Positions 1-64,000 of a stretch of DNA of 64,000 nt are shown in pieces. Positions within the stretch are counted from its first letter, which is position 1, and every line of letters begins with the position of its first letter. Location of the stretch: positions 62,001 to 126,000 of the forward strand of contig NZ_CABWID010000016.1 of the NCBI RefSeq assembly GCF_902501965.1. Direction: 5' to 3'. The position numbers were made by a program, and so were the translations under genes. The notes beneath the pieces are model-generated. The model was not told the origin of the DNA. It saw nothing but the letters and a program-made list of their open reading frames with translations, and searched no databases. The stretch comes from Collinsella sp. AK_207A. Lineage in GTDB: Bacteria; Actinomycetota; Coriobacteriia; Coriobacteriales; Coriobacteriaceae.

Positions 1-968
1 TTCTTGGGGTCGAAGGTGGCCGGGTTCTTGGAGATGCGGTCCAGCGAGAAGCGGCTCGCGAGCACGTCGCGCGGGATGACCGTGGTTTCGCCGTCGAGCG
101 ACCAGCCGAGGAGCGCCAGGTAGTTCACGAAGGCGTCGGACAGGTAGCCGGCGTCGCGATACTCCTCAACCGACGTGGCGCCGTGGCGCTTGGAGAGCTT
201 TTTGCCGTCGGCGCCGAGGATCATGGAGATGTGGGCGAACTCGGGCACGGGCGCACCCAGGGCCTCGTAGACCATGACCTGACGCGGGGTGTTGGAGAGG
301 TGGTCGTCGCCGCGGATGACGTGCGTGATGCCCATGGCGGCGTCGTCCACCACGGTGGTGAAGTTGTAGGTGGGCGTGCCGTCCGAGCGGATGATCACGA
401 AGTCGTCGAGCTCCTTGGCGTCAAACACCACGTCTCCGTGCACGGCGTCGTGGATGTGGACGTCGCCGCGGTCCTCGGGCACCTTGATGCGCAGCACGTA
501 GGACTCGCCGGCGTCCATGCGCGCACGGGCCTCGGCGGGGTCGATGTGACGGCAACGGCGCTGGTAGCCCTGGAAGGGGTCCTTGCGGGCACGGGCCGCC
601 TCGCGGTCGGCCTCGAGCTGCTCGGGCGTGCAGAAGCAGGGGTAGGCGCGGCCCTCGGCGAGCAGGCGCTCGGCGGCGGCATGATAGATGTCCAGGCGCT
701 CCATCTGCTTGTAGGGGCCAAACGGGCCGCCGATGTCGGGGCCCTCGTCCCAGTCGAGCCCGAGCCACTTCATGGCGCGAAGGATCACCTGGGTGTTCTC
801 CTCGGTGGAGCGGGCCGGGTCGGTGTCGTCGATTCGCAGGATGAAGGTGCCATGGTTCGCGCGGGCGAAGGCCCAGTTGTAGATCGCGGTGCGCGCACCG
901 CCGATGTGCAGCTTGCCCGTGGGCGAGGGCGCGAAGCGGACGCGGACGGGACGGTCTGGTGAGGTCAT
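1..968 (-). CDS. gltX: glutamate-tRNA ligase (3' end beyond window)
   Basis: Class I aminoacyl-tRNA synthetase that charges tRNA-Glu with glutamate in the cytoplasm. About 322 N-terminal codons are visible; the C-terminal anticodon-binding domain lies beyond base 1. The ATP-binding HIGH signature appears as PSPTGKLHIGGARTA near the N terminus, and the KMSKS loop as KKLSKRHG near residue 255. The ATG at 968 is preceded by AAGGAG at normal spacing. It is transcribed away from the ABC-like gene at 1101. Two tRNA-Glu genes lie at 25.6-25.8 kb. No glutamine-specific feature can be judged without the C-terminal half. Confidence 0.96.
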   Translation of the reverse strand, partial: MTSPDRPVRVRFAPSPTGKLHIGGARTAIYNWAFARANHGTFILRIDDTDPARSTEENTQVILRAMKWLGLDWDEGPDIGGPFGPYKQMERLDIYHAAAERLLAEGRAYPCFCTPEQLEADREAARARKDPFQGYQRRCRHIDPAEARARMDAGESYVLRIKVPEDRGDVHIHDAVHGDVVFDAKELDDFVIIRSDGTPTYNFTTVVDDAAMGITHVIRGDDHLSNTPRQVMVYEALGAPVPEFAHISMILGADGKKLSKRHGATSVEEYRDAGYLSDAFVNYLALLGWSLDGETTVIPRDVLASRFSLDRISKNPATFDPK

Positions 969-1009
969 GTGAGCTCCTTGCTCGAAGTTCTCGCTGGTGA
1001 TTCTGGGTA

Positions 1010-1038
1010 ATAATAGTGCAATTGGCAACGGGTGTGAA
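1010..1038 (-). promoter_or_regulatory. sigma70-type promoter of gltX
   Basis: On the minus strand TTCACA (1038-1033) and TATTAT (1015-1010) are separated by exactly 17 bases. The -10 lies about 40 bases upstream of the gltX ATG. Both hexamers are 5/6 matches to the vegetative consensus. Confidence 0.6.
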
Positions 1039-1100
1039 ATCGCCCGAGCGGGTGTCGGGGTGCGGCGCGATGCAGGTTCGCCGCGCCGAGGGAGGCCGGA

Positions 1101-1853
1101 GTGGCTGAAGCGGATATCTTGGTGGCGGCGCGCGATGCCGGGTACCGGCGCGGGAGCGCCCCCTCGTTCGAGTACGTGAACTTTCAGGCGCGTGCGGACG
1201 CGTGCCTCGCCCTGATCGGGTCGGAGGTTGCCGCGGTGCGCGACGTGCTGCTGGCAGTGGCGGGCGTTATCACCCCGACCACGGGGTCGCTCGTGGTGCG
1301 CGGCACGGAGCTGTCGGCGTCCCATCCGGCGGGCGATGGAGCGGCTGGCCGCTTGCACGCCCTGCTCGCACGGGGTCGCGGCGCGCGGATGCCGCGCGGG
1401 AGCGTGGGGCTGGGCGTCGTTTCCGGCGCCTTCGAGGTGGAAGGCGCGTTCACGGTGGAAGAGGCGGTGCGCCGCGAACGCTTGCTTCGCCGCGTGCGGA
1501 ATGCCGGCGACACCCTGGAATATCTCTCCTGCTTCGGGCTCGCCACCTATGCGGACCGAACGGTCGCCAGCCTGCCTCCCGAGGGCCGCGCCCGGCTCTC
1601 GGCGGCGCTCGCGTGCGCGGGTGGGGTTCGCGTGGCCTGCGTCGACCTGGCCGATCCGTTCTGCGCGGGCATGATGCGGGCATCCGCGGCGCGCGTCGTG
1701 GGCGACCTGGCGCGTATCGCGCGGGAGCAGTCATGCGCGCTCGTGGTGGGGACCGTCGAACCGACGGTGGCGGTCGCCGCGGACGAGGCATGTGCGCTCG
1801 ATCTGGACGCGGCGGACGCGCTTGCCGCCTGCAAGGGAGCTGATGCCCGATGA
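1101..1853 (+). CDS. degenerate ABC-type ATPase-like protein
   Basis: A 250-residue protein with the outline of an ABC ATP-binding domain but without its catalytic motifs. Where Walker A should be it reads ALIGSEVAAVRDVLLAVAG, with no GxGKS/T lysine. It is followed by the usual ITPTTGSLVVRG strand. The signature region is LPPEGRARLS instead of LSGGQ, and the Walker B region is VACVDLADPF, without the catalytic glutamate. The GTG start at 1101 follows GGGAGG. The stop overlaps the start of the YhgE/Pip gene (ATGA), so the two are probably translationally coupled. I infer an ATPase-dead partner of that membrane protein. The fold assignment rests on sequence pattern only. Confidence 0.6.
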   Translation: MAEADILVAARDAGYRRGSAPSFEYVNFQARADACLALIGSEVAAVRDVLLAVAGVITPTTGSLVVRGTELSASHPAGDGAAGRLHALLARGRGARMPRGSVGLGVVSGAFEVEGAFTVEEAVRRERLLRRVRNAGDTLEYLSCFGLATYADRTVASLPPEGRARLSAALACAGGVRVACVDLADPFCAGMMRASAARVVGDLARIAREQSCALVVGTVEPTVAVAADEACALDLDAADALAACKGADAR

Positions 1854-4417
1854 CCTGGTTCAAACTGCGCTGGAAATCGCTCACGGGTGCATGGCGGGGA
1901 CGAGTTGCCCTCGTAGCGGCACTCATGGTTCCCGCTCTGGCCGTGCTCGTCCTCGCGCTCGGCGTGGCCCCGGCGCTCGACCGGACGGACCGCATTCCCG
2001 TGGCGGTGGTGAACCAGGATACGGGTTCCGAGGGGTCCGCGCTCGTGGACGACCTCTTCGATACCGCCGAGCTCGCCTGGAGCGCGGTGAGCGAGCGGGA
2101 TGCCCTGGCGGGGCTGGAGGACGGCGCCTTCGCCCTGGCCCTGGTCATCCCCAAGGACTATTCCCAGCAGGTGGCGAGCGTCTCGACCGACGAGCCCGAG
2201 AAGGCCGTGCTGGAGCTGGTCTCCGACGGTGGGGGCAACGTGCTCGCCACGCGCGCCGGCTCGGCGGTCATGCGGCAGGTGCAGGCGCGGCTGAAGGCGC
2301 GGATCGGCGAGGACTACCTGCTGAGCGTCCTGAACGACGTGCGCGGGCAGGCGACGCGCCTCACGGTGACCGCGGACGGCTCCACGCTGCTCGACCAGGG
2401 ATTCCAGGCGCTATCCTCGGGCGCCGACACCATCGCCGCCGGGCTCGATCGCGTGTCCGAGGGCGCGGGCCAGCTTTCGGACGGGCTTTCGCAGACGGCC
2501 TTGGGCGCTCAAGCCGCCGGTACGGGTGCCCAGGCGCTGGCCTCGGGCCTCTCCACCGTGCGGGAGCGCGCGGTCACCCCGCTCTCCCAGGGTGCCCAGG
2601 CCCTCGCGAGCGGGCTCTCCGCCACCGCGGACGTCGCCCAGGCGCTCGGGCAGGGCGTCGAAGGCACCTCCCGGCTCGTGGAGGCCGCCACGGCCGCCAC
2701 AGAGCGCGGGATGACGGGGGTCGCCGGCTTGGCCGGGGCGGAGCGGTCGCTCGCGCGGGACGGGCAGACGCTCGCCGCTGCCCTTACGCGCGCGAACGTC
2801 GCCCTCGGTGCGGCCGGCGCCGCCATGGACGGCGTCACCGCGGCGGTGGGGGACGCCGCCCGCTCCGATGCCGGAGCCGTCGCCTCGGGGCTCGACCGGC
2901 TTGCGGGATCGCTCTCGTCGGGCGCGGCGGATGCTCCCGGCTACGCCCAGCGAGCGGGGAGCATCGCCGATGCGGTCGACGGCTCCGCCCAGACCGTCGC
3001 GGCGTTCCTCGCGTCCGATGCGGGACATGCGCTCTCCTCTGAGCAACGGGAGGCCCTGCAGGGTGCGGTGGACGGCCTGCACTCCTCCAGTGCAGATGCC
3101 CGCGTCCTCGCCTCCGGATTGGGGGACACGGCGCGCGAAGCCTCTGGGCTCGCCGCGACCGCGTCGGATGTCTCCACGGGCATCACCGCTGCCCAGGGTT
3201 CTGCCGACGCGCTCGCGGCCGCGCGCGCGGAGCTTGCCCAGGCGCAGGCGGATGTCGCTCGGGCCGCCGCGGGCATGGGGAACTCGATCGATGGCGCCCG
3301 GGAGGATGCGCAGACGGCTTCCTCGGCGCTGGCCACGGTGCATGCCATCCTCTCCGGTCAGGCGACCGCCGCGCAGACGGGCGGTGCGGCCGTTCCGCTC
3401 GCGTCCACGCTGTCGAGTCTGGGCGGCGGCGTCTCCGCGATCGGCGTTCAGCTGGGGCAGGAGGGCGCCGTGGGCCAGGGGGCCCAGGGCCTCGCCCGGG
3501 GAACCGCCGCGCTTGGCCAGGCGCTCGCCCCGCTCGCCCAGGCGGCGAGTGGCATCTCCACCGGCGTCACCGCTCTCGGGGAAGCGCTTTCGGGAGTGGG
3601 CGCGGGGGCGTCCGGTCTCGGTTCGGGCGTCTCGGCCATGGCGACGGCGACGCGCCAGCTCGGTGAGGGCGCGGGCACGCTCGGGAGCGCGACCTCGCAG
3701 GTCGTGGATGCGGTTGCGAAGTCGGGAGACGCCCTGGCGAATAACTCGTCCGCTCGTGAGGAGCGCGCCCAGGTGGCCTCGAGCGCGGTCACCGTCACGG
3801 CCGTGCGCGAGCACGGGGTCGAAGGGTCCGTCGGTTCGCTCTCCCCGGCCATCGCCGCGCTGGCGCTTGGTGCGGGGGCCGTGCTCTCGCTCGCCCTGCT
3901 GCCCGCCGTGGATTCCCGCGCGGTCCTCGCCGGCCGCCTTGTGCGGGCGGTGGCCGAGCCCTTCGCCTGCTACGCGTTGCTCGGCATGATCCAAGCCCTG
4001 TTCGCGGGTGCGCTTCTTACGGTGCTCGGCGTGCGTCCGGGGAATCCGGCGGCGTTCTGGGGCCTGCTCGCGCTCGGCGGCATCTCCCTGGGTGCGCAGG
4101 CCCAGCTGCTCCACCTGGCGCTGGGGCGCCGTGCAGGCATCGCGGCCGGCGTGCTTCTCTGGGCGCTCCAGGTGGCGTGCGGCGGCGTGATCCTGCCCGC
4201 TGCGCTTGCGGGCGGGGTGCTCGCGGCGCTCGGCGACGTACTGCCCGTGCCGCTTCTCGCGCGGGGCCTATCCGGCGCGGTGGCGGGCAGCCTCGCCGGG
4301 GTCGCCCCCGCTGCGGCCGCGCTCACCGGCCTCGCCGTGCTGAGTTTGGTGCTGACCGGTCTCATCGCCGCGCTCAGGAGGTTTCCGCTCGGTGTCCGCG
4401 CACTCGCCGTGCGATGA
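1850..4417 (+). CDS. YhgE/Pip family membrane protein
   Basis: An 855-residue membrane protein of the YhgE/Pip (phage infection protein) type, distantly related to ABC-2 permeases. One N-terminal membrane helix (about residues 18-40) is followed by a conserved extracytoplasmic segment containing PVAVVNQDTGSEG. A long Ala/Gly/Ser-rich region (about 180-650) carries many repeats of the type ALASGL and LGxGxxxL. About five hydrophobic segments lie between residue 665 and the C terminus. The start overlaps the upstream pseudo-ABC gene by 4 bases. In some Gram-positive bacteria relatives are phage adsorption factors or work in surface export; the substrate here is unknown. Confidence 0.85.
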   Translation: MTWFKLRWKSLTGAWRGRVALVAALMVPALAVLVLALGVAPALDRTDRIPVAVVNQDTGSEGSALVDDLFDTAELAWSAVSERDALAGLEDGAFALALVIPKDYSQQVASVSTDEPEKAVLELVSDGGGNVLATRAGSAVMRQVQARLKARIGEDYLLSVLNDVRGQATRLTVTADGSTLLDQGFQALSSGADTIAAGLDRVSEGAGQLSDGLSQTALGAQAAGTGAQALASGLSTVRERAVTPLSQGAQALASGLSATADVAQALGQGVEGTSRLVEAATAATERGMTGVAGLAGAERSLARDGQTLAAALTRANVALGAAGAAMDGVTAAVGDAARSDAGAVASGLDRLAGSLSSGAADAPGYAQRAGSIADAVDGSAQTVAAFLASDAGHALSSEQREALQGAVDGLHSSSADARVLASGLGDTAREASGLAATASDVSTGITAAQGSADALAAARAELAQAQADVARAAAGMGNSIDGAREDAQTASSALATVHAILSGQATAAQTGGAAVPLASTLSSLGGGVSAIGVQLGQEGAVGQGAQGLARGTAALGQALAPLAQAASGISTGVTALGEALSGVGAGASGLGSGVSAMATATRQLGEGAGTLGSATSQVVDAVAKSGDALANNSSAREERAQVASSAVTVTAVREHGVEGSVGSLSPAIAALALGAGAVLSLALLPAVDSRAVLAGRLVRAVAEPFACYALLGMIQALFAGALLTVLGVRPGNPAAFWGLLALGGISLGAQAQLLHLALGRRAGIAAGVLLWALQVACGGVILPAALAGGVLAALGDVLPVPLLARGLSGAVAGSLAGVAPAAAALTGLAVLSLVLTGLIAALRRFPLGVRALAVR

Positions 4418-4596
4418 TGCCCCCGGTTTCCGTTCAAAAGGAGTTGGACGGCTTCGAGCACAACCAGATCGAGATCACCGTCTAGGGAGCGTGCGGTACA
4501 CCGGGTTCCGCCCGTCCCGGCACGATCCATACTCCTCTACATCTGTGGAGAAGCGCGGGCGCCGCGCGATACGGTGGGCGCTGTCCGCGCTGCGGG

Positions 4597-4602
4597 GTAT
4601 AC
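4597..4602 (+). promoter_or_regulatory. possible -10 element for metK
   Basis: TATACT (approximate position) lies about 65 bases upstream of the metK start, in a gap of about 250 bases. No convincing -35 element is visible, and I see no SAM-riboswitch-like structure in this leader. Confidence 0.3.
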
Positions 4603-4665
4603 TCGGGTATCGATAGCCCGGCGGAATGGTAACGGTCGCCAGGCGCTTATATGAAAGGGGCTATT

Positions 4666-5949
4666 ATGCCAGACACCATTCGTTCCATTCAGGAACCAGC
4701 AGCCGGGTCGTTCGTCTTCACCTCGGAATCCGTGACCGAGGGGCACCCGGACAAGATTGCCGACCAGATCAGCGATGCCGTGCTCGATGCCATCCTCGCC
4801 AAGGAAATCGAGCTCGAAGCCCAGGGCTACGTTGCCCCGGATGGCGTCCCCGCCAAGGTGGAGAACGTCCGCTGCGCCTGCGAGACGCTCCTTACCACGG
4901 GGACCGTGGTGGTCTCCGGCGAGATCCGCACCGAGGCGTATGTGGACGTGCAGGAGATCGCGCGCAACGTGCTCCGTCGCATCGGCTACGACCGTGCCAA
5001 GTATGGGTTTGATTGCGAGACCTGCGGCGTCATCAACATGATCCATGGTCAGAGCCCGGACATCGCACAGGGTGTGGACGAGTCCTTCGACGCGCAGGCC
5101 GGCCGCACCACCGACCCACTCGACCTCATCGGCGCCGGCGACCAGGGCATGATGTTCGGGTACGCCGCCAACGAGACGCGTACCCTTATGCCGATGCCGC
5201 ACTACCTGGCGAGCCGCCTGGCCGAGCGCCTGGCCGCCGTGCGCCACGACGGCACCTTCCCGTACCTGCGCCCGGACGGCAAGACCCAGGTCACCGTGCG
5301 CTACGAGAACGGCAGGCCGGTCGAGGTGACCACCATCGTGATCTCCACGCAGCATGATGCCGCGGTGGACGACATGAACGTCATCCGCGAGGACATGGAG
5401 CGCCAGGTGATCGCCCCCGTCATGGAGGCCGAGGGCATGGCCTGGGAGAACGCCGACGTGTATGTGAACCCCACCGGGCGCTTCGTGGTGGGCGGCCCCA
5501 TGGGCGACACGGGCCTCACCGGGCGCAAGATCATCGTGGATACGTACGGCGGCATGGGCCGTCACGGCGGCGGCGCCTTCTCGGGCAAGGACTGCACCAA
5601 GGTGGACCGTTCCGCCGCGTACGCCGCGCGCTGGGTGGCGAAGAACGTGGTCGCGGCGGGCCTCGCCGACCGCTGCGAGGTGGAGCTCGCCTACGCCATC
5701 GGCGTGGCGCGTCCGCTCTCCGTCTACGTGGACACCTTCGGCACCGCGCACGTGCCCGAGGAGCGGATCCAGCAGGCGATCGACCAGGTCTTCGATCTGC
5801 GCCCCGGTGCGATCATCCGCGATCTTGACCTGCGTCGCCCCATCTTCGAGAAGACGGCCGCCTACGGCCACTTCGGGCGCGAGGATCCGGACTTCACCTG
5901 GGAGCGGGCTGACCGCGTGGACGCGTTGCGCGCTGCCTGCGGCCTGTAG
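4666..5949 (+). CDS. metK: S-adenosylmethionine synthetase
   Basis: Makes S-adenosylmethionine from methionine and ATP, releasing phosphate and diphosphate. The protein of about 427 residues has the family length and hallmarks: [16 protein letters not shown] near the N terminus, [12 protein letters not shown], and the P-loop-like [20 protein letters not shown] chose ATG 4666 because AAAGGGG sits just upstream. An in-frame ATG at 4651 would place that ribosome-binding site inside the gene. A strong terminator follows. Confidence 0.97.
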
Positions 5950-5983
5950 GGGCCGAGCGCGTGCCGATTCGACGGTAACAAAT

Positions 5984-6027
5984 GGGGGTCGAGACGCCAG
6001 CGTCGAGCTGCGTCTCGGCCCCTTTTT
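5984..6027 (+). terminator. rho-independent terminator after metK
   Basis: GGGGTCGAGACGC pairs with GCGTCTCGGCCCC around a 12-base loop, and five T residues follow. Confidence 0.85.
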
Positions 6028-6069
6028 GCTGCCTGTTTGCCGGCTGAAGATGCCCGAACGCGCCTGCTG

Positions 6070-6714
6070 CTACGCGAGCGGGTGCGCGTCGACGATATCG
6101 AGCACGCGCAGCAGGTTCCGCTCGTCGATATGGAAGGGCGCGGCCTCGCGGACGGCCGGCTTGGCGCAAAACGCGATGCCGATGCCCGCGGCGCAGATCA
6201 TGGGGATGTCGTTCGCGCCGTCGCCCACGGCGATCGTGCCGGGAAGGCCGCAGCCCACCCGCTCGGCCCACGCCTCGACCGTCTGCAGCTTGAGCTCGCG
6301 GGTGACCACGGGCCCGAGGGTCCGGCCGGCGAGCTTTCCGTCCTGCTGCTCCAAGCGGTTCGCCAAGCAGAGGTCGATGCCCGCGTCTGCCTGGAGCCGG
6401 TCGGCGATCTCGTGGAACCCGCCTGACACCACGCCCACGGTCCAGCCGCGCGCGTGCGCCGCGGCCACGAGCTCGCGGGCACCCGGCGTGAAGCTCACCC
6501 GCTCGTACACGCGGTCGAACACGGAGACGGGGAGCCCGGCGAGGAGTCCCACGCGCTCGGCGAGCGCCTGCCTGAAGTCGGCATCGCCGCGCATGGCGCG
6601 CGCGGTGATGCCGGCGATGCGCTCGCCGATGCTCGCCTCATCGCCCAGCAGGTCGATGACCTCTTGGTTGATGAGCGTGGAGTCGATATCCATGACGATG
6701 AGCCGCGCGTTCAT
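6070..6714 (-). CDS. serB: phosphoserine phosphatase
   Basis: HAD-superfamily enzyme that removes phosphate from O-phosphoserine, the last step of serine synthesis. The 214 residues match the short, single-domain form. Motif I is VMDIDSTL with nucleophile Asp9 and Asp11, the serine motif is VVSGGF, and motif III/IV is VGDGANDIPM. It lies 59 bases downstream of the degV gene on the same strand, so the two may be co-transcribed. It converges with metK. Confidence 0.93.
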   Translation of the reverse strand: MNARLIVMDIDSTLINQEVIDLLGDEASIGERIAGITARAMRGDADFRQALAERVGLLAGLPVSVFDRVYERVSFTPGARELVAAAHARGWTVGVVSGGFHEIADRLQADAGIDLCLANRLEQQDGKLAGRTLGPVVTRELKLQTVEAWAERVGCGLPGTIAVGDGANDIPMICAAGIGIAFCAKPAVREAAPFHIDERNLLRVLDIVDAHPLA

Positions 6715-6773
6715 GCGGGATCCCTCCTATGCGTTGACGACCCCGTTAGCATAGCCCTCGCCACGGTGCCCCG

Positions 6774-7640
6774 CTACTGTTTGGCGAAGAAGGCGAGCGC
6801 GATGGCGCCCGGCCCCACGTGGGTGCCGATCGTGGCGCCCACCGTGCCCACTTCCAGCTGGTCGCGGGCAACGTCGTGATCCCACAGGGCACGGGAGTCG
6901 TCGATGTACTTCTGGAGCAGGTGGTCGGAGAGGCCGGTGTAGCCGAGCGCGAGCGGGCGCGTGAAGTCGATGCCGCCGGCGCGCTCAACCTCCTGCGTCA
7001 GCAGGTTGCGGCCGTTCTTGGAACCGCGTGCCTTGCCGCGCACCACGACCTCGCCGTCCTCCACGGCAACGACCGGCTTGATGGAGAGCAACTCGCCGAG
7101 CGCCGCCGTGGCGGCGGGCACGCGTCCCCCGCGACGCAGGTACTCGAGCGTGTCGAGCAGGGCCACGAGCCTCACGCGCCTGCGCTCCCGGTTGAGCTCC
7201 GAGGCGATTTCGGCCGCGGTCCGGCCGTCGTCCGCCAGCTGCAGGGCGCGCTCCACCAGCACGCGCTCGCCCACGGTGGCGTTCAGGCTGTCCACCACGT
7301 AGACGCCCGCGCCCTCGCCGTCTGCCTCGAGCGCCGCGATGCAGGCGCTCTGGTTGGTGCCGGAGAGCTTGGAGGAGAGCGTGACGATTACGATGCCGGC
7401 GTCAGGATCCGCGTCGCGAACCTCCCCGATGGCCTGCGAGAAGGCGAAGGGATTCACCTGGCCCGTCGTGGGCAGGTGGTCGCTCTCCACGAGCATCTCG
7501 TAGAAGCGGTTGTTATCCAGGTCGACGCCGTCGCGATAGACGGTGTCCCCGAACGCGACGGAGAGCGGTAGGACGGTGAGCCGGGGATGGGCGTTCGAGG
7601 AAAGGTCGGACGCGGAGTCGGTGATGATGTGGACGGCCAT
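6774..7640 (-). CDS. DegV family fatty-acid-binding protein
   Basis: A 288-residue DegV/FakB-type protein. Members bind one fatty acid and in Firmicutes present it to the kinase FakA for phosphorylation; no fakA is visible here. It begins MAVHIITDSASDLSS, the family's N-terminal signature, and contains PTTGQVNP and VVDSLNAT. The C-terminal GTHVGPGAIAL stretch is also typical. The ATG at 7640 has GAAAGGGG upstream. It is the first gene of a possible two-gene unit with serB. The ligand cannot be inferred from sequence. Confidence 0.9.
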   Translation of the reverse strand: MAVHIITDSASDLSSNAHPRLTVLPLSVAFGDTVYRDGVDLDNNRFYEMLVESDHLPTTGQVNPFAFSQAIGEVRDADPDAGIVIVTLSSKLSGTNQSACIAALEADGEGAGVYVVDSLNATVGERVLVERALQLADDGRTAAEIASELNRERRRVRLVALLDTLEYLRRGGRVPAATAALGELLSIKPVVAVEDGEVVVRGKARGSKNGRNLLTQEVERAGGIDFTRPLALGYTGLSDHLLQKYIDDSRALWDHDVARDQLEVGTVGATIGTHVGPGAIALAFFAKQ

Positions 7641-7730
7641 GGAAGCCCCTTTCGATTGTTATCGATATTGGACATTCTAGTTATTTCTGTCCACTATCAC
7701 AGGAGCTGCACACTGCCGCGCGCACAGAGA

Positions 7731-7773
7731 AGCGGGGCGGACACCCTTGCTTGGCAAGCGCACCCGCCCCGCT
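7731..7773. terminator. strong hairpin downstream of pta
   Basis: AGCGGGGCGG and CCGCCCCGCT form a perfect 10-bp stem in the gap between pta and degV. There is no proper T-tract on either strand, so termination is plausible but not certain. Confidence 0.45.
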
Positions 7774-7799
7774 CTGCGAGAACAACCTTTGTGTTGCCG

Positions 7800-8780
7800 C
7801 TACTTCGCCATCTGCGCCTGCACCGCGGTGATTGCCACCACGCCCACGATATCGTCGGCGGAGCAGCCGCGCGAGAGGTCGTTCACCGGCTTGGCGATGC
7901 CCTGGAGCACCGGTCCGTACGCCTCAGCGCGGCCGAAGCGCTGTACCAGCTTGTAGCCGATGTTGCCGCTCTCCAGGTCGGGGAAGACGAGGATGTTCGC
8001 CTTACCCGCCACGGTGCTCTGCGGAGCCTTGAGGTCGGCTACCGTCTGCACGATCGCGGCGTCGAGCTGTAGGTCGCCGTCGAGCGCGAGACCCGGCTCC
8101 TTCTCGTTGGCCAGGTTCGTGGCCTCCTGCACCTTGGTGGGCACCTCGCCCTTGGCGGAGCCCATGGTGGAGAAGGAGAGCATCGCCACGCGCGGTTCCG
8201 CGTCGTCCATGAACGCGCGCCAGCTCGCGGCGGACGCGAGGGCGATCTCGGAGAGCTCCTCGGCCGTCGGGTTGATGTTCAGGCCGCAGTCGGCGAACAG
8301 CAGCGTGCCGTCCGCGCCGTACTCGGGCGTCTGCGTGCACATGATCATGAAGGCGCTCACCAGCTTGGTGCCCGGGGCGGTCTTCAGGATCTGCAGGGCC
8401 GGGCGCAGCGTGTTGGCGGTGGAGTGGCAGGCACCGGAGACCAGGCCGTCGGCGTCGCCCATCTTCACCATCATGGTGCCGAAGTAGGTGGCGTCGTTCA
8501 TCTGCTCCATGGCCTCGGGCAGGGTCACGCCCTTCTTGGCGCGCAGCTCGGCGAACTTGGCGGCGTACGCGTCGTGCTGCTCTGCGGTGCGGGGGTTCAC
8601 GACGGTGGCGCCGGGAACGTCGATCGTCTCGGGGTCACCCAGGATCACGATGTTCGCCAGGTCCTCGGCCACGATCTTCTTGGCGGCCTCGATGGTGCGC
8701 GGGTCCTCGCCCTCGGGCAGCACGATCGTCTTCTTGTCGGCCTTGGCGGCGGCCTTCATGCGGTTCAGAAACTCGCTCAT
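7800..8780 (-). CDS. pta: phosphate acetyltransferase
   Basis: Interconverts acetyl-CoA and acetyl phosphate, the first step of the Pta-AckA route that yields ATP and acetate in fermenters. The protein of about 326 residues is the short, catalytic-domain-only form. It has VLPEGEDPRTIEAA at the N terminus, VSGACHSTANTLRPA in the middle and VFPDLESGNIGYKL near the C terminus. I chose ATG 8780 (AAGGAG eight bases upstream). The ATG at 8804 is also possible. No ackA is visible within the window. Confidence 0.95.
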   Translation of the reverse strand: MSEFLNRMKAAAKADKKTIVLPEGEDPRTIEAAKKIVAEDLANIVILGDPETIDVPGATVVNPRTAEQHDAYAAKFAELRAKKGVTLPEAMEQMNDATYFGTMMVKMGDADGLVSGACHSTANTLRPALQILKTAPGTKLVSAFMIMCTQTPEYGADGTLLFADCGLNINPTAEELSEIALASAASWRAFMDDAEPRVAMLSFSTMGSAKGEVPTKVQEATNLANEKEPGLALDGDLQLDAAIVQTVADLKAPQSTVAGKANILVFPDLESGNIGYKLVQRFGRAEAYGPVLQGIAKPVNDLSRGCSADDIVGVVAITAVQAQMAK

Positions 8781-8912
8781 GTGCGGCACTCCTTGCTCGC
8801 TCATGCCCAGCCTCCGGTCCCCAACCGTTCCTCCCGCGCGGACGCCTGCCATGAAAACGCGAGGTAGAGCCAGGGTATTCGGGTGTTGAGCTTTCCTTGT
8901 GTGGCATCGCCC

Positions 8913-8936
8913 ATTATACGGCGCGAGCGCTATAAT
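8913..8936. promoter_or_regulatory. overlapping divergent -10 elements of pta and glf
   Basis: A perfect TATAAT on the plus strand (8931-8936) points to glf. A perfect TATAAT on the minus strand (8918-8913) points to pta. Their spacing means each promoter overlaps the other's -35 region. Neither has a good -35 hexamer. Confidence 0.5.
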
Positions 8937-8997
8937 CTGCACGATATTCGGCGTCCACGCCGAGTCGGTTCGCATTAAGGAGCGATAAGGAGTGTCG

Positions 8998-10200
8998 ATG
9001 CACATTAGCTCTGGCCTGCCTCAGGGCTTCAACCCGCAAGCGTACGATATGGTCGTCGTGGGAGCGGGATACGCCGGTTCCGTTTGCGCCCGCCGTCTGG
9101 CCGAGACCTCGGGGTTCCGCGTCTGCGTGCTCGAGCGCCGCAACCACATCGCCGGCAACGCCTACGACTGTCTGGACGATGCGGGGATCCTCATCCACCT
9201 CTACGGGCCGCACATCTACCACACCACCTCCGAGCGCGTGAACAGCTTCCTCTCGCGCTTCACCGATTGGACCGACTACCAGCACAGGGTGCTCGCCGAT
9301 ATCCACGGCACGCTCATGCCGGTTCCCTTCAACCACAAGAGCCTGAAGCTCGCGTTTGGCGAGGAGAAGGGCGAGGCCCTCTACCGTAAGCTCGTGGAGA
9401 CCTTCGGTGAGAACAAGAAGGTTCCCATCATGGAGCTCCGTAACGCCAACGACCCCGAGCTGGCCGAGGTGGCGGACTACGTCTACGAGAACGTCTTTTT
9501 GCACTACACCATGAAGCAGTGGGGCCAGACGCCCGACCAGATCGACCCCTCCGTGACCGGGCGCGTGCCCGTGTTCGTGGGCGACGACGACCGCTACTTC
9601 CCGCTTGCGACCTTCCAGGGCATGCCGGCTAAGGGCTACACCAAGCTGTTCGAGAACATGCTCGACCACGATCTCATCGACGTCTTCTGCGACGTGGACG
9701 CGCGCGACATCCTCTCCGTCGACGAGACGCACGTGCTGCTGTGCGGCCAGCCCTACGGCGGCGAGGTCGTCTACACCGGCCCGCTCGACGAGCTCTTCGG
9801 CCTGGATCTGGGCGCGCTGCCGTACCGCACGCTCGACATGCAGTTCGAGACGCTCGACCAGGACCAGTTCCAGCCCGTGGGTACCGTCAACTACACGGTC
9901 TCCGAGGACTTCACGCGCATCACCGAGTTCAAGAACATGACCGGCCAGGTGGTGCCCGGCAAGACGACCATCATGCGCGAGTACAGCCACGCCTTTGAGC
10001 CCGGTAGCGGCCAGACGCCGTACTACGCCATCATCGACCCCGAGAACCGCGCCCTGTACGAGCGCTACCTCGAGCGCGTGGAGGGCGTGACGAACTTCCA
10101 TCCGGTGGGCCGCCTCGCGGAGTACCGCTACTACGACATGGACGCCGTAACGGAGTCCGCGCTCGAGCTTTCGGACGAGATCATCGCCTGTCATGCGTAA
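8998..10200 (+). CDS. glf: UDP-galactopyranose mutase
   Basis: FAD enzyme that converts UDP-galactopyranose to UDP-galactofuranose, the donor for galactofuranose in surface glycans. It has about 400 residues, as is usual. It shows the dinucleotide fold VVVGAGYAGSVCARRLAE, RRNHIAGNAYD, LYGPHIYHT, the NYT and FKN stretches of the substrate site, and the C-terminal RLAEYRYYDMD. Two starts are possible. ATG 8998 has GGAG five bases upstream; GTG 8992 is also served by an upstream AAGGAG. It overlaps the following glycosyltransferase gene by 8 bases. Confidence 0.96.
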   Translation: MHISSGLPQGFNPQAYDMVVVGAGYAGSVCARRLAETSGFRVCVLERRNHIAGNAYDCLDDAGILIHLYGPHIYHTTSERVNSFLSRFTDWTDYQHRVLADIHGTLMPVPFNHKSLKLAFGEEKGEALYRKLVETFGENKKVPIMELRNANDPELAEVADYVYENVFLHYTMKQWGQTPDQIDPSVTGRVPVFVGDDDRYFPLATFQGMPAKGYTKLFENMLDHDLIDVFCDVDARDILSVDETHVLLCGQPYGGEVVYTGPLDELFGLDLGALPYRTLDMQFETLDQDQFQPVGTVNYTVSEDFTRITEFKNMTGQVVPGKTTIMREYSHAFEPGSGQTPYYAIIDPENRALYERYLERVEGVTNFHPVGRLAEYRYYDMDAVTESALELSDEIIACHA

Positions 10201-11263
10201 CACGCAGGCCGCCGAGCGCGGTACGGCGAGTGCGGGCAAGCTCATCACCTTCGGTATCCCGAGCTACAACGCCGCCGCCGACATGGACCATTGCATCTCC
10301 TCCATCTTGGAGGGGAGCTCGATGGCGCCGGACGTCGAGATCATCATCGTTGACGACGGCTCCCACGACGAGACGCCTGCCAAGGCCGATGAGTGGGAGC
10401 GCCGCTATCCGGGCATCATCCGCGCCGTGCACCAGGAGAACGGCGGCCACGGCATGGCCGTGCTCGCCGGCCTGCGCGAGGCGCGGGGCACGTACTACAA
10501 GGTCGTCGACTCCGATGACTGGCTTGATGCCGCCGCGCTCTCGACCATGCTGGATATCCTGCGCGGTCTCGTGGCGCGCAATACCCCGGTGGATCTCTTC
10601 ATCTCGAACTACGTGTACGAGAAGGTGCACGAGGGTACGCACGCCACCATCAGCTACCGCCACTGCCTGCCGCGCAAGCGGATCTTTGGCTGGGGCGACA
10701 TCGGTCGATTCCTGCCGAGCCAGAACCTGCTCATGCACAGCCTGTGCTACCGTACCGAGGTGCTGCGCGGCCACGACCTGCCCTTGCCGGCGCATACCTT
10801 CTACGTGGACAACATCTACGCGTACGTGCCGCTGCCCCATTGCGAGACCATCTACTACGCGGATATCGACCTCTACCGCTACTTCATCGGCCGCGAGGGC
10901 CAGAGCGTGGCCGAGGGGACGATGGTCCGCCGGCTCGACCAGCAGTTCCGCATCACGCGCATCATGATGAACGCCTACCATCTGCGCGAGGACGTGGCGG
11001 AGCCTAAACTGCGCGCCTACATGCTCGGTTACTTCGAGATGATGATGGCCATCATCAGCGTCTTCTCCAAGCTCTCAGACGACCCCGAGATGTCTAAAAA
11101 GGCCGAGGAGCTCTGGTGCGACCTGCGCGCGTTCGACCCGTGGATGTATCGTCGCGTGCGGTGGAGCCTCGTGGGCGCCGGTACCAACCTGCCAGGCACG
11201 GTTGGTGGCAAGGCGAGCGTGGGCCTCTACCACATCGCCCAGATGATCTTTAAGTTCAACTAG
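10193..11263 (+). CDS. family 2 glycosyltransferase
   Basis: A 356-residue GT-A fold glycosyltransferase. The N-terminal domain shows ITFGIPSYNAA, the nucleotide-sugar stretch EIIIVDDGSHDETP and the metal-binding KVVDSDDWLD. The C-terminal third has hydrophobic patches but no clear transmembrane bundle. Its start overlaps the end of glf by 8 bases, so the two are co-translated. I infer that it uses or extends galactofuranose in a surface polysaccharide or glycolipid; the acceptor is unknown. Confidence 0.88.
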   Translation: MRNTQAAERGTASAGKLITFGIPSYNAAADMDHCISSILEGSSMAPDVEIIIVDDGSHDETPAKADEWERRYPGIIRAVHQENGGHGMAVLAGLREARGTYYKVVDSDDWLDAAALSTMLDILRGLVARNTPVDLFISNYVYEKVHEGTHATISYRHCLPRKRIFGWGDIGRFLPSQNLLMHSLCYRTEVLRGHDLPLPAHTFYVDNIYAYVPLPHCETIYYADIDLYRYFIGREGQSVAEGTMVRRLDQQFRITRIMMNAYHLREDVAEPKLRAYMLGYFEMMMAIISVFSKLSDDPEMSKKAEELWCDLRAFDPWMYRRVRWSLVGAGTNLPGTVGGKASVGLYHIAQMIFKFN

Positions 11264-11273
11264 CGAGCGGTTT

Positions 11274-11305
11274 CTCCCCCTGACGGCCCACACCGTCAGG
11301 GGGAG
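11274..11305. terminator. 13-bp perfect hairpin after the glf operon
   Basis: CTCCCCCTGACGG and CCGTCAGGGGGAG pair perfectly around a 6-base loop just after the glycosyltransferase stop. No T-tract follows on the plus strand, so it may act as an mRNA 3' stabiliser or a weak terminator. Confidence 0.5.
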
Positions 11306-11365
11306 AGCTGCTCCAACTGGGTATAAGGCTCATGGTGTTCAGACCTCGCCTTGAAAGGAACCGCT

Positions 11366-11911
11366 ATGTCTGCCGTTGCCGTACTCGCCGCTGATGGATT
11401 CGAGACCATCGAGTGTCTGACTGCCGTCGATGTGCTGAGGAGGGGAGGCGTGCGCACCACGCTCGTCTCCGTGATGGACACGCGCGACGTGGTGACCGCC
11501 CAGCAGATCAGCATCACCTGCGATGCCACGTTGGACGAGGTCAACCTAGATGAGTACGACTACCTGATGCTTCCCGGCGGCATGCCCGGTACCCTCAACC
11601 TGCGGCGCGATGAGCGCGTGTGCGACGCGGTGCGCGATTTTGCCGAGCACAAGCACGTTGCGGCCATCTGCGCCGCACCGAGCATCCTGGGCGAGCTAGG
11701 GCTCTTGGTGGGGCGCCGCGCCACCTGCTTCCCCGGATTCGAGGGATCGTTCCCGGCGGGGACCTTTGCGGGCGAGAAGAGCGTGGTCGTGGACGGCAAC
11801 ATCATCACGGCGAGCGCCATGGGGCAGGCCCTGCCGTTCGCGCTGGCCATTTTGCAGGACATCGCCGGCGAAAAGGCCGTCCAAAAGGTGAAAGACGGCA
11901 TTCAGCTGTAG
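11366..11911 (+). CDS. DJ-1/PfpI family protein
   Basis: An about 181-residue DJ-1/ThiJ/PfpI-type protein, a family of glyoxalase-like, deglycase or chaperone proteins. The conserved glutamate is in ADGFETIECL and the nucleophilic cysteine in the elbow HVAAICAAPSILGELG. MLPGGMPGTLNL is typical of the YajL/DJ-1 branch. ATG 11366 follows GAAAGGA. The role is not predictable beyond the family. The maf gene follows after about 86 bases. Confidence 0.9.
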   Translation: MSAVAVLAADGFETIECLTAVDVLRRGGVRTTLVSVMDTRDVVTAQQISITCDATLDEVNLDEYDYLMLPGGMPGTLNLRRDERVCDAVRDFAEHKHVAAICAAPSILGELGLLVGRRATCFPGFEGSFPAGTFAGEKSVVVDGNIITASAMGQALPFALAILQDIAGEKAVQKVKDGIQL

Positions 11912-11997
11912 GAAGCACCGCGCTACCGACCGTTCGAGCGGGACGTTCCGCAATATTCGCTCGGTCGTGCGGGGTTTTGTTCGTAAGGAGCGTTTTC

Positions 11998-12573
11998 TTG
12001 ATCCTCGCCTCGCAGTCGCCGCGTCGTATCGAGCTGATGCGCGAGGCCGGCTTTGATATCGACGTGCGGCCGGCGGACATCGACGAGTCCGCACAGGCCG
12101 GTGAGAGCCCGTTTCACCTGGTCGAACGCTTGGCGCGGGCGAAGGCAGCGGCTGTTGCGGCCAAGGCCCCCGCAGGTGAGGTCGTGCTCGCCGCGGACAC
12201 CATCGTCTCCATCGACGGCGAGCTGCTGGGAAAGCCGCGGAGCGAGGAAGATGCTCGCGTCATGCTCCGCAGGCTCTCCGGCAGGACGCATCAGGTGGCG
12301 ACGGGTGTGTGCCTTATGCGCGCCGGAGCTGGTGTCGATGGGGCCAGCTCGTTTGTCTCGGTGACGGACGTGTCGTTCTACCCGCTCACGGATGAGCAGA
12401 TCGCGCGCTACGTTGCCACGGGCGAGCCCATGGATAAGGCGGGTGCCTATGGCATCCAGGGCGTCGGCGGCCGTATGCTGGTGCGCAAGATCAACGGCGA
12501 CTTCTACAACGTGGTGGGACTGCCCATCGCCGAGGTCGTGCGCCGCCTGCACGCCTGGTCGACCGTCGCGTAG
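11998..12573 (+). CDS. maf: Maf family nucleotide pyrophosphatase
   Basis: House-cleaning pyrophosphatase that hydrolyses non-canonical or pyrimidine nucleoside triphosphates; Maf proteins are also linked to septum control. It begins ILASQSPRRIELM, the family signature, and has VLAADTIVSIDGELLGKP and SGRTHQVATGV. The start is TTG 11998, with AAGGAG seven bases upstream; no ATG lies in frame nearby. It has about 191 residues, the normal length. Confidence 0.92.
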   Translation: MILASQSPRRIELMREAGFDIDVRPADIDESAQAGESPFHLVERLARAKAAAVAAKAPAGEVVLAADTIVSIDGELLGKPRSEEDARVMLRRLSGRTHQVATGVCLMRAGAGVDGASSFVSVTDVSFYPLTDEQIARYVATGEPMDKAGAYGIQGVGGRMLVRKINGDFYNVVGLPIAEVVRRLHAWSTVA

Positions 12574-12617
12574 GGTTCGTTACCATGCTGTCCAAAGCGC
12601 TTACCAGGAGGTTCCCG

Positions 12618-13655
12618 ATGTCTGATTCCCTACTTGCCCCTATGGCCGTCGCGCAGGTCGATGGGTTTCGCTTCGGTCACTGGACGGACCTGGAAGGCGG
12701 AACGGGATGCACGGTGATTGTGTGCCCGAAAGGCGCCACGGGCGGCGTGGACGTGCGCGGAGGCGCGCCGGCGTCGCGCGAGACCGATCTACTCAAGCCC
12801 GAGGAGACGGTGGACCAGGTGAACGCCGTGGTGCTATCGGGTGGCTCGGCGTTCGGGCTCGAGGCGTCCTCGGGTGCGGCGCGTGAACTCGAGCGTCGCG
12901 GCATCGGCTTGCCCGTGGGGCCCACGGTGGTGCCCATCGTATGCTCGGCGTGCCTCTTCGACCTGGCTTTTGGCGATCCGTCGGCGCGTCCCGATGTGGC
13001 GGCGGGGGAGGCGGCGGTGTCGACCGCGCTCGACAACGAGCCAGGTGAGTTGGCCGAGGGCACGGTGGGCGCGGGCACGGGTGCCACCGTCGGCAAACTG
13101 CTCGGTCCCGACCATGTCATGAAAAGCGGTCTCGGAGCCCGGGCTTTCAGGCTCGGCGAGCTCCAGGTGGGTGCCGTCACCGCGGTGAACGCCTGCGGCA
13201 ACGTGGTCGATCCCACCTCGCTCAAGCCTATTGCCGGCGTGCGCGCGACGCCCGAAGGTGCCGAGATCCTCGATATGGAAGAGCTCATGCTCGCCCAAGC
13301 GGCGCAGATGAGCATGCCGCTCGATGCTGCCCATGCCCCGCGGCAGAACACCACCATCAGCTGCGTCATCACCAATGCGCGGCTCACGAAGGTTCAGGCA
13401 ACCAAGGTGGCCCAGATGGCAGCGGACGCCTATGCCCACTGCATTCGACCCACCCACACCACGAACGACGGCGACACCATCTTCGTCCTCGCGTCCGGCG
13501 AGCTGGCGGAAGAAACGTCGGCGGCCTACCCCCTGGACCTGATCGGTCTTGTTGCCACCAGGGCCCTGGAGGCGGCGGTCGTCGCGGGCGTTACCGAGGC
13601 GGGCGGTCTCGCCGGCGTGCCCGCCGCGGGCGATCTGGAGCCTACGCCCGCGTGA
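12618..13655 (+). CDS. P1 family peptidase (DmpA-like)
   Basis: An N-terminal-nucleophile hydrolase of the P1/S58 family (D-aminopeptidase DmpA, beta-peptidyl aminopeptidases). Members self-cleave before a Ser or Thr. The 345-residue protein has FGHWTDLEGGTGCTVIVCP, GGSAFGLEA, GTVGAGTGATVGKL and RQNTTISCVITNA; the last is the likely autoproteolysis region. The ATG at 12618 follows AGGAGG at good spacing. The end overlaps the convergent rRNA methyltransferase gene by 14 bases. Confidence 0.88.
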   Translation: MSDSLLAPMAVAQVDGFRFGHWTDLEGGTGCTVIVCPKGATGGVDVRGGAPASRETDLLKPEETVDQVNAVVLSGGSAFGLEASSGAARELERRGIGLPVGPTVVPIVCSACLFDLAFGDPSARPDVAAGEAAVSTALDNEPGELAEGTVGAGTGATVGKLLGPDHVMKSGLGARAFRLGELQVGAVTAVNACGNVVDPTSLKPIAGVRATPEGAEILDMEELMLAQAAQMSMPLDAAHAPRQNTTISCVITNARLTKVQATKVAQMAADAYAHCIRPTHTTNDGDTIFVLASGELAEETSAAYPLDLIGLVATRALEAAVVAGVTEAGGLAGVPAAGDLEPTPA

Positions 13656-14964
13656 GGTGCACCACCGTCTCGCAATGGAACGTCTGGGGAAAGAGGTCCA
13701 CGGGCGTGGCCGAGACGGGGCGGAAGACGCCGGCATCCGCGAAGCGCCTGAGGTCGCGTGCGAGGGTGGCGGGGTCGCAGGACACGTAGGCCACATCGCG
13801 TGCCGCGGTGCCCGAGATGAGGTCCACGGCCTCGGGGGCGAGTCCCGCGCGCGGCGGGTCCACCACGAGCACGTCGGCCTCCTCGTCGGGGAATTCCCGC
13901 ACCGCGTCGCCGCCGATCACGTCGACGGCATCTTCCAGGCGCGCGATCTCCACGTTGCGGCGCAGGTCGCGCACGGCGGGGCCGTAGGCCTCCACCGCCG
14001 CCACATAGGCCGCGCGCCGGGCGAGCGGGAGCGTGAAGGTGCCGGCGCCGCAATAGAGGTCGATCGCCACCTCGTCATCGCGGGGGTCGAGGGCATCCAT
14101 CACCAGCTCCACGAGCAGCTCGGCGGCCTTGGTGTTCACCTGGAAGAACGACGGGGCGGACAGGCGCATGGTCTCCGCGCCGATCTTCTCGGACCACGAG
14201 CCCTCGCCGGCGAGCGCCTCCACGCCCGCGATCTTGCGGGCCGCCCGCTCGCCCTTGGTCATGACGCGGACGACGCTCGTCGCTCCCGGTACGGCGTCGG
14301 CGAGCACGCGGGCCACCTGGGCGCGGGGGAAGCCGCCTGTGGGGGTCCAGAGCGCGAGCTCGAGGGCACCCGTGCGCCGGCTGGCACGCAGTCCCACGCG
14401 CTCGAGCTCCAGGTCGCGCGAGTTTCCCAGATAACCGAGGGCGCCCGCCACGCCCTTCACGGCGCGGGGGAACTTCTTCTCAAAGAGCGGGCAGGAATCC
14501 ACGCGGATGATCTGGCTGGCATCGCGCCCGTGCATGCCCAGGTGGAACTTCCCGTTCCGCTCGCGCACGGGGGCGAGCTCCACCTTGTTGCGGTAGCCCC
14601 AGGCGTCCTTGGCAAAGCGGATGGGGCGCACGAGCTCGGCAACCTCCTCGGGGGAGAACTTGCCGATGCGGGCGAGGGTGCCCTTCAGGTTTTCTTCCTT
14701 GGCGGCAAGCTGGGCGCTGCGCGAGAGCGCGGCCCAGGGACAGCCGCCGCAGATGCCGATGAAGGGGCATGGTGCCTCCACGCGGTCGGGGGAGGGTTCG
14801 AGCACCTGGTCCACCTGGGCCCGGGAGAAGCTCTTGCCGTCTTCCACCACATGGGCCTCGACCACGTCGCCGGCGACACCGCCGGATACGAACACGGCCT
14901 TACCGTCGTCGGTATGGGCGAGGCCGTCCGGCCCGTACATCATGGACTCGATCTTCAGCTGCAT
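13642..14964 (-). CDS. rlmD: 23S rRNA (uracil-5-)-methyltransferase, RlmD type
   Basis: TrmA/RumA-type enzyme that methylates a uridine C5 in 23S rRNA (or tRNA in some relatives) using S-adenosylmethionine. The 440 residues comprise an N-terminal TRAM domain (MQLKIESMMYGPDGLAH), iron-sulfur cysteines in CPFIGICGGCPW and DSCPLF, the SAM site AIDLYCGAGTFTLPLA, the VVDPPRAG loop, and the nucleophile Cys in YVSCDPATLARDL. The exact RNA target (RlmD, RlmCD or TrmA) cannot be fixed from sequence. It is tail-to-tail with the P1 peptidase gene. Confidence 0.88.
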   Translation of the reverse strand: MQLKIESMMYGPDGLAHTDDGKAVFVSGGVAGDVVEAHVVEDGKSFSRAQVDQVLEPSPDRVEAPCPFIGICGGCPWAALSRSAQLAAKEENLKGTLARIGKFSPEEVAELVRPIRFAKDAWGYRNKVELAPVRERNGKFHLGMHGRDASQIIRVDSCPLFEKKFPRAVKGVAGALGYLGNSRDLELERVGLRASRRTGALELALWTPTGGFPRAQVARVLADAVPGATSVVRVMTKGERAARKIAGVEALAGEGSWSEKIGAETMRLSAPSFFQVNTKAAELLVELVMDALDPRDDEVAIDLYCGAGTFTLPLARRAAYVAAVEAYGPAVRDLRRNVEIARLEDAVDVIGGDAVREFPDEEADVLVVDPPRAGLAPEAVDLISGTAARDVAYVSCDPATLARDLRRFADAGVFRPVSATPVDLFPQTFHCETVVHLTRA

Positions 14965-15002
14965 GGAACCCCCTCGTGTGTGCGTTCGAACCAGTGTAGC
15001 AG

Positions 15003-15036
15003 CGGACCCTGCATTCCACGGAGAATGCAGGGTCCG
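15003..15036. terminator. 14-bp perfect hairpin between ppk and rlmD
   Basis: CGGACCCTGCATTC and GAATGCAGGGTCCG pair perfectly around 6 bases, just downstream of the ppk stop on the minus strand. The T-tract is poor. Confidence 0.5.
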
Positions 15037-15068
15037 ATTCGGTGCTATGGGACGTACGGAGGCGAGGG

Positions 15069-17717
15069 CTATTCCTTGCGACCGCCGCGCTTGCCGAAGA
15101 TGGTCTTGATGCCGAGTCCGATGAGCGCCATGCCCGTTGCCAGGCGGCTACCGCCGCGCACGACGATCTCGCGGGTCGTCTTCGTCGCAGGCGCCTGGGC
15201 GCTGGTCGCTCCGGCGTCCGCGGGCGCCGCGCTTGCGCCGTCGGGGTCGATGATGGTGGCGCGCACGCGCTTCGCCTGCTCAGCGGGCTCGCTCGGCGCG
15301 GGTGCAGCTGCGGCCTCGGCCGTGCCGGCCGCGGCGGCCTTCTCCTCTGCCGTGCTCACCGCCGTCTGGGCGACCAGATCCTCGGGCGTCGCCACCTGCT
15401 TATCGGCCGGTGCGGCGGCCGTCTCCGGAGCGGCGTCCCGTGCGGCCCGCACGGCGCTCGCCGCAACCCGTGCCACGGCGGCAGCGCCCCCGGCAACGGC
15501 CTGCGCGCTCTGGCGACCGCTCGTGAGGATGCGGCGGCGCGCCTGCTTGCGCGCTGCCGCCTGGGCACCTGCCTGAGCTTGCTCGTAGGCCTGCTCGAGC
15601 AGGACCTCCTGCGCGCAGAAGGGCGCCGCGTCGCGCGGGGCCGGCACCTTCTGCCAGGTGCCGGCGCTCGTGAGCTGGCGCGCCTTCACGTTATCGGCGA
15701 GCTGCATGTCCATGTAGCCGCGGATGCGCGCGCGAAGCGACGCGTCCAGCACGGGGAAGGCGATCTCCACGCGGTGCTCGGTGTTGCGCGTCATCATGTC
15801 GGCGGAGCTCAGGTAGATGGTATCGGCATCCTCGCCAAAGGCGTACACGCGCGCATGCTCCAGAAAGCGCCCGACGATGTTTCGCACGTGCACGTTCACG
15901 GTCTTGCCCGGAATGCCCGGAAGCAGGCACGAGATGCCGCGGATGATCATCTGCACCTCGACGCCCGCGCGGCTCGCCTCAGAGATCTTGTCGATCACCT
16001 CGCGGTCGGTAAGCGAGTTCAGCTTGAAGAACACGCGCGCCGGCTTGCCGAAGTTCGCGCGCTCGATCTCGCGGTTGAGGCCGTTCATGATGAGCGGCTT
16101 GAGTCCCGCGGGCGCCACGCCCAAGTAGCGGTAGTCGCCCTTGAGGTTGCCGAGCGCCAGGTTGCGGAAGAAGGCGTTGGCGTCCTCGCCGATGCCCGGA
16201 TGCGCCGTCATGAGCATGAAATCCGAGTACAGGCGGGCGGTCTTCTCGTTGAAGTTGCCGGTGCCGAGCAGCGTGAGGCGGGTGAGCTGCACGCCGGAAC
16301 TGTAGGTGATCTGGCAGATCTTGGAGTGGCACTTGAAGCCCTCGGAGCCGTAGATCACGGTGCAGCCGGCCTCTTCCAGTCGCTCCGCCCACTCGATGTT
16401 GTTCTGCTCGTCAAAGCGGGCGCGGAGCTCCATGAGCACCGTGACCTCCTTGCCCGCTTCGGCCGCCGCGATCAGGCTCTCGCACAGGCGCGACTGCTTG
16501 GCCACGCGGTAGAGGGTGATGCGGATGGAGATGCACTCGTCGTCGTGCGCCGCCTCGGCCACCAGGCGCAGGAAGGCGCCCATGGACTCGTAGGGGTAGA
16601 ACAGGAGCTTGTCGCCCTCGATGACCTGGTCGCGCATAGGGCGCTCGGGGTCGATCGCCGGGTCGTTCTGGGGCTCGAAGGGGGCAAAGAGCAGCTCGGA
16701 CTTGAGCGCGGTGGGGAGCTTGCCCTCCACGGCGAAGACGAATCCGAGGTCGAGGGGCATATCAACGTCAAACACAGCGCGCGAGGAGAGGTTGAGCGCG
16801 TGCCTGATCGTCTTGAGCGTGGTCTTGGCGAGCTGGCCGTGCACGGAGAGGCAGATCGGCTGCAGGCGGAGGCGTTTCTTCAGCACCTTCTTCATGTGCT
16901 GGCGGTAGTCCTCTTCCTCCTCCACGCCCTCTCCGTCCGGGTCGATGTCGGCGTTGCGCGTCACGCGGATGACCGCGCGGTCGGCCGGCTGGTACACGCC
17001 GAAGCAGCCGTCCAGGCATGCCATGATCACATCTTCGATGAGTACGTAGCGAAGCGTGCCCTCGGGCGCGGGGAGCTCGAGCACGCGGGGGAGCGAGGGC
17101 GGTACCTCGATAAGGCCTACCAAGCCCTCCTCACCCGGCGCGCTGACGGTGGAGACCAGGTAGAGGGCCCCGTTGCGAAGGTTGGGGAAGGGATGGCGCG
17201 GGTCGATGACGAGCGGGGAGATGATGGGGGAGACGCTGCGGCGGAAGTACTCCTCCACAAAGGTGCGGTCCTCGCCCTCCAGGCTCTCCGCGTCGAGGCG
17301 CTCCACACCGCGGGCGAACAACTCGCCCTCGAGTTCGCGGAAGCCCTGGGTCGCGCGAGCCGTCATGGTGGGCAGCGTGGCGAGCACGAGATCGACCTGC
17401 TCGGACGGCGTGAGGTTGCTCTTGTTGTCGCGCGGCTGGCGCTTCAGGCTCGCCAGGTCGGAGAGGCCACCCACGCGCACCATGAAGAACTCGTCCAGGT
17501 TGCTCTCGAAGATGGACACGAACTTCAGGCGTTCGAAGAGCGGCACGGTCTCGTCGAACGCCTCGTCGAGCACGCGGTCGTCGAAGCGCAGCCACGAGAG
17601 CTCACGGTTCTGCGTATAGCTGAAGTCGTAGCGATCCACCAGGGAGACGGACCCGGTGCGGGCCAGGTTGCGATTTCCCTCTTCGGCCTTCGAGTCCCTG
17701 CCATCCTTTTTTGCCAT
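15069..17717 (-). CDS. ppk1: polyphosphate kinase 1 with long C-terminal tail
   Basis: Makes inorganic polyphosphate from ATP reversibly. The N, head, C1 and C2 domains span about residues 25-680: NRELSWLRFDDRVLDEA and FESNLDEFFMVRVGG at the N terminus, FYPYESMGAFLRLV, the autophosphorylated His in GFKCHSKICQIT, and NTEHRVEIAFPV. An Ala-rich extension of about 200 residues follows and ends in a basic KTIFGKRGGRKE. Ordinary PPK1 proteins are near 700 residues, so the 882 here are unusual. The ATG at 17717 is preceded by AAGGAAAGGG. The gene runs away from the arc cluster across a long AT-rich gap. Confidence 0.95.
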   Translation of the reverse strand: MAKKDGRDSKAEEGNRNLARTGSVSLVDRYDFSYTQNRELSWLRFDDRVLDEAFDETVPLFERLKFVSIFESNLDEFFMVRVGGLSDLASLKRQPRDNKSNLTPSEQVDLVLATLPTMTARATQGFRELEGELFARGVERLDAESLEGEDRTFVEEYFRRSVSPIISPLVIDPRHPFPNLRNGALYLVSTVSAPGEEGLVGLIEVPPSLPRVLELPAPEGTLRYVLIEDVIMACLDGCFGVYQPADRAVIRVTRNADIDPDGEGVEEEEDYRQHMKKVLKKRLRLQPICLSVHGQLAKTTLKTIRHALNLSSRAVFDVDMPLDLGFVFAVEGKLPTALKSELLFAPFEPQNDPAIDPERPMRDQVIEGDKLLFYPYESMGAFLRLVAEAAHDDECISIRITLYRVAKQSRLCESLIAAAEAGKEVTVLMELRARFDEQNNIEWAERLEEAGCTVIYGSEGFKCHSKICQITYSSGVQLTRLTLLGTGNFNEKTARLYSDFMLMTAHPGIGEDANAFFRNLALGNLKGDYRYLGVAPAGLKPLIMNGLNREIERANFGKPARVFFKLNSLTDREVIDKISEASRAGVEVQMIIRGISCLLPGIPGKTVNVHVRNIVGRFLEHARVYAFGEDADTIYLSSADMMTRNTEHRVEIAFPVLDASLRARIRGYMDMQLADNVKARQLTSAGTWQKVPAPRDAAPFCAQEVLLEQAYEQAQAGAQAAARKQARRRILTSGRQSAQAVAGGAAAVARVAASAVRAARDAAPETAAAPADKQVATPEDLVAQTAVSTAEEKAAAAGTAEAAAAPAPSEPAEQAKRVRATIIDPDGASAAPADAGATSAQAPATKTTREIVVRGGSRLATGMALIGLGIKTIFGKRGGRKE

Positions 17718-18266
17718 GGTTACCCTTTCCTTACTGACCTTCGTGCCATCGGCACGACGTTCCTACTATAAGACGCGCGCTTGCGGGCGGATGCATAAAA
17801 CCAATACCTTTACCAACCGTTTGCACCCCAATCGCTCCGACCTGCAGCGCAGACGGCGGCTTCCTGCCCGTGAGCAGAGGCTGTATCTTGAAATAATGAA
17901 TAAATCAATACATCTAATGAATATAAGTGTGAAATGAAAGAGCCTCTCGAACGTTCTCATAGTATTCACTAGATACGACAGAGTATGCATAAATACGTGA
18001 ATATGTTCATATCAAACTCAAATCAACAGAAGGTAAACTACAATAAAAAGCGACGTAGAACACTTTATCTTGCGACAGTAACATGGTGGAGACATCACAT
18101 TCCTATACCGTTCCCGCCCCAATTGTTACCGTTTGGCATTCACGGAAACAATGAATCAGAAATCGGATATAACTATGACTGTCCGGCAAAAGGACAACCC
18201 CTTGCGGAAGGAAAGCGGTTGTACGTGGAACCCAGATGGGGTTCCAGGAAAGAAAGGTAGGAGGCA
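17718..18266 (+). promoter_or_regulatory. AT-rich leader/regulatory region of the arc cluster
   Basis: 549 bases without a gene, markedly AT-rich between about 17880 and 18180. An imperfect dyad pairs TAGTATTCAC (near 17960) with GTGAATAT (near 17998), and TATGCATA lies between the arms; this resembles ArgR-type sites only loosely. Near arcA three hairpins can be drawn: TGTTACCGT with ACGGAAACA (18124-18150), ACAACC with GGTTGT (18194-18221), and TGGAACCC with GGGTTCCA (18227-18247). The last lies just before GTAGGAGG, the arcA ribosome-binding site. No promoter pair is convincing. TATAGT on the minus strand near 17767 could serve ppk1. Confidence 0.5.
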
Positions 18267-19508
18267 ATGACGAAAGGTCTGCATGTCACTTCCGAGATCG
18301 GGACGCTGAAGAAGGTCTGCCTGCACCGGCCCGGCGAGGAGCTGCTCAATCTGCCCCCCGACGAGCTCGAGCGACTGCTGTTCGACGACGTTCCGTTCCT
18401 GGAGGTCGCCCAGCAGGAGCACGACACCTTCGCTCAGACCCTGCGCGATCAGGGTGTCGAGGTGCTCTACCTCGAGGAGCTCGTGGCCCAGGTCTTCGAC
18501 GCGGTCCCCGAGGCCCGAGACGAGTTCCTCGACCAGTATCTCCAGGAGGCTGGCATCAAGGGCAAGCTCTTCGTTCCCGCCGTGCGCGAGAAGCTGAACT
18601 CCATCAAGGACAACCTGGAGTTCGTGAAGAAGACCATGGCCGGTCTGACCAAGTCCGAGGTCGAGCTTCCGCTGACGAGCTCCGTCACGCTCGACTCCAT
18701 GGTGAACAGCGAGTCCGAGTCCGACCTCATCATCGACCCGATGCCCAACCTCTACTTCACCCGCGACCCGTTCGCGGTGGTCGGCACCGGCGTCAACCTG
18801 AACCGCATGTACTCCGTCACGCGTAATCGCGAGACGCTCTACGGCAAGTTCATCTTCAAGTACCACCCCGACTACAAGGACGTGTCGCTGTACTACCGCC
18901 GCGGCTCCGCGTTCCACACCGAGGGTGGCGACGTCCTGAACATCAACGAGAAGACGCTCGCCGTGGGCATCTCCCAGCGCACCCAGGCCGCGGCTATCGA
19001 CGTCATGGCGCAGAACATCTTCTGGAACTCCGATTCCAAGATCGAGCGCATCCTCGCCTTCGACATCCCCGTGAGCCGCGCGTTCATGCACCTGGACACC
19101 GTCTTCACGCAGATCGACTACGACAAGTTCACCATTCACCCCGCCATCATGGGCACCCTGCGCGTGTACGACCTCACCGCCGGTAAGAACCCGGGCGACG
19201 TGAGCATCAAGGTCATGGAGGATAGCCTGGAGCACATCCTGGCCGACGCCACCGGCCAGCCCGCCGTCAAGCTCATCCCCTGCGGCGGCGGCGATCCCAT
19301 CGCGGCGGCCCGCGAACAGTGGAACGACGGTTCCAACACACTCTGCGTCTCGCCTGGCAAGATCTGCGTCTACCAGCGCAACACCGTCACCAACGACGTG
19401 CTGTACAAGGAAGGCCTGGAGCTCCTGGTGGTGCCCTCGGCCGAGCTGTCCCGCGGTCGTGGCGGCCCCCGTTGCATGAGCATGCCCTTCTGGCGTGAGG
19501 ACATCTAA
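18267..19508 (+). CDS. arcA: arginine deiminase
   Basis: Hydrolyses arginine to citrulline and ammonia, the first step of the arginine deiminase pathway. The 413 residues match the family. Recognisable parts are VCLHRPGEELLNL, the FTRDPFAVVG catalytic Asp region, FHTEGGDVL with the catalytic His and Glu nearby, MHLDTVFTQID, and the nucleophile Cys403 in GGPRCMSMPFWRED. GGAGG precedes the ATG. arcB follows after 109 bases that contain a strong hairpin, and a YfcC-type antiporter comes next. Confidence 0.97.
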   Translation: MTKGLHVTSEIGTLKKVCLHRPGEELLNLPPDELERLLFDDVPFLEVAQQEHDTFAQTLRDQGVEVLYLEELVAQVFDAVPEARDEFLDQYLQEAGIKGKLFVPAVREKLNSIKDNLEFVKKTMAGLTKSEVELPLTSSVTLDSMVNSESESDLIIDPMPNLYFTRDPFAVVGTGVNLNRMYSVTRNRETLYGKFIFKYHPDYKDVSLYYRRGSAFHTEGGDVLNINEKTLAVGISQRTQAAAIDVMAQNIFWNSDSKIERILAFDIPVSRAFMHLDTVFTQIDYDKFTIHPAIMGTLRVYDLTAGKNPGDVSIKVMEDSLEHILADATGQPAVKLIPCGGGDPIAAAREQWNDGSNTLCVSPGKICVYQRNTVTNDVLYKEGLELLVVPSAELSRGRGGPRCMSMPFWREDI

Positions 19509-19524
19509 ATATAATAGGTGTTTC

Positions 19525-19552
19525 GGCGGCGCATCCCGAGCGATGCGCCGCC
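19525..19552 (+). other. intercistronic hairpin between arcA and arcB
   Basis: GGCGGCGCATC and GATGCGCCGCC form an 11-bp perfect stem without a T-tract. Just upstream at 19510-19515 is a TATAAT sequence without a -35. The hairpin could set different arcA and arcB mRNA levels. Confidence 0.55.
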
Positions 19553-19617
19553 ACGCTGCCGCCGGGCAGAATGCTCGCGGCATATAGTGCACGGACCATA
19601 CGAAAGGAATCTGAACC

Positions 19618-20613
19618 ATGGGAGTCAACCTCTCCGGCCGCAGCTTCATCAAGCTGCTTGACTTCAGCACCGAGGAGATCGAGTACCTGCTCGCCCTCTC
19701 CAAGAACTTCAAGGACATGAAGCGCGCCGGCGTGCCGCACCGCTACCTTGAGGGCAAGAACATCGTCCTGCTGTTCCAGAAGACCTCCACGCGCACCCGC
19801 TGTTCCTTCGAGGTCGGCGGCATGGACCTCGGCATGGGCGTCACCTACCTTGATCCCGGTAGCTCCCAGATGGGCAAGAAGGAGTCCATCGAGGACACCG
19901 CCCGCGTGCTCGGCCGCATGTACGACGGCATCGAGTTCCGCGGCTTTGCCCAGGAGGACGTCGAGGACCTGGCTGCCAACGCCGGCGTGCCCGTGTGGAA
20001 CGGCCTGACCGACCTGTGGCACCCCACCCAGATGCTCGCCGACATCCTGACCGTCCAGGAGAACTTCAACTACGACATCAAGGGCAAGACCCTCGTGTTC
20101 ATGGGCGATGCCAAGAACAACGTGGCCCGCTCCCTCATGGTCGTGTGCTCCAAGCTCGGTATGAACTTCGTGGCCTGCGGTCCGAAGGAGTGCATGCCCG
20201 CCGATGACGTCATCGACGCCTGCAAGCCCATCGCTGTCGAGAACGGCTGCACCATCACCCTGACCGAGGATCCCAAGGAGGCCTGCACCGGCGCTCACGT
20301 CATCTACACCGACGTGTGGGTGTCCATGGGCGAGCCGGACAGCGTCTGGACCGAGCGCATCAAGGAGCTCACGCCCTACCGCGTGACCACCGAGCTCATG
20401 GCGCTTGCCGATCCCTCCGCGATCTTCCTGCACTGCCTACCGGCGTTCCACGATACCAACACCACTATCGGTGCCGATATCGCCGGCAAGTTCGGTGTCA
20501 CCGAGATGGAGGTCGAGGACGCGGTCTTCGAGTCCAAGCAGTCCAAGGTGTTCGATGAGGCCGAGAACCGCATGCACACCATCAAGGCGATCATGTACGC
20601 CACCCTCAAGTAA
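19618..20613 (+). CDS. arcB: ornithine carbamoyltransferase
   Basis: Interconverts citrulline plus phosphate and ornithine plus carbamoyl phosphate. The position after arcA suggests the catabolic direction, although argG and argH elsewhere in the window leave an anabolic role open. In 331 residues it has the carbamoyl-phosphate loop STRTR (57-61), DLWHPTQMLAD, FMGDAKNNVARSL, and the ornithine site FLHCLPAFHD. GAAAGGA precedes the ATG. A terminator-like hairpin follows. Confidence 0.97.
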   Translation: MGVNLSGRSFIKLLDFSTEEIEYLLALSKNFKDMKRAGVPHRYLEGKNIVLLFQKTSTRTRCSFEVGGMDLGMGVTYLDPGSSQMGKKESIEDTARVLGRMYDGIEFRGFAQEDVEDLAANAGVPVWNGLTDLWHPTQMLADILTVQENFNYDIKGKTLVFMGDAKNNVARSLMVVCSKLGMNFVACGPKECMPADDVIDACKPIAVENGCTITLTEDPKEACTGAHVIYTDVWVSMGEPDSVWTERIKELTPYRVTTELMALADPSAIFLHCLPAFHDTNTTIGADIAGKFGVTEMEVEDAVFESKQSKVFDEAENRMHTIKAIMYATLK

Positions 20614-20629
20614 GTTCGCTTGAGTTTTT

Positions 20630-20672
20630 CCTGGTGGAGGACCCTGCCCGGTCCGCCACCAGGGTTCTTTGG
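20630..20672 (+). terminator. terminator after arcB
   Basis: CCTGGTGG/CCACCAGG, with an inner GGACC/GGTCC after a small bulge, is followed by GTTCTTT. It may only partly separate arcB from the antiporter gene. Confidence 0.6.
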
Positions 20673-20757
20673 TTCCATTTCGCCTTCCGTCCCAAGCACG
20701 GCACGGACCGACGGAAGCGGAAACAGTAGTTTGACAAGAGAAGGGAGGGTGAGATCA

Positions 20758-22350
20758 ATGGCTGGAGCAACCAAGAAAAAGCGTGGCATGCTCTCTTCGT
20801 TTACGATTCTTCTCATCCTGTTGGCCGTCGTGGCCCTCGTAACCGTTATCGTTGCCGGCACGACCTCCGATGTGACCGCGGCCTCTCTGCCTGATTTCTT
20901 CATGGCTCCCGTGCGCGGTTTTTCCGATGCTCTCTCCGTGTGCCTGTTCGTGATGATCCTGGGCGGCTTCCTCGGCATGATGACCGAGACCGGCGCCCTG
21001 GACAACGGTATCGCAACCCTCGTGAAGCGGCTGAAGGGTAGGGAGACGACGCTGATCGTCATCCTGATGATCATCTTCTCCGCCGGTGGCTCCACCTATG
21101 GCATGTGCGAGGAAACCGTTCCGTTCTACGCCCTGCTCGCCGCTACCATGATGGCCGCCGGCTTCGACCCGATGGTCGGTGCCGCCACCGTGCTGCTGGG
21201 CGCCGGCTGCGGCTGCCTGGGCTCCACCGTGAACCCGTTCGCCGTCGGCGCGGCGGTCGACTCCCTCCGCAGCGTGGGCATCGAGGTCGAGCAGACCATC
21301 ATCATCGGTCTGGGTCTCGTGCTCTGGATCGTCACCACCGCCATCTCCATCTTCTTCGTCGTGCGCTACGCCAACAAGGTGAAGGCCGACAAGGGCTCCA
21401 CGATCCTCTCCCTGCAAGAGCTCAAGAACGCCGAAGAGGCCCACGGCGCCGCCGCGGCCGAGGTCACCAAGGACATCGTGCTCACCGGCCGCCAGAAGGG
21501 CGTGCTCTGGATCTTCGCGCTCACCTTCGTGGTCATGATCATCGGCTTCATCCCCCTGGGCGACCTGAACGCCTCCGTGGCCGATTTCTTCAACGCCGGC
21601 GCCACCTACGAGGAGGTCACCACCGAGGTGACCGGCGCAGACACCGTTGATGCGTACAACGAGGCGAACGACACCGCCCTCGAGGCGCCCTCCGACATGG
21701 CCGACGAGGTCGTGGGCGACTACACCACCGAGAAGCAGACTTCGCTCGGCTGGAGCGCCTACATCACCGGCGCGCCGCTCGGTACCTGGTACTTCGATGA
21801 GGCTTCCACCTGGTTCTTCATCATGGCGATCGTCATCGGCATCGTGGGCGGCCTCTCCGAGAAGAAGATCGTGAACACGTTCATCGCCGGCGCCGCCGAC
21901 ATGATGTCCGTCGTGCTCATCATCGCCCTCTCCCGTGGCGTGTCCGTGCTCATGTCCTCCACCGGCCTTGACGATTTCGTGCTGAACGCCGCTGCCAAGG
22001 CACTCTCCGGCGTCTCCGGCTTCCTGTTCGCTCCGGCCAGCTACCTCGTGTACTTCGGCCTGTCCTTCCTGATCCCCTCGACCTCCGGCATGGCCGGCGT
22101 GTCCATGCCCATCATGGGCCCGCTCGCCGTCAAGCTCGGCTTCTCGCCCGAGGTCATGGTCATGATCTTCTCCGCCGCCATCGGCGTCGTGAACCTGTTC
22201 ACGCCCACCTCCGGCGCCATCATGGGCGGCCTTGCCCTGGCGCGTATCGAGTGGACCACCTGGCTCAAGTTCGCGCTGAAGATCGTGGTCGCGATCGCCA
22301 TCGCGTCCGTGATCATCCTGACCATCGCTTGCGTCATGATCGTGCCGTAG
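20758..22350 (+). CDS. YfcC family antiporter, probably arginine/ornithine
   Basis: A 530-residue integral membrane protein of the YfcC (C4-dicarboxylate anaerobic carrier-like) family with about a dozen hydrophobic segments. Conserved stretches are AGGSTYGMCEETVPFY, GAGCGCLGSTVNPFAVG and PSTSGMAGVSMPIMGPL. A hydrophilic insert lies near residues 280-345. It follows arcA and arcB, so I infer arginine-ornithine exchange, the usual transport step of the deiminase pathway. The family alone does not fix the substrate. ATG 20758 has AAGGGAGGG upstream; TTGACA lies at 20731. Confidence 0.85.
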   Translation: MAGATKKKRGMLSSFTILLILLAVVALVTVIVAGTTSDVTAASLPDFFMAPVRGFSDALSVCLFVMILGGFLGMMTETGALDNGIATLVKRLKGRETTLIVILMIIFSAGGSTYGMCEETVPFYALLAATMMAAGFDPMVGAATVLLGAGCGCLGSTVNPFAVGAAVDSLRSVGIEVEQTIIIGLGLVLWIVTTAISIFFVVRYANKVKADKGSTILSLQELKNAEEAHGAAAAEVTKDIVLTGRQKGVLWIFALTFVVMIIGFIPLGDLNASVADFFNAGATYEEVTTEVTGADTVDAYNEANDTALEAPSDMADEVVGDYTTEKQTSLGWSAYITGAPLGTWYFDEASTWFFIMAIVIGIVGGLSEKKIVNTFIAGAADMMSVVLIIALSRGVSVLMSSTGLDDFVLNAAAKALSGVSGFLFAPASYLVYFGLSFLIPSTSGMAGVSMPIMGPLAVKLGFSPEVMVMIFSAAIGVVNLFTPTSGAIMGGLALARIEWTTWLKFALKIVVAIAIASVIILTIACVMIVP

Positions 22351-22415
22351 GCGGTCCCATTCCCGTCGTCTAATCCGGTGCGGGTCCACCCGCGCCGGTG
22401 AGGACCTACCTTTCT

Positions 22416-22453
22416 GCCCCCTCCCGTTCCGTGCGCGGGAGGGGGCGGTTTTG
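22416..22453 (+). terminator. terminator of the arc cluster
   Basis: CCCCCTCCCG pairs with CGGGAGGGGG around a 9-base loop, followed by CGGTTTTGT. Confidence 0.8.
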
Positions 22454-22581
22454 TCTTGATGACCACCGGTGGGGTGCTGGCCCGAAGCTTCTGGTGGTTT
22501 GGTTGAGCGCGATGGCGTGAACGGTGCCGTGGGGTATACGGTGGGGGAAACGTTGAACGATTGTGGTTCGGAGGGATTGCC

Positions 22582-23184
22582 ATGGCCAAGGGGGAGAAGG
22601 TCGTCAAGTTCGGCTTCTGGCCGTTCATCATCGTTGCAGTGCTGGCTGCCGTGGTGGGTGCGCTCGTGCCCACCACGATCCAGCGCGTGTTCGCGCCGGC
22701 CGTGAAGCTGGACGCCACATCCGTTTCGGAGCGCTTGGAGGAGTGTCAGGACCTGGTGACCGCCAAGCTCGACTACCGCGGCCTCGTGCGTTACGAAGAG
22801 GGCGATATCGACTTCATCAACAAGAAGGCCTTCACCATGATCTACGACGCCCAGGTGAGCGCCGGCGTCGACCTCTCGCAGGCCAAGGTGACGGTCTCCG
22901 GGCGCGAGGTGCAGGTCACCCTGCCCGCGGCAACGGTGAAGTCAATCGAGATCGACCCCGATTCACTCGAGTTCTACGACGAGAAGTTCGCGCTCTTCAA
23001 CTGGCAAGACCGCACCGACACCGCCGAAGCCCTCAAGCTCGCCCAAAAAGATGCCGAAGCCAAAGTGGACGAATCCGATTTGATATCGACCGCCAACAAA
23101 CAAGCCAAAACCGTCGTGGAAACCCTGCTCAAGCCCCTCCAGTCAGATAACGACCCCTACACCGTAAACGTAACAGTGGGATAG
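22582..23184 (+). CDS. DUF4230 domain membrane-anchored protein
   Basis: About 200 residues with one N-terminal membrane helix (roughly residues 9-31, FGFWPFIIVAVLAAVVGALV) and an extracytoplasmic domain of the DUF4230 type. The pattern ...ECQDLVTAKLDYRGLV... then FTMIYDAQVSAGVDLS, VTVSGREVQVTLPAA and EIDPDSLEFYDEK is characteristic. The function is unknown. ATG 22582 follows GGAGGGA. It is isolated between the arc cluster and the DUF1846 gene, toward which it converges. Confidence 0.75.
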   Translation: MAKGEKVVKFGFWPFIIVAVLAAVVGALVPTTIQRVFAPAVKLDATSVSERLEECQDLVTAKLDYRGLVRYEEGDIDFINKKAFTMIYDAQVSAGVDLSQAKVTVSGREVQVTLPAATVKSIEIDPDSLEFYDEKFALFNWQDRTDTAEALKLAQKDAEAKVDESDLISTANKQAKTVVETLLKPLQSDNDPYTVNVTVG

Positions 23185-23241
23185 GGTTTCAACGGGCTCT
23201 TTCCTATAAGCCACGGACGGGCCTTCGCGGCCGAGCGTGTG

Positions 23242-24723
23242 CTAACCGTGGTAGAACGTGTGGCGCTCGAACTTGGGCTCGCAGCATACGTTGATGCCGA
23301 GCTTGCGGTACACGCGCTCGTCCGTGGCCGAGATGATCACGGAGAAGAACGCGTCGCAACCGGCGAGGTCGGGCAGGCCGCCGATCACGCGCTTGGCCGT
23401 CTCGCTCGTGCCGCTCGTGATCGAGAGCGCGATGAGCGTCTCGTCGGAGTGCAGGCGGTGGTTCCGGTTGGCCAGATGCTCGGTCTTCAGGTGGCAGATG
23501 GGGTTGATGGCCGCGTCGTCGATGACGTTCTGCTCGATGTCCACGCCGGTGACGGTCTTCAGGGCGTTCATGAGCAGCGAGCTGGCGGCCCCCAGGCGCT
23601 CGCTCGTCTTGCCCGTCACCACGCGGCCGTCCGCGAGGATGAGCGCGCCCACGGGACCGCCCGTCTCCTTCTCGCGCTCGAGCGCGGCCTGGCGCGTGGG
23701 CAGGTAGTTCTTGTCGATACCGGCCTTCTGCATGATGGCCTGCAGGCGAGAGACCTGCTCGGCGCCGCTTCCCGTGCGCTTCACGGTCTCGGCGGCGGTG
23801 AAGTAGCGGCGAACGATCTCGGCGCGGCTCGCGTCGCGGCAGGCGTCGTCGTCGGAGATGGCGAAACCGACCATGTTGACGCCCATGTCCGTGGGGCTCT
23901 GGTAGGGGCTCTCGCCCAGGATCTTCTGCATGAGCGCCTTGACCACGGGGAACGCCTCGACGTCGCGGTTGTAGTTCACCGTGGTCTCGCCGTAGGCGTC
24001 CAGGTGGAAGGAATCGATGATGTTCGCGTCATCCAGGTCCACCGTCGCCGCCTCGTAGGCGATGTTCACGGGGTGGGAGAGCGGCAGGTTCCAGACGGGG
24101 AAGGTCTCGAACTTGGCGTAGCCGGCCTCAACGCCGTGCTCGTGCTCGTGGTAGAGCTGCGAGAGGCAGGTGGCGAGCTTACCGGAGCCGGGGCCGGGGG
24201 CCGTCACCACCACGAGCGGGCGCGTCGTCTCCACGAACTCGTTCCTGCCGTAGCCCTCGGGTGAGACGATGAGGTCCACGTCGTGCGGGTAGCCCTCGAT
24301 GGGGTAGTGCAGCTTGCAGGGGATGCCGAGCGCGGCCAGGCGCTGGCGGAACGCGTCCGCCGCCGGCTGGCCGGCGTACTGGGTGAGCACGACGGCGGCG
24401 ATGCGGAAGCCCTCGCCGCGGAAGACGTCCGCCAGGCGCAGCACGTCCTCGTCGTAGGTGATGCCGAGGTCGCCGCGGGCCTTGTTCTTCTCGATGTGGC
24501 CCGCGTTGATGGCGATGATGATTTCCACGTCCTCGCGGAGGTTCTTGAGCAGGCGGAACTTGGAGTCCGGCTCGAAGCCGGGGAGCACGCGGCTCGCGTG
24601 GTAGTCGTCGAAGAGCTTGCCGCCGAACTCGAGGTAGAGCTTACCGCCGAACTGCGCGATCCGCTCCTTGATGCGCGTTTCCTGCAGTTCTAGGTACTTC
24701 TCGTTGTCGAATCCTCGGCGCAT
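23242..24723 (-). CDS. DUF1846 domain-containing protein
   Basis: A 493-residue cytoplasmic protein of the DUF1846 family, common in anaerobes and Firmicutes, with no settled function. It begins RRGFDNEKYLELQ and includes IIIAINAGHIEKNKARGDLG, a P-loop-like VVVTAPGPGSGKLATC, and FPVWNLPLSHPVNIAYEAAT. Structural work on a relative has suggested a nucleotide- or sugar-acid-binding enzyme, which I cannot test here. The ATG is at 24723. Confidence 0.88.
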   Translation of the reverse strand: MRRGFDNEKYLELQETRIKERIAQFGGKLYLEFGGKLFDDYHASRVLPGFEPDSKFRLLKNLREDVEIIIAINAGHIEKNKARGDLGITYDEDVLRLADVFRGEGFRIAAVVLTQYAGQPAADAFRQRLAALGIPCKLHYPIEGYPHDVDLIVSPEGYGRNEFVETTRPLVVVTAPGPGSGKLATCLSQLYHEHEHGVEAGYAKFETFPVWNLPLSHPVNIAYEAATVDLDDANIIDSFHLDAYGETTVNYNRDVEAFPVVKALMQKILGESPYQSPTDMGVNMVGFAISDDDACRDASRAEIVRRYFTAAETVKRTGSGAEQVSRLQAIMQKAGIDKNYLPTRQAALEREKETGGPVGALILADGRVVTGKTSERLGAASSLLMNALKTVTGVDIEQNVIDDAAINPICHLKTEHLANRNHRLHSDETLIALSITSGTSETAKRVIGGLPDLAGCDAFFSVIISATDERVYRKLGINVCCEPKFERHTFYHG

Positions 24724-24885
24724 GGGACGACGTCTCCTCTCGGGGGCGGGGCAATGTCATGAACGGCAGTATACCGGAGGAGATGCGGGCTCCAGGCGAG
24801 GGCGGCGCGCGGGCGGGGTATAAGCCAACGGAATGACCATCGGCAACGATGCCGGGAAGCATGCGATGATTGGAGAGGGTGTTCG

Positions 24886-25383
24886 ATGGCAACGCCGGAA
24901 TTCATCTTGAAGCTGCGCGAGAAGATCGGTCACGACCCGCTGTGGCTCATCGGCGTGACGGCTTTTGTCGAGGACGGCCGGGGGCGCGTCCTTCTGGGCC
25001 GCCGGGCCGACACCGGGGATTGGGCGCTCGTCTATGGGATCAACGAGCCGGGCGAGGAGCCGGCGGCGACGGTGGTGCGCGAGGTGCGCGAGGAGACGGG
25101 GGTGGACTGCGTCCCCGTGGCGCTCGCGAGCGTGAAGGCGGGGGAGCGGCCCGTCACCTACGCCAACGGGGACGTCTGCCAGTACCTTGACCTCATGTAC
25201 GCATGCCGCCTGAATATGGACGGCAACGGGGATCCCTTCGTGGGCGATGACGAGAGCCTGTCTGTGGGGTGGTTCGACCTGGATGCGCTGCCGGAGCCGC
25301 TCGCGGCAAGCACGAAGGAGCGTCTGCGCCGTATGGCGGAGTTTCGTGCGGCAGGTGGGTCGGCGGCGCTGTTCTCGCTGTAG
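24886..25383 (+). CDS. Nudix hydrolase
   Basis: A 165-residue Nudix-fold pyrophosphohydrolase. The full Nudix box GX5EX7REUXEEXGU is present: G-INEPG-E-EPAATVV-REVREETGV. Members cleave nucleoside diphosphates linked to another group, and many accept NUDP-sugars or oxidised nucleotides; the substrate is not evident. It is monocistronic, upstream of the tRNA-Gln promoter. Confidence 0.9.
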   Translation: MATPEFILKLREKIGHDPLWLIGVTAFVEDGRGRVLLGRRADTGDWALVYGINEPGEEPAATVVREVREETGVDCVPVALASVKAGERPVTYANGDVCQYLDLMYACRLNMDGNGDPFVGDDESLSVGWFDLDALPEPLAASTKERLRRMAEFRAAGGSAALFSL

Positions 25384-25485
25384 CGCCGGCCGGGCCGCAG
25401 AGGCCCTGCGCGGCTCGTGCAACTGGCCGTTCAGCGCCGCGTCTCCACAGGCTGTCCATAAGCTGTCGAGTTTGAAAAAAGGGTC

Positions 25486-25514
25486 TTGCCACGACTGCAA
25501 CCCTCCCGTAATAT
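25486..25514 (+). promoter_or_regulatory. promoter of the tRNA-Gln/tRNA-Glu cluster
   Basis: TTGCCA (25486-25491) and TAATAT (25509-25514) are 17 bases apart, with the tRNA-Gln gene 34 bases downstream. Confidence 0.7.
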
Positions 25515-25548
25515 ATTTACCTGCGCTGAGGAGCGCAGATGCATCGAT

Positions 25549-25622
25549 TGGGATGTCGTCTAATGGCAGGACAGCGGATTCTGGTTCCGTCAATGGGGGT
25601 TCGACTCCCTCCATCCCAGCCA
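25549..25622 (+). tRNA. tRNA-Gln (CTG)
   Basis: The cloverleaf has acceptor arms TGGGATG/CATCCCA, the anticodon loop TTCTGGT giving CTG, a GGTTCGACTCC T-loop region, and an encoded CCA. Confidence 0.93.
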
Positions 25623-25644
25623 ATGCCTGCCCCTCCAGAAGCCG

Positions 25645-25720
25645 GCCCGTTCGTCTAGCGGTTTAGGACGCCGCCCTCTCAAGGCGGAGATCACCAGTTC
25701 GAATCTGGTACGGGCTACCA
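25645..25720 (+). tRNA. tRNA-Glu (CTC), copy 1
   Basis: Acceptor arms GCCCGTT/TACGGGC with CTCTCAA as anticodon loop (CTC), GGTTCGAATC-type T loop and encoded CCA. It is identical to the copy 113 bases downstream. Confidence 0.93.
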
Positions 25721-25757
25721 CGAGTTCCACGGGGCACTCCGAGCCCCAACATATATG

Positions 25758-25833
25758 GCCCGTTCGTCTAGCGGTTTAGGACGCCGCCCTCTCAAGGCGG
25801 AGATCACCAGTTCGAATCTGGTACGGGCTACCA
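25758..25833 (+). tRNA. tRNA-Glu (CTC), copy 2
   Basis: An exact 76-base duplicate of the preceding tRNA-Glu gene, with CTC anticodon and encoded CCA. Confidence 0.93.
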
Positions 25834-25841
25834 AACAAGAC

Positions 25842-25878
25842 TTCGGCGAACTGCTCACGCGGTTCGCCGAATTATTTT
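25842..25878 (+). terminator. terminator of the tRNA cluster
   Basis: TTCGGCGAAC pairs with GTTCGCCGAA and is followed by TTATTTT. Confidence 0.85.
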
Positions 25879-25916
25879 CGCACCATCCTGGCGGCGTATA
25901 ACATGGCGGAGCATAA

Positions 25917-25957
25917 CACGGCCCCAGGCAAACCTAACCGATCTGCCTGGGGCCGTG
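25917..25957 (-). terminator. terminator of gltA
   Basis: CACGGCCCCAGGCA and TGCCTGGGGCCGTG form a 14-bp stem downstream of the gltA stop on the minus strand, followed there by TTATGC. Confidence 0.65.
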
Positions 25958-25992
25958 CTGCGTATCGGGGTGGGAGCGCGTTGTCCAGCCCG

Positions 25993-27414
25993 TTATCGTT
26001 CGCTGAGCGGCACGTACGTCATGTCGTTCATCACGGAAACGTACGCCGGGCGGATGATGCGGTGCGCGCCGAACAGCTCCTCCATGCGGTGCGCGCCCCA
26101 GCCCGCGGTACGGGCTACGGCAAAGAGCGGCGTCACGAGTGTGTCGGGCACGCCGAGCATGGAGTAGATGAAGCCGGAGTAGAGGTCGATGTTCGCGCAG
26201 ATAGGCTTGGTGGTACCGAGCACGCTGCGCATGACCTCGGGTGCCAAGCGCTCCACGCTCTCGATGAGGCGGAACTCGTCGCCCAGACCCTTGGCGTCGG
26301 CGAGGCTGCGGGCGTAGCGCTTGCAGAGCTTGGCGCGCGGGTCGGAGAGCGTGTAGACCGCATGTCCCATGCCGTAGATGAGGCCTGAGCCGTCGAACGC
26401 CTCGCGACGCAGGATCTTCTCGAGATAGCTCGCCAGCTCGTCGTCGTTGCTCCATTTCTTAACATGGGCGGCGATGTCTGCCTGCTCGCCGCGCACCTTG
26501 TTGTTGGCACCGCCGTGGCGCGGCCCCTTGAGCGAGCCGATGGCCGCCGCGTAGGCGGAGTAGGCATCGGTGGCCGAGGACGAGAGCACGCGGCACGAGA
26601 ACGTGGAGTTGTTACCGCCGCCGTGCTCGGCGTGGAGCATGAGCATGACGTCCAGCAGCATGGCCTCTTCGTGCGTGTAGGAGTCGTTGCCGCGAAGCAC
26701 CTGCAGGATGGTCTCGGCAGTGGAGAGGTTCACGTCGGGGATGGGGATCTGCGCGCGGCGCCCCTCCTGGCGCGCCGCCGAGAACGCGTGGGCCATGGCC
26801 GCCAGGCGCGGCAGACGCGAGAGCAGCGAGATGGCAACGTCGATCTCGTGCTCGGGCGTGATGCAGTCCGGGTCCGCGTCGAAGGCGTAGAGGAGGAGCA
26901 CGGCGCGCATGAGCACGTTCATGATGCTCGAGGACACGGTGGTGATGGGGAACTGCGAAACGTAGCCTTCGGAGATGTGGCGATACGCCCCAAGCCGCTC
27001 CTGGAAATCTGCAAGCTCAGATATGGTGGGGAGAGATCCCGTGAGCAGCAGGTAGGCGAGTTCCTCGTACCCAAAGCGGTCCTCTGCCTGGGCGTTGGTG
27101 ATCAGGTCCTCGATGTCGTAGCCACGGATGGTCAGCTTGCCCTCATCCGGAACGACCACGCCGTCTACCTTGTTGTAGCCGTGCACGTTGGAGATGAGCG
27201 TGAGGCCCGCGACCACGCCGGAGCCGTCAGCGTTGCGGAGGCCGCGCTTGACGTCGTGTTCCTGGAAGAGCGCCTCGTCCAGCGGTCTCACCACGGCACC
27301 GTGATACAGGCGCTCGCTTGCCGGGGTGATCTGACGGCTCGCCTCGTAGTCGATGACAAGGCGGCTCAACTGGTCGTCAAAGCGGTAGTAGATGTTCTGG
27401 GTGGAATAGGGCAT
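25993..27414 (-). CDS. gltA: citrate synthase
   Basis: Condenses acetyl-CoA with oxaloacetate to citrate, probably as part of a partial TCA pathway toward glutamate in an anaerobe. The 473 residues carry the catalytic His regions in LHAEHGGGNNSTF and YGMGHAVYT, then SLKGPRHGGAN and, near the C terminus, NIDLYSGFIY. The N terminus has an extra segment of about 100 residues with RGYDIEDL. ATG 27414 follows GGAGGGA. An ACT-domain gene lies 67 bases upstream on the same strand. Confidence 0.95.
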   Translation of the reverse strand: MPYSTQNIYYRFDDQLSRLVIDYEASRQITPASERLYHGAVVRPLDEALFQEHDVKRGLRNADGSGVVAGLTLISNVHGYNKVDGVVVPDEGKLTIRGYDIEDLITNAQAEDRFGYEELAYLLLTGSLPTISELADFQERLGAYRHISEGYVSQFPITTVSSSIMNVLMRAVLLLYAFDADPDCITPEHEIDVAISLLSRLPRLAAMAHAFSAARQEGRRAQIPIPDVNLSTAETILQVLRGNDSYTHEEAMLLDVMLMLHAEHGGGNNSTFSCRVLSSSATDAYSAYAAAIGSLKGPRHGGANNKVRGEQADIAAHVKKWSNDDELASYLEKILRREAFDGSGLIYGMGHAVYTLSDPRAKLCKRYARSLADAKGLGDEFRLIESVERLAPEVMRSVLGTTKPICANIDLYSGFIYSMLGVPDTLVTPLFAVARTAGWGAHRMEELFGAHRIIRPAYVSVMNDMTYVPLSER

Positions 27415-27480
27415 GAACGCTCCCTCCAAAAGGGCGGTCCCGATCGACGCGCCCGTGCTTGCTGCGCGTGCCTGCGCCTT

Positions 27481-27768
27481 CTACAGGCGGTACATGAAGT
27501 TGAAGACGTCCTCGCGCTGGACCTGCACGGTCACGCCGACCTCCTGGCCGGTGGCGCTGAGCGACTCCTGTAGCTGCGTGAAGTCGAGTGCGCTCGCCGC
27601 CATATCGGCGAGGAGCGTCATGGTGAAGATGTTGTCTACGATGCTCTGGGTGATGTCGCGGATGTCCACGTTCGCCTCGGCGAGGACGCGGGTAACGGCG
27701 GCAACGATGCCGGGGCGGTTCTTCCCGAGTACGGTGATGACGATGCGCGATGCTGAGGTCTCTGCCAT
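27481..27768 (-). CDS. ACT domain protein
   Basis: A 95-residue stand-alone ACT domain of the UPF0237/GcvR-like type, a small ligand-binding module that usually senses amino acids. It begins MAETSASRIVITVLGKNRPGIV and contains VNVD-like ANVDIRDITQSIVDNIFTM. The ATG at 27768 follows GAGAGGA. It probably heads an operon with gltA. A TACAAT -10-like sequence lies at 27834-27829, without a clear -35. Confidence 0.85.
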   Translation of the reverse strand: MAETSASRIVITVLGKNRPGIVAAVTRVLAEANVDIRDITQSIVDNIFTMTLLADMAASALDFTQLQESLSATGQEVGVTVQVQREDVFNFMYRL

Positions 27769-27979
27769 GGATGTCCTCTCTGCGGCCGCCGCGCTGCGGT
27801 GGCACTCCACTTCGGTACAGTATTCATCATTGTAGCCGAATGGGGGAGGGGAAGTGGCGGCGTCTGATTGAGAGTGGTCGGCACGGGGTATTTGGGGGCG
27901 CTGGGCGGGTGTGGCCGGTGGTTTTTGGCGGTTTTGGGTGCGGCCGGTCTTCGCTCGCGTGGTTGTGGGGCAAATTGAG

Positions 27980-28190
27980 GCGATACTTTATTGGTTTGCT
28001 TGTATGCGGCCAAAACCACGGCGATAGTTTATCGGTTTTCAGGGCGCTTGGTGAGTAGCGGGATCATGAGCGGCAACGAGTTCGCAGGTCAAGATGTCGG
28101 CCAAACGAGCGATACATGCCGGCTCTACGAAAACCGATAAACTATCGCCCTGCTTCGAGCTCCGTGGGCGAAAACCGATAAAGTATCGGT
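27980..28190. repeat. four-site palindromic repeat array, mirrored 2+2 (family A)
   Basis: The region between the ACT gene (start 27768) and 28465 carries no gene I can support. It contains four copies of a motif with core CGATA-N3-TATCG (or one-base variant): 27980-27999, 28020-28040, 28129-28149 and 28170-28190. The first two face one way and the last two the other. Copies 2 and 3 form a perfect 21-bp inverted repeat, GGCGATAGTTTATCGGTTTTC. Within each half the copies are 40 or 41 bases apart. The sequence between copies is diverged, so the motifs are the conserved part. Confidence 0.8.
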
Positions 28191-28465
28191 CGGTTTCGAT
28201 TGGACGACCCCCCCCAGAAATCGGGTATGTTCGGCGGTGATTGCCTTTTGCCGTCCATTCTCCCCATGCGACTCGCGCGTCCCGCGCCCCGCGAGCGTGC
28301 TCAATCCGGGCGAGGGTGCGGCCAAGGGCCTCGACGGCGGGGACGCGGTCCGCAGTCGGGATTCTCGAAACTTGGAATTCATTGCCAATTCTGACGAATT
28401 ATTCTGGAAATAATTTTCATATCGCGAGTGCGGCGGATTTCTGGACCGGGAGTTCAGGAGGAAGC
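28191..28465. other. gene-free stretch upstream of transposase fragment
   Basis: No supported gene. It contains a run of nine C residues (28208-28216) and an AT-rich patch near 28380-28430. Confidence 0.4.
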
Positions 28466-28690
28466 ATGTATACGGATGAAGACAAGGGCAGGATCCTAGC
28501 CGACCCGTTCGAGAACGGTGTGAAGCTCTCGACTTTCTGCAGGACGAGGCCCGGGGTTCCCTCAGATCCACGATCAGGGGGTGGCTGAGGGAGGCCGAGG
28601 AGGGCAGCCTCGAGATTCCCGAGAGGTTCGTCAGGGGCCGCGTCGGCGACAGGCCGAAGCACTCTAGGTACCCCGAGGAGACCGCGCGCG
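28466..28690 (+). pseudogene. transposase OrfA-like fragment (frameshifted, truncated)
   Basis: After AGGAGGAAGC an ATG opens MYTDEDKGRILADPFENGVK. The frame is lost near 28555, and the likely continuation in another frame reads STIRGWLREAEEGSLEIPER followed by GRVGDRPKHSRYPEETARV. This looks like the helix-turn-helix OrfA of an IS3-like transposase. It stops at 28690, exactly where the terminal repeat of the neighbouring IS begins. The remainder of the gene is missing on the other side of the IS, so sequence was lost. Confidence 0.6.
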
Positions 28691-28718
28691 TGAATCTACC
28701 CCGATCCCGCTTACACCT

Positions 28719-29540
28719 CTACGCCGCCTTCTCCTCGGCAGCGTCTTTCAGATTCCTCGCCTCGAATTCCTCGGGGCTGAGGTTCCCCAGCGCCGAGTGC
28801 ATGCGGACCCTGTTGTAGAAGCACTCGATGTGCTCGAATATCTCTAGCGTCGACCGCTCCCTGGCCTCGAGAGTGCGCGCACTCGGCTTTTATGAGGCCC
28901 ATGAGCGACTCCGTCGCTGCGTTGCCCCACGGCGACGATATGAATCCCATCGAGGGCTCGATGCCGGCGCCGCGCATGGTCCCGCCCAGAAGCGGGGAGA
29001 CGTACCGGCTGCCGTCATCCGGGGCGACATGGACCGTTCCGCGATCATGCGGGACCATATGCCCATGACGATCGCGAGGTACAGCCGGCCCTGGCGGGTC
29101 CCAACGTAGGTGATGTCGGCGAACCGGGGCCTGTCGGGGCCGTCGGCGCTGAACTCGCGCCTCACCGGGTCGGGCGCCGCGTTCGCCTGGGACGCCGCCT
29201 GCTTCGACTTGCCCTTCGGCCTCTTGGCGCGCCTCCTGGTGATGCCGGCGCGTCCGTTCTCGCGCATGATGCGCGCGACGCGTTTGCGCGAGGTGCTCAC
29301 GCCCCGCCGGCGCAGCTCGGCGAAGACCTTCGGGGCGCCGTAGGTCCCGCGGCTCGCCTCGTGGATCTCCGCTGTCATTGACGCGGGTTCGGCGTCCCGC
29401 CGTTCGCGCGCTCGGCGGTCTCTTTCGCCACGCGCAGCGGCCTTGCCTGGTCACCCCGAGCGCCGAGCACATCTCGGAAACGGCCCAGGTCCCCTCGTTG
29501 GCCAGTATGAACTCGAATTCGGCCCTCCCCGCCTGGGCTC
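28719..29540 (-). pseudogene. IS3 transposase OrfB (multiple frameshifts)
   Basis: An integrase-type (DDE) transposase of the IS3 family in pieces. FEFILANEGTWAVSEMCSALG is in one frame, IHEASRGTYGAPKVFAELRR and FADITYVGTRQGRLYLA in a second, SMGFISSPWGNAATESL back in the first, and FYNRVRMHSALGNLSPEEFE with the stop at 28719 in another. At least two or three frameshifts prevent a single product. Confidence 0.8.
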
Positions 29541-29828
29541 CTACAGCTGCCTGCTGGCGAAGAAGGCGTTCGCTTATAAAAATATCTCGTTCTCCCTCCC
29601 GAGCCTCTCGACCTCGCGCCTCAGCTTGCGGATCTCCTCGGCGATCTTGAACGGGTTGTCCCCCGGTGCCGCTTGGGCCGCGTCTGACCGTTTGACCCAG
29701 TCGGCAAGGCCCGACGGGTCAACGCCGAGCTCCCGGGCGACCTCTGCGTAGGTCGTCTCCCTCTCGCGGTGCAGCTGCACGGCCCCCTGCTTGAACTCGG
29801 CCGTGTACTTGGGTGACGGGTGTTCCAT
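29541..29828 (-). pseudogene. IS3 transposase OrfA (premature stop)
   Basis: The DNA-binding OrfA begins MEHPSPKYTAEFKQGAVQLH and has the helix-turn-helix EVARELGVDPSGLADWV, then the leucine-zipper-like EEIRKLRREVERLGREN. An in-frame TAA at 29576-29574 interrupts it. The frame continues ANAFFASRQL to the natural stop at 29541. Confidence 0.8.
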
Positions 29829-29908
29829 ATGCCCTTCTCCGTCCTCCGTTTGGAAAAACATGACCAAACGGAAGGCGATGTGTCAACGAATTTGGGGCAA
29901 ATTCAGAT

Positions 29909-29980
29909 TCACATGGAGCGGAACAGCGCCTCCGCCTCGTCCCTGACGTCGTCGTCGACCTGGACCTGGGCGCTGGCCAT
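29909..29980 (-). pseudogene. DinJ/RelB-type antitoxin stub
   Basis: The ATG at 29980 opens MASAQVQVDDDVRDEAEALFRSM and stops at TGA three bases from the IS end. This is the N-terminal ribbon of a RelB/DinJ family antitoxin, normally about 85-95 residues. The rest, and any toxin gene (YafQ or RelE type), is absent beyond the IS, so the insertion appears to have destroyed a type II toxin-antitoxin locus. Confidence 0.65.
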
Positions 29981-30155
29981 CGCGGTCCACCCATCTACCC
30001 GGCCGCTCGCGGCGGACGGGGATGTCAAGGGGGCCCGAAACTCCGACGATGCGGACAGGATAACACGCCGCGCGGACGGATGCGCGACGCCCGGTGTTCC
30101 TCGTTTCCACCGGATGCTGTTGGTGCCGTTGGGCCGGCGAACCGCCGGGAGTCCG

Positions 30156-30411
30156 TTGCTAAGCAGACATGCCACCAAGGGGCCGTTGCTAAGCAAGCCA
30201 ACCGGTAAGGGGGCGTTGCTAAGCAGTCTTTCCTCCAAGTGCCTGAAAACAGGGGCTTAGCGGCATATCTGCTTAGCAATTGCCGCTGAGTGGCAGATCC
30301 GCTTAGCAACTGCCGGTGAGTGGCAGATCCGCTTAGCAACTGCCGAGGGGCGCGGGGCCTCGTGGCCGGTCTGCTTAGCAACCGCCCCCAAGTGACTAGT
30401 TTGCTTAGCAA
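30156..30411. repeat. phased TGCTNAGCA array, mirrored 3+5 (family B)
   Basis: From 29981 to 30586 I find no gene. Eight copies of TTGCTAAGCA or its complement occur at 30156, 30186 and 30216 (one orientation) and 30269, 30299, 30329, 30371 and 30401 (opposite orientation). Spacing is exactly 30 bases except at the turn-over and one 42-base step. Each core TGCT-A/T-AGCA is itself palindromic. Copies 4-6 also share their spacers, including CTGCC...GGCAG. A CCTG-AAAA-CAGG hairpin marks the centre near 30247. Confidence 0.85.
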
Positions 30412-30515
30412 CCGCCCCCGCCCCTGCCCCGCCCCAAAACCCGCGGGCATGAGACTTTTGTGGCGTCGTACGCGCTACATGTCCATGTGCTAAACTACCC
30501 AACTGCTGTAATTGT

Positions 30516-30561
30516 CTTGGTCGGAAACCAAGGCACCCCTGAGGCTTGGTCGGTAACCAAG
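30516..30561 (+). promoter_or_regulatory. twin dyads upstream of rpmE
   Basis: CTTGGT-CGGAA-ACCAAG (30516-30532) and CTTGGT-CGGTA-ACCAAG (30545-30561) are near-identical 17-base dyads, 29 bases apart. They follow a TGTAAT -10-like sequence (30507-30512) and lie ahead of the rpmE ribosome-binding site. They could be operator sites at the transcription start or tandem leader hairpins. Confidence 0.6.
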
Positions 30562-30586
30562 TCGCGAGACCATGAGGAGCCCTGCC

Positions 30587-31030
30587 ATGAAACAAGGTAT
30601 CCATCCGGAGTACGTGGAGTGCACTGTCCGCTGCAGCTGCGGTAACGTGTTCACCACCCGCTCCACCAAGTCGGAGATCATCGTCGAACTCTGCAACATG
30701 TGCCACCCGTTCTACACGGGCCAGCAGAAGTTCGTGGACACCGGCGGACGCGTCCAGCGCTTCGCCGACAAGTTCGGTGGCGCCGCTGCCGCCCAGCTCG
30801 AGCGCGAGAAGGCCGCCAAGGCCGAGCGCGAGAAGAAGGCCGCCGAGGCCGAGGCCGCTCGCAAGGCCGAGCGCGAGGCCAAGGCCGCCGAGAAGGCCAA
30901 GCGCGCTGAGAAGTTCGCCGCCGAGGCCGCCAAGAAGGCCGAGGAGGAGGCTGCCAAGGCCGCCGAGGCTCCTGCTGAGGAGACCAAGGCCGAGGAGGCT
31001 CCTGCCGAGACCGAGGCTGCTGCCGAGTAG
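30587..31030 (+). CDS. rpmE: 50S ribosomal protein L31 with long charged tail
   Basis: The first 70 or so residues are a normal zinc-containing L31: [20 protein letters not shown], then [20 protein letters not shown]. The cysteines in VRCSCGN and LCNMC are the zinc ribbon. An extension of about 75 residues made of Ala, Lys and Glu ([19 protein letters not shown] and similar) follows and should form a long helix. L31 is usually 65-90 residues; this one has 147. ATG 30587 has GAGGAG seven bases upstream. Confidence 0.92.
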
Positions 31031-31054
31031 CGCTGCCACGTCATATCGCATGGC

Positions 31055-31088
31055 CGAGGAGGTCGGGTTCGCCCGGCCTCCTCTTTTT
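31055..31088 (+). terminator. terminator of rpmE
   Basis: GAGGAGG-TCGGG and CCCGG-CCTCCTC pair around TTCG, followed by TTTTTG. Confidence 0.85.
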
Positions 31089-31128
31089 GTTTCCGGCAAA
31101 TTACCCATCCCGCACAAACCTATAAACC

Positions 31129-31134
31129 TATAAT
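31129..31134 (+). promoter_or_regulatory. -10 element for the LanC-like gene
   Basis: A perfect TATAAT lies in a short AT-rich patch between the rpmE terminator and the 32-bp repeats; TATAAA lies 8 bases upstream. No good -35 is seen. Confidence 0.35.
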
Positions 31135-31153
31135 ACAAATAGGAAATATGTTT

Positions 31154-31249
31154 GCCGATGGAAAGCAGACAGGCAAGGCAGTCCTGCCGGTGAAAAGCAG
31201 ACAGGCAAGGCAGTCCTGCCGGCGGAAAACAAACAGGCAAGGCGGGCCT
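31154..31249. repeat. 32-bp tandem repeat, three units (family C)
   Basis: Units at 31154-31185, 31186-31217 and 31218-31249, followed by a degenerate partial unit. Each has the frame GCCGGTGAAAAGCAGACAGG followed by CAAGGCAGTCCT. At the junctions GGCAG and CTGCC can pair. The array lies in the leader of the LanC-like gene. Confidence 0.85.
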
Positions 31250-31322
31250 GCTGGCAGAGGGCCGGCCGGCAGCGTAAGCGGACCAGCAAACCAAGCCGGT
31301 CAACGGCGGGAGGGAGCATCCC

Positions 31323-32768
31323 ATGGCGCAGACGATCGGATACCGCGCGCAGACCCCACAGGTGTTCAGGGGTAACGGCGTGGCGGACTACCTGCGGGCA
31401 GCCGAGCAAACGGCGGCCTGGATCAGGAGCCACGAGCACGTGACCGAGCACGGCAAGTACTGGGACGTGTTCCCGGCGGGCCAGAACGGCTTCGCCCCCG
31501 ACGTCATGGTCTTCGGCCGCCGCTGCCTCTACTCGGGCGCGGCTGGCATCGGCATCTTCTTCCTGCGCATGTACGAAGCCACGGGCGACGCCTCCTACCT
31601 GGCCGACGCCCGCGCCGCCGCCGACGAGCTCATCGCCACGGCCACGGGTTCGGAGTGGTACGAGCAGACCCTCTCCTCCAAGATCGGCGGCGTGATCCCG
31701 GTCCCCGGCTGGGCGATCGGCTATTCCAACGGCCCCGCCGGCGAGGGCCTCTTCGCGCTGGACCTCGCTGCCGCAACGGGCGAGACGCGCTATCGGGACT
31801 ACGCCGTCAAGGTTGCCGACGACCTGCTTCACGCCGCGCATCCAGCTCCGAGCGGCGTCGGCATCGCCTGGAGCGATCAGGAGGATCTGGTGGCGGACGG
31901 CGGCTTCGACTTCTACCTCGTGCGGGTCTACCGCGCCACGGGCGAGCGCCGCTACCTGGACGCTGCCTGCGCCGCGGCCGACCGCATCGCCGCCTCGGCA
32001 AAGCCCTCTCCCCATGGCGGCACTTACTGGGAGCTTCTCGACCTCTCGCTCATCGGGTTCCCCAAGGGAACGACCTTCCCCAACTACAGCCATGGCACCG
32101 CCGGTACCGCGTGGATGTTCGCCCTGCTCTACGACGCGTCGGGTGACGAGCGCTACCTCGAGCTCGCCCGGGAGGGCGTTGAGTACCTGAAGGCCATCGC
32201 CGTGGGCGACGAGACGGGCATGCTCGTGCCCTACCAGGACCATCCCGCGGATCCGGGGCACGGGCTCACCCGCGATCACTTTTACCTGAGCACTTGCCAC
32301 GGCCCGGTGGGCACGGTCCTGCCGTTCCGCCTGCTCTTTGAGCTGACGGGTGAGGAATCCTACCGCGACTGGTGCATCTGGCTCTCGCGCGGGATCATCC
32401 GCGCCGGCGCGCCCGAGCACCTGAGCTGGGGTCTTTGGAACAGCAACTGCCAATGCTGCGGCACACCGGGCATCCTGGAGCACTTCGTCGAGATGTTCGA
32501 GTTCACGGGCGAGCCGGAATTCCTGGGATACGCCCGGCGCACGGCCGACCGCATCCTCGCCGACTCGTTCCAAGCGGACGACGCGCCTGCCTATCGCAGC
32601 TGGTTCGGTGCCTGGACGCGAACGATCCCCGAGCGCGTGGTGAGCTACCTCGGCCTCTACAGCGGCTCCGCCGGCTGTGCCTCGTCGCTCGCGCGCCTCT
32701 ACGCGGACCGGACGGGCAAGCGCCTGACGCCGCTCTACGAGTACGCGTTCTTCAGAGGCGCCGAGTAG
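31323..32768 (+). CDS. orphan LanC-like protein
   Basis: A 481-residue protein with the repeated Gly motifs of the LanC (lanthionine cyclase) alpha/alpha barrel: YSGAAGIGIFF (70-80), YSNGPAGEGLF (134-144), YSHGTAGTAWMF (255-266), STCHGPVGTVLPF (323-335), NCQCCGTPGILEHF (375-388) and LYSGSAGCASSL (445-456). The LanC zinc site normally uses Cys and Cys-His. Here Cys325 fits the first, and Cys378-Cys379 stands where Cys-His is expected. No lanthipeptide precursor, LanB or LanM is nearby. A glycan-acting (alpha/alpha)6 barrel enzyme is the main alternative. GGGAGG precedes the ATG. Confidence 0.7.
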   Translation: MAQTIGYRAQTPQVFRGNGVADYLRAAEQTAAWIRSHEHVTEHGKYWDVFPAGQNGFAPDVMVFGRRCLYSGAAGIGIFFLRMYEATGDASYLADARAAADELIATATGSEWYEQTLSSKIGGVIPVPGWAIGYSNGPAGEGLFALDLAAATGETRYRDYAVKVADDLLHAAHPAPSGVGIAWSDQEDLVADGGFDFYLVRVYRATGERRYLDAACAAADRIAASAKPSPHGGTYWELLDLSLIGFPKGTTFPNYSHGTAGTAWMFALLYDASGDERYLELAREGVEYLKAIAVGDETGMLVPYQDHPADPGHGLTRDHFYLSTCHGPVGTVLPFRLLFELTGEESYRDWCIWLSRGIIRAGAPEHLSWGLWNSNCQCCGTPGILEHFVEMFEFTGEPEFLGYARRTADRILADSFQADDAPAYRSWFGAWTRTIPERVVSYLGLYSGSAGCASSLARLYADRTGKRLTPLYEYAFFRGAE

Positions 32769-32886
32769 GCGGGGCCTAGCTTCGGGCATCGCGCCTAAGG
32801 TGGGGAAACGGGTTCAACGGGGCGGCCCGACGGGCATGCGCCCCTGCGCCAATGCGAAGCTGGCGCGCGACGAAAGGAGGACGGCC

Positions 32887-33879
32887 ATGCCGTTCGAGGA
32901 TAAGGTTTATGGGTCGATTGCCGAACTTGTGGGGTCCACGCCCCTGGTGGAGCTCCACGGCCTGGAGCGCGAGCTGGGGCTCGGCGCCCGTGTGCTCGCC
33001 AAGCTGGAGTACTTCAACCCGTCTGGTTCGGTGAAGGACCGCATCGCGCTCGGCATGATCGAGGGCGCGGAGGCTGCGGGCACGCTGCATCCCGGCGACA
33101 CGATCTTGGACTTCACGAGCGGCAACACGGGCATCTCGTTCGCGGCCATCTGCAACGCGCGCGGGTACCGCTTCGTGAGTGTCATCCAGCCGGGCGTCTC
33201 GGAGGAGCGCTCGCAGATCCTGAAGACGTATGGGGCCGAGCTGCTCCAGTTTAGCGACATCCCGGGCGTACCCGAGCTCATGGCGAACGAGGGCCTCGTG
33301 TTCGAGAAGTTCTTCGCGTTGCTCAAAGCCTATGCCGATGCGCACGGCTACGTCTACCTCAACCAGGGCGTCTCGCTCGATAACCCGCTTTCGCACTATC
33401 GCACCACCGGCCCCGAGATCTGGCGCGCCACGGGCGGCAACGTGGATGGCCTGGTGGCCCTGGTGGGCACGGCCGGCACGCTCGTGGGCACGGGCAAGTA
33501 CCTGCGCGAGCAGAACCCCGACCTCCTGCTCGTGGGCGCCCAGCCCGCTCTCGAGAGCCGCAAGGACCCGGCGCACCCTGAGCGCAACACCATCGACGGC
33601 GTGGTGCCGTTCGTCGGCGTGCCGCAGGGCCGCATGCCGCTCTACCTCGACCGCATGAACGTGCATCCCGACGAGGTGCTCGACCTGGATGCGGACGAGG
33701 CCTACGCCATGGGCCGCACCCTCACGCGCACGGACGGCATCTTCCTGGGCCAGTCAGCCGCCGCCGCGGTGCTCGCGGCTGCGAAGCTGGCGCAGCGTCC
33801 GGAGATGGCGGGCAAGACCATCGTCGCAATCTGCGCCGATAACGCATTCAAGTATTTGAGCACCAACATCTACCGCTAG
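32887..33879 (+). CDS. cysK: cysteine synthase (O-acetylserine sulfhydrylase)
   Basis: PLP enzyme that makes cysteine from O-acetylserine and sulfide. PLP-binding Lys50 lies in NPSGSVKDR, the substrate loop is TSGNTGIS, and the phosphate-binding glycine loop appears as GTAGTLVGTG. It has 330 residues. The ATG at 32887 follows GAAAGGAGG. The middle segment (about 120-165) is less typical of CysK, so a related beta-replacing activity remains possible. Confidence 0.88.
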   Translation: MPFEDKVYGSIAELVGSTPLVELHGLERELGLGARVLAKLEYFNPSGSVKDRIALGMIEGAEAAGTLHPGDTILDFTSGNTGISFAAICNARGYRFVSVIQPGVSEERSQILKTYGAELLQFSDIPGVPELMANEGLVFEKFFALLKAYADAHGYVYLNQGVSLDNPLSHYRTTGPEIWRATGGNVDGLVALVGTAGTLVGTGKYLREQNPDLLLVGAQPALESRKDPAHPERNTIDGVVPFVGVPQGRMPLYLDRMNVHPDEVLDLDADEAYAMGRTLTRTDGIFLGQSAAAAVLAAAKLAQRPEMAGKTIVAICADNAFKYLSTNIYR

Positions 33880-34148
33880 CGTGTTCCCGCGGGCGGCGGG
33901 CGCATTGGCGGGGCGGGCATCTGGGTCGTTCGCCCCCTCCAGCGGCCCGGTCCCCAGCGGTCCGCCCACGGTCGGTCCCTCGATCGCACCGGCCCCCAGC
34001 GGCCCGGCCCCTCGACCGCTTGCCGCCGACCTCCCGTGCATCGTGCTCGATACCTGTTTCTTTCGTGCGCGCACGCCCCCTGCGCACGTTGCCTCGCCGA
34101 CACGGCTAGAGTGAATCCAACTGTGTATGCCCAACGGAGGGAACCCAC

Positions 34149-37117
<2,969 letters not shown>

Positions 37118-37118
<1 letters not shown>

Positions 37119-38305
37119 TGACGACGGCTGAGGAGCACGAGGTCGCGAACGTCACGCCCGCCGACCTCGACGCCCTGGAGCAGCGCTTGGCCGAGGTTGA
37201 GCGCTACCTGCACGTGGACGAGCGTCGGGGGCGTGCGGAGGAGCTCGAGCGGTTGAGCGCCGAGTCGGGTTTCTGGGACGACGCCGAGGCCGCGCGCAAG
37301 ACCATGGCCGAGCTCTCGGAGTGCAAGTCCACCGTCTCAACTGTGGACGAGGCGCGTACCCGGCTTTCGGACGCTCGCGCCGCGCTCGAGCTGGCGGGCG
37401 AGCTTTCGGGCGACGATGCCGCCGAGCTCGTGGCCGAGGCCGCTGCTTCGACTGCCGCGCTCACCCGCTCCATCGACGCCATGGAGCTCTCCAGCTGGTT
37501 TACCGGGGAGTTCGACCACGGCGACGCCATCGTCACCATCAAGCCCGGCCAGGGCGGCTTGGAGGCCCAGGACTGGACCTTCATGCTCTTCAAGATGTAC
37601 ATGAAGTATTGCGCGCGCCGCGGGTGGAAGGTGACCATCAACGACTGCCCGGCGGCCGAGCAGATCGGCATCGACCGCGCGACCTTCACGGTGGAGGGCA
37701 AGGACGCCTTCGGCATGCTGCGCGCCGAGGCTGGCGTGCACCGTCTGGTGCGCATCAGCCCCACGGATGCCAAGAAGCGTCGCCAGACCACCTTTGCCAT
37801 GGTGGAGGTCATTCCGGTGCTACCGGACGACATCGATATCGAGGTGTCACCGGATGACATTCGCGTGGACGTGTACCACGCGAGCGGCCCGGGCGGCCAG
37901 GGTGTGAACACCACGGACTCCGCCGTGCGCGTGACGCACCTGCCCACGGGCATCGTGGTCACCTGCCAGAACGAGCGCAGCCAGATCCAGAACAAGGCCG
38001 CGTGCATGGCCATCCTGAAGGCGCGCCTCTACGAGCTCGAGCTCGAGAAGCGCGAGGAGAAGTTGGACGCCATCCGCGGGCCCAAGAAGGCTGCCGGCTT
38101 TGGCAACCAGATTAGGAGCTACGTGCTCTACCCGTACCAGATGGTGAAGGACCTGCGTTCCGGCGTGGAGACGAGCAACGTCGATTCCGTGCTGGAGGAC
38201 GGCGACCTCGACCCCTTCGTGGTGGGATACCACCGCTGGGCCACGGGCAACGCCGCCAGCGAATCGGAGGCGGGCGACCAGGGACACTCTGATGTCGCGG
38301 AATAG
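37118..38305 (+). CDS. prfB: peptide chain release factor 2
   Basis: Reads UAA/UGA stop codons and releases the peptide. The 395 residues include the GGQ motif in ASGPGGQGVNTTDSA (259-261). The stop-codon-recognition tripeptide, SPF in typical RF2, reads Ser214-Pro-Thr216 (RISPTDAKKRRQTTF). The N-terminal reading frame is continuous, so the classic autoregulatory +1 frameshift is absent. The arrangement secA-prfB and the RF2-like VRIS...GHR context support RF2 rather than RF1. It overlaps the next gene by 14 bases. Confidence 0.93.
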
Positions 38306-39455
38306 CCGCTCCGGCGCGGGAACGTCCGCCGAGGTCGAGCAGACAGGGGTGGAGAACTCCGCTACGCGGGCCGTGCGCGCCCGGGCGCGGCGGGGCCAGC
38401 GGCCGCCTCTGCCTGTTGAGGACGGGGTGGGCGAGGACGTCGGCCGCGCCGCCGGTGCGAGTGCGAACGCGAGCGTCAGCGTCAGCGCGAAGCAGCGGGC
38501 TCGGCGCCAGGGCCGTGCGTTCGGACAGCGTGGCGACGCCGCTGCCGAGTCGTCGGCCGCGCGGCAGCGACGGATGGTGGACGTGCAGGCGCTGATCCGC
38601 TCGCAGTTCATGCGCGACCTGCCGCTCATCTTCGTGGGCTGCGCCATCGCGGCCTTCGCGACGGACTCCTTCATGATTCCCAACGGCCTGGCGGCGGGCG
38701 GGCTCACGGGCCTGGCCACCATCACGTCCGAGCTGGCCGCGCGCAACGGCCTCTCGCTGCCCGTGGGCATCCAGACCATCGTCATGAACGCGCTGCTGCT
38801 GTTCGCCGTGGTGCGCGCGGGCGGGGTGCGCTACGTGGTGCAGACGGTGACGGGCTTCGTGGCGCTCGGCTTCTTCATGGACCTGTTCTCGCCGTTCGCG
38901 ATTCCGCTCCATGCGGACGACCTCATGCTCTCCGCCCTGTGGGGCGGCATCATCTCCGGCGTGGGCTACGGCATCGTGTTTCGCTGCGGCGCCAACACGG
39001 GCGGGTCCGACACCATCGCGCAGATCATCTCGCGGCGCACGTCGCTGGCGGTGGGAAGCACCGTCATGGCCATCGACGTGGCCATCTGCGTGGCGAGCGC
39101 GCCGGTGTTCTCGCTGGAGAACGCACTCTACGCCGGGCTGTCCATGGTGCTGTCCGGTTTTGTGATCGACGCCGTGGTGGACGGCGGCAACCGCCAGCGC
39201 GCGGCGTTCATCGTCTCCGACGCGTACGCGGATATCGAGCAGCAGATCTTCAGCGAGATGGATCGCGGCTGCACGGAGCTGCTTGCGCGCGGCGCCTGGA
39301 CCCGGCGCGACCGACCCGTGGTGCTGCTCATCATGACCGTGAGCGAGGTGCGCATATTAAAGACCATCGTGTCCGAGTGCGACCCGGACGCCTTGGTGAT
39401 GATCACGGACGTGAACGAGGCCATCGGCTACGGCTTCAAGGACCTAGAAGCGTAG
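38292..39455 (+). CDS. YitT family membrane protein
   Basis: A 387-residue protein with a charged Ala/Arg-rich N-terminal region (about 1-93), then five or six membrane segments of the YitT type. SFMIPNGLAAGGLTGLATI and FRCGANTGGSDTIAQIISR are the family signatures. A C-terminal cytoplasmic DUF2179 domain ends DVNEAIGYGFKDL. The function is unknown. Its start overlaps prfB by 14 bases and has only a weak ribosome-binding site. An internal ATG before VDVQALIRSQF, without the long N-terminal region, is a reasonable alternative start. Confidence 0.85.
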   Translation: MSRNSRSGAGTSAEVEQTGVENSATRAVRARARRGQRPPLPVEDGVGEDVGRAAGASANASVSVSAKQRARRQGRAFGQRGDAAAESSAARQRRMVDVQALIRSQFMRDLPLIFVGCAIAAFATDSFMIPNGLAAGGLTGLATITSELAARNGLSLPVGIQTIVMNALLLFAVVRAGGVRYVVQTVTGFVALGFFMDLFSPFAIPLHADDLMLSALWGGIISGVGYGIVFRCGANTGGSDTIAQIISRRTSLAVGSTVMAIDVAICVASAPVFSLENALYAGLSMVLSGFVIDAVVDGGNRQRAAFIVSDAYADIEQQIFSEMDRGCTELLARGAWTRRDRPVVLLIMTVSEVRILKTIVSECDPDALVMITDVNEAIGYGFKDLEA

Positions 39456-39636
39456 CCGAGTGCGGGTGGTGGCGGCACGTCGATGGCGCTGCTGCCGCTG
39501 CCGATGCTGCCGCCGAGTGGATGCTCTGGGGCCGTGAGCGGTTCTCGCGAATATGCTATCGGGATGCGGGGAATATGCAGGGTGAGATGAAAGAGTCGCC
39601 AGCAAAGCAAGGCGACGACCGAAGGAGGCGATTCCA

Positions 39637-39687
39637 ATGGGCTCAGAAGAAATAGCAGCTTCTGGATTCGCTCCTCACGCCCACTAG
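39637..39687 (+). CDS. possible 16-residue small protein
   Basis: ATG 39637 follows AAGGAGG at ideal spacing and encodes MGSEEIAASGFAPHAH before a stop. It lies 180 bases after yitT and before a strong terminator, so it would be on the yitT transcript or a short RNA of its own. The rest of the 39456-39907 gap shows no gene. The strong ribosome-binding site is the only support. Confidence 0.3.
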   Translation: MGSEEIAASGFAPHAH

Positions 39688-39833
39688 GTAAACAGTAACG
39701 AGGGAGCACAGGAGTCGTCCCATTCCAACGATGCGTTGGCACATCCTAGGGGCGGCGGTCGAGCGAATCCAAAGTTGCTTTTGGACGTGAACCATTACAT
39801 TCCAAGAGGAAGGCACTCCAAAGTACAGAGGTC

Positions 39834-39867
39834 GGGGCGGGGCAATGTGGCTCCGCCCCTGGTTTTT
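39834..39867 (+). terminator. terminator downstream of yitT
   Basis: GGGGCGG and CCGCCCC pair around 12 bases, followed by TGG and five T residues on the plus strand. Confidence 0.75.
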
Positions 39868-39907
39868 GTAGAGGTCGGCAGTGAGAGAACGAAGCTGGTT
39901 CGTTGTC

Positions 39908-40732
39908 TCAGCTGCGGTGCTGCCACATGTGGTCGACGGGGCCGCTGCCGCGGCCCAGGTCCAAGCCCGCTTCGAGGGCGCCCGTGAGGTAGGCCTTGGC
40001 ACTGGCAACTGCTTCTGCCAGCGGCTCTCCCTGAGCGAGGCCGCAGGCGATGGCCGAGGACAGGGTGCAGCCGGTGCCGTGCGTGTTCATCGTGGCGATG
40101 CGCTCGTGGCGGAACCAGACAATGGCGGGGGCATCTCCGCCTGTCCTTGGAGTTGCCAGGACGTCGCAGGCGTCGTTGGTGGCATGTCCGCCCTTCACGA
40201 GCACGGCGCAGCCGAAGCGCTCCGCCAGGCTGCGCGCGGCAGCGAGCTGGGAATCCTCACCGGTAATCTCGCGGCCGTCCAGAACCTCGGCTTCGGGTAT
40301 GTTGGGCGTGATGACCGACGCGAGCGGGAAGAGCAGGTCCGTGAGCGCCCCCGCGGCGTCCTCGTTGATGAGACGGGCGCCCGACGTCGCCACCATCACG
40401 GGATCGACCACCACGTTGTGGGCGTTCCAGGTGCGCAAACGCTCCGCGATGGCCTCGATGATGGCCGCGGAGGACACCATGCCGATCTTCACGGCCGCGG
40501 GCGGAATGTCCTGGAAGACGGCGTCGATTTGCGCGGCCACGAAGCTTGGGCTCGCTTCCTCGACGGCGCTCACGCCGCGGGTGTTCTGGGCGGTGAGCGC
40601 CGTGATGGCCGTCTCGGCAAAGAGCCCGTGCGCGGCAATCGTCTTGATGTCCGCCTGGATGCCGGCGCCGCCCGAGGAATCGGAGCCGGCGATGGAGAGC
40701 ACGGCGGGGACGGAGAAGGGCTGGGGCGTCAT
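39908..40732 (-). CDS. thiD: hydroxymethylpyrimidine (phosphate) kinase
   Basis: Phosphorylates HMP and HMP-P to HMP-PP for thiamine synthesis. The 274 residues begin with AVLSIAGSDSSGGAGIQADIK and include VDPVMVATSG, ITPNIPEAEVL, VKGGHA and the ribokinase-type MNTHGTGCTLSSAIA. It is the last gene of the thiC-thiM-thiE-thiD operon, 45 bases after thiE. Confidence 0.96.
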   Translation of the reverse strand: MTPQPFSVPAVLSIAGSDSSGGAGIQADIKTIAAHGLFAETAITALTAQNTRGVSAVEEASPSFVAAQIDAVFQDIPPAAVKIGMVSSAAIIEAIAERLRTWNAHNVVVDPVMVATSGARLINEDAAGALTDLLFPLASVITPNIPEAEVLDGREITGEDSQLAAARSLAERFGCAVLVKGGHATNDACDVLATPRTGGDAPAIVWFRHERIATMNTHGTGCTLSSAIACGLAQGEPLAEAVASAKAYLTGALEAGLDLGRGSGPVDHMWQHRS

Positions 40733-40777
40733 GGGGCTCCTTTCGGCTTGCGGCCTTCGGCTGGAACGGGAATCACC

Positions 40778-41443
40778 TTAGACGATAATGCGCTTGAGCC
40801 CGCGCACGAGCTCCTGCGCGGCGGCGCGCGGGTTGTCGGCGGCGAAGAGCGCGGACACCACGGCGCCGCCCGCGGCACCCGAGCCGGCGAGCACGTCGAG
40901 GGTGTTGGCATGCAGGCCGCCGATTCCCACCACGGGAATCTGCACGGCGGCGCAGATGCGGGCGAGCTCGTCGGCTGTCACGTCCACGGCGTCCGGCTTG
41001 GTGGGGGTGGGGATGAGCGCGCCCACACCCAGATAGTCGGCGCCGGCCTCCTCGGCGGCACGGGCCTCCGCGACCGTCTGGGCCGAGACGCCCACGATGG
41101 CGTCCGGGCCCAGAATGCGCCGCGCCTCGGCCGCCGCGGTGTCGCTCTGGCCCACATGCACGCCGTCCGCCCCCACCGTGCGCGCCAGCTCGACCTCGTC
41201 GTCGATGACGAAGGGCACGCCTGTTGCCCGGCAGAGGGGCATGATGGCCCGGGCGAGTTCTGCGATTTCGGCCGCGGAGGCGTGCTTCTCGCGCAGCTGG
41301 ATGAAGCTGCAGCCGCCGGCGATGGCCTCGCGCACAAGGTCTGGTAGCTGCCGGCCCCGCAGCCAGGCGCGGTCGGTCACGCCGTAGAGGAAAAGCGCCT
41401 TCCTGATGTCCTCCGGGGTCCAGGTACCTCGCTGGCGTGGCAT
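40778..41443 (-). CDS. thiE: thiamine-phosphate synthase
   Basis: Joins HMP-PP and the thiazole phosphate to give thiamine phosphate. The 221-residue TIM barrel has the signatures SFIQLREKHAS, VIDDEVELARTVGADGVHVG, IVGVSAQTVAEA and GIGGLHANTLD. It lies 26 bases from thiM and 45 from thiD in the thiamine operon. Confidence 0.95.
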   Translation of the reverse strand: MPRQRGTWTPEDIRKALFLYGVTDRAWLRGRQLPDLVREAIAGGCSFIQLREKHASAAEIAELARAIMPLCRATGVPFVIDDEVELARTVGADGVHVGQSDTAAAEARRILGPDAIVGVSAQTVAEARAAEEAGADYLGVGALIPTPTKPDAVDVTADELARICAAVQIPVVGIGGLHANTLDVLAGSGAAGGAVVSALFAADNPRAAAQELVRGLKRIIV

Positions 41444-41469
41444 GGCCTCGCTCCCTTCCTCTGGGTCTT

Positions 41470-42303
41470 CTAAAGCTCCTGGATCTTGGCACCGGCCTCG
41501 AGTTTGGCGGCATCCATGGTGCAGATGGCGTCGAGCAGGTAGGTGCGGAAGCTCCCGTTGCCGTCGAGCTCACCCATGCGGCTCGCGGCGATCTCGCCCG
41601 CGAGGCCCTCGCCGGCGATCGCGGTGACGGTGGCGGTGAAGGGGTCATCCGGGTTGGCCGTCACATAGGCGCCCACCAGGCAGGAGAGCATGCAGCCCGC
41701 GCCTGTCATCTTGCCCATGATGGCCACGCCGTTACGGCACGCCACGGCGCGGTCGGCGGAGGCCACGAGGTCGATGGCGCCCGTGATGGCCACCACGCCG
41801 CCGAGCTTGGCGGCGAGCTTCTTGGCGAACTCGGCACTTGCGGCAAGGTTGTCCTCGGTCACGGCGTCATCGGGGTTGGCGTCCACGCCGCGGGTGCTTG
41901 CCGTGGCACCGGCTACGGCCTTGACCTCGCTCATGTTGCCGCGCACCACGGTGACGGGTAGCTTGTCTATCAGCTCGGAGGCGGTCGAAGTGCGCAGCTT
42001 GGACGCGCCGGCGCCCACGGGATCCACGACGATGGGATGACCGAGCTTCTCGGCCTGTCCGCCGGCAACCCACATGCCCTCGATGCTGCGCTTGTTCAGC
42101 GTGCCGATGTTCAGCACGAGGCCGCCGCAGATGCTCTGAATATCAGCCACGTCCTCAGGCTCGTCGCTCATGATGGGCGAGCCGCCGCAGCCCAGAAGCG
42201 CATTCGCGCAATCATTCACCGTCACATAGTTCGTGATGCAATGCACCAACGGCACGGACTTCCGCACGCTCTCCAGCGCCGCAGCAAGTTCCTTCGTATC
42301 CAT
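41470..42303 (-). CDS. thiM: hydroxyethylthiazole kinase
   Basis: Phosphorylates salvaged thiazole alcohol. The 277 residues begin with SVRKSVPLVHCITNYVTVND and include SPIMSDEP, VVDPVGAGASKLRT, ITGAIDL and TGAGCMLSCLVGAY. No de novo thiazole genes (thiG, thiS, thiH) are visible, so thiazole salvage may be the main route here. The start lies 216 bases after thiC, across a long inverted repeat. Confidence 0.95.
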   Translation of the reverse strand: MDTKELAAALESVRKSVPLVHCITNYVTVNDCANALLGCGGSPIMSDEPEDVADIQSICGGLVLNIGTLNKRSIEGMWVAGGQAEKLGHPIVVDPVGAGASKLRTSTASELIDKLPVTVVRGNMSEVKAVAGATASTRGVDANPDDAVTEDNLAASAEFAKKLAAKLGGVVAITGAIDLVASADRAVACRNGVAIMGKMTGAGCMLSCLVGAYVTANPDDPFTATVTAIAGEGLAGEIAASRMGELDGNGSFRTYLLDAICTMDAAKLEAGAKIQEL

Positions 42304-42383
42304 ATCAGGTCAGTTCCCTTCTCAATTCAGTAAACCCATCAGGTTGATTTCTCCCCCAAGCCGTCCGCACGGGAAACCCTTTG

Positions 42384-42555
42384 CTCGAGGGAACCACGCT
42401 CGCCCTGGACACGAGCGAGGTTGAGCGCTGCAGGGGTCCCGGTATATCGCCCCACGCGCAGTTCGCGAAGCGTTGTTTGAGCATGGGGCGATATACCGGG
42501 ACCCCTCGTCAGAGCGAGCCTACTCCGCGTCCAGGTCGATCGTGGTCCCCTCGAG
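42384..42555. repeat. long two-tier inverted repeat between thiC and thiM
   Basis: The inner arms GGGGTCCCGGTATATCGCCCCA (42433-42454, complement 42484-42505) pair perfectly over 22 bp around a 29-base loop. Outer arms of 27 bases (42384-42410 and 42529-42555) pair at 24 of 27 positions. The outer right arm is the 3' end of thiC (coding GTTIDLD), so the left arm is a diverged inverted copy of the thiC tail. The 22-23 bases between tiers do not match. Confidence 0.85.
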
Positions 42556-43890
42556 TACTTTGTTGACCGTGCGCACGGCGCACATCTTGCCGCACATCGT
42601 GCACGTGCCCTCGGTGGCCGCCGGTGAGTTCTCGTAGCGCTCGCGCGGATGCACCGGGTCGAGCGCCCACTTCCACATCTCATCCCAGTCGAGCCTGCGC
42701 CGCGCCTGACCCATGCGGTCGTCCGCGTCGCGCGCGCCCGGCACTTTCTTGGCGATGTCCGCGGCGTGCGCGGCGATTCGAGTGGCCATGAGGCCCTGCA
42801 GCACGTCGTCGGCATCGGGCAGGCACAGGTGCTCAGCGGGCGTCACGTAGCACAGGAAGTCCGCGCCGCTGCTGGCGGAGATGGCCCCGCCGATGGCGGC
42901 CGTGATGTGGTCGTAGCCCACGCCGATATCGGTTACGAGCGGCCCCAGCACGTAGAAGGGTGCGTTGTGGCACAGGCGCTTCTGGAGCTTCATGTTGGCG
43001 GCGATCTCGTCGATGGCCATGTGGCCGGGGCCCTCCACCATCACCTGCACACCGGCGTCCCAGGCGCGCTTGGTGAGCTTGCCCAGCTCGATCATCTCGG
43101 CGGTCTCGGTGGCGTCGTTGGCGTCGTAGAGGCAGCCCGGGCGGCACGAGTCGCCGAGGCTGATCGTCACGTCGTACTCGTGGCAGATCTTGAGCACCTC
43201 GTCGTAGTACTCGTAGAACGGGTTCTCGCCGCCGGTAACCTCCATCCAGCCAAAGAGGAGCGAACCGCCGCGGCTGACGATGTTCATCAGGCGGCCGGCC
43301 TCCTTGAAGGTCTTCACCACGGAGCGGTTGATACCAGCATGTATCGTCATGAAGTCCACGCCGTCCTCGGCGTGCGCGCGCACGGTGGCGAGCAAGTCGT
43401 CGGGCGTGAGCTTCACGAGCGGCTTCTCCATGTAGCCGATCGCGTCGTACATGGGGACGGTGCCCACCATGAGCGGCGTCTCGGCGACGAGCTGCTGGCG
43501 GAAGCGGCGCGTCTTGCCCGAGTTGGAGAGGTCCATGATCGCGTCGGCGCCGTAGTCCTCGGCGATCTTGACCTTCCTCCACTCCTCGGCGGCGTCCGCC
43601 TTGTCACCCGAGATGCCCAGGTTCACGTTCACCTTGGTGGAGAGGCCCTCGCCCACGCCCACAGGGTTGAGCCCCTGCTCGATGTGGCGGATGTTCGCCG
43701 GGATGGCGATGCGCCCGTCGGCCACGCGCTCGCGGATGTATTCCGGGTCGCGGTGCTCGCGCTCCGCCACCGCCTGCATCTGCGGGGTGATCTGTCCCGC
43801 GCGGGCGAAGTCCATCTGGGTGACGAGTTTTTCAAGTTGGTGGTCCGACGCGGCCGACGTGCCGCGTTGCGCGGCGTCCTGCGTAGTCAT
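42520..43890 (-). CDS. thiC: phosphomethylpyrimidine synthase
   Basis: Radical SAM enzyme that rearranges aminoimidazole ribotide to HMP-P. The 456 residues contain KVNVNLGISGDKADAAEEW, IMDLSNSGKTRRFRQ, FMTIHAGINRSVVKTF, VMVEGPGHMAIDEI, and the C-terminal cluster cysteines in CTMCGKMC. I chose ATG 43890, with AAGGGAG suitably upstream. The ATGs within the preceding 30 bases lie inside or against the riboswitch P1/ribosome-binding region. It heads the operon. Confidence 0.96.
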   Translation of the reverse strand: MTTQDAAQRGTSAASDHQLEKLVTQMDFARAGQITPQMQAVAEREHRDPEYIRERVADGRIAIPANIRHIEQGLNPVGVGEGLSTKVNVNLGISGDKADAAEEWRKVKIAEDYGADAIMDLSNSGKTRRFRQQLVAETPLMVGTVPMYDAIGYMEKPLVKLTPDDLLATVRAHAEDGVDFMTIHAGINRSVVKTFKEAGRLMNIVSRGGSLLFGWMEVTGGENPFYEYYDEVLKICHEYDVTISLGDSCRPGCLYDANDATETAEMIELGKLTKRAWDAGVQVMVEGPGHMAIDEIAANMKLQKRLCHNAPFYVLGPLVTDIGVGYDHITAAIGGAISASSGADFLCYVTPAEHLCLPDADDVLQGLMATRIAAHAADIAKKVPGARDADDRMGQARRRLDWDEMWKWALDPVHPRERYENSPAATEGTCTMCGKMCAVRTVNKVLEGTTIDLDAE

Positions 43891-43899
43891 ACACATGCT

Positions 43900-43990
43900 C
43901 CCTTCGCTGGCATTACCCATATCAGGTTCCTCGGGTCGGAGCCGGCGCGCTCCCTCTCAGCCTGCCGTGTCCTGCAAGCTCCCCGTATGT
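43900..43990 (-). ncRNA. TPP riboswitch (THI element)
   Basis: Read on the minus strand, the conserved core is present: ACGGGGAGC at the 5' end, GGCTGAGAGGGAGC, then CCGACCC, GAACCTGATATGGGTAATG and CCAGCGAAGGGAGCATG. The ribosome-binding site of thiC is part of or next to the 3' end, suggesting translational control. Confidence 0.93.
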
Positions 43991-43998
43991 CACGCGCA

Positions 43999-44004
43999 AG
44001 TATA
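43999..44004 (-). promoter_or_regulatory. -10 element of the thi operon
   Basis: TATACT on the minus strand, 13 bases upstream of the riboswitch core. No clear -35 at 16-18 bases. Confidence 0.4.
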
Positions 44005-44114
44005 CGCTACCGACCGGGTGCCACGCGACAAGCAAATCAGTTGTGCTTGACGCGCGGGAAGGGTTGGTAACAAACATAACAGATTTGTTTGTCACCAACC
44101 CCCTGTGTGCCGGG

Positions 44115-44624
44115 TTAGGCGCGGTGCTTGCCGGTGAAGTGGCCGACGTCTACGCGCCAGACGGCGACGCGGTTGACGGCTTCGGGGGAGAACGTCACGG
44201 GTGCATCCGGGGCCAGGTGGGCCATGATGCGCTCGAGGCCGTGGAGCTTCCCGGCGGGGTCGGTAACGGGCACGATGCGCCCCGTCCCCATGATGCTGCG
44301 GTACGCGAACGAGTACGCGCAGGAGTAGTCGCCCATGGTGACGCCGCCCTCGATGTCCATCTCGATGGCCACGGGCACGCCAGCGTCCCCGTGGGCGTTG
44401 AACACGTCCGCCTTGCGGCCCGCGTCAGCGGAATGGAGCCAGAGGGTGAGCCGCGGCTGCCCGTCTTCGGCAGCCACCTCCCAGTCGTAGCCGAAGTTCA
44501 GGGGCACGATGAACAGGCCCTCGTCGTCGCTGGCGCCCAGCCGCACCGTGCGGCAGCCCTCGACGATCGCTCGCAGTTCCTCGCTATCCGTGACCTCGCG
44601 CTTCGCGCGCCGCATCGGCCTCAT
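44115..44624 (-). CDS. pyridoxamine 5'-phosphate oxidase family (NimA-like) protein
   Basis: A 169-residue split-barrel flavin-binding protein. The start MRPMRRAKREVTD followed by VRLGASDDEGLFIVPLNFGYDW is typical of NimA-like members, which bind FMN. Some act on nitroimidazoles; most are uncharacterised. ATG 44624 follows GAGGGAG. Confidence 0.8.
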   Translation of the reverse strand: MRPMRRAKREVTDSEELRAIVEGCRTVRLGASDDEGLFIVPLNFGYDWEVAAEDGQPRLTLWLHSADAGRKADVFNAHGDAGVPVAIEMDIEGGVTMGDYSCAYSFAYRSIMGTGRIVPVTDPAGKLHGLERIMAHLAPDAPVTFSPEAVNRVAVWRVDVGHFTGKHRA

Positions 44625-44699
44625 GGTCGCTCCCTCGTGTTGGATGCCCTTGCTCGGGGGCATTATAGGCCGGCACCGGAGACCGCGCACACTAGAGCC

Positions 44700-45511
44700 C
44701 TATGCGTGCATGAAGACGAGGGTCTCCGCGCCCCCACCCACACGCGAGAGCTCGGGCGCGAAGCGGTATCCCACGTCGAAGCGGGTAAGCTCGGCGGGGT
44801 TGTCCACGTTGCGCTCGGCCATCCAGCGGACCATCGAGCCGCGCGCCGTCTTGCTCGCCGTGGAGCGCTGCACGGGGCGGCCATCCTTAAGGCTCTCACC
44901 AAAGATGCAGGTGGTGCAGGGGATGCCGAGGGCGTCCAGGTGGGGGAGCACTGCCTTGGCGTACTCCACGCTGGCAAGGTTGACGACATGGCCGCAGCCC
45001 TCGTCCGCCACTGCCCGCGCGATGGCGTCGCCCCAGAACCCGTAGAGGTCGGTCGCGCCGTCCACAGCGAGCTTGGCACCCATCTCCAGAGGCGGTAGGG
45101 GAGCACAGCGTCGAAGGGGCGCACGCAACCGTAGAAGCCCGAGAGGATGCGCAGGTGGTCCTGGAGCCAGGCGAGGGCGGGCTCGTCGAGCACGGCGGGC
45201 GCCATGCTCTGGTACTGGATGCCCACGTAGGAGAAGACGGCGGGCGAGACGCGTCCCGAGAAGACCGGGTCCAGGAGATCGCCGGCGTCTTGCGGGACGC
45301 CGTGGCGCCGCAGCTCGGCGAGCGTTTCCAGGCAGGCGGGGAGCAGCCGGTCGCTCACGTTCCAGAGGCGTTGCAGGTCGGTGGCATCCAGGCGCACGAG
45401 CGCATCGAGCAGGCGGGTGACACGCTCGCTCAGCGCGGGCACATCCCGCACGGCGAAGGACTCGGACCCGGCGATCATCTTCTTGGCGGGGGATATGATG
45501 ACGCGCAGCAT
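44700..45511 (-). pseudogene. yaaA: YaaA family peroxide-stress protein, frameshifted
   Basis: UPF0246/YaaA proteins help limit iron-driven oxidative damage. The N-terminal half MLRVIISPAKKMIAGS ... FYGCVRPFDAVLPYRL runs from ATG 45511. The C-terminal half LEMGAKLAVDGATDLYGFWG continues in another frame to 44700. A two-base CT duplication near 45088-45091 (CCTCTGG instead of CCTGG) explains the shift. It is either a recent inactivating mutation or a sequencing error. Confidence 0.75.
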
Positions 45512-45605
45512 GGTCGACCTTTCGCGTGTGGGGTGAGCATTCGCGGGGGGTGGTACCGGCGCCGGGGTCTTGGTGGAGCCTGACGCCGGTCTTGGGCCCA
45601 GTTGA

Positions 45606-47021
45606 CTACCGGCGCTCGATGAACGCCTTGTAGCCGCGGTACGCCTCGTAGATGTCGGCCTTGTTGGCCACCTCCCACAGGCTGTGCATGGAGAGCACGG
45701 GCACACCGGAGTCGATGACGTCCATGCCGTACTCGGCCAGGATGTAGGCGATGGTCCCGCCGCCGCCCACGTTCACGCGGCCGAGCTCGCAGGTCTGGAA
45801 GGCCACGCCCGCCTCGTCCATGATGTCGCGCACGAGTGCCATGTACTCGGCGTCGGCGTCGTTGGAACCGCTCTTGCCGCGCGCGCCCGTGTACTTGTTG
45901 AAGCAGAGGCCGTGTCCCATGATGGCGGCGTTCTTCTTCTCGAACTTCGCCGCGTAGGCGGGGTCGAAGCCCGCGGACACGTCCGAGGAGAGCATGCGAC
46001 TCTGGGCCAGCGCGCGGCGGAGCTTGAGCGGGCTGCCCTCGCCCGCGAGTTCCATGAGCTCGGCCACGGTGTTCTCAAAGAAGCGGCTGGTCATGCCAGA
46101 GGCGCCCACGGAGCCGATCTCCTCCTTGTCCACGAGCAGGCAGATGCTCGTGCGCTTTACGCGCTCTACCTCGAGCTGCGCCACGAGGGAGGTGTAGGCG
46201 CACACGCGGTCGTCGTGGCCGTAGCCCAGGATCATGGAGCGGTCGAAGCCCAGGTCGCGTGCGGGGCCGGCGGGCACGACCTCGATCTCGGCGGAGAGGA
46301 AGTCCTCCTCCTCGACGCCGTACGTCTCGCGCAGGATGTCGAGCAGCAGCTGCTTCACGGGTTCCTTGGGCTCGTCGGCGGTCCCGTCCTCGCCCTCGGG
46401 CGCCTTGCCCAGCACCACGGGACGGCCGCCCACGATGACGTTCAGGTCCTCGGCGTCCACCACGTCCTTGGCGGTCTTTGCCATCTGGTCGGCGGAGAGG
46501 TGGATGAGCAGGTCGGAGATGGTGAAGACGGGGTCGCCGGGCTTGTCGCCCACGTTCACGTCCACCACGGTGCCGTCCTTCTTGACGATGACGCCCACGA
46601 GGGCGAGCGGCGTGGCCACCCAGAGGTAGGGCTTGAGGCCGCCGTAGTAGTGCGTGTCCAGGTAGGCGAGGTCACCGTCCTCGAAGACGGGGTTCTGCTT
46701 GAGGTCGAGGCGCGGGGAGTCGATGTGCGCGCCCAGGATGTTGAAGCCGTGCTCGAGCGGCTCCTCGCCGATGTTCGCGAGCAGGAGGGACTTGCCGTGG
46801 TTCACGGCGTAGACCTTGTCGCCGGCGGCGACCTTGCGGCCGGCTGCGATGGTGTCGGAGAGGTTCACGTAGCCCGCCTCCTCGGCCATCTGCACGGCGG
46901 TGGCGCAGCAGAGTCGTTCAGTTTTGTTCTCGCTGATGAAGGCGCGGTAGTCGGTGGCCAGGCGTTCCAGCTCCTCCAGCTGGGCAGGTGTGTAGTTCTT
47001 CCAGGCGTTCGGTCGCTCCAT
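45606..47021 (-). CDS. M18 family aminopeptidase
   Basis: A 471-residue zinc aminopeptidase of the M18 (aminopeptidase I/ApeA) family that trims N-terminal residues, often acidic ones. The metal and catalytic residues lie in ILGAHIDSPRLDLK, LLVDKEEIGSVGASG and MGHGLCFNKYTGARGKSGSNDA. ATG 47021 has AAAGGAG eight bases upstream. It is divergent from the GNAT gene. Confidence 0.93.
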   Translation of the reverse strand: MERPNAWKNYTPAQLEELERLATDYRAFISENKTERLCCATAVQMAEEAGYVNLSDTIAAGRKVAAGDKVYAVNHGKSLLLANIGEEPLEHGFNILGAHIDSPRLDLKQNPVFEDGDLAYLDTHYYGGLKPYLWVATPLALVGVIVKKDGTVVDVNVGDKPGDPVFTISDLLIHLSADQMAKTAKDVVDAEDLNVIVGGRPVVLGKAPEGEDGTADEPKEPVKQLLLDILRETYGVEEEDFLSAEIEVVPAGPARDLGFDRSMILGYGHDDRVCAYTSLVAQLEVERVKRTSICLLVDKEEIGSVGASGMTSRFFENTVAELMELAGEGSPLKLRRALAQSRMLSSDVSAGFDPAYAAKFEKKNAAIMGHGLCFNKYTGARGKSGSNDADAEYMALVRDIMDEAGVAFQTCELGRVNVGGGGTIAYILAEYGMDVIDSGVPVLSMHSLWEVANKADIYEAYRGYKAFIERR

Positions 47022-47180
47022 GGAGGTGACTCCTTTCTTATGCGCGGGCATTTCAAGGAGGCATGGTAGCAAAAACCCAGGCTGCCGCGCGACGCGCGCC
47101 GCCGCTCGCATCGGGCGCACGTCCCATCTTGGTATACTTGCCAGTTAACTCTGTGGAATCGAAGCGTTGAGGAGGAGCCC

Positions 47181-47780
47181 ATGTACTGCATGCGAAGGAC
47201 CGGCATCCTGCTCCGCGATATGGTGGAATCCGATATCGCCGACTACCTGCGCTGGGAAACCGAGGAGACCGAGTGGCAACTCTGGGACGCGCCCTGGATG
47301 TACGAGGGACGCTCGGCAGAGCAATGTGCTCAGGAGCTGCGAGAATATCGGCAGGCGCTCGAGCGCCGCGTGCGGGATGCGAAGGCGTGCGCCCCCGATG
47401 ACCTGCGGCCTCGCTTGGAGATTTGCCTCGATGACTCCGTGGATCCGGCAGCCTCGACGCACATTGGCGGGCTGGGCTCCTATCTCATCGACGACGAGTT
47501 CAACGTGGACGATGCCTCCGGCGTGCATCGCGCCATCGGGCTGGATATTTGCGACATGCGCGCCCGCGGCAAGGGCCACGCCGCCACGGCCATGGACCTC
47601 TTCATAGAGCAGTTTCGCGCGCGGGGGCTTTCGGCGCTGTACTGCCAGACCTGGTCCGGCAACGTGCGGATGATCAACCTGGCGCGCAAGCTTGGGTTCA
47701 GGGAATGCTGCCGCAAGCCCGGGCTTCGCCGGGTGCGCGGCGCCGTCTACGATGGGCTGACATTCGAGCTCAAGCTGTAG
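47181..47780 (+). CDS. GNAT family N-acetyltransferase
   Basis: A 199-residue acetyl-CoA-dependent transferase, with motif A DMRARGKGHAATAMDLF (the R/QxxGxG/A pyrophosphate loop) and the C-terminal NLARKLGFREC. It is in the RimJ-like group by general pattern; the substrate is unknown. GGAGGAG precedes ATG 47181, and TATACT lies about 45 bases upstream. Confidence 0.82.
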   Translation: MYCMRRTGILLRDMVESDIADYLRWETEETEWQLWDAPWMYEGRSAEQCAQELREYRQALERRVRDAKACAPDDLRPRLEICLDDSVDPAASTHIGGLGSYLIDDEFNVDDASGVHRAIGLDICDMRARGKGHAATAMDLFIEQFRARGLSALYCQTWSGNVRMINLARKLGFRECCRKPGLRRVRGAVYDGLTFELKL

Positions 47781-47883
47781 TCCCAGGTGGGGACGAGGGA
47801 TAGGATGACTGCCTCGTCACTTCGCGATGCGTCCGCGCGAGATGCTAGACTGGTCTCCAGCAATCAACCAGACGGGAGCTTTC

Positions 47884-50652
47884 ATGTCCGATCGCAAGGT
47901 CGTCGCCGTCATCGACGGCAACTCGCTCATGCACCGCGCGTTCCACGCCGTGCCGCCCACCATGAACGCGCCGGACGGCCGCCCCACGAACGCCATCTTC
48001 GGCTTCCTCAACATGTTCCTGAAGATGATCGACGCCTTCCATCCCGACGCCGTGGTCTGCGCGTTCGATAAGGGCAAGCCCCAAGTGCGCATGGACATGC
48101 TGCCCCAGTACAAGGCCCAGCGTCCGCCCATGGACCCGGACCTGCACCAGCAGTTTCCCATGGTGAAGGAGCTGCTCAAGAAGCTCTCCGTCCCCATCCT
48201 CGAGGCACAGGGCTGGGAGGGTGACGACATCCTCGGTACCATGGCCCGCACGGGCGAGGAAGCCGGCTGCGACATGCTGCTCATCACCGGCGACCGCGAC
48301 ATGTACCAGCTTTCCACCGAGCACGTGAAGATCGTGGGCACCAAGAAGGGCCTCTCCGATGTTCAGATCATGACGCCCGAGAGCGTGGAAGACCTCTACC
48401 ATGGCATCACCCCGGCGCTCGTGCCGGACTTCTACGGCCTCAAGGGCGACAGCTCCGACAACATCCCCGGCGTGCCGGGCATCGGTCCCAAGAAGGCCGG
48501 CGCGCTCATCAACCAGTACGGCAGCCTGGACGAGGTCATCGCGCACGCCGACGAGGTCAAGGGCAAGATGGGCGAGAACCTGCGTGCGCACATCGACGAC
48601 GCGCTGCTCTCGCGCAAGGTGGCCACGATTCTCACGAACGCGCCCGTGGAGGTCGATTTCGACGAGGCCCACTTCCCGGCTTACACTGCCGACGCGGTGG
48701 TCGAGGCGCTGGGCGAGTACGGTATCAACGCCATGAGGGGGCGCTTCCTCGCGCTGATCGGCGACGAGGCGAGCGCGGCGTCGGCGCAGGCGACGGCCTT
48801 GGAGCTGCCCGCCGAGCGCATCCACGCCCATGCGGAGACGGGCGAGGGCGTGGCCGAAGCCTGCGCGGAGGTCTCCCGTGCCCTCGAGGAGGGGGCCTGG
48901 GTCTCCGCGGTGCTCGAGGACGATAAGGAGTCGGACGCCCTCTTTGGGCTCACGCGCACGCTGTGGGTGGCGACCCCGCACGCGCTCCTCGCATTCGAGG
49001 AGGCCGGCGCCGTGGGCGGTGCCGAGGCCGCCTGCGCGGTTGAGGTGCCCAGTTTCTCGCTCACGCACGGCCTCGTGGCGGGCGTGCTCGCGCGCCTCCT
49101 CCTCGAGGGGCGCGTGGTATCCCCGGATGTGAAAGCGCTCATCCACGCGCTTGCCCCCGTGGACTCGAGCGAGCCCCAGCTCATGGATCCGCTCCACGTG
49201 GAACCCGCGCGCGTCTTCGACACCACGGTCGCCGCCTACCTGCTCGATTCCATCCGCTCGGAGTTCGATGACGCGTATCTGGCCGAGACCTACCTGGGCG
49301 CGTCCCTGCCCCCGGCGGCAGGGGAGGAGGGCGCCCCCGCCGATGCGCCCGCGGCCGCCGCGCGCGCTGCCGCCCTCGCGTTGGCGGCGTACGAGCCGCT
49401 CTCCCGGGCGCTCGAGGCCGACAACGCGGTGCACGTCTTCGAAGAGATCGAGATGCCGCTGGTACCGGTGCTCGCCGCCATGGAGCGCACGGGCATGTTC
49501 GTGGATCCCGACCGCTTGGCGGCGCTTTCCCAGCAGCTTGCGGGGCAGATCGACGAGCTCGCCCGGCGCATCCACGACCTCGCCGGCGAGGATTTCAACA
49601 TCGGCAGCCCCATGCAGCTCTCCAAGATCCTCTTCGACAAGCTGGGACTTCCCACCAAGGGGCTCAAGAAGACGCAGCGCGGCTACTACTCCACGAGCGC
49701 CAAGAAGCTCGAGGAACTCGCCCGCGACCACGAGATTGTGCGGCTCATCCTGGACTATCGCGAGCGCACCAAGATCAAGTCGACGTACCTGGACACGCTC
49801 GGTGCGCTCCGCGCGCGCGACGGGCGGGTGCACACCACGTACAACCAGACCATCACCGCCACGGGGCGCCTGTCCTCCTCGAACCCCAACCTGCAGAACA
49901 TCCCCACCCGCTCGGAGCTGGGGCACACGGTGAAGACCGCCTTCTCCACCGGTGAGGGCAAGGTCTTCCTCGCGGTGGACTACAGCCAGATCGAGCTGCG
50001 CCTGCTCGCGCACCTCTCCGGCGACCCGCATCTGGTGGCGGCCTTCAACGAGGGCGAGGACTTCCATGCCGAGACCGCCGCGCGCGTGTTCGGCGTGCCG
50101 ATCGACCAGGTGACGCCCGAGCTTCGCAGCCGCGCGAAGGCCGTGAACTTCGGCATCGTGTACGGCCAGCAGGCGTACGGCCTCTCGCAGTCGCTCGAGA
50201 TCCCCATGGCCGAGGCGCGCGAGATGATCGACGCCTACTTCCAGGCGTATCCGGGGGTGCGCACCTATCTGGACCGCACGGTGGACGAGGCCAAGGCGAC
50301 GGGCTATGCCGAGACCATGTACGGGCGCCGCCGCCCCATCCCGGAGCTCAAGGCAAAGAACCCCGTGCAGCGCGGCTTCGGCGAGCGCACGGCCATGAAC
50401 CACCCCATGCAGGGTAGTGCTGCCGACATCATCAAGATCGCCATGGCGCGCGTGGCTCGTCGCCTGGAAGCCGAGGGCTTTGCCGCCCGCATGATCCTGC
50501 AGGTCCACGACGAACTCGACTTCGAGTGCCCCGTGGGTGAGGTGGAGCGCCTCTCGGCCATGGTGAAGGAGGAGATGGAGGGCGTCTGCGAGCTCAAGGT
50601 CCCCCTCATCGCGGAGGTCTCGAGCGGACCGACCTGGGCCGAGGCCAAGTAG
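47884..50652 (+). CDS. polA: DNA polymerase I
   Basis: Repair and Okazaki-fragment polymerase with a 5' nuclease. The 922 residues contain an N-terminal 5'-3' exonuclease (IDGNSLMHRAFH, ITGDRDMYQL, GLKGDSSDNIPGVPGIGPK), a middle domain of about residues 310-560 without the usual 3'-5' exonuclease DxE motif that I can recognise, and a family A polymerase with SSSNPNLQNIPTR, VDYSQIELRLLAH, the O helix KAVNFGIVYGQ and VHDELDFE. ATG 47884 has GGGAG upstream. Confidence 0.97.
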   Translation: MSDRKVVAVIDGNSLMHRAFHAVPPTMNAPDGRPTNAIFGFLNMFLKMIDAFHPDAVVCAFDKGKPQVRMDMLPQYKAQRPPMDPDLHQQFPMVKELLKKLSVPILEAQGWEGDDILGTMARTGEEAGCDMLLITGDRDMYQLSTEHVKIVGTKKGLSDVQIMTPESVEDLYHGITPALVPDFYGLKGDSSDNIPGVPGIGPKKAGALINQYGSLDEVIAHADEVKGKMGENLRAHIDDALLSRKVATILTNAPVEVDFDEAHFPAYTADAVVEALGEYGINAMRGRFLALIGDEASAASAQATALELPAERIHAHAETGEGVAEACAEVSRALEEGAWVSAVLEDDKESDALFGLTRTLWVATPHALLAFEEAGAVGGAEAACAVEVPSFSLTHGLVAGVLARLLLEGRVVSPDVKALIHALAPVDSSEPQLMDPLHVEPARVFDTTVAAYLLDSIRSEFDDAYLAETYLGASLPPAAGEEGAPADAPAAAARAAALALAAYEPLSRALEADNAVHVFEEIEMPLVPVLAAMERTGMFVDPDRLAALSQQLAGQIDELARRIHDLAGEDFNIGSPMQLSKILFDKLGLPTKGLKKTQRGYYSTSAKKLEELARDHEIVRLILDYRERTKIKSTYLDTLGALRARDGRVHTTYNQTITATGRLSSSNPNLQNIPTRSELGHTVKTAFSTGEGKVFLAVDYSQIELRLLAHLSGDPHLVAAFNEGEDFHAETAARVFGVPIDQVTPELRSRAKAVNFGIVYGQQAYGLSQSLEIPMAEAREMIDAYFQAYPGVRTYLDRTVDEAKATGYAETMYGRRRPIPELKAKNPVQRGFGERTAMNHPMQGSAADIIKIAMARVARRLEAEGFAARMILQVHDELDFECPVGEVERLSAMVKEEMEGVCELKVPLIAEVSSGPTWAEAK

Positions 50653-50707
50653 CCCGATACCCGGCAGGCCGATGCCGGGCGGGTTGAAACCGTAAGAACA
50701 GAAGCCA

Positions 50708-50765
50708 CGAGGGCCGGTACGGCGAACGCGTTGCGCGAACGTCGCACCGGCCCTCGGCGGCTTTT
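50708..50765. terminator. terminator between polA and the HAD gene
   Basis: CGAGGGCCGGT pairs with ACCGGCCCTCG across a 27-base loop, with TTTT a few bases later on the plus strand. It may serve both convergent genes. Confidence 0.6.
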
Positions 50766-50777
50766 GGCGAGCGGCTT

Positions 50778-51611
50778 CTAGCGAGCTTCGGCGAGCACGG
50801 CGTCGATGACCTGCGCCACGCCGCCGTCGTTGTTGCTCGGCGCGCGCCACTTCGCGTGCCCCTCCATGTGCTCCTCGGCGTTGGCCACGAGGTAGCTGTG
50901 CCCCGCGGTCTCGAGCATCTGCACGTCGTTGTAGGTGTCGCCGAGCGCGCAGGCGTCCGCAACGTCCACTCCCAGGTGCGCGCACAGGCGCGTGAGGCCA
51001 GAGCCCTTGTCCACGCCCTTGTTCATGACGTCGATCCACATCTTGCCGGCGTTGGTGACGGAGTAGCGGTCGCTCCAGGCGTCGCGGTACGTCTCGGCAA
51101 AGACCTCCTCGCCGTCGTTCTCGGGGAAGAACACCGTGTACTTGTCCACGTCGGCGGTGAGTTCGGTGAGGTCGTCCATGTAGACGATCTTCTTGTAGAA
51201 GGTGCGGAAGGTCGCGTCGTACGCCTTGTCGCAGCTGCGGATGTAGCAGGCGTCGATGCCGCACACGGTGGGCATGCCGCGCCCGTCCGCGAGCGTGAAG
51301 CGGATGAGTTCCTGGTACGCGTCCACGTCGATCAGGTCCTTGAAGACGAGCTCGCCGCGGTAGAAGATGGCGGCTCCGTTATCGGACATGAACGCCATCT
51401 CGCGTTCGAGGCCGGGGAACATCTCGGATAGGGTGTAGCTCGGACGCCCGCTCGCCGCGCAGAAGAGGATGCCTGCGTCGTTCAGGGCGCGGATGCGGCG
51501 AGGCATGTCGGCGGGCATATGGCCCTCGTCGTCCAGTAGCGTGCAGTCCATGTCGCTGGCAATCACCTTAATGCGGGCCAGGTCCCGGTCGTTCTCATAG
51601 CTCGGCAGCAT
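50778..51611 (-). CDS. Cof-type HAD-IIB hydrolase
   Basis: A 277-residue HAD phosphatase of the Cof/YidA type, acting on sugar phosphates, flavin phosphates or similar small molecules. It has motif I VIASDMDCTLLDD, motif II CAASGRPSYT, motif III Lys in NKGVDKGSGL and motif IV CALGDTYNDVQML. ATG 51611 follows GGAGG. Confidence 0.92.
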   Translation of the reverse strand: MLPSYENDRDLARIKVIASDMDCTLLDDEGHMPADMPRRIRALNDAGILFCAASGRPSYTLSEMFPGLEREMAFMSDNGAAIFYRGELVFKDLIDVDAYQELIRFTLADGRGMPTVCGIDACYIRSCDKAYDATFRTFYKKIVYMDDLTELTADVDKYTVFFPENDGEEVFAETYRDAWSDRYSVTNAGKMWIDVMNKGVDKGSGLTRLCAHLGVDVADACALGDTYNDVQMLETAGHSYLVANAEEHMEGHAKWRAPSNNDGGVAQVIDAVLAEAR

Positions 51612-51739
51612 GCGTGTGTCCTCCCTGCGCCCGTCCCGGCGCGAAGCGTCTCGTTCATCACGCTCACTAGTGTAGGGGATGCCCGCTCGCCGTGCGCGGA
51701 TGCGGAAAAGCTGGAACAATTTCTAAAAAAATGAAATTC

Positions 51740-51994
51740 TCAATTGCCTCCGGCGTGCTTTAGCGTAATATAGCGGGAACCGAAACGCCCCCGGCAACGT
51801 GGGTGTTGGTTTTGAATCGCGCAGATGACGGCAGGGAGCAACACGGTGCAGAACGCCCAGGCTACATATACGAGCATGGTGGCTACGGCCATCAAGCTTG
51901 GCCTGAACGCTTCCGATAGCGCCGACCGACGCCGCCGCGCGATTTCTCGACGACGATAACGTTCGTCTCTGATCGCGAGGGCGCGGGCCCTCAC
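51740..51994 (-). CDS. possible small membrane protein
   Basis: A GTG-started frame of 84 residues: an Arg-rich N terminus, one hydrophobic segment MAVATMLVYVAWAFCTVLLP and a short polar tail. It sits in the 540-base gap ahead of argG, transcribed away from it. The ribosome-binding site is poor and the frame could be chance. An overlapping plus-strand frame of 44 codons starting MTAGSNTVQNAQATYTSM (near 51827) competes with it. Confidence 0.25.
   Translation of the reverse strand: MRARALAIRDERYRRREIARRRRSALSEAFRPSLMAVATMLVYVAWAFCTVLLPAVICAIQNQHPRCRGRFGSRYITLKHAGGN
51744..51771 (+). promoter_or_regulatory. possible distant promoter of the argG operon
   Basis: TTGCCT (51744-51749) and TAATAT (51766-51771) are 16 bases apart, about 380 bases upstream of argG. 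If real it gives a long leader. I see no clear arginine box. The rest of the 51612-52150 gap holds no firm gene. Confidence 0.4.
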
Positions 51995-52150
51995 CAGGGT
52001 CCACGTTGGTTCGTCGAGGAATTCCCCGGCGGACCTTTTTTAGTGCCGTCGGGAGCGGCCGTGTTCAAAAGCGGCCATCGATACCTCCATACGCATATCA
52101 TTCGTGGGCTCATCCGGCAAACCGTTCGTGGAACATCGAAAGGACACCCC

Positions 52151-53482
52151 ATGAGCACCAGCACCATCAACAACAACACTACCTCCGAGACCAAGGAAAA
52201 AGTCGTCCTCGCCTATTCCGGCGGCCTCGACACCTCCGTCTGCATCAAGTGGCTGCAGGAGGAGAAGGGCCTGGACGTCATCGCCGTGCTCGGCAACGTG
52301 GGCCAGGAGCACGACGGTCTCGAGAAGATCGCCGAGAAGGCGTGGTCGCTCGGCTGCGTTGGCGTCGAGGTCGTGGACATGCAGGACGAGTTTTGCGAGG
52401 ACTACATCACCCGCGCGCTTGCCGCCAACGCCATGTACGAGAACAAGTACCCGCTGCTCTCCGCGCTCTCCCGGCCGCTCATCTCCGCCCACCTCGTGGA
52501 TGTGGCGCACCGCTACGGCGCCACGTGCGTGGCGCACGGCTGCACCGGCAAGGGCAATGACCAGGTGCGGTTCGAGACCTCCATCCTCACGCTCGACCCC
52601 TCCCTCACCGTGATCGCCCCCGTGCGCGAGTGGGACCTCGGCATGCGGCCCGACGAGATCGCCTACGCCAAGGCGCACGGCGTGCCCGTGGGCGCGAGCA
52701 TCGACAAGCCCTACTCCATCGACGACAACCTCTGGGGCCGGGCCATCGAGGCGGGCGTGCTCGAGGACCCGTGGGCGGAGCCGCCGGCGGACATCTGGAC
52801 CATGACGGTCGACGCACAGGACGCCCCCGACGCCCCCGCCTATGTTGAGGTCGGCTTTGAGCAGGGCGTCCCCGTCTCGCTCAACGGCCAGCAGATGGGC
52901 ATGGTCGAGCTGATCGGCAAGCTGAACAAGATCGCCGGCGAGAACGGCTTCGGCCGCATCGACATGATCGAGAACCGCTACGTGGGCCTGAAGTCGCGCG
53001 AGTGCTACGAGGTGCCCGCCGGCCTCGCCCTCGTGCAGGCGCACAAGGCGCTTGAGGATCTGTGCCTGGAGCGGAACGTGCTCCACTACAAGCTCGGACT
53101 CGAGCAGCAGTGGGCCGACCTCGTGTACAACGGCCAGTGGTTCAGCCCGCTCAAGCAGGCCTTCGACGCCTTCCTCGCCAACACGCAGGAGTCGGTGACC
53201 GGCGAGGTCAAGCTCAAGTTCTACAAGGGCAGCTGCGTGGTGGTGGGTCGCAAGAGCGCCTGCTCGCTCTACGATCTGAACCTCGCCACGTACGACAACG
53301 ACGACGCCTTCGACCAGACGGACGCCAAGGGCTTCATCAACATCCAGGCGCTTTCGCTCAAGACCTGGGCGATGAAGAAGGCGGAGCTGCAGAAGGCTGC
53401 CGTGGCGGCGGCCTGCGCCTGCACGCCCCAGCCCGCGTACGCCCAGCTGGGCGGCACCGGCGCTGCCACCGGCACCAACTAG
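52151..53482 (+). CDS. argG: argininosuccinate synthase
   Basis: Joins citrulline and aspartate using ATP. The 443 residues include the ATP loop VVLAYSGGLDTSVCIKWL, GCTGKGNDQVRFE, and SIDDNLWGRAIEAG. ATG 52151 is chosen because GAAAGGA lies 8 bases upstream; longer in-frame starts lack this. The N terminus has an extra Ser/Thr/Asn-rich 13 residues and the C terminus an Ala/Gly-rich tail. With arcA in the same window, citrulline could be recycled to arginine. Confidence 0.97.
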   Translation: MSTSTINNNTTSETKEKVVLAYSGGLDTSVCIKWLQEEKGLDVIAVLGNVGQEHDGLEKIAEKAWSLGCVGVEVVDMQDEFCEDYITRALAANAMYENKYPLLSALSRPLISAHLVDVAHRYGATCVAHGCTGKGNDQVRFETSILTLDPSLTVIAPVREWDLGMRPDEIAYAKAHGVPVGASIDKPYSIDDNLWGRAIEAGVLEDPWAEPPADIWTMTVDAQDAPDAPAYVEVGFEQGVPVSLNGQQMGMVELIGKLNKIAGENGFGRIDMIENRYVGLKSRECYEVPAGLALVQAHKALEDLCLERNVLHYKLGLEQQWADLVYNGQWFSPLKQAFDAFLANTQESVTGEVKLKFYKGSCVVVGRKSACSLYDLNLATYDNDDAFDQTDAKGFINIQALSLKTWAMKKAELQKAAVAAACACTPQPAYAQLGGTGAATGTN

Positions 53483-53557
53483 GTGATCGGGCGAACCAGA
53501 CCGTTCCTTCATCCGTCAGCCGTCCCGGATCCATCGCTAACACCAAAGGAGATACCC

Positions 53558-53731
53558 ATGTTCGCCACACCCATCGACACCAAGAAGATCACCCAGGTCT
53601 CCGCCACGATGAAGGAGTGGCACGACGCCACGGGCAAGGGCCCGAAGCAGCTGGTGTCCGAGCTCTCTGGCACGGTGTGCCCGCTCGGTTGCCGTGGTAA
53701 GCTGATGCAGCAGGGCTACTGCTGCGCATAA
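53558..53731 (+). CDS. small cysteine-rich protein between argG and argH
   Basis: AAAGGAG precedes ATG 53558, which encodes 57 residues: MFATPIDTKKITQVSATMKE, a central WHDATGKGPKQLVSEL, then a Cys-rich end CPLGCRGKLMQQGYCCA. Four of the last 17 residues are Cys. It lies 75 bases after argG and 74 before argH, with a 16-bp hairpin before argH. I do not recognise the family. Metal binding, redox control or a modified peptide are possibilities, none proven. Confidence 0.6.
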   Translation: MFATPIDTKKITQVSATMKEWHDATGKGPKQLVSELSGTVCPLGCRGKLMQQGYCCA

Positions 53732-53743
53732 CGCACCGTATTC

Positions 53744-53782
53744 CCTCCCGCGCAGGAACCAGAAGCGTTCCTGCGCGGGAGG
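53744..53782 (+). other. 16-bp hairpin before argH
   Basis: CCTCCCGCGCAGGAAC and GTTCCTGCGCGGGAGG pair perfectly around 7 bases, with no T-tract. It would protect or separate the argG-small-protein part of the mRNA from argH. Confidence 0.6.
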
Positions 53783-53805
53783 GGGAGTGAGAAGGGATTT
53801 CGTCC

Positions 53806-55227
53806 ATGGCACTTTGGGGAGGCCGGTTCGAGGTCGGCGTGGCAACCTCGACGCAGGAGTTCGGGGCATCGCTCCCGGTTGACAAGCATCTCTACCGCGA
53901 GGACATCGCCGGTTCCAAGGCGCACGCGGCCATGCTGGCGTGCCAGGGCATCATCAGCGATGCGGATGCCCTGGCCATTCGCGACGGCCTGGACGCCATC
54001 AAGGAGGATATCGAGGCCGGCGCGTTCACGTTCAGCGTGGACGATGAGGATATCCACATGGCCATCGAGAGCGAGCTCACCCGACGGATCGGCGAGGCGG
54101 GCAAGCGCCTCCATACCGGGCGCAGCCGTAACGACCAGGTGGCGACCGATACGCGGCTCGCTGCAAAGCACCTGGCCGGCCAGCTCATGGAGGCCACCCT
54201 CAAGCTCGGCCGCGTGCTGGTGGAGACGGCCGAGTCCCATTCAGGCGCGATCCTTCCCGGCTACACGCATCTGCAGCATGCGCAGCCGGTGCTGCTGGCG
54301 CATCATCTGCTCGCCTATTCGTGGATGTTCAAGCGCGATTTCGATCGCCAGAAGAACGCCTTCGACGCGGCCGATGCCTGTCCGCTGGGCGCCGCGGCCC
54401 TGGCCGGCACGAGCTATCCGCTCGACCGTCGCATGACCGCCTTCGAGCTCGGGTTCACAGGTGTCATCCCCAACTCGCTCGATGCGGTGTCCGACCGCGA
54501 CTTCCTGCTCGACCTGCAGTACGCCTGCTCGGTATGCGCCATGCACCTCTCGCGCCTGGCCGAGGAGATCGTCTTGTGGTCGAGCTCGGAGTTCGGCTTC
54601 ATCACGCTCTCCGATGCCTACTCAACGGGCTCCTCCATCATGCCGCAGAAGAAGAACCCCGACTTCGCCGAGCTCATCCGCGGTAAGACCGGCCGCGTGT
54701 ACGGCAACCTGATGCAGCTTCTGGTGACGATGAAGGGCCTGCCGCTCGCCTACAACAAGGACCTGCAGGAGGACAAGGAGGGCATGCTGGATTCCACCCA
54801 CACGCTGCTCCAGTGCCTCGACGTGATGGCGGGCATGATTTCTACCGCGACCTTCAACGAGGACGTGATGCGTCGGGCATGCGACCGCGGCTACCTGGCC
54901 GCCACGGACGTGGCCGACTACCTGGCCAAGCGCGGTATGCCCTTCCGCGAGGCCCACGCCGTGGTGGGGCATCTGGTGCTCGTCTGCGAGAAGCGCGGCT
55001 GCGACCTCGTGGATCTCACCTCCGAGGATTTCAAGCAGGCGAGCAATCTCTTCGGCGACGATATCGCCGGGGCGCTCGACATCGAGAGCATCGTGGCGGC
55101 GCGCACCACCGAGGGCGGCACCTCGCCCAAGGCGGTGGCGCAGCAGCTCAAGCTCTGCCGCACCGCGATCGTGGCCGCCGAGGCCATGCTGGAGCTGGTG
55201 CACACGCACGACGCGATGAACCGCTAG
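53806..55227 (+). CDS. argH: argininosuccinate lyase
   Basis: Splits argininosuccinate into arginine and fumarate. The 473 residues hold MALWGGRFEVGV, the HTGRSRNDQVATD region, HLQHAQPVLLAHHLLAY, and the fumarase-superfamily signature GSSIMPQKKNPDF. The start follows AGAAGGGA. It is the third gene of argG-small protein-argH; a terminator follows. Confidence 0.97.
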   Translation: MALWGGRFEVGVATSTQEFGASLPVDKHLYREDIAGSKAHAAMLACQGIISDADALAIRDGLDAIKEDIEAGAFTFSVDDEDIHMAIESELTRRIGEAGKRLHTGRSRNDQVATDTRLAAKHLAGQLMEATLKLGRVLVETAESHSGAILPGYTHLQHAQPVLLAHHLLAYSWMFKRDFDRQKNAFDAADACPLGAAALAGTSYPLDRRMTAFELGFTGVIPNSLDAVSDRDFLLDLQYACSVCAMHLSRLAEEIVLWSSSEFGFITLSDAYSTGSSIMPQKKNPDFAELIRGKTGRVYGNLMQLLVTMKGLPLAYNKDLQEDKEGMLDSTHTLLQCLDVMAGMISTATFNEDVMRRACDRGYLAATDVADYLAKRGMPFREAHAVVGHLVLVCEKRGCDLVDLTSEDFKQASNLFGDDIAGALDIESIVAARTTEGGTSPKAVAQQLKLCRTAIVAAEAMLELVHTHDAMNR

Positions 55228-55238
55228 GGACTCACGCA

Positions 55239-55280
55239 CGCGCCCGCATCGTGTTGAACGGTACGGGCGCGAATGTTTCT
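55239..55280 (+). terminator. terminator of argH
   Basis: CGCGCCCG pairs with CGGGCGCG, followed by AATGTTTCT. Confidence 0.55.
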
Positions 55281-55409
55281 CCTGATAATGAAACGCTTCA
55301 AAACAGGTGAGATGGTGCGAGACTTGTTAATAGATTCGGCGGGTAGTTATTCCAATAGAGCATCTACGTGCAGAAATGATGATAAAATCCATACCGACCG
55401 CTAACCGAT

Positions 55410-55415
55410 ATACAA
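55410..55415 (+). promoter_or_regulatory. -10 element of ndk
   Basis: TACAAT in an AT-rich patch 67 bases before the ndk start. The -35 is unclear. Confidence 0.35.
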
Positions 55416-55481
55416 TAAATGGAACGCTTCAATCTGTTAGCATCAGCTTCAGCGATACGCCAACCCGTGAAAGGACGTCCC

Positions 55482-55892
55482 ATGGCAGCTATCGAGAAAA
55501 CCTATTCCATGATCAAACCCGACGCCGTGCGCGACCGCAAGGTGGGCGAGATCATCTCCCGCATCGAGCGCAGCGGCCTCACCATCGAGCGCATGGAGCT
55601 TGCCTACGTGACGGTCGAGCAGGCTGACGAGAACTACAAGCACCTGAAGGACAAGCCCTTCTATCCCAACCTCATCGCGTTCATGACGGGCGGTCCCGTG
55701 GTGAAGATGGTCATCTCCGGTTTGGGCGCCGTGGCCAAGATGCGTTCCCTCATGGGTGCCACCAACCCGCTCGAGGCGGCGCCCGGCACCATTCGCGGCG
55801 ACTTCGCCATCGACGTGAACTCCAACGTCATCCACGGCAGCGACTCCGTGGAGAACGCCGAGCGCGAGATCAAGCTCTTCTTCGGGGAGTAG
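55482..55892 (+). CDS. ndk: nucleoside diphosphate kinase
   Basis: Balances nucleoside triphosphate pools by phosphate transfer via a histidine. The 136-residue protein has TYSMIKPDAVRDRKVGEI and the active-site His in SNVIHGSDSVENAE. ATG 55482 follows GAAAGGA. It converges with a HAD gene across a terminator hairpin. Confidence 0.96.
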   Translation: MAAIEKTYSMIKPDAVRDRKVGEIISRIERSGLTIERMELAYVTVEQADENYKHLKDKPFYPNLIAFMTGGPVVKMVISGLGAVAKMRSLMGATNPLEAAPGTIRGDFAIDVNSNVIHGSDSVENAEREIKLFFGE

Positions 55893-55914
55893 GGCGAGCG
55901 CCAGCCGGTAGCAG

Positions 55915-55956
55915 GCGGGCATCACCGGGGTTTCCGGTGGCGCCCGCTTTCGTTTC
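55915..55956. terminator. terminator of ndk
   Basis: GCGGGC-AT-CACCGG and CCGGTG-GC-GCCCGC pair around 5 bases, followed by TTTCGTTTC on the plus strand. Confidence 0.75.
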
Positions 55957-55968
55957 GCAGGTTGCTTC

Positions 55969-56706
55969 CTACGCGGTCTGCCCCGCAAAGCCGGCTGCGA
56001 TGTCGTCCAGCTGTGCGGCGAAGTCGCCCATCCTGCCGCACCAGATGGCGCGCGCGGGCCGGCCGGAGCCAACGTAGGCGGTGGCGAGCCCGATATCGGG
56101 CTTGGGGAAGTCGCGCTTGGGATCGTTACCGACCATGAGGGTCTCCTCCGGCGCCGCGCCCATCGCCGCGAGCGCCTCGCGGTAGTAGGCGGCGTCGGGC
56201 TTGCAGTGGTGGCTGTTCTCCATATAGGTGACGTGGGAGAAGGGAAGCGCGTCGATGCCGGCCCAGCGCATGCGGCACTCGATGCACGCTTTCGAGAAGC
56301 TGGGGTTCGTGAAGAGGCCCACGGCGAGTCCGCGGTCCAGGCACGCCTCCACGGCCTCGATGCCGCCGGGCATGGGGCCCGCCTGGATGACGCGGTCGTT
56401 TCTGCCCGGCAGCACCTCGCGCTCATAATAGGTGAGGACGTCGGCGATGACGGGATCCGAGAGCATCACGCCGCAGCGGCGCTCGATGCCCTCGTCGAAA
56501 ATCTGGCGGTTGGTGCGCTCGCCGTCGCGCCCGCCCGCCTGCAGGTCGAGCATCCCGCGCAGGTACGCGGCGAACACGGTGAAGGGGTCGCGCCGGCCGA
56601 TCTGGGCGAGCAGCGAGGACTCGTCGCGGGCGAGCACGGCGATGAACGCGGAGAGGTTGATCTGCAGCAGGGTCTCGTCCATATCGAAGACGACGGCTTT
56701 GAGCAT
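55969..56706 (-). CDS. HAD family hydrolase
   Basis: A 245-residue HAD phosphatase. Motif I is VVFDMDETLLQ with nucleophile Asp, motif II TNPSFS, motif III around HCKPDAAYY and motif IV VGNDPKRDF. The substrate is unknown. The ATG is at 56706. Confidence 0.88.
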   Translation of the reverse strand: MLKAVVFDMDETLLQINLSAFIAVLARDESSLLAQIGRRDPFTVFAAYLRGMLDLQAGGRDGERTNRQIFDEGIERRCGVMLSDPVIADVLTYYEREVLPGRNDRVIQAGPMPGGIEAVEACLDRGLAVGLFTNPSFSKACIECRMRWAGIDALPFSHVTYMENSHHCKPDAAYYREALAAMGAAPEETLMVGNDPKRDFPKPDIGLATAYVGSGRPARAIWCGRMGDFAAQLDDIAAGFAGQTA

Positions 56707-56854
56707 GGACCCTCCTCATTTTCGCAGTTTGCCGGTACGGATGGGGCGCGCTGGGACATCGGGGGCTCCCGCGCGCATCGCCCCCCCATTGTACCCAGCG
56801 GGTACCGGTGCACGCGGGAACCTATGCCGCTCGCGTAAAACTTGGAGTTGAATC

Positions 56855-56883
56855 TTGAAATCCCGTGCAATTCCACGTAATCT
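56855..56883 (+). promoter_or_regulatory. possible rpsA promoter
   Basis: TTGAAA (56855-56860), 17 bases, then TAATCT (56878-56883); about 95 bases ahead of the rpsA start. The -10 match is modest. Confidence 0.35.
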
Positions 56884-56977
56884 TACGAATCGTGACTGTA
56901 CGAGTGGTCACACCAAGTATCTGTCGGCCCCCGAGAGTATCGCAATCGGGGCCCCGTAGTTCGAAAGGGGTCCACCT

Positions 56978-58153
56978 TTGAGTGAGATTCAGAACTCGTC
57001 CATCTTCTCCCTTGACGATGTCAACGAGGAGGAGATGAACAACCTGATCGATGGCACCATCACCGATTTCGATGAAGGCGACCTGGTTGAAGGCAAGGTC
57101 GTTAACATCGGTCACGACGAGGTTCTCGTCGATGTCGGATACAAGTCCGAGGGTGTCATTCCTCTGCGCGAGCTCTCGATCCGCAAGGACGTCGATCCGT
57201 CCGATATCGTCAAGCTTGGCGATCCCATCGAGGTCATGGTCCTTCAGAAAGAGGACAAGGACGGCCGCCTGGTGCTCTCCAAGCGTCGCGCCGAGTACGA
57301 GAACGCCTGGAAGCGCATCGAGGAGAAGTTCCAGAAGGGCGAGAACGTCGAGGGCGAGGTCATCGAGGTCGTCAAGGGCGGCCTGATCCTCGACATCGGT
57401 CTGCGCGGCTTCCTGCCCGCCTCCCTCGTGGACCTTCGCCGTGTCAAGGACCTCACCTCCTATCTCGGCACCTCCATCGAGGCCCGCGTCATCGAGATGG
57501 ACCGCAACCGCAACAACGTCGTGCTCTCCCGCCGCGTGGTGCTCGAGGAGTCCCGCAAGGCCGAGCGCTCCGAGGTCCTGCACAAGCTCAAGCCCGGTAT
57601 GCGCCTCAAGGGCACCGTGTCCTCCATCGTGGACTTCGGCGCCTTCGTCAACCTGGGCGGCATCGACGGCCTCATCCACATCTCCGAGCTCTCCTGGAAC
57701 CACGTCAACCATCCCTCCGAGGTCGTCAAGCTCGACCAGGAGGTCGAGGTCGAGGTGCTCGACGTGGACCTCAACCGCGAGCGCATCTCCCTGGGTCTCA
57801 AGCAGACCACCGAGGATCCGTGGCGCGCGCTGGTGAAGAAGTACCCCGTCGGCGCGATCGTCGAGGGCACCGTCACCAAGCTCGTCCCGTTCGGCGCGTT
57901 CGTCGACCTGGGCGATGGCATCGAGGGCCTGGTGCACATCTCCGAGATGGCCAAGCAGCATGTTGACCAGCCCAGCCAGGTCACTCACGTGGGCGACAAG
58001 GTGCAGGTCAAGGTCATGGAGATCGACCTCGATCGTCGTCGCATCTCCCTGTCCATGAAGGCCGCTGCCGAGACCCTCGGCATCGAGGTCGAGGTTGCCC
58101 CGCTGCCGTCCGAGAAGAAGGACGACGAGGCCGAGGCTGCCGACGCCGAGTAA
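56978..58153 (+). CDS. rpsA: 30S ribosomal protein S1 (four S1 domains)
   Basis: An RNA-binding protein that helps the ribosome load mRNA. The 391 residues carry four S1 repeats near 30-105, 120-190, 205-275 and 290-360, with motifs such as [20 protein letters not shown] and [20 protein letters not shown]. The acidic C terminus ends [12 protein letters not shown]. The start is TTG 56978, seven bases after AAAGGGG; no ATG is suitable. The four-domain form is normal for Gram-positive bacteria. Confidence 0.95.
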
Positions 58154-58173
58154 CCTTCGGTTCAAGCCCCTTC

Positions 58174-58215
58174 AAGAAACCCCGTGCCCCCGCAAGGGAC
58201 GCGGGGTTTCTTCTT
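58174..58215 (+). terminator. terminator of rpsA
   Basis: AAGAAACCCCG and CGGGGTTTCTT form an 11-bp stem, ending in CTT. Confidence 0.7.
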
Positions 58216-58286
58216 ACCAGTTCGATTGCGCCGTCCGTTCGCCGACCAGCAGGCTGCGCTTGGCGGTGCAGATGAGAGGAATCGCC

Positions 58287-58976
58287 ATGATGCAAGAGGG
58301 ATGGGCGGAACGCCCCGTGGTGCTCTTTGACTTTGACGGCACCGTCGCCGATACCGCTCCCGGTGTGCTGCGCATCGCGCGCCTGGCGCTCGAGCGCGCC
58401 GGCAAGGCCGTACCGGACGAGCGAACGATGCTCCTGATGGTGGGCCCGCCGCTCGAGGAGGGCTTCAGGCTCGTCGGCGCGCGCGACGCCGCGGAAGCCG
58501 CCGCGCTCACCGCGGACTACCGCGTGCTCTTCGATGAGCTGCTCACCGTGGACGACTATCCGGTGTTTCCGGGCATGCGCGCGCTGCTTGCCGGCCTGCG
58601 CGCGCAGGGTCGCCGGCTCGCCATCGCCACCTCGCGCATGGAGGATACCGCCACGCGCATGGTGGGCGAGCTCGGCTTGCTCGACACCTTCGAGGCCGTG
58701 TGCGGACGGGTGCCGGGTGTGCGCTACTCCAAGGCCGAGTCCATCGCCGCAGCGCTCGGGGCGCTGGGAGCCGCGCCTTCCGAGGCCGTGATGGTGGGGG
58801 ACCGCCATCATGATGTGGAAGGTGCCCGCGAACTCGGCATTCCCTGCATCGGTATCTACTCGGGCGGCGCCAGGGCGGGCGAGCACGAGGCCGCGGGCGC
58901 CGTGGCGGCGGCCCATGACGTAAGCGAGCTCGCTGCGCTCCTCGGTTGCCCGACGGACTCGGCTGCGGTACGGTGA
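58287..58976 (+). CDS. HAD hydrolase, phosphoglycolate-phosphatase-like
   Basis: A 229-residue HAD-IA phosphatase: motif I VVLFDFDGTVADTAPGV, motif II ATSRME, Lys in RYSKAESI and motif IV MVGDRHHDVEGA. It resembles Gph/PpaX enzymes, but the substrate is not shown by sequence. GAGAGGA precedes ATG 58287. An upstream GTG (58266) is an alternative. Confidence 0.88.
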   Translation: MMQEGWAERPVVLFDFDGTVADTAPGVLRIARLALERAGKAVPDERTMLLMVGPPLEEGFRLVGARDAAEAAALTADYRVLFDELLTVDDYPVFPGMRALLAGLRAQGRRLAIATSRMEDTATRMVGELGLLDTFEAVCGRVPGVRYSKAESIAAALGALGAAPSEAVMVGDRHHDVEGARELGIPCIGIYSGGARAGEHEAAGAVAAAHDVSELAALLGCPTDSAAVR

Positions 58977-59006
58977 CGCGCGAGCATAACGGATAAGGAG
59001 GCTCTT

Positions 59007-60437
59007 ATGGCTGAGAATCTGGAAACGGGCATCGACGCATACATCGACGAGGTGTGGGACGACGTGCTGGACGACATCGCCGCGCTCGTCGCCCATCCGT
59101 CCGTGGCGAATACGAGCCCGGTGGAGCCCGGTGCTCCCTATGGTCGCGATGTGCGCGCGGCGCTCGATTGCGCGCTGGGCATCGCGGCGCGGTTGGGCTA
59201 CGAGGTCTCGGACGACGAGGGATACGTCGGCATCTGCGACATTCCCGGTGAGCGCGAGGAACAGGTTGCGACCATCGCCCACGTGGACGTGGTTCCCGCT
59301 GGTCCTGGCTGGGACGGCGACCCCTGGACCATGAGCCGCCGCGACGGCTGGCTCGTGGGCCGCGGTGTCATCGACGACAAAGGCCCTGCGGTGCTCGGTC
59401 TCTACGCGGGCGCGTACCTGCTGCGCCACGGCGTCACGCCGCGCTACACCGTCCGGGCGCTCTTGGGGTGCGACGAAGAGGTGGGCATGACGGACGTCCA
59501 TCACTATCTGGAGGGACATCCCCAGCCGGCGTTCCTGTTCACGCCCGATGCGGAGTTCCCGGTCTGCAACGCGGAGAAGGGTTGCTTCGGTGCCACGTTC
59601 CTGAGCGCGCCCGTGTGCGACGGACGGATCGTCTCGTGGAGCGGGGCGGCGGCGACGAACGCCATCCCCGGTCAGTCCGAGCTGGTGCTCGCCGTCGACG
59701 CGTCCCGGTTGCCGGCGCCGCGCGCGCATGCCGACCGCATCTCGATCGAGGGCGGGGAGCCCGGGCGTGCCCGCGTCTTCGCCCAGGGCATCGGCGGCCA
59801 TGCGTCGCTGCCTGCGGGCACGCTGAACGCCGTGGGGCTTCTGGTGGGCTATCTGACCGAGGCGACCGAGGCCGATCCCGAGCTGCTGGCGCCCGAGGAG
59901 CGGGAATTCCTCGGCCTGCTGACGCTGCTCCACGCTGATACCGCGGGAACCGCTGCGGGCATCGCGGCCGAGAGCGAGCATTTCAGCCCGCTCACCGTGA
60001 ACGCGGGCACCATCGCCGTGCGCGCGGATGGTCGCCTGGAGCAGACCATCGACGTGCGCTTTCCCGACACGACGAGCGGCGAGGCCATCGAGGCGGCGCT
60101 GGCGCCCCTGGCGTCGGCGCATGGCGCCTCGATGGAGGTCACGCGCGTGAAGCCGCCGTTCCTCACCTCGGCCGACAGCCCCGCCGTGCAGACGCTGCTC
60201 TCGACCTACAATGAGGTGACCGGTGCCGATGCCCGCCCGTTCTCCATGGGTGGCGGGACGTACGCCCGCAACTTCGCGTGCGCGGTGTCGTTTGGCCCCG
60301 AGGTGCCCGGTACGGTGCTTCCCGCCTGGGGCGGCGCCATGCACGGCCCCAACGAGGTGGCGAACGAGGCTCAGCTCCGCGAGGCGCTGAAGATTTACAT
60401 TCTGGCGATGCTGCGCCTGCAACAGGTCGAGCTGTAG
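59007..60437 (+). CDS. Sapep/PepV-type M20 dipeptidase
   Basis: A 476-residue metal-dependent dipeptidase of the M20 family, Sapep/PepV type, that completes peptide use in the cytoplasm. The metal sites are in TIAHVDVVPAGPGWDGDPW, GRGVIDDKGPAVLGLYA, GCDEEVGMTDVHHYL and TPDAEFPVCNAEKG; near the C terminus are FSMGGGTYAR and MHGPNEVANE. ATG 59007 follows AAGGAGG. Confidence 0.92.
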   Translation: MAENLETGIDAYIDEVWDDVLDDIAALVAHPSVANTSPVEPGAPYGRDVRAALDCALGIAARLGYEVSDDEGYVGICDIPGEREEQVATIAHVDVVPAGPGWDGDPWTMSRRDGWLVGRGVIDDKGPAVLGLYAGAYLLRHGVTPRYTVRALLGCDEEVGMTDVHHYLEGHPQPAFLFTPDAEFPVCNAEKGCFGATFLSAPVCDGRIVSWSGAAATNAIPGQSELVLAVDASRLPAPRAHADRISIEGGEPGRARVFAQGIGGHASLPAGTLNAVGLLVGYLTEATEADPELLAPEEREFLGLLTLLHADTAGTAAGIAAESEHFSPLTVNAGTIAVRADGRLEQTIDVRFPDTTSGEAIEAALAPLASAHGASMEVTRVKPPFLTSADSPAVQTLLSTYNEVTGADARPFSMGGGTYARNFACAVSFGPEVPGTVLPAWGGAMHGPNEVANEAQLREALKIYILAMLRLQQVEL

Positions 60438-60510
60438 GAATAGAGCGGCGGCGGGCAAGCGGGTTCTGCCTGTTGCCTCGCTGCCCCGTCGGCGCCAGGG
60501 GAGGGTGGAC

Positions 60511-61695
60511 GTGCAGTATCGAGTGAATCCGAAGAACGGGGACCGTATCTCCGCCCTGGGTCTGGGTTGCATGCGGTTTCCCGGCTACGAACTGGGGCGG
60601 CCGAGCCAGCGCGCGGCGGAGGAGATCATTTCGCGCGCCGTCGAGCGGGGCGTGAACTATCTGGATACCGCGTATCTCTACCCCGGCAACGAGGCGTGCG
60701 TGGGCGAAGCGCTGCAGAAGCTGGGGCTGCGCGACCGCGTGCTCCTGGCGACCAAGCTGCCCCACGCGAGCTGCAAGAGGCCCGGGGATTTCGACCGTTT
60801 CTTCGAGGAGCAGCTCAAGCGCCTCAAGACCGATCGCGTCGACTACTATCTGATCCACAACGTGACGTCGCCGGCGCAGTGGGAGCGCCTCTGTCGTTTG
60901 GGCATCGAGGATTGGATTCGCCGGCAAAAGACCGCGGGACGCATTCGGCAGATCGGGTTCTCCTTCCATGGGAACGCGGGGGACTTTCCGGTCCTCTTGG
61001 ATGCCTTCTCCTGGGATTTCTGTCAGATTCAGTACAACTACGCGAACGAGCGCTACCAGGCGGGAACGGCCGGGCTGCTGGCTGCCGCCGAGCGCGGCCT
61101 TGCGGTGTTCGTGATGGAGCCGCTGCTGGGCGGACGTCTTGCAGGCAGGTTGCCGAATGCTGCCAAGCGTGTGCTGCAAGATGCCGCCGATGCGCGGCTC
61201 AGGACGCCCGCCGACTGGGCGCTCGCCTGGGTCTGGAACCATCCGCAGGTGACGATGCTGCTTTCGGGTATGGGGTCTCCCGCCGAGGTGGATGCCAACG
61301 CCGCGCTGGCCGACGATGCGGTGCCGGGAAGCCTGAGCGCGGAACAGCTTGCCGCGATCTCGCGCGTGGTGGGGATCTTCCAGGCGGCGAACCGCGTTCC
61401 CTGCACGGGATGCGGCTACTGCATGCCGTGTCCGCGCGGCGTGCCGATCCCCAGTGCGTTTGCCGCGTACAACGCGAGCTACGCCCATGGCTGGATGACG
61501 GGCCTGCAGCAGTACTTCACCGCGAGCGCCGTGCGGACCGCGGAGCCGCGTCTGGTCTCCAACTGCACCAAGTGCGGCAAGTGCAAGCGTCATTGTCCGC
61601 AGGGCATCGACATCCCCGCTTGCTTGGACGACGTGCGCCACCGCTTTCAGCCCGGACCCGTCGATTGGGTGCTCACGCGCATGGCCCGCAGCTGA
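60511..61695 (+). CDS. aldo/keto reductase with two 4Fe-4S clusters
   Basis: The N-terminal aldo/keto reductase barrel (about 1-280) has ALGLGCMRFPGYE, LDTAYLYPGNE, LATKLPHA and YYLIHNV, which supply the Asp, Tyr, Lys and His residues. The C-terminal ferredoxin domain carries CTGCGYCMPCPRGVPIP and CTKCGKCKRHCPQGIDIP, two cluster-binding sets. Such fusions are common in anaerobes, with unknown substrates. I prefer GTG 60511 because GGGGAGG lies upstream; GTG 60505 is in frame. Confidence 0.9.
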   Translation: MQYRVNPKNGDRISALGLGCMRFPGYELGRPSQRAAEEIISRAVERGVNYLDTAYLYPGNEACVGEALQKLGLRDRVLLATKLPHASCKRPGDFDRFFEEQLKRLKTDRVDYYLIHNVTSPAQWERLCRLGIEDWIRRQKTAGRIRQIGFSFHGNAGDFPVLLDAFSWDFCQIQYNYANERYQAGTAGLLAAAERGLAVFVMEPLLGGRLAGRLPNAAKRVLQDAADARLRTPADWALAWVWNHPQVTMLLSGMGSPAEVDANAALADDAVPGSLSAEQLAAISRVVGIFQAANRVPCTGCGYCMPCPRGVPIPSAFAAYNASYAHGWMTGLQQYFTASAVRTAEPRLVSNCTKCGKCKRHCPQGIDIPACLDDVRHRFQPGPVDWVLTRMARS

Positions 61696-61713
61696 GAGGT
61701 TGCCTCTGAGAGC

Positions 61714-62598
61714 CTAGCTCCAGGCCGTCATCGCGAGCGTGCCCGCCACGATGAGGGCGAGGCCGATTGCCGCCATCTTGCTCAGGCGTTCGCCAAAGGC
61801 GAGGCGCGAGAACGCGATGGAGACGAGAATCGAGAGCTTGTCGATCTGCACGACCACGCTGACCTGCCCGATTTGCACCGCGTAGTAGTAGCACAGCCAG
61901 GATGCGCCGGTAGCGAGGCCGGAGACCACGAGGAAGCCGACCTCGTTCGCGGCGATGTGCCGCAGCCCCGCGAGCTTGCCGCGACAGGCGGCGATTCCCC
62001 ATGCCAAGGCGAGGACCACGCAGGTGCGAAGCGCCGTTGCCAAGTTGGAGTCCACACCCTGGATGCCGACTTTCGCCAAGACGGAGGTCAGCGCAGCGAA
62101 GATGGCGGAGAGGACGGCGTAGACGAGCCAGGTACGCGATGTGGTCGCCGCAGCCGCGTCATCATGTCGCCGCTCGACCATGAGGAGCGTGCCGGCAAAG
62201 ATGACCGCGATGCCCGCCAGTTTCACGCCCAGATAGCCCGTCTCGCCAAAGAGCGCGATGGCGAGGAGCGCCGAGAGCGCGCTGGAGCTCTTGTCGATGG
62301 GCACGATCTTGTTGACGTCGCCTTCGGCGAGCGCCTTGAAGTAGCAGATCCACGAGGCACCGGTCGCCGCCCCCGAGAGCGCGAGGAACAGATAGGACCG
62401 AGGGCTGATAGCCGCCAGCGCACTCGGCAGGTGGGGCACGGTGATCCCGGCCATGAGCCAGGCAAAGACGAGCACCACCGTGGTGCGCAGCGCCGTGGCC
62501 AGGTCCGAGTCAACGGTGCGCATGCCGCATTTGGCGAGAATCGATGTCAGGCCCGCGAAGAGCGCGGAGCCGGCCGCGGCGATGATCCAGATATCCAA
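61714..62598 (-). CDS. EamA/DMT family transporter
   Basis: A 294-residue membrane protein with two five-helix EamA repeats: LFAGLTSILAKCGMRTVDSD in the first and FAALTSVLAKVGIQGVDSN in the second, showing internal duplication. SGAATGASWICYFKAL and SGLATGASWLCYYYAV are also matched. Substrates vary (amino acids, metabolites). I chose TTG 62598 because GAGGAGG lies upstream. Longer starts up to 62712 add a hydrophilic leader. Confidence 0.85.
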   Translation of the reverse strand: MDIWIIAAAGSALFAGLTSILAKCGMRTVDSDLATALRTTVVLVFAWLMAGITVPHLPSALAAISPRSYLFLALSGAATGASWICYFKALAEGDVNKIVPIDKSSSALSALLAIALFGETGYLGVKLAGIAVIFAGTLLMVERRHDDAAAATTSRTWLVYAVLSAIFAALTSVLAKVGIQGVDSNLATALRTCVVLALAWGIAACRGKLAGLRHIAANEVGFLVVSGLATGASWLCYYYAVQIGQVSVVVQIDKLSILVSIAFSRLAFGERLSKMAAIGLALIVAGTLAMTAWS

Positions 62599-62776
62599 CG
62601 TCTCCTCCTCGGGACGGGGCACGGCTGGCCTCTCCGTCCGCGTGCCGTTGCCATGATAGTGCTCGGGCAGGCGGGTGGCGCCCAAGTTCATGTTGGGTTC
62701 ATCTGGGGGCAAGCTGGCGTTTCGGTGCAGCCCGTATGGTGAGGGGCGTACGGTCGATCATCGAAAGGAACGCCCC

Positions 62777-62842
62777 ATGGAAGCCGTCTTCCTCTCATTC
62801 ATGGATCGGTTTGGGTACCTCGCCGTGGCAGGTAGGGGAAAA
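62777..62842 (+). pseudogene. truncated dedA start
   Basis: GAAAGGA precedes ATG 62777, opening MEAVFLSFMDRFGYLAVAG, the typical N terminus of a DedA family membrane protein. Sequence homology ends at about residue 20; the frame then runs through unrelated sequence into the tRNA promoter. Only the first 20 codons remain. Confidence 0.55.
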
Positions 62843-62894
62843 CGGTGGCAGTCGCACCGCTGCGATGGCTCGGAAAAAAACTTGAAATTGGGGC

Positions 62895-62923
62895 TTGCGT
62901 CGCGTGAGACGAGAGTGCATAAT
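62895..62923 (+). promoter_or_regulatory. promoter of tRNA-His/tRNA-Lys
   Basis: TTGCGT (62895-62900), 17 bases, then CATAAT (62918-62923), 30 bases ahead of tRNA-His. Confidence 0.7.
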
Positions 62924-62952
62924 AACCAAGCGCTGCGCGAGAGGCACACACG

Positions 62953-63026
62953 GTGGGTGTAGCTCAGTTGGCTAGAGCGACGGGTTGTGGTCCCGTAGGT
63001 CGAGGGTTCGAGTCCCTTTACCCACC
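62953..63026 (+). tRNA. tRNA-His (GTG)
   Basis: Acceptor arms GTGGGTG/TACCCAC, anticodon GTG in GGTTGTGGTCC, and G at 62952 available as the extra G-1 opposite C73. Unlike the other tRNAs here, CCA is not in the exact position (CCCA follows). Confidence 0.92.
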
Positions 63027-63055
63027 CCCAGCAACTCTCAGCAGCAGACATAGTT

Positions 63056-63132
63056 GGACCGTTAGCTCAGCTGGCTAGAGCAGGGGACTCTTAATCCCAA
63101 GGTCCAGGGTTCGAATCCCTGACGGTCCACCA
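63056..63132 (+). tRNA. tRNA-Lys (CTT)
   Basis: Acceptor arms GGACCGT/ACGGTCC, anticodon loop CTCTTAA (CTT), GGTTCGAATCC T loop, and encoded CCA. Confidence 0.93.
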
Positions 63133-63144
63133 CGAAATCCAAGG

Positions 63145-63178
63145 TAGCGGCTCTGAGAAAGGGCCGCTATTGTTGTTT
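63145..63178 (+). terminator. terminator of the tRNA-His/Lys cluster
   Basis: TAGCGGC and GCCGCTA pair, followed by TTGTTGTTT. Confidence 0.7.
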
Positions 63179-63182
63179 AGCA

Positions 63183-63515
63183 CGTTTGTTTGACGGGATC
63201 CGCTCCGCTCTATCACAAGGCGATCGAGAGGGCGCGATGGCTCAAGATACGGACAGTGGCTTCGAGACGGTTGAGTGGCTTATGGTCCATGACGATTCTG
63301 TGCTGACGAGTGCTGACCGTGCCGTTCCAGAGCGGCTGCGGTCCTCCGAGGATTACCGAGAATTCTCCGATGGGCTTGACCGGGAACTCGCAGAATTGAT
63401 GGGAAGCCGGGTCCGCCTCGCCCACGAGAGACCGAGCAGCAGTCCGGGGAACGGCTCCATAGCTTTTCAAGGCCCTCCGAGGCTGCCCAGAACCGCTTCC
63501 GGGGCCCGTCCGACC
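63183..63515. other. stretch without a firm gene beside tRNA-Lys
   Basis: Two opposed frames fill this region: a plus-strand one from ATG 63238 (MAQDTDSGFETVEWLMVHDD) and an 85-codon minus-strand one ending at 63213. The plus-strand frame has GAGAGGG upstream. Neither resembles a family I know, and codon use is not clearly that of the neighbours. A remnant is likely. Confidence 0.35.
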
Positions 63516-64000
63516 TTACCAGTCATCGCGCGGCAAGCGGCGCTTCTTCCACATATCGCGCAGCAGCTCGATGCCCTCCAAGTCGAAGTCGTTCGCGGCG
63601 CCGGCGCCCTCGCGCACCACGGGCACGGTCACGCTCGCGGGGGCGTCCGAGCCCACGCCCGTGCAGCCATGGCCGCCGAAGACGTTCTCGAGCGCGATGT
63701 CTGCCAGCGCGTCCACGAAATCCGTGGCGAGCACGCCGTACACGCGGGCCGACCAGCCGCGCTCGTGCAGCGCCAGGCGCGCGGCCACGCAATCGTTCTC
63801 GTCCATGCCCGCAAAGCCCTGGGGCATCCAGGCGGAAAGCCGGTCCGCCAGCTTGGCCTCGAGGCACCGGTCGTAGAGCAGCGCGCCGGTAAAGCTCGTG
63901 CACGCGGCAGCAAGGCGCGGGGAGAGCGAGTCCATCTCGCGCAGCTCCACGAAACCCTTCAGGCGCACGTTGGGGAACACCATCGAGAGCAGGTGCTGCA
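63516..64000 (-). CDS. probable glutamate-cysteine ligase (5' end beyond window)
   Basis: The C-terminal 160 codons of a gene that enters from beyond base 64000. The pattern HLLSMVFPNVRLKGFVELRE followed by MDSLSPRLAAACTSFTGALLYD resembles the plant/proteobacterial type gamma-glutamylcysteine synthetase (FPEVRLKRYLEMRGAD in relatives). The frame is open to the window edge, so the ATG at 63983 is internal. The identification rests on this one motif region. Confidence 0.6.
   Translation of the reverse strand, partial: QHLLSMVFPNVRLKGFVELREMDSLSPRLAAACTSFTGALLYDRCLEAKLADRLSAWMPQGFAGMDENDCVAARLALHERGWSARVYGVLATDFVDALADIALENVFGGHGCTGVGSDAPASVTVPVVREGAGAANDFDLEGIELLRDMWKKRRLPRDDW

Follow-up and report, generated by a model that had tools for sequence, protein, structure and literature searches.

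Several kinds of clustered palindromic DNA are known from bacteria. REPs, BIMEs and REPINs are short palindromes that are dispersed, intergenic and clustered and that carry species-specific letters, as outlined in the parts of PMC2817692, PMC3733652 and PMC3116915 that deal with them. The strong gyrase site of E. coli appears in the relevant part of PMC6379681 as a symmetric duplex of ~130 bp with a G+C period of 10.75 bp, and the same source places BIME-2 elements between genes. Operators of the Lrp/AsnC proteins, according to the portion of PMC2995911 drawn on here, consist of clustered palindromes 2 to 3 helical turns apart on one face, with the DNA wrapped round the oligomer. Arrays of the kind reported below were not found described in the literature on Collinsella/Coriobacteria palindromic repeats, REPIN/RAYT, interspersed palindromes, and phased palindromic arrays, as far as titles and the openings of abstracts go (PMC8040213, PMC12306157, PMC3733652, PMC2817692).

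The window, by which we mean the whole analyzed stretch of 64,000 nucleotides, comes from a Collinsella genome (G000) of 2.12 Mb in 24 contigs. It carries an unstranded, mirrored array of eight core sites at 30156-30411, three forward and then five reverse; six match TGCTNAGCA exactly and two have one change. The forward cores are exact copies of TTGCTAAGCA on the plus strand, at 30156-30165 (outermost left), 30186-30195, and 30216-30225. On the minus strand, exact TTGCTAAGCA occupies 30270-30279, 30372-30381, and 30402-30411 (outermost right), where the window reads TGCTTAGCAA starting at 30270, 30372, and 30402, while the two one-change cores, TTGCTAAGCG, lie at 30300-30309 and 30330-30339 and read CGCTTAGCAA from 30300 and 30330. 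All steps inside each run are 30 bp, bar one of 42 bp before the core at 30372. The initial annotation had counted eight sites, and all eight are present, but two of the cores are inexact and its reverse coordinates were one base low; the 30-base intervals with a single 42 that it gave are borne out by the core positions. Exact TGCTNAGCA occurs 6 times in the window, compared to 0.79 ± 0.91 in 100 shuffles, of which the largest value was 3. The orientation flips at 30247/30248, within an unstranded 64-bp imperfect palindrome (30216-30279) that has an A-tract at 30246-30249 and its dyad at 30247/30248.

Across G000, exact TTGCTAAGCA was found 78 times (37 forward and 41 reverse), against 0 for a reversed control pattern. 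All but two of these cores (76/78) fall in 12 arrays of one form; the remaining 2 are single and lie in apparently coding stretches. Every one of the 12 arrays consists of a forward run, a mirror point, and a reverse run, and none alternates. The two cores that face each other over the mirror point are 54 bp apart, core to core, in 12/12, and the centre pattern TTGCTAAGC-N46-GCTTAGCAA is exact in 10 arrays, with one change in the other 2. Spacing was counted with cores of up to two mismatches accepted, except for stray two-mismatch words at a greater distance in L013, L018, and L019. By this count the first outward step is 30 bp in 23 of 23 cases, one array being without a second right core, whereas the later outward steps (n = 46) measure 30 bp in 14 cases, 31 bp in 15, 41 to 42 bp in 6, and 28 to 34 bp otherwise (Fisher's test, 30 bp versus other lengths, inner versus outer steps, P = 7e-9). 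The constant 54-bp centre and 30-bp first steps thus define a rigid four-site kernel of 124 bp (core-30-core-54-core-30-core) with looser extensions, and this spacing is common to the G000 arrays that have those sites. In the window, the unstranded kernel spans 30186-30309, from the second forward core to the second reverse core, with the cores at 30216-30225 and 30270-30279 as its inner pair. Two half-arrays facing each other had been suggested for this locus, and the fixed dyad, with the flip at 30247/30248 and a centre distance that is constant over the G000 arrays, agrees with that. Left arms comprise between 2 and 7 units and right arms between 1 and 5 (rank correlation between the two counts, 0.57; P = 0.05). 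Division by 3 is exact for 20 of the 46 outer steps (30, 33, and 42 bp) and not for the other 26 (28, 29, 31, 32, 34, and 41 bp). Since these 26 break a reading frame, the arrays are not a coding repeat, which upholds the earlier statement that nothing coding explains the locus. BLAST of one array showed that longer aligned pieces of the copies are ~70-77% alike, indicating that the arrays were not recently copied.

We then looked at the genes around the arrays. In 2.1 Mb, each of the 12 arrays lies between frames taken as genes. Neighbours named by Pfam include a HAD hydrolase, tyrosyl-tRNA synthetase, adenylosuccinate lyase, glucose-6-phosphate isomerase, release factor 3, PEP carboxylase, MurG, regulators of LuxR type (beside L011) and LacI type (beside L013), and others. 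The window array is flanked by transposase frames on the left (28711-29867; HTH_Tnp_1 and HTH_21, IS3 type by reading) and by the diverging gene for ribosomal protein L31 on the right. Proximity to IS elements, one of the patterns proposed for a search of related genomes, therefore holds at the window array but not as a rule, ordinary genes standing beside the other arrays wherever Pfam names them. Nor is a linked DNA-binding gene, also proposed, common to the arrays; the LuxR-type and LacI-type regulators at L011 and L013 are single cases. A shared neighbour gene as the binder was likewise rejected, as few neighbourhoods coincide among G000, G013, and G033, near the number expected by chance on a rough estimate. 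At L011, a 339-aa frame (L011:3813-4832) without a Pfam match, which we take to resemble AbiEi/DUF559-type proteins, has its stop codon inside an array core; because it covers the 160-aa and 98-aa open reading frames on the opposite strand between the L011 arrays, these two are probably not genes.

Gene layout, read by hand in G000, is convergent at 4 arrays, tandem at 7, and divergent at 1, the window array; Pfam gave no match for the neighbour to the right of L017. For 47 elements of sister genomes, heuristic gene calls gave 15 convergent, 18 tandem, and 5 divergent layouts, with 7 unclassified and 2 apparently inside frames; this set includes 12 of 13 G033 clusters and leaves out the G103 and G052 elements. 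Convergent layouts outnumber divergent ones 19 to 6 among the 50 classified elements (38 sister and 12 G000; P = 0.015). Downstream (3') of tyrS and prfC in the sisters, other palindromes or none were seen among the matches listed, of 60 loci.

The window and the genome hold other repeats as well. Mirrored CGATAGTTTATCGGTTTTC-type repeats, two per arm and 41 bp apart, with 88 bp between the inner arms, occupy 27981-28188 of the window, and pairs with similar gaps (88 and 90 bp) lie at L123:11320-11467 in G000 and at L128:6555-6680 in G027. A 32-bp repeat, TGCCGGTGGAAAGCAGACAGGCAAGGCAGTCC, stands roughly three times in tandem at 31153-31251, ahead of the next gene, and a hairpin with 29-nt arms that are 93% complementary (AGGGGTCCCGGTATATCGCCCC) lies at 42432-42506. 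On contig 14 of G000, very long inverted repeats with arms of 32 to 54 bp occur at L120:16109-16349, L121:12139-12394, L126:8381-8603, and L125:13402-13509; their outer arms differ, and inner motifs such as CAGGAACG and GAAAAC are found in three of them and partly in the fourth.

The position of the arrays raises the question of RNA. Nine of the 12 G000 arrays lie within 120 bp of a gene 3' end (by reading), and the array might be transcribed there as a long hairpin that serves as a terminator, a stabilizer, or an RNase III substrate. Folding is strong on both strands, with z scores of −8.0 and −7.1 for the 281-nt array. The 12 centres, each a 64-bp imperfect palindrome, have a tract of A or T at the dyad, and this tract served to orient them all alike. 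In this alignment the arms pair in 85.5% of cells and covary, with a score of 0.213 compared to 0.105 ± 0.018 (0 of 500 shuffles as high) and to at most 0.12 when the partners were slid; pairs changed on both sides numbered 11 versus 7.3 expected (7 of 500 shuffles as high). In 5 of the 12 oriented centres, a C faces a C (columns 21 and 44). Pairing of this kind would suit an RNA; however, on the strand named by the loop, G-U and A-C oppositions balance at 16 to 16 (hand count), and this lack of a G-U excess fits a duplex rather than RNA. In the seven arrays taken to have one direction, the strand that the adjacent genes read has 14 G-U versus 7 A-C (P = 0.19), or 11 versus 7 with L011a swapped for L011b. 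Window positions 29850-30650 held 0 terminator-like sites, with 0.8 expected, and an intrinsic terminator was dropped for the window array, where a GC-rich stem with a T run was not seen. An Rfam search over the window region returned three matches, all under their gathering scores. Two leader-like matches to L31-Coriobacteria (RF03128) stand before the L31 gene at 30514-30579 (30.1 bits; gathering score, 33). Moreover, the flanking genes diverge at the window array and at 5 of the 38 classified sister elements, and neither the helical spacing nor the 10-bp phasing of A/T bases described below would have a reason in an RNA. We therefore consider a function of the arrays as transcribed hairpins very unlikely.

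Among relatives, the layout and the letters part company. The initial annotation had raised the possibility of a repeat family spread in the genus; a family is indeed present, as 12 arrays within G000, but none of the 97 relatives searched has the 18-base centre pattern in exact form, and some relatives have similar layouts with other letters. A pattern scan of named genomes yielded 7 stretches, each a lone pair and all looking like chance. With one array as the query against 43 genomes of the genus, BLAST gave matches of E ≤ 1 in 21; outside G000, no E value was lower than 0.02. A covariance model built on the G000 centre (R1) recovered the 12 centres of G000 without exception. At E ≤ 0.5 it also matched nine sister genomes (10 of 43 genomes in all), the best two being G034 (E = 2e-8) and G013 (E = 5.7e-6); the best E value in G033 was 0.0046, and matches in G009 and G010 were dropped as plain hairpins. 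The dyad of G034 is a solitary hairpin with 13-bp arms and a 16-bp loop, for which outer units are not known. The G013 hairpin occurs in six copies in that genome and had no convincing match elsewhere in the genus. G033 carries 31 sites (up to one mismatch) of a 16-bp palindrome, CGARTGTRYACAYTCG, that is absent from the four other genomes searched for it; 17 of the 19 steps between neighbouring sites are 52 bp, the others being 63 and 51 bp. Other palindromes were seen in further sisters. One dyad of ~57-67 bp with CATGTACATCAGCC arms is common to G011, G014, G036, and G002 (L148, L149, L150, and L151) and was left out of the counts. In G041 (L132:4846-5129) and in the prfC neighbourhood of L095, L099, and others, TCTGTAAC/GTTACAGA dyads recur about every 80 bp in alternating orientation, a BIME-like order, with an A/T tract near several of them.

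Beyond the genus, R1 matched at E ≤ 0.001 in 10 of 65 genomes of the family, from 5 genera and with G000 included. Among 247 genomes sampled from the order, only 8 reached E ≤ 1e-4: G180, which is of a different family, and 7 members of this one, G000 among them; generic hairpins thus seldom trigger the model. In G048, which belongs to another genus, 10 of 12 R1-matched loci contain a four-unit kernel in the order forward-forward-reverse-reverse, built of TTCTTATGCAGAATGG-type units (counted with up to 6 mismatches of 20). Its left step is 31 bp, its centre 64 bp, and its right step 30 or 31 bp; one kernel locus has a further unit outside, and the other 2 of the 12 loci are of a second type, single palindromes. 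Because the outer units are not part of R1, the G048 kernel is independent support, and the layout persists in another genus while its letters change. G058 has TGCATGC sites with 29-bp steps in 3 of 6 loci, and G099 and G049 have dyads of 55 to 69 bp whose apex is similar and whose arms are different.

In having identical letters at its two ends, the ++-- order is reminiscent of transposon ends that carry several transposase sites. The kernel could accordingly be a MITE, that is, inverted ends with two transposase sites each and almost nothing between them, to which the outer units would be extra, and several G048 elements end in AACTTCTT or AAGAAGTT. Against this, unit number differs between arrays and between arms, so that there is no fixed end in G000, and inspection of two G048 loci by eye showed no target duplication. 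A query with one G000 array found nothing in 72,556 plasmid and 50,697 phage records, the exact centre is absent from viral contigs, and the ~70-77% likeness of the array copies tells against such an element too. Carriage by a plasmid, phage, or virus was also rejected, the four viral contigs that matched containing unrelated repeats. We hold the chance that the arrays are elements of this type to be slim, and no specific pointer was found to either a partition site or mini-transposon ends, both of which had been offered as alternatives at the outset.

The spacing is echoed in base composition. In the G000 arrays, A/T content peaks at the dyad and then at ~10, 20, 26, 30, 40, 50, and 60 bp to both sides. 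A/T power at a period of 10.0 bp, computed over entire arrays, is 4.67, compared to 1.03 ± 0.32 in 30 dinucleotide shuffles; it is 4.17 at 10.25 bp and 1.21, the chance level, at 10.5 bp. The G048 kernels reach 6.55 at 10.0 bp, compared to 1.06 ± 0.32 in 200 plain shuffles. Part of the 10-bp phasing in both genomes arises because a unit of ~30 bp is repeated, but the palindrome-to-palindrome distance of 53 bp at the centre is not a product of that repetition. About the dyad, the A/T profiles of G048 and G000 correlate with an r of 0.52 overall (0.73 in the inner 32 bp and 0.20 in the outer part), against at most 0.28 with the dyad displaced by 2 to 20 bp. For G033 versus G000, r is 0.50 in register, ~0.5 at a displacement of 9 to 10 bp, and negative at 4 to 6 bp; since the correlation is equally high at the 9- to 10-bp shift, phase alone agrees with G000. 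These data support the early proposal that the sites lie on the same DNA face, in step with the helix. Phased bends that repeat at less than 10.5 bp fit a left-handed, nucleosome-like path, and the 10.0-bp repeat of the arrays suggests that their DNA may follow a left-handed path.

Two of the known systems can be compared on this point. Like the strong gyrase site and BIME-2 elements, the arrays have a symmetric kernel, here 124 bp, that is intergenic and whose base composition is in step with the helix; unlike the gyrase site, they have a period of 10.0 bp and specific palindromes at each step. Power at 10.75 bp is 0.40 for whole G000 arrays, 0.95 for G000 kernels, and 1.42 for G048 kernels, with chance at ~1.05 ± 0.3. 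Gyrase as such was rejected because the period is wrong and power at 10.75 bp is near chance. The arrays share clustered palindromic sites in helical register with Lrp/AsnC operators, but many of them are not at promoters. An Lrp/AsnC protein was also set aside as the binder: HTH_AsnC-type domains gave one weak match in G000 (29 bits; cutoff, 27) and one under the cutoff, and none in G033 and G025.

Altogether, the geometry of the arrays is real: directional units of ~30 bp with palindromic cores, an invariant four-unit kernel, and A/T bases every 10.0 bp. Mirrored, helix-phased palindromes with similar layouts in relatives suggest DNA sites wrapped by protein. We therefore favour, with a probability of roughly 40%, the reading that the arrays are dispersed, two-fold symmetric duplex sites wrapped by a candidate oligomeric protein. 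Protein dimers would sit on the cores along one helix face, the DNA would be able to bend round the complex thanks to its phased A/T steps and the A-tract at its dyad, and the outer units would extend the wrap. As a guess, which draws on the intergenic position of the sites and on their lying more often between converging than diverging genes, such a complex might act locally on chromosome shape, supercoiling, or read-through. The core letters differ between lineages, so the recognizer would either change with them or read shape more than letters. Several features speak against wrapping, among them these: the arms pair well enough for a hairpin, which simple protein sites do not need, and letters that differ between lineages are unusual for an essential architectural protein.

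A further feature, the likeness between the G034 dyad and a palindrome beside a Y1_Tnp gene, speaks for a different explanation, in which the arrays are palindromic repeats of a selfish or neutral nature, comparable to REPs/REPINs and BIMEs, and a transposase copies them in trans. Their symmetry would then come from a folded single strand that the enzyme recognizes, and the species-specific letters from turnover within genomes. As in REPs, BIMEs, and REPINs, the arrays are dispersed between genes and clustered, with species-specific letters and multiplied units, and the covariation of the centre arms accords with this explanation too. Sister genomes contain other hairpin families (the six copies in G013 and the tandem GTTACAGA/TCTGTAAC dyads in G041 and others), and genes with a Y1_Tnp domain, both RAYT-like and IS200-like, are present in 37 of 43 genomes of the genus. 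In G034, the arms and loop of the R1-matched dyad are shared with the palindrome beside a Y1_Tnp gene, and the arm recurs across the gene (L181).

The Y1_Tnp loci of G000 and of most sisters do not follow this pattern. The sole Y1_Tnp gene of G000, at C16:12714, lies ~79 kb from the nearest exact core; a different palindrome, GTGGTACATTGGGACTGTCCCACTGTACCAC, adjoins it, and the only core-like word in the surrounding 5.5 kb is a lone one-mismatch site inside the gene. A RAYT/REP origin of the G000 arrays was rejected on the ground that this gene is not flanked by array cores. The comparison covered 21 Y1_Tnp loci (four in G034; three in G014; two each in G013 and G041; and one each in G000, G033, G011, G002, G016, G027, G020, G024, G015, and G012), those of G016, G027, G020, G024, G015, and G012 being uninformative, as no array family is known from these genomes. 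A species' own dyad letters beside its Y1_Tnp gene were seen at none of the loci of G000, G013, G033, G041, G011, G002, and G014 and at 1 of 4 in G034; the G033 gene has a different REP on both sides. Species-specific palindromes stand beside Y1_Tnp genes of G033 (L177), G027 (L197), G034 (L179 and L181), and G000 (L119), and several of those next to such genes have a centre resembling GGG(A/G/T)C. One Y1_Tnp gene of G034 lies between copies of an arm, TGGGGACGTAGCC, that is also in the R1-matched dyad. The arrays differ from REPs, BIMEs, and REPINs in being mirrored (+++---) about one fixed dyad rather than alternating, in the invariant spacing of the kernel, in the gathering of 76 exact cores into 12 arrays, and in having no cognate RAYT that they flank in G000. 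Furthermore, no GT(A/G)G head was seen by eye in the consensus of the G000 centre or of the G000 and G048 kernels, and the phasing is kept in G048. Copying by a transposase is retained as a rival for the wider group, and as the chief alternative account of the arrays it is possible, if doubtful.

The preferred explanation, wrapping by protein, can be carried further, to a new class of wrapping site. It would have a kernel of ~124 bp whose geometry is kept across genera while its letters turn over, it would be read by a candidate architectural protein that changes with the letters or reads DNA shape, and it would be extended here by phased units, much like a growing nucleoprotein filament. This extension is rather unlikely to hold as a whole. 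If true, it would mean that the arrays lose their letters but keep their geometry, a combination that to our knowledge has rarely been seen so cleanly in dispersed repeats of bacteria, and it would allow a direct test of whether dispersed repeats are selfish or structural. The fixed distances of 54 and 30 bp and the 10-bp A/T phase are predictions that half-turn insertions could break. A dyad with phased mirror units also provides a search recipe for layouts that similarity searches miss, and, if true, the arrays would be a lead to a DNA-binding protein of these bacteria that is as yet undescribed.
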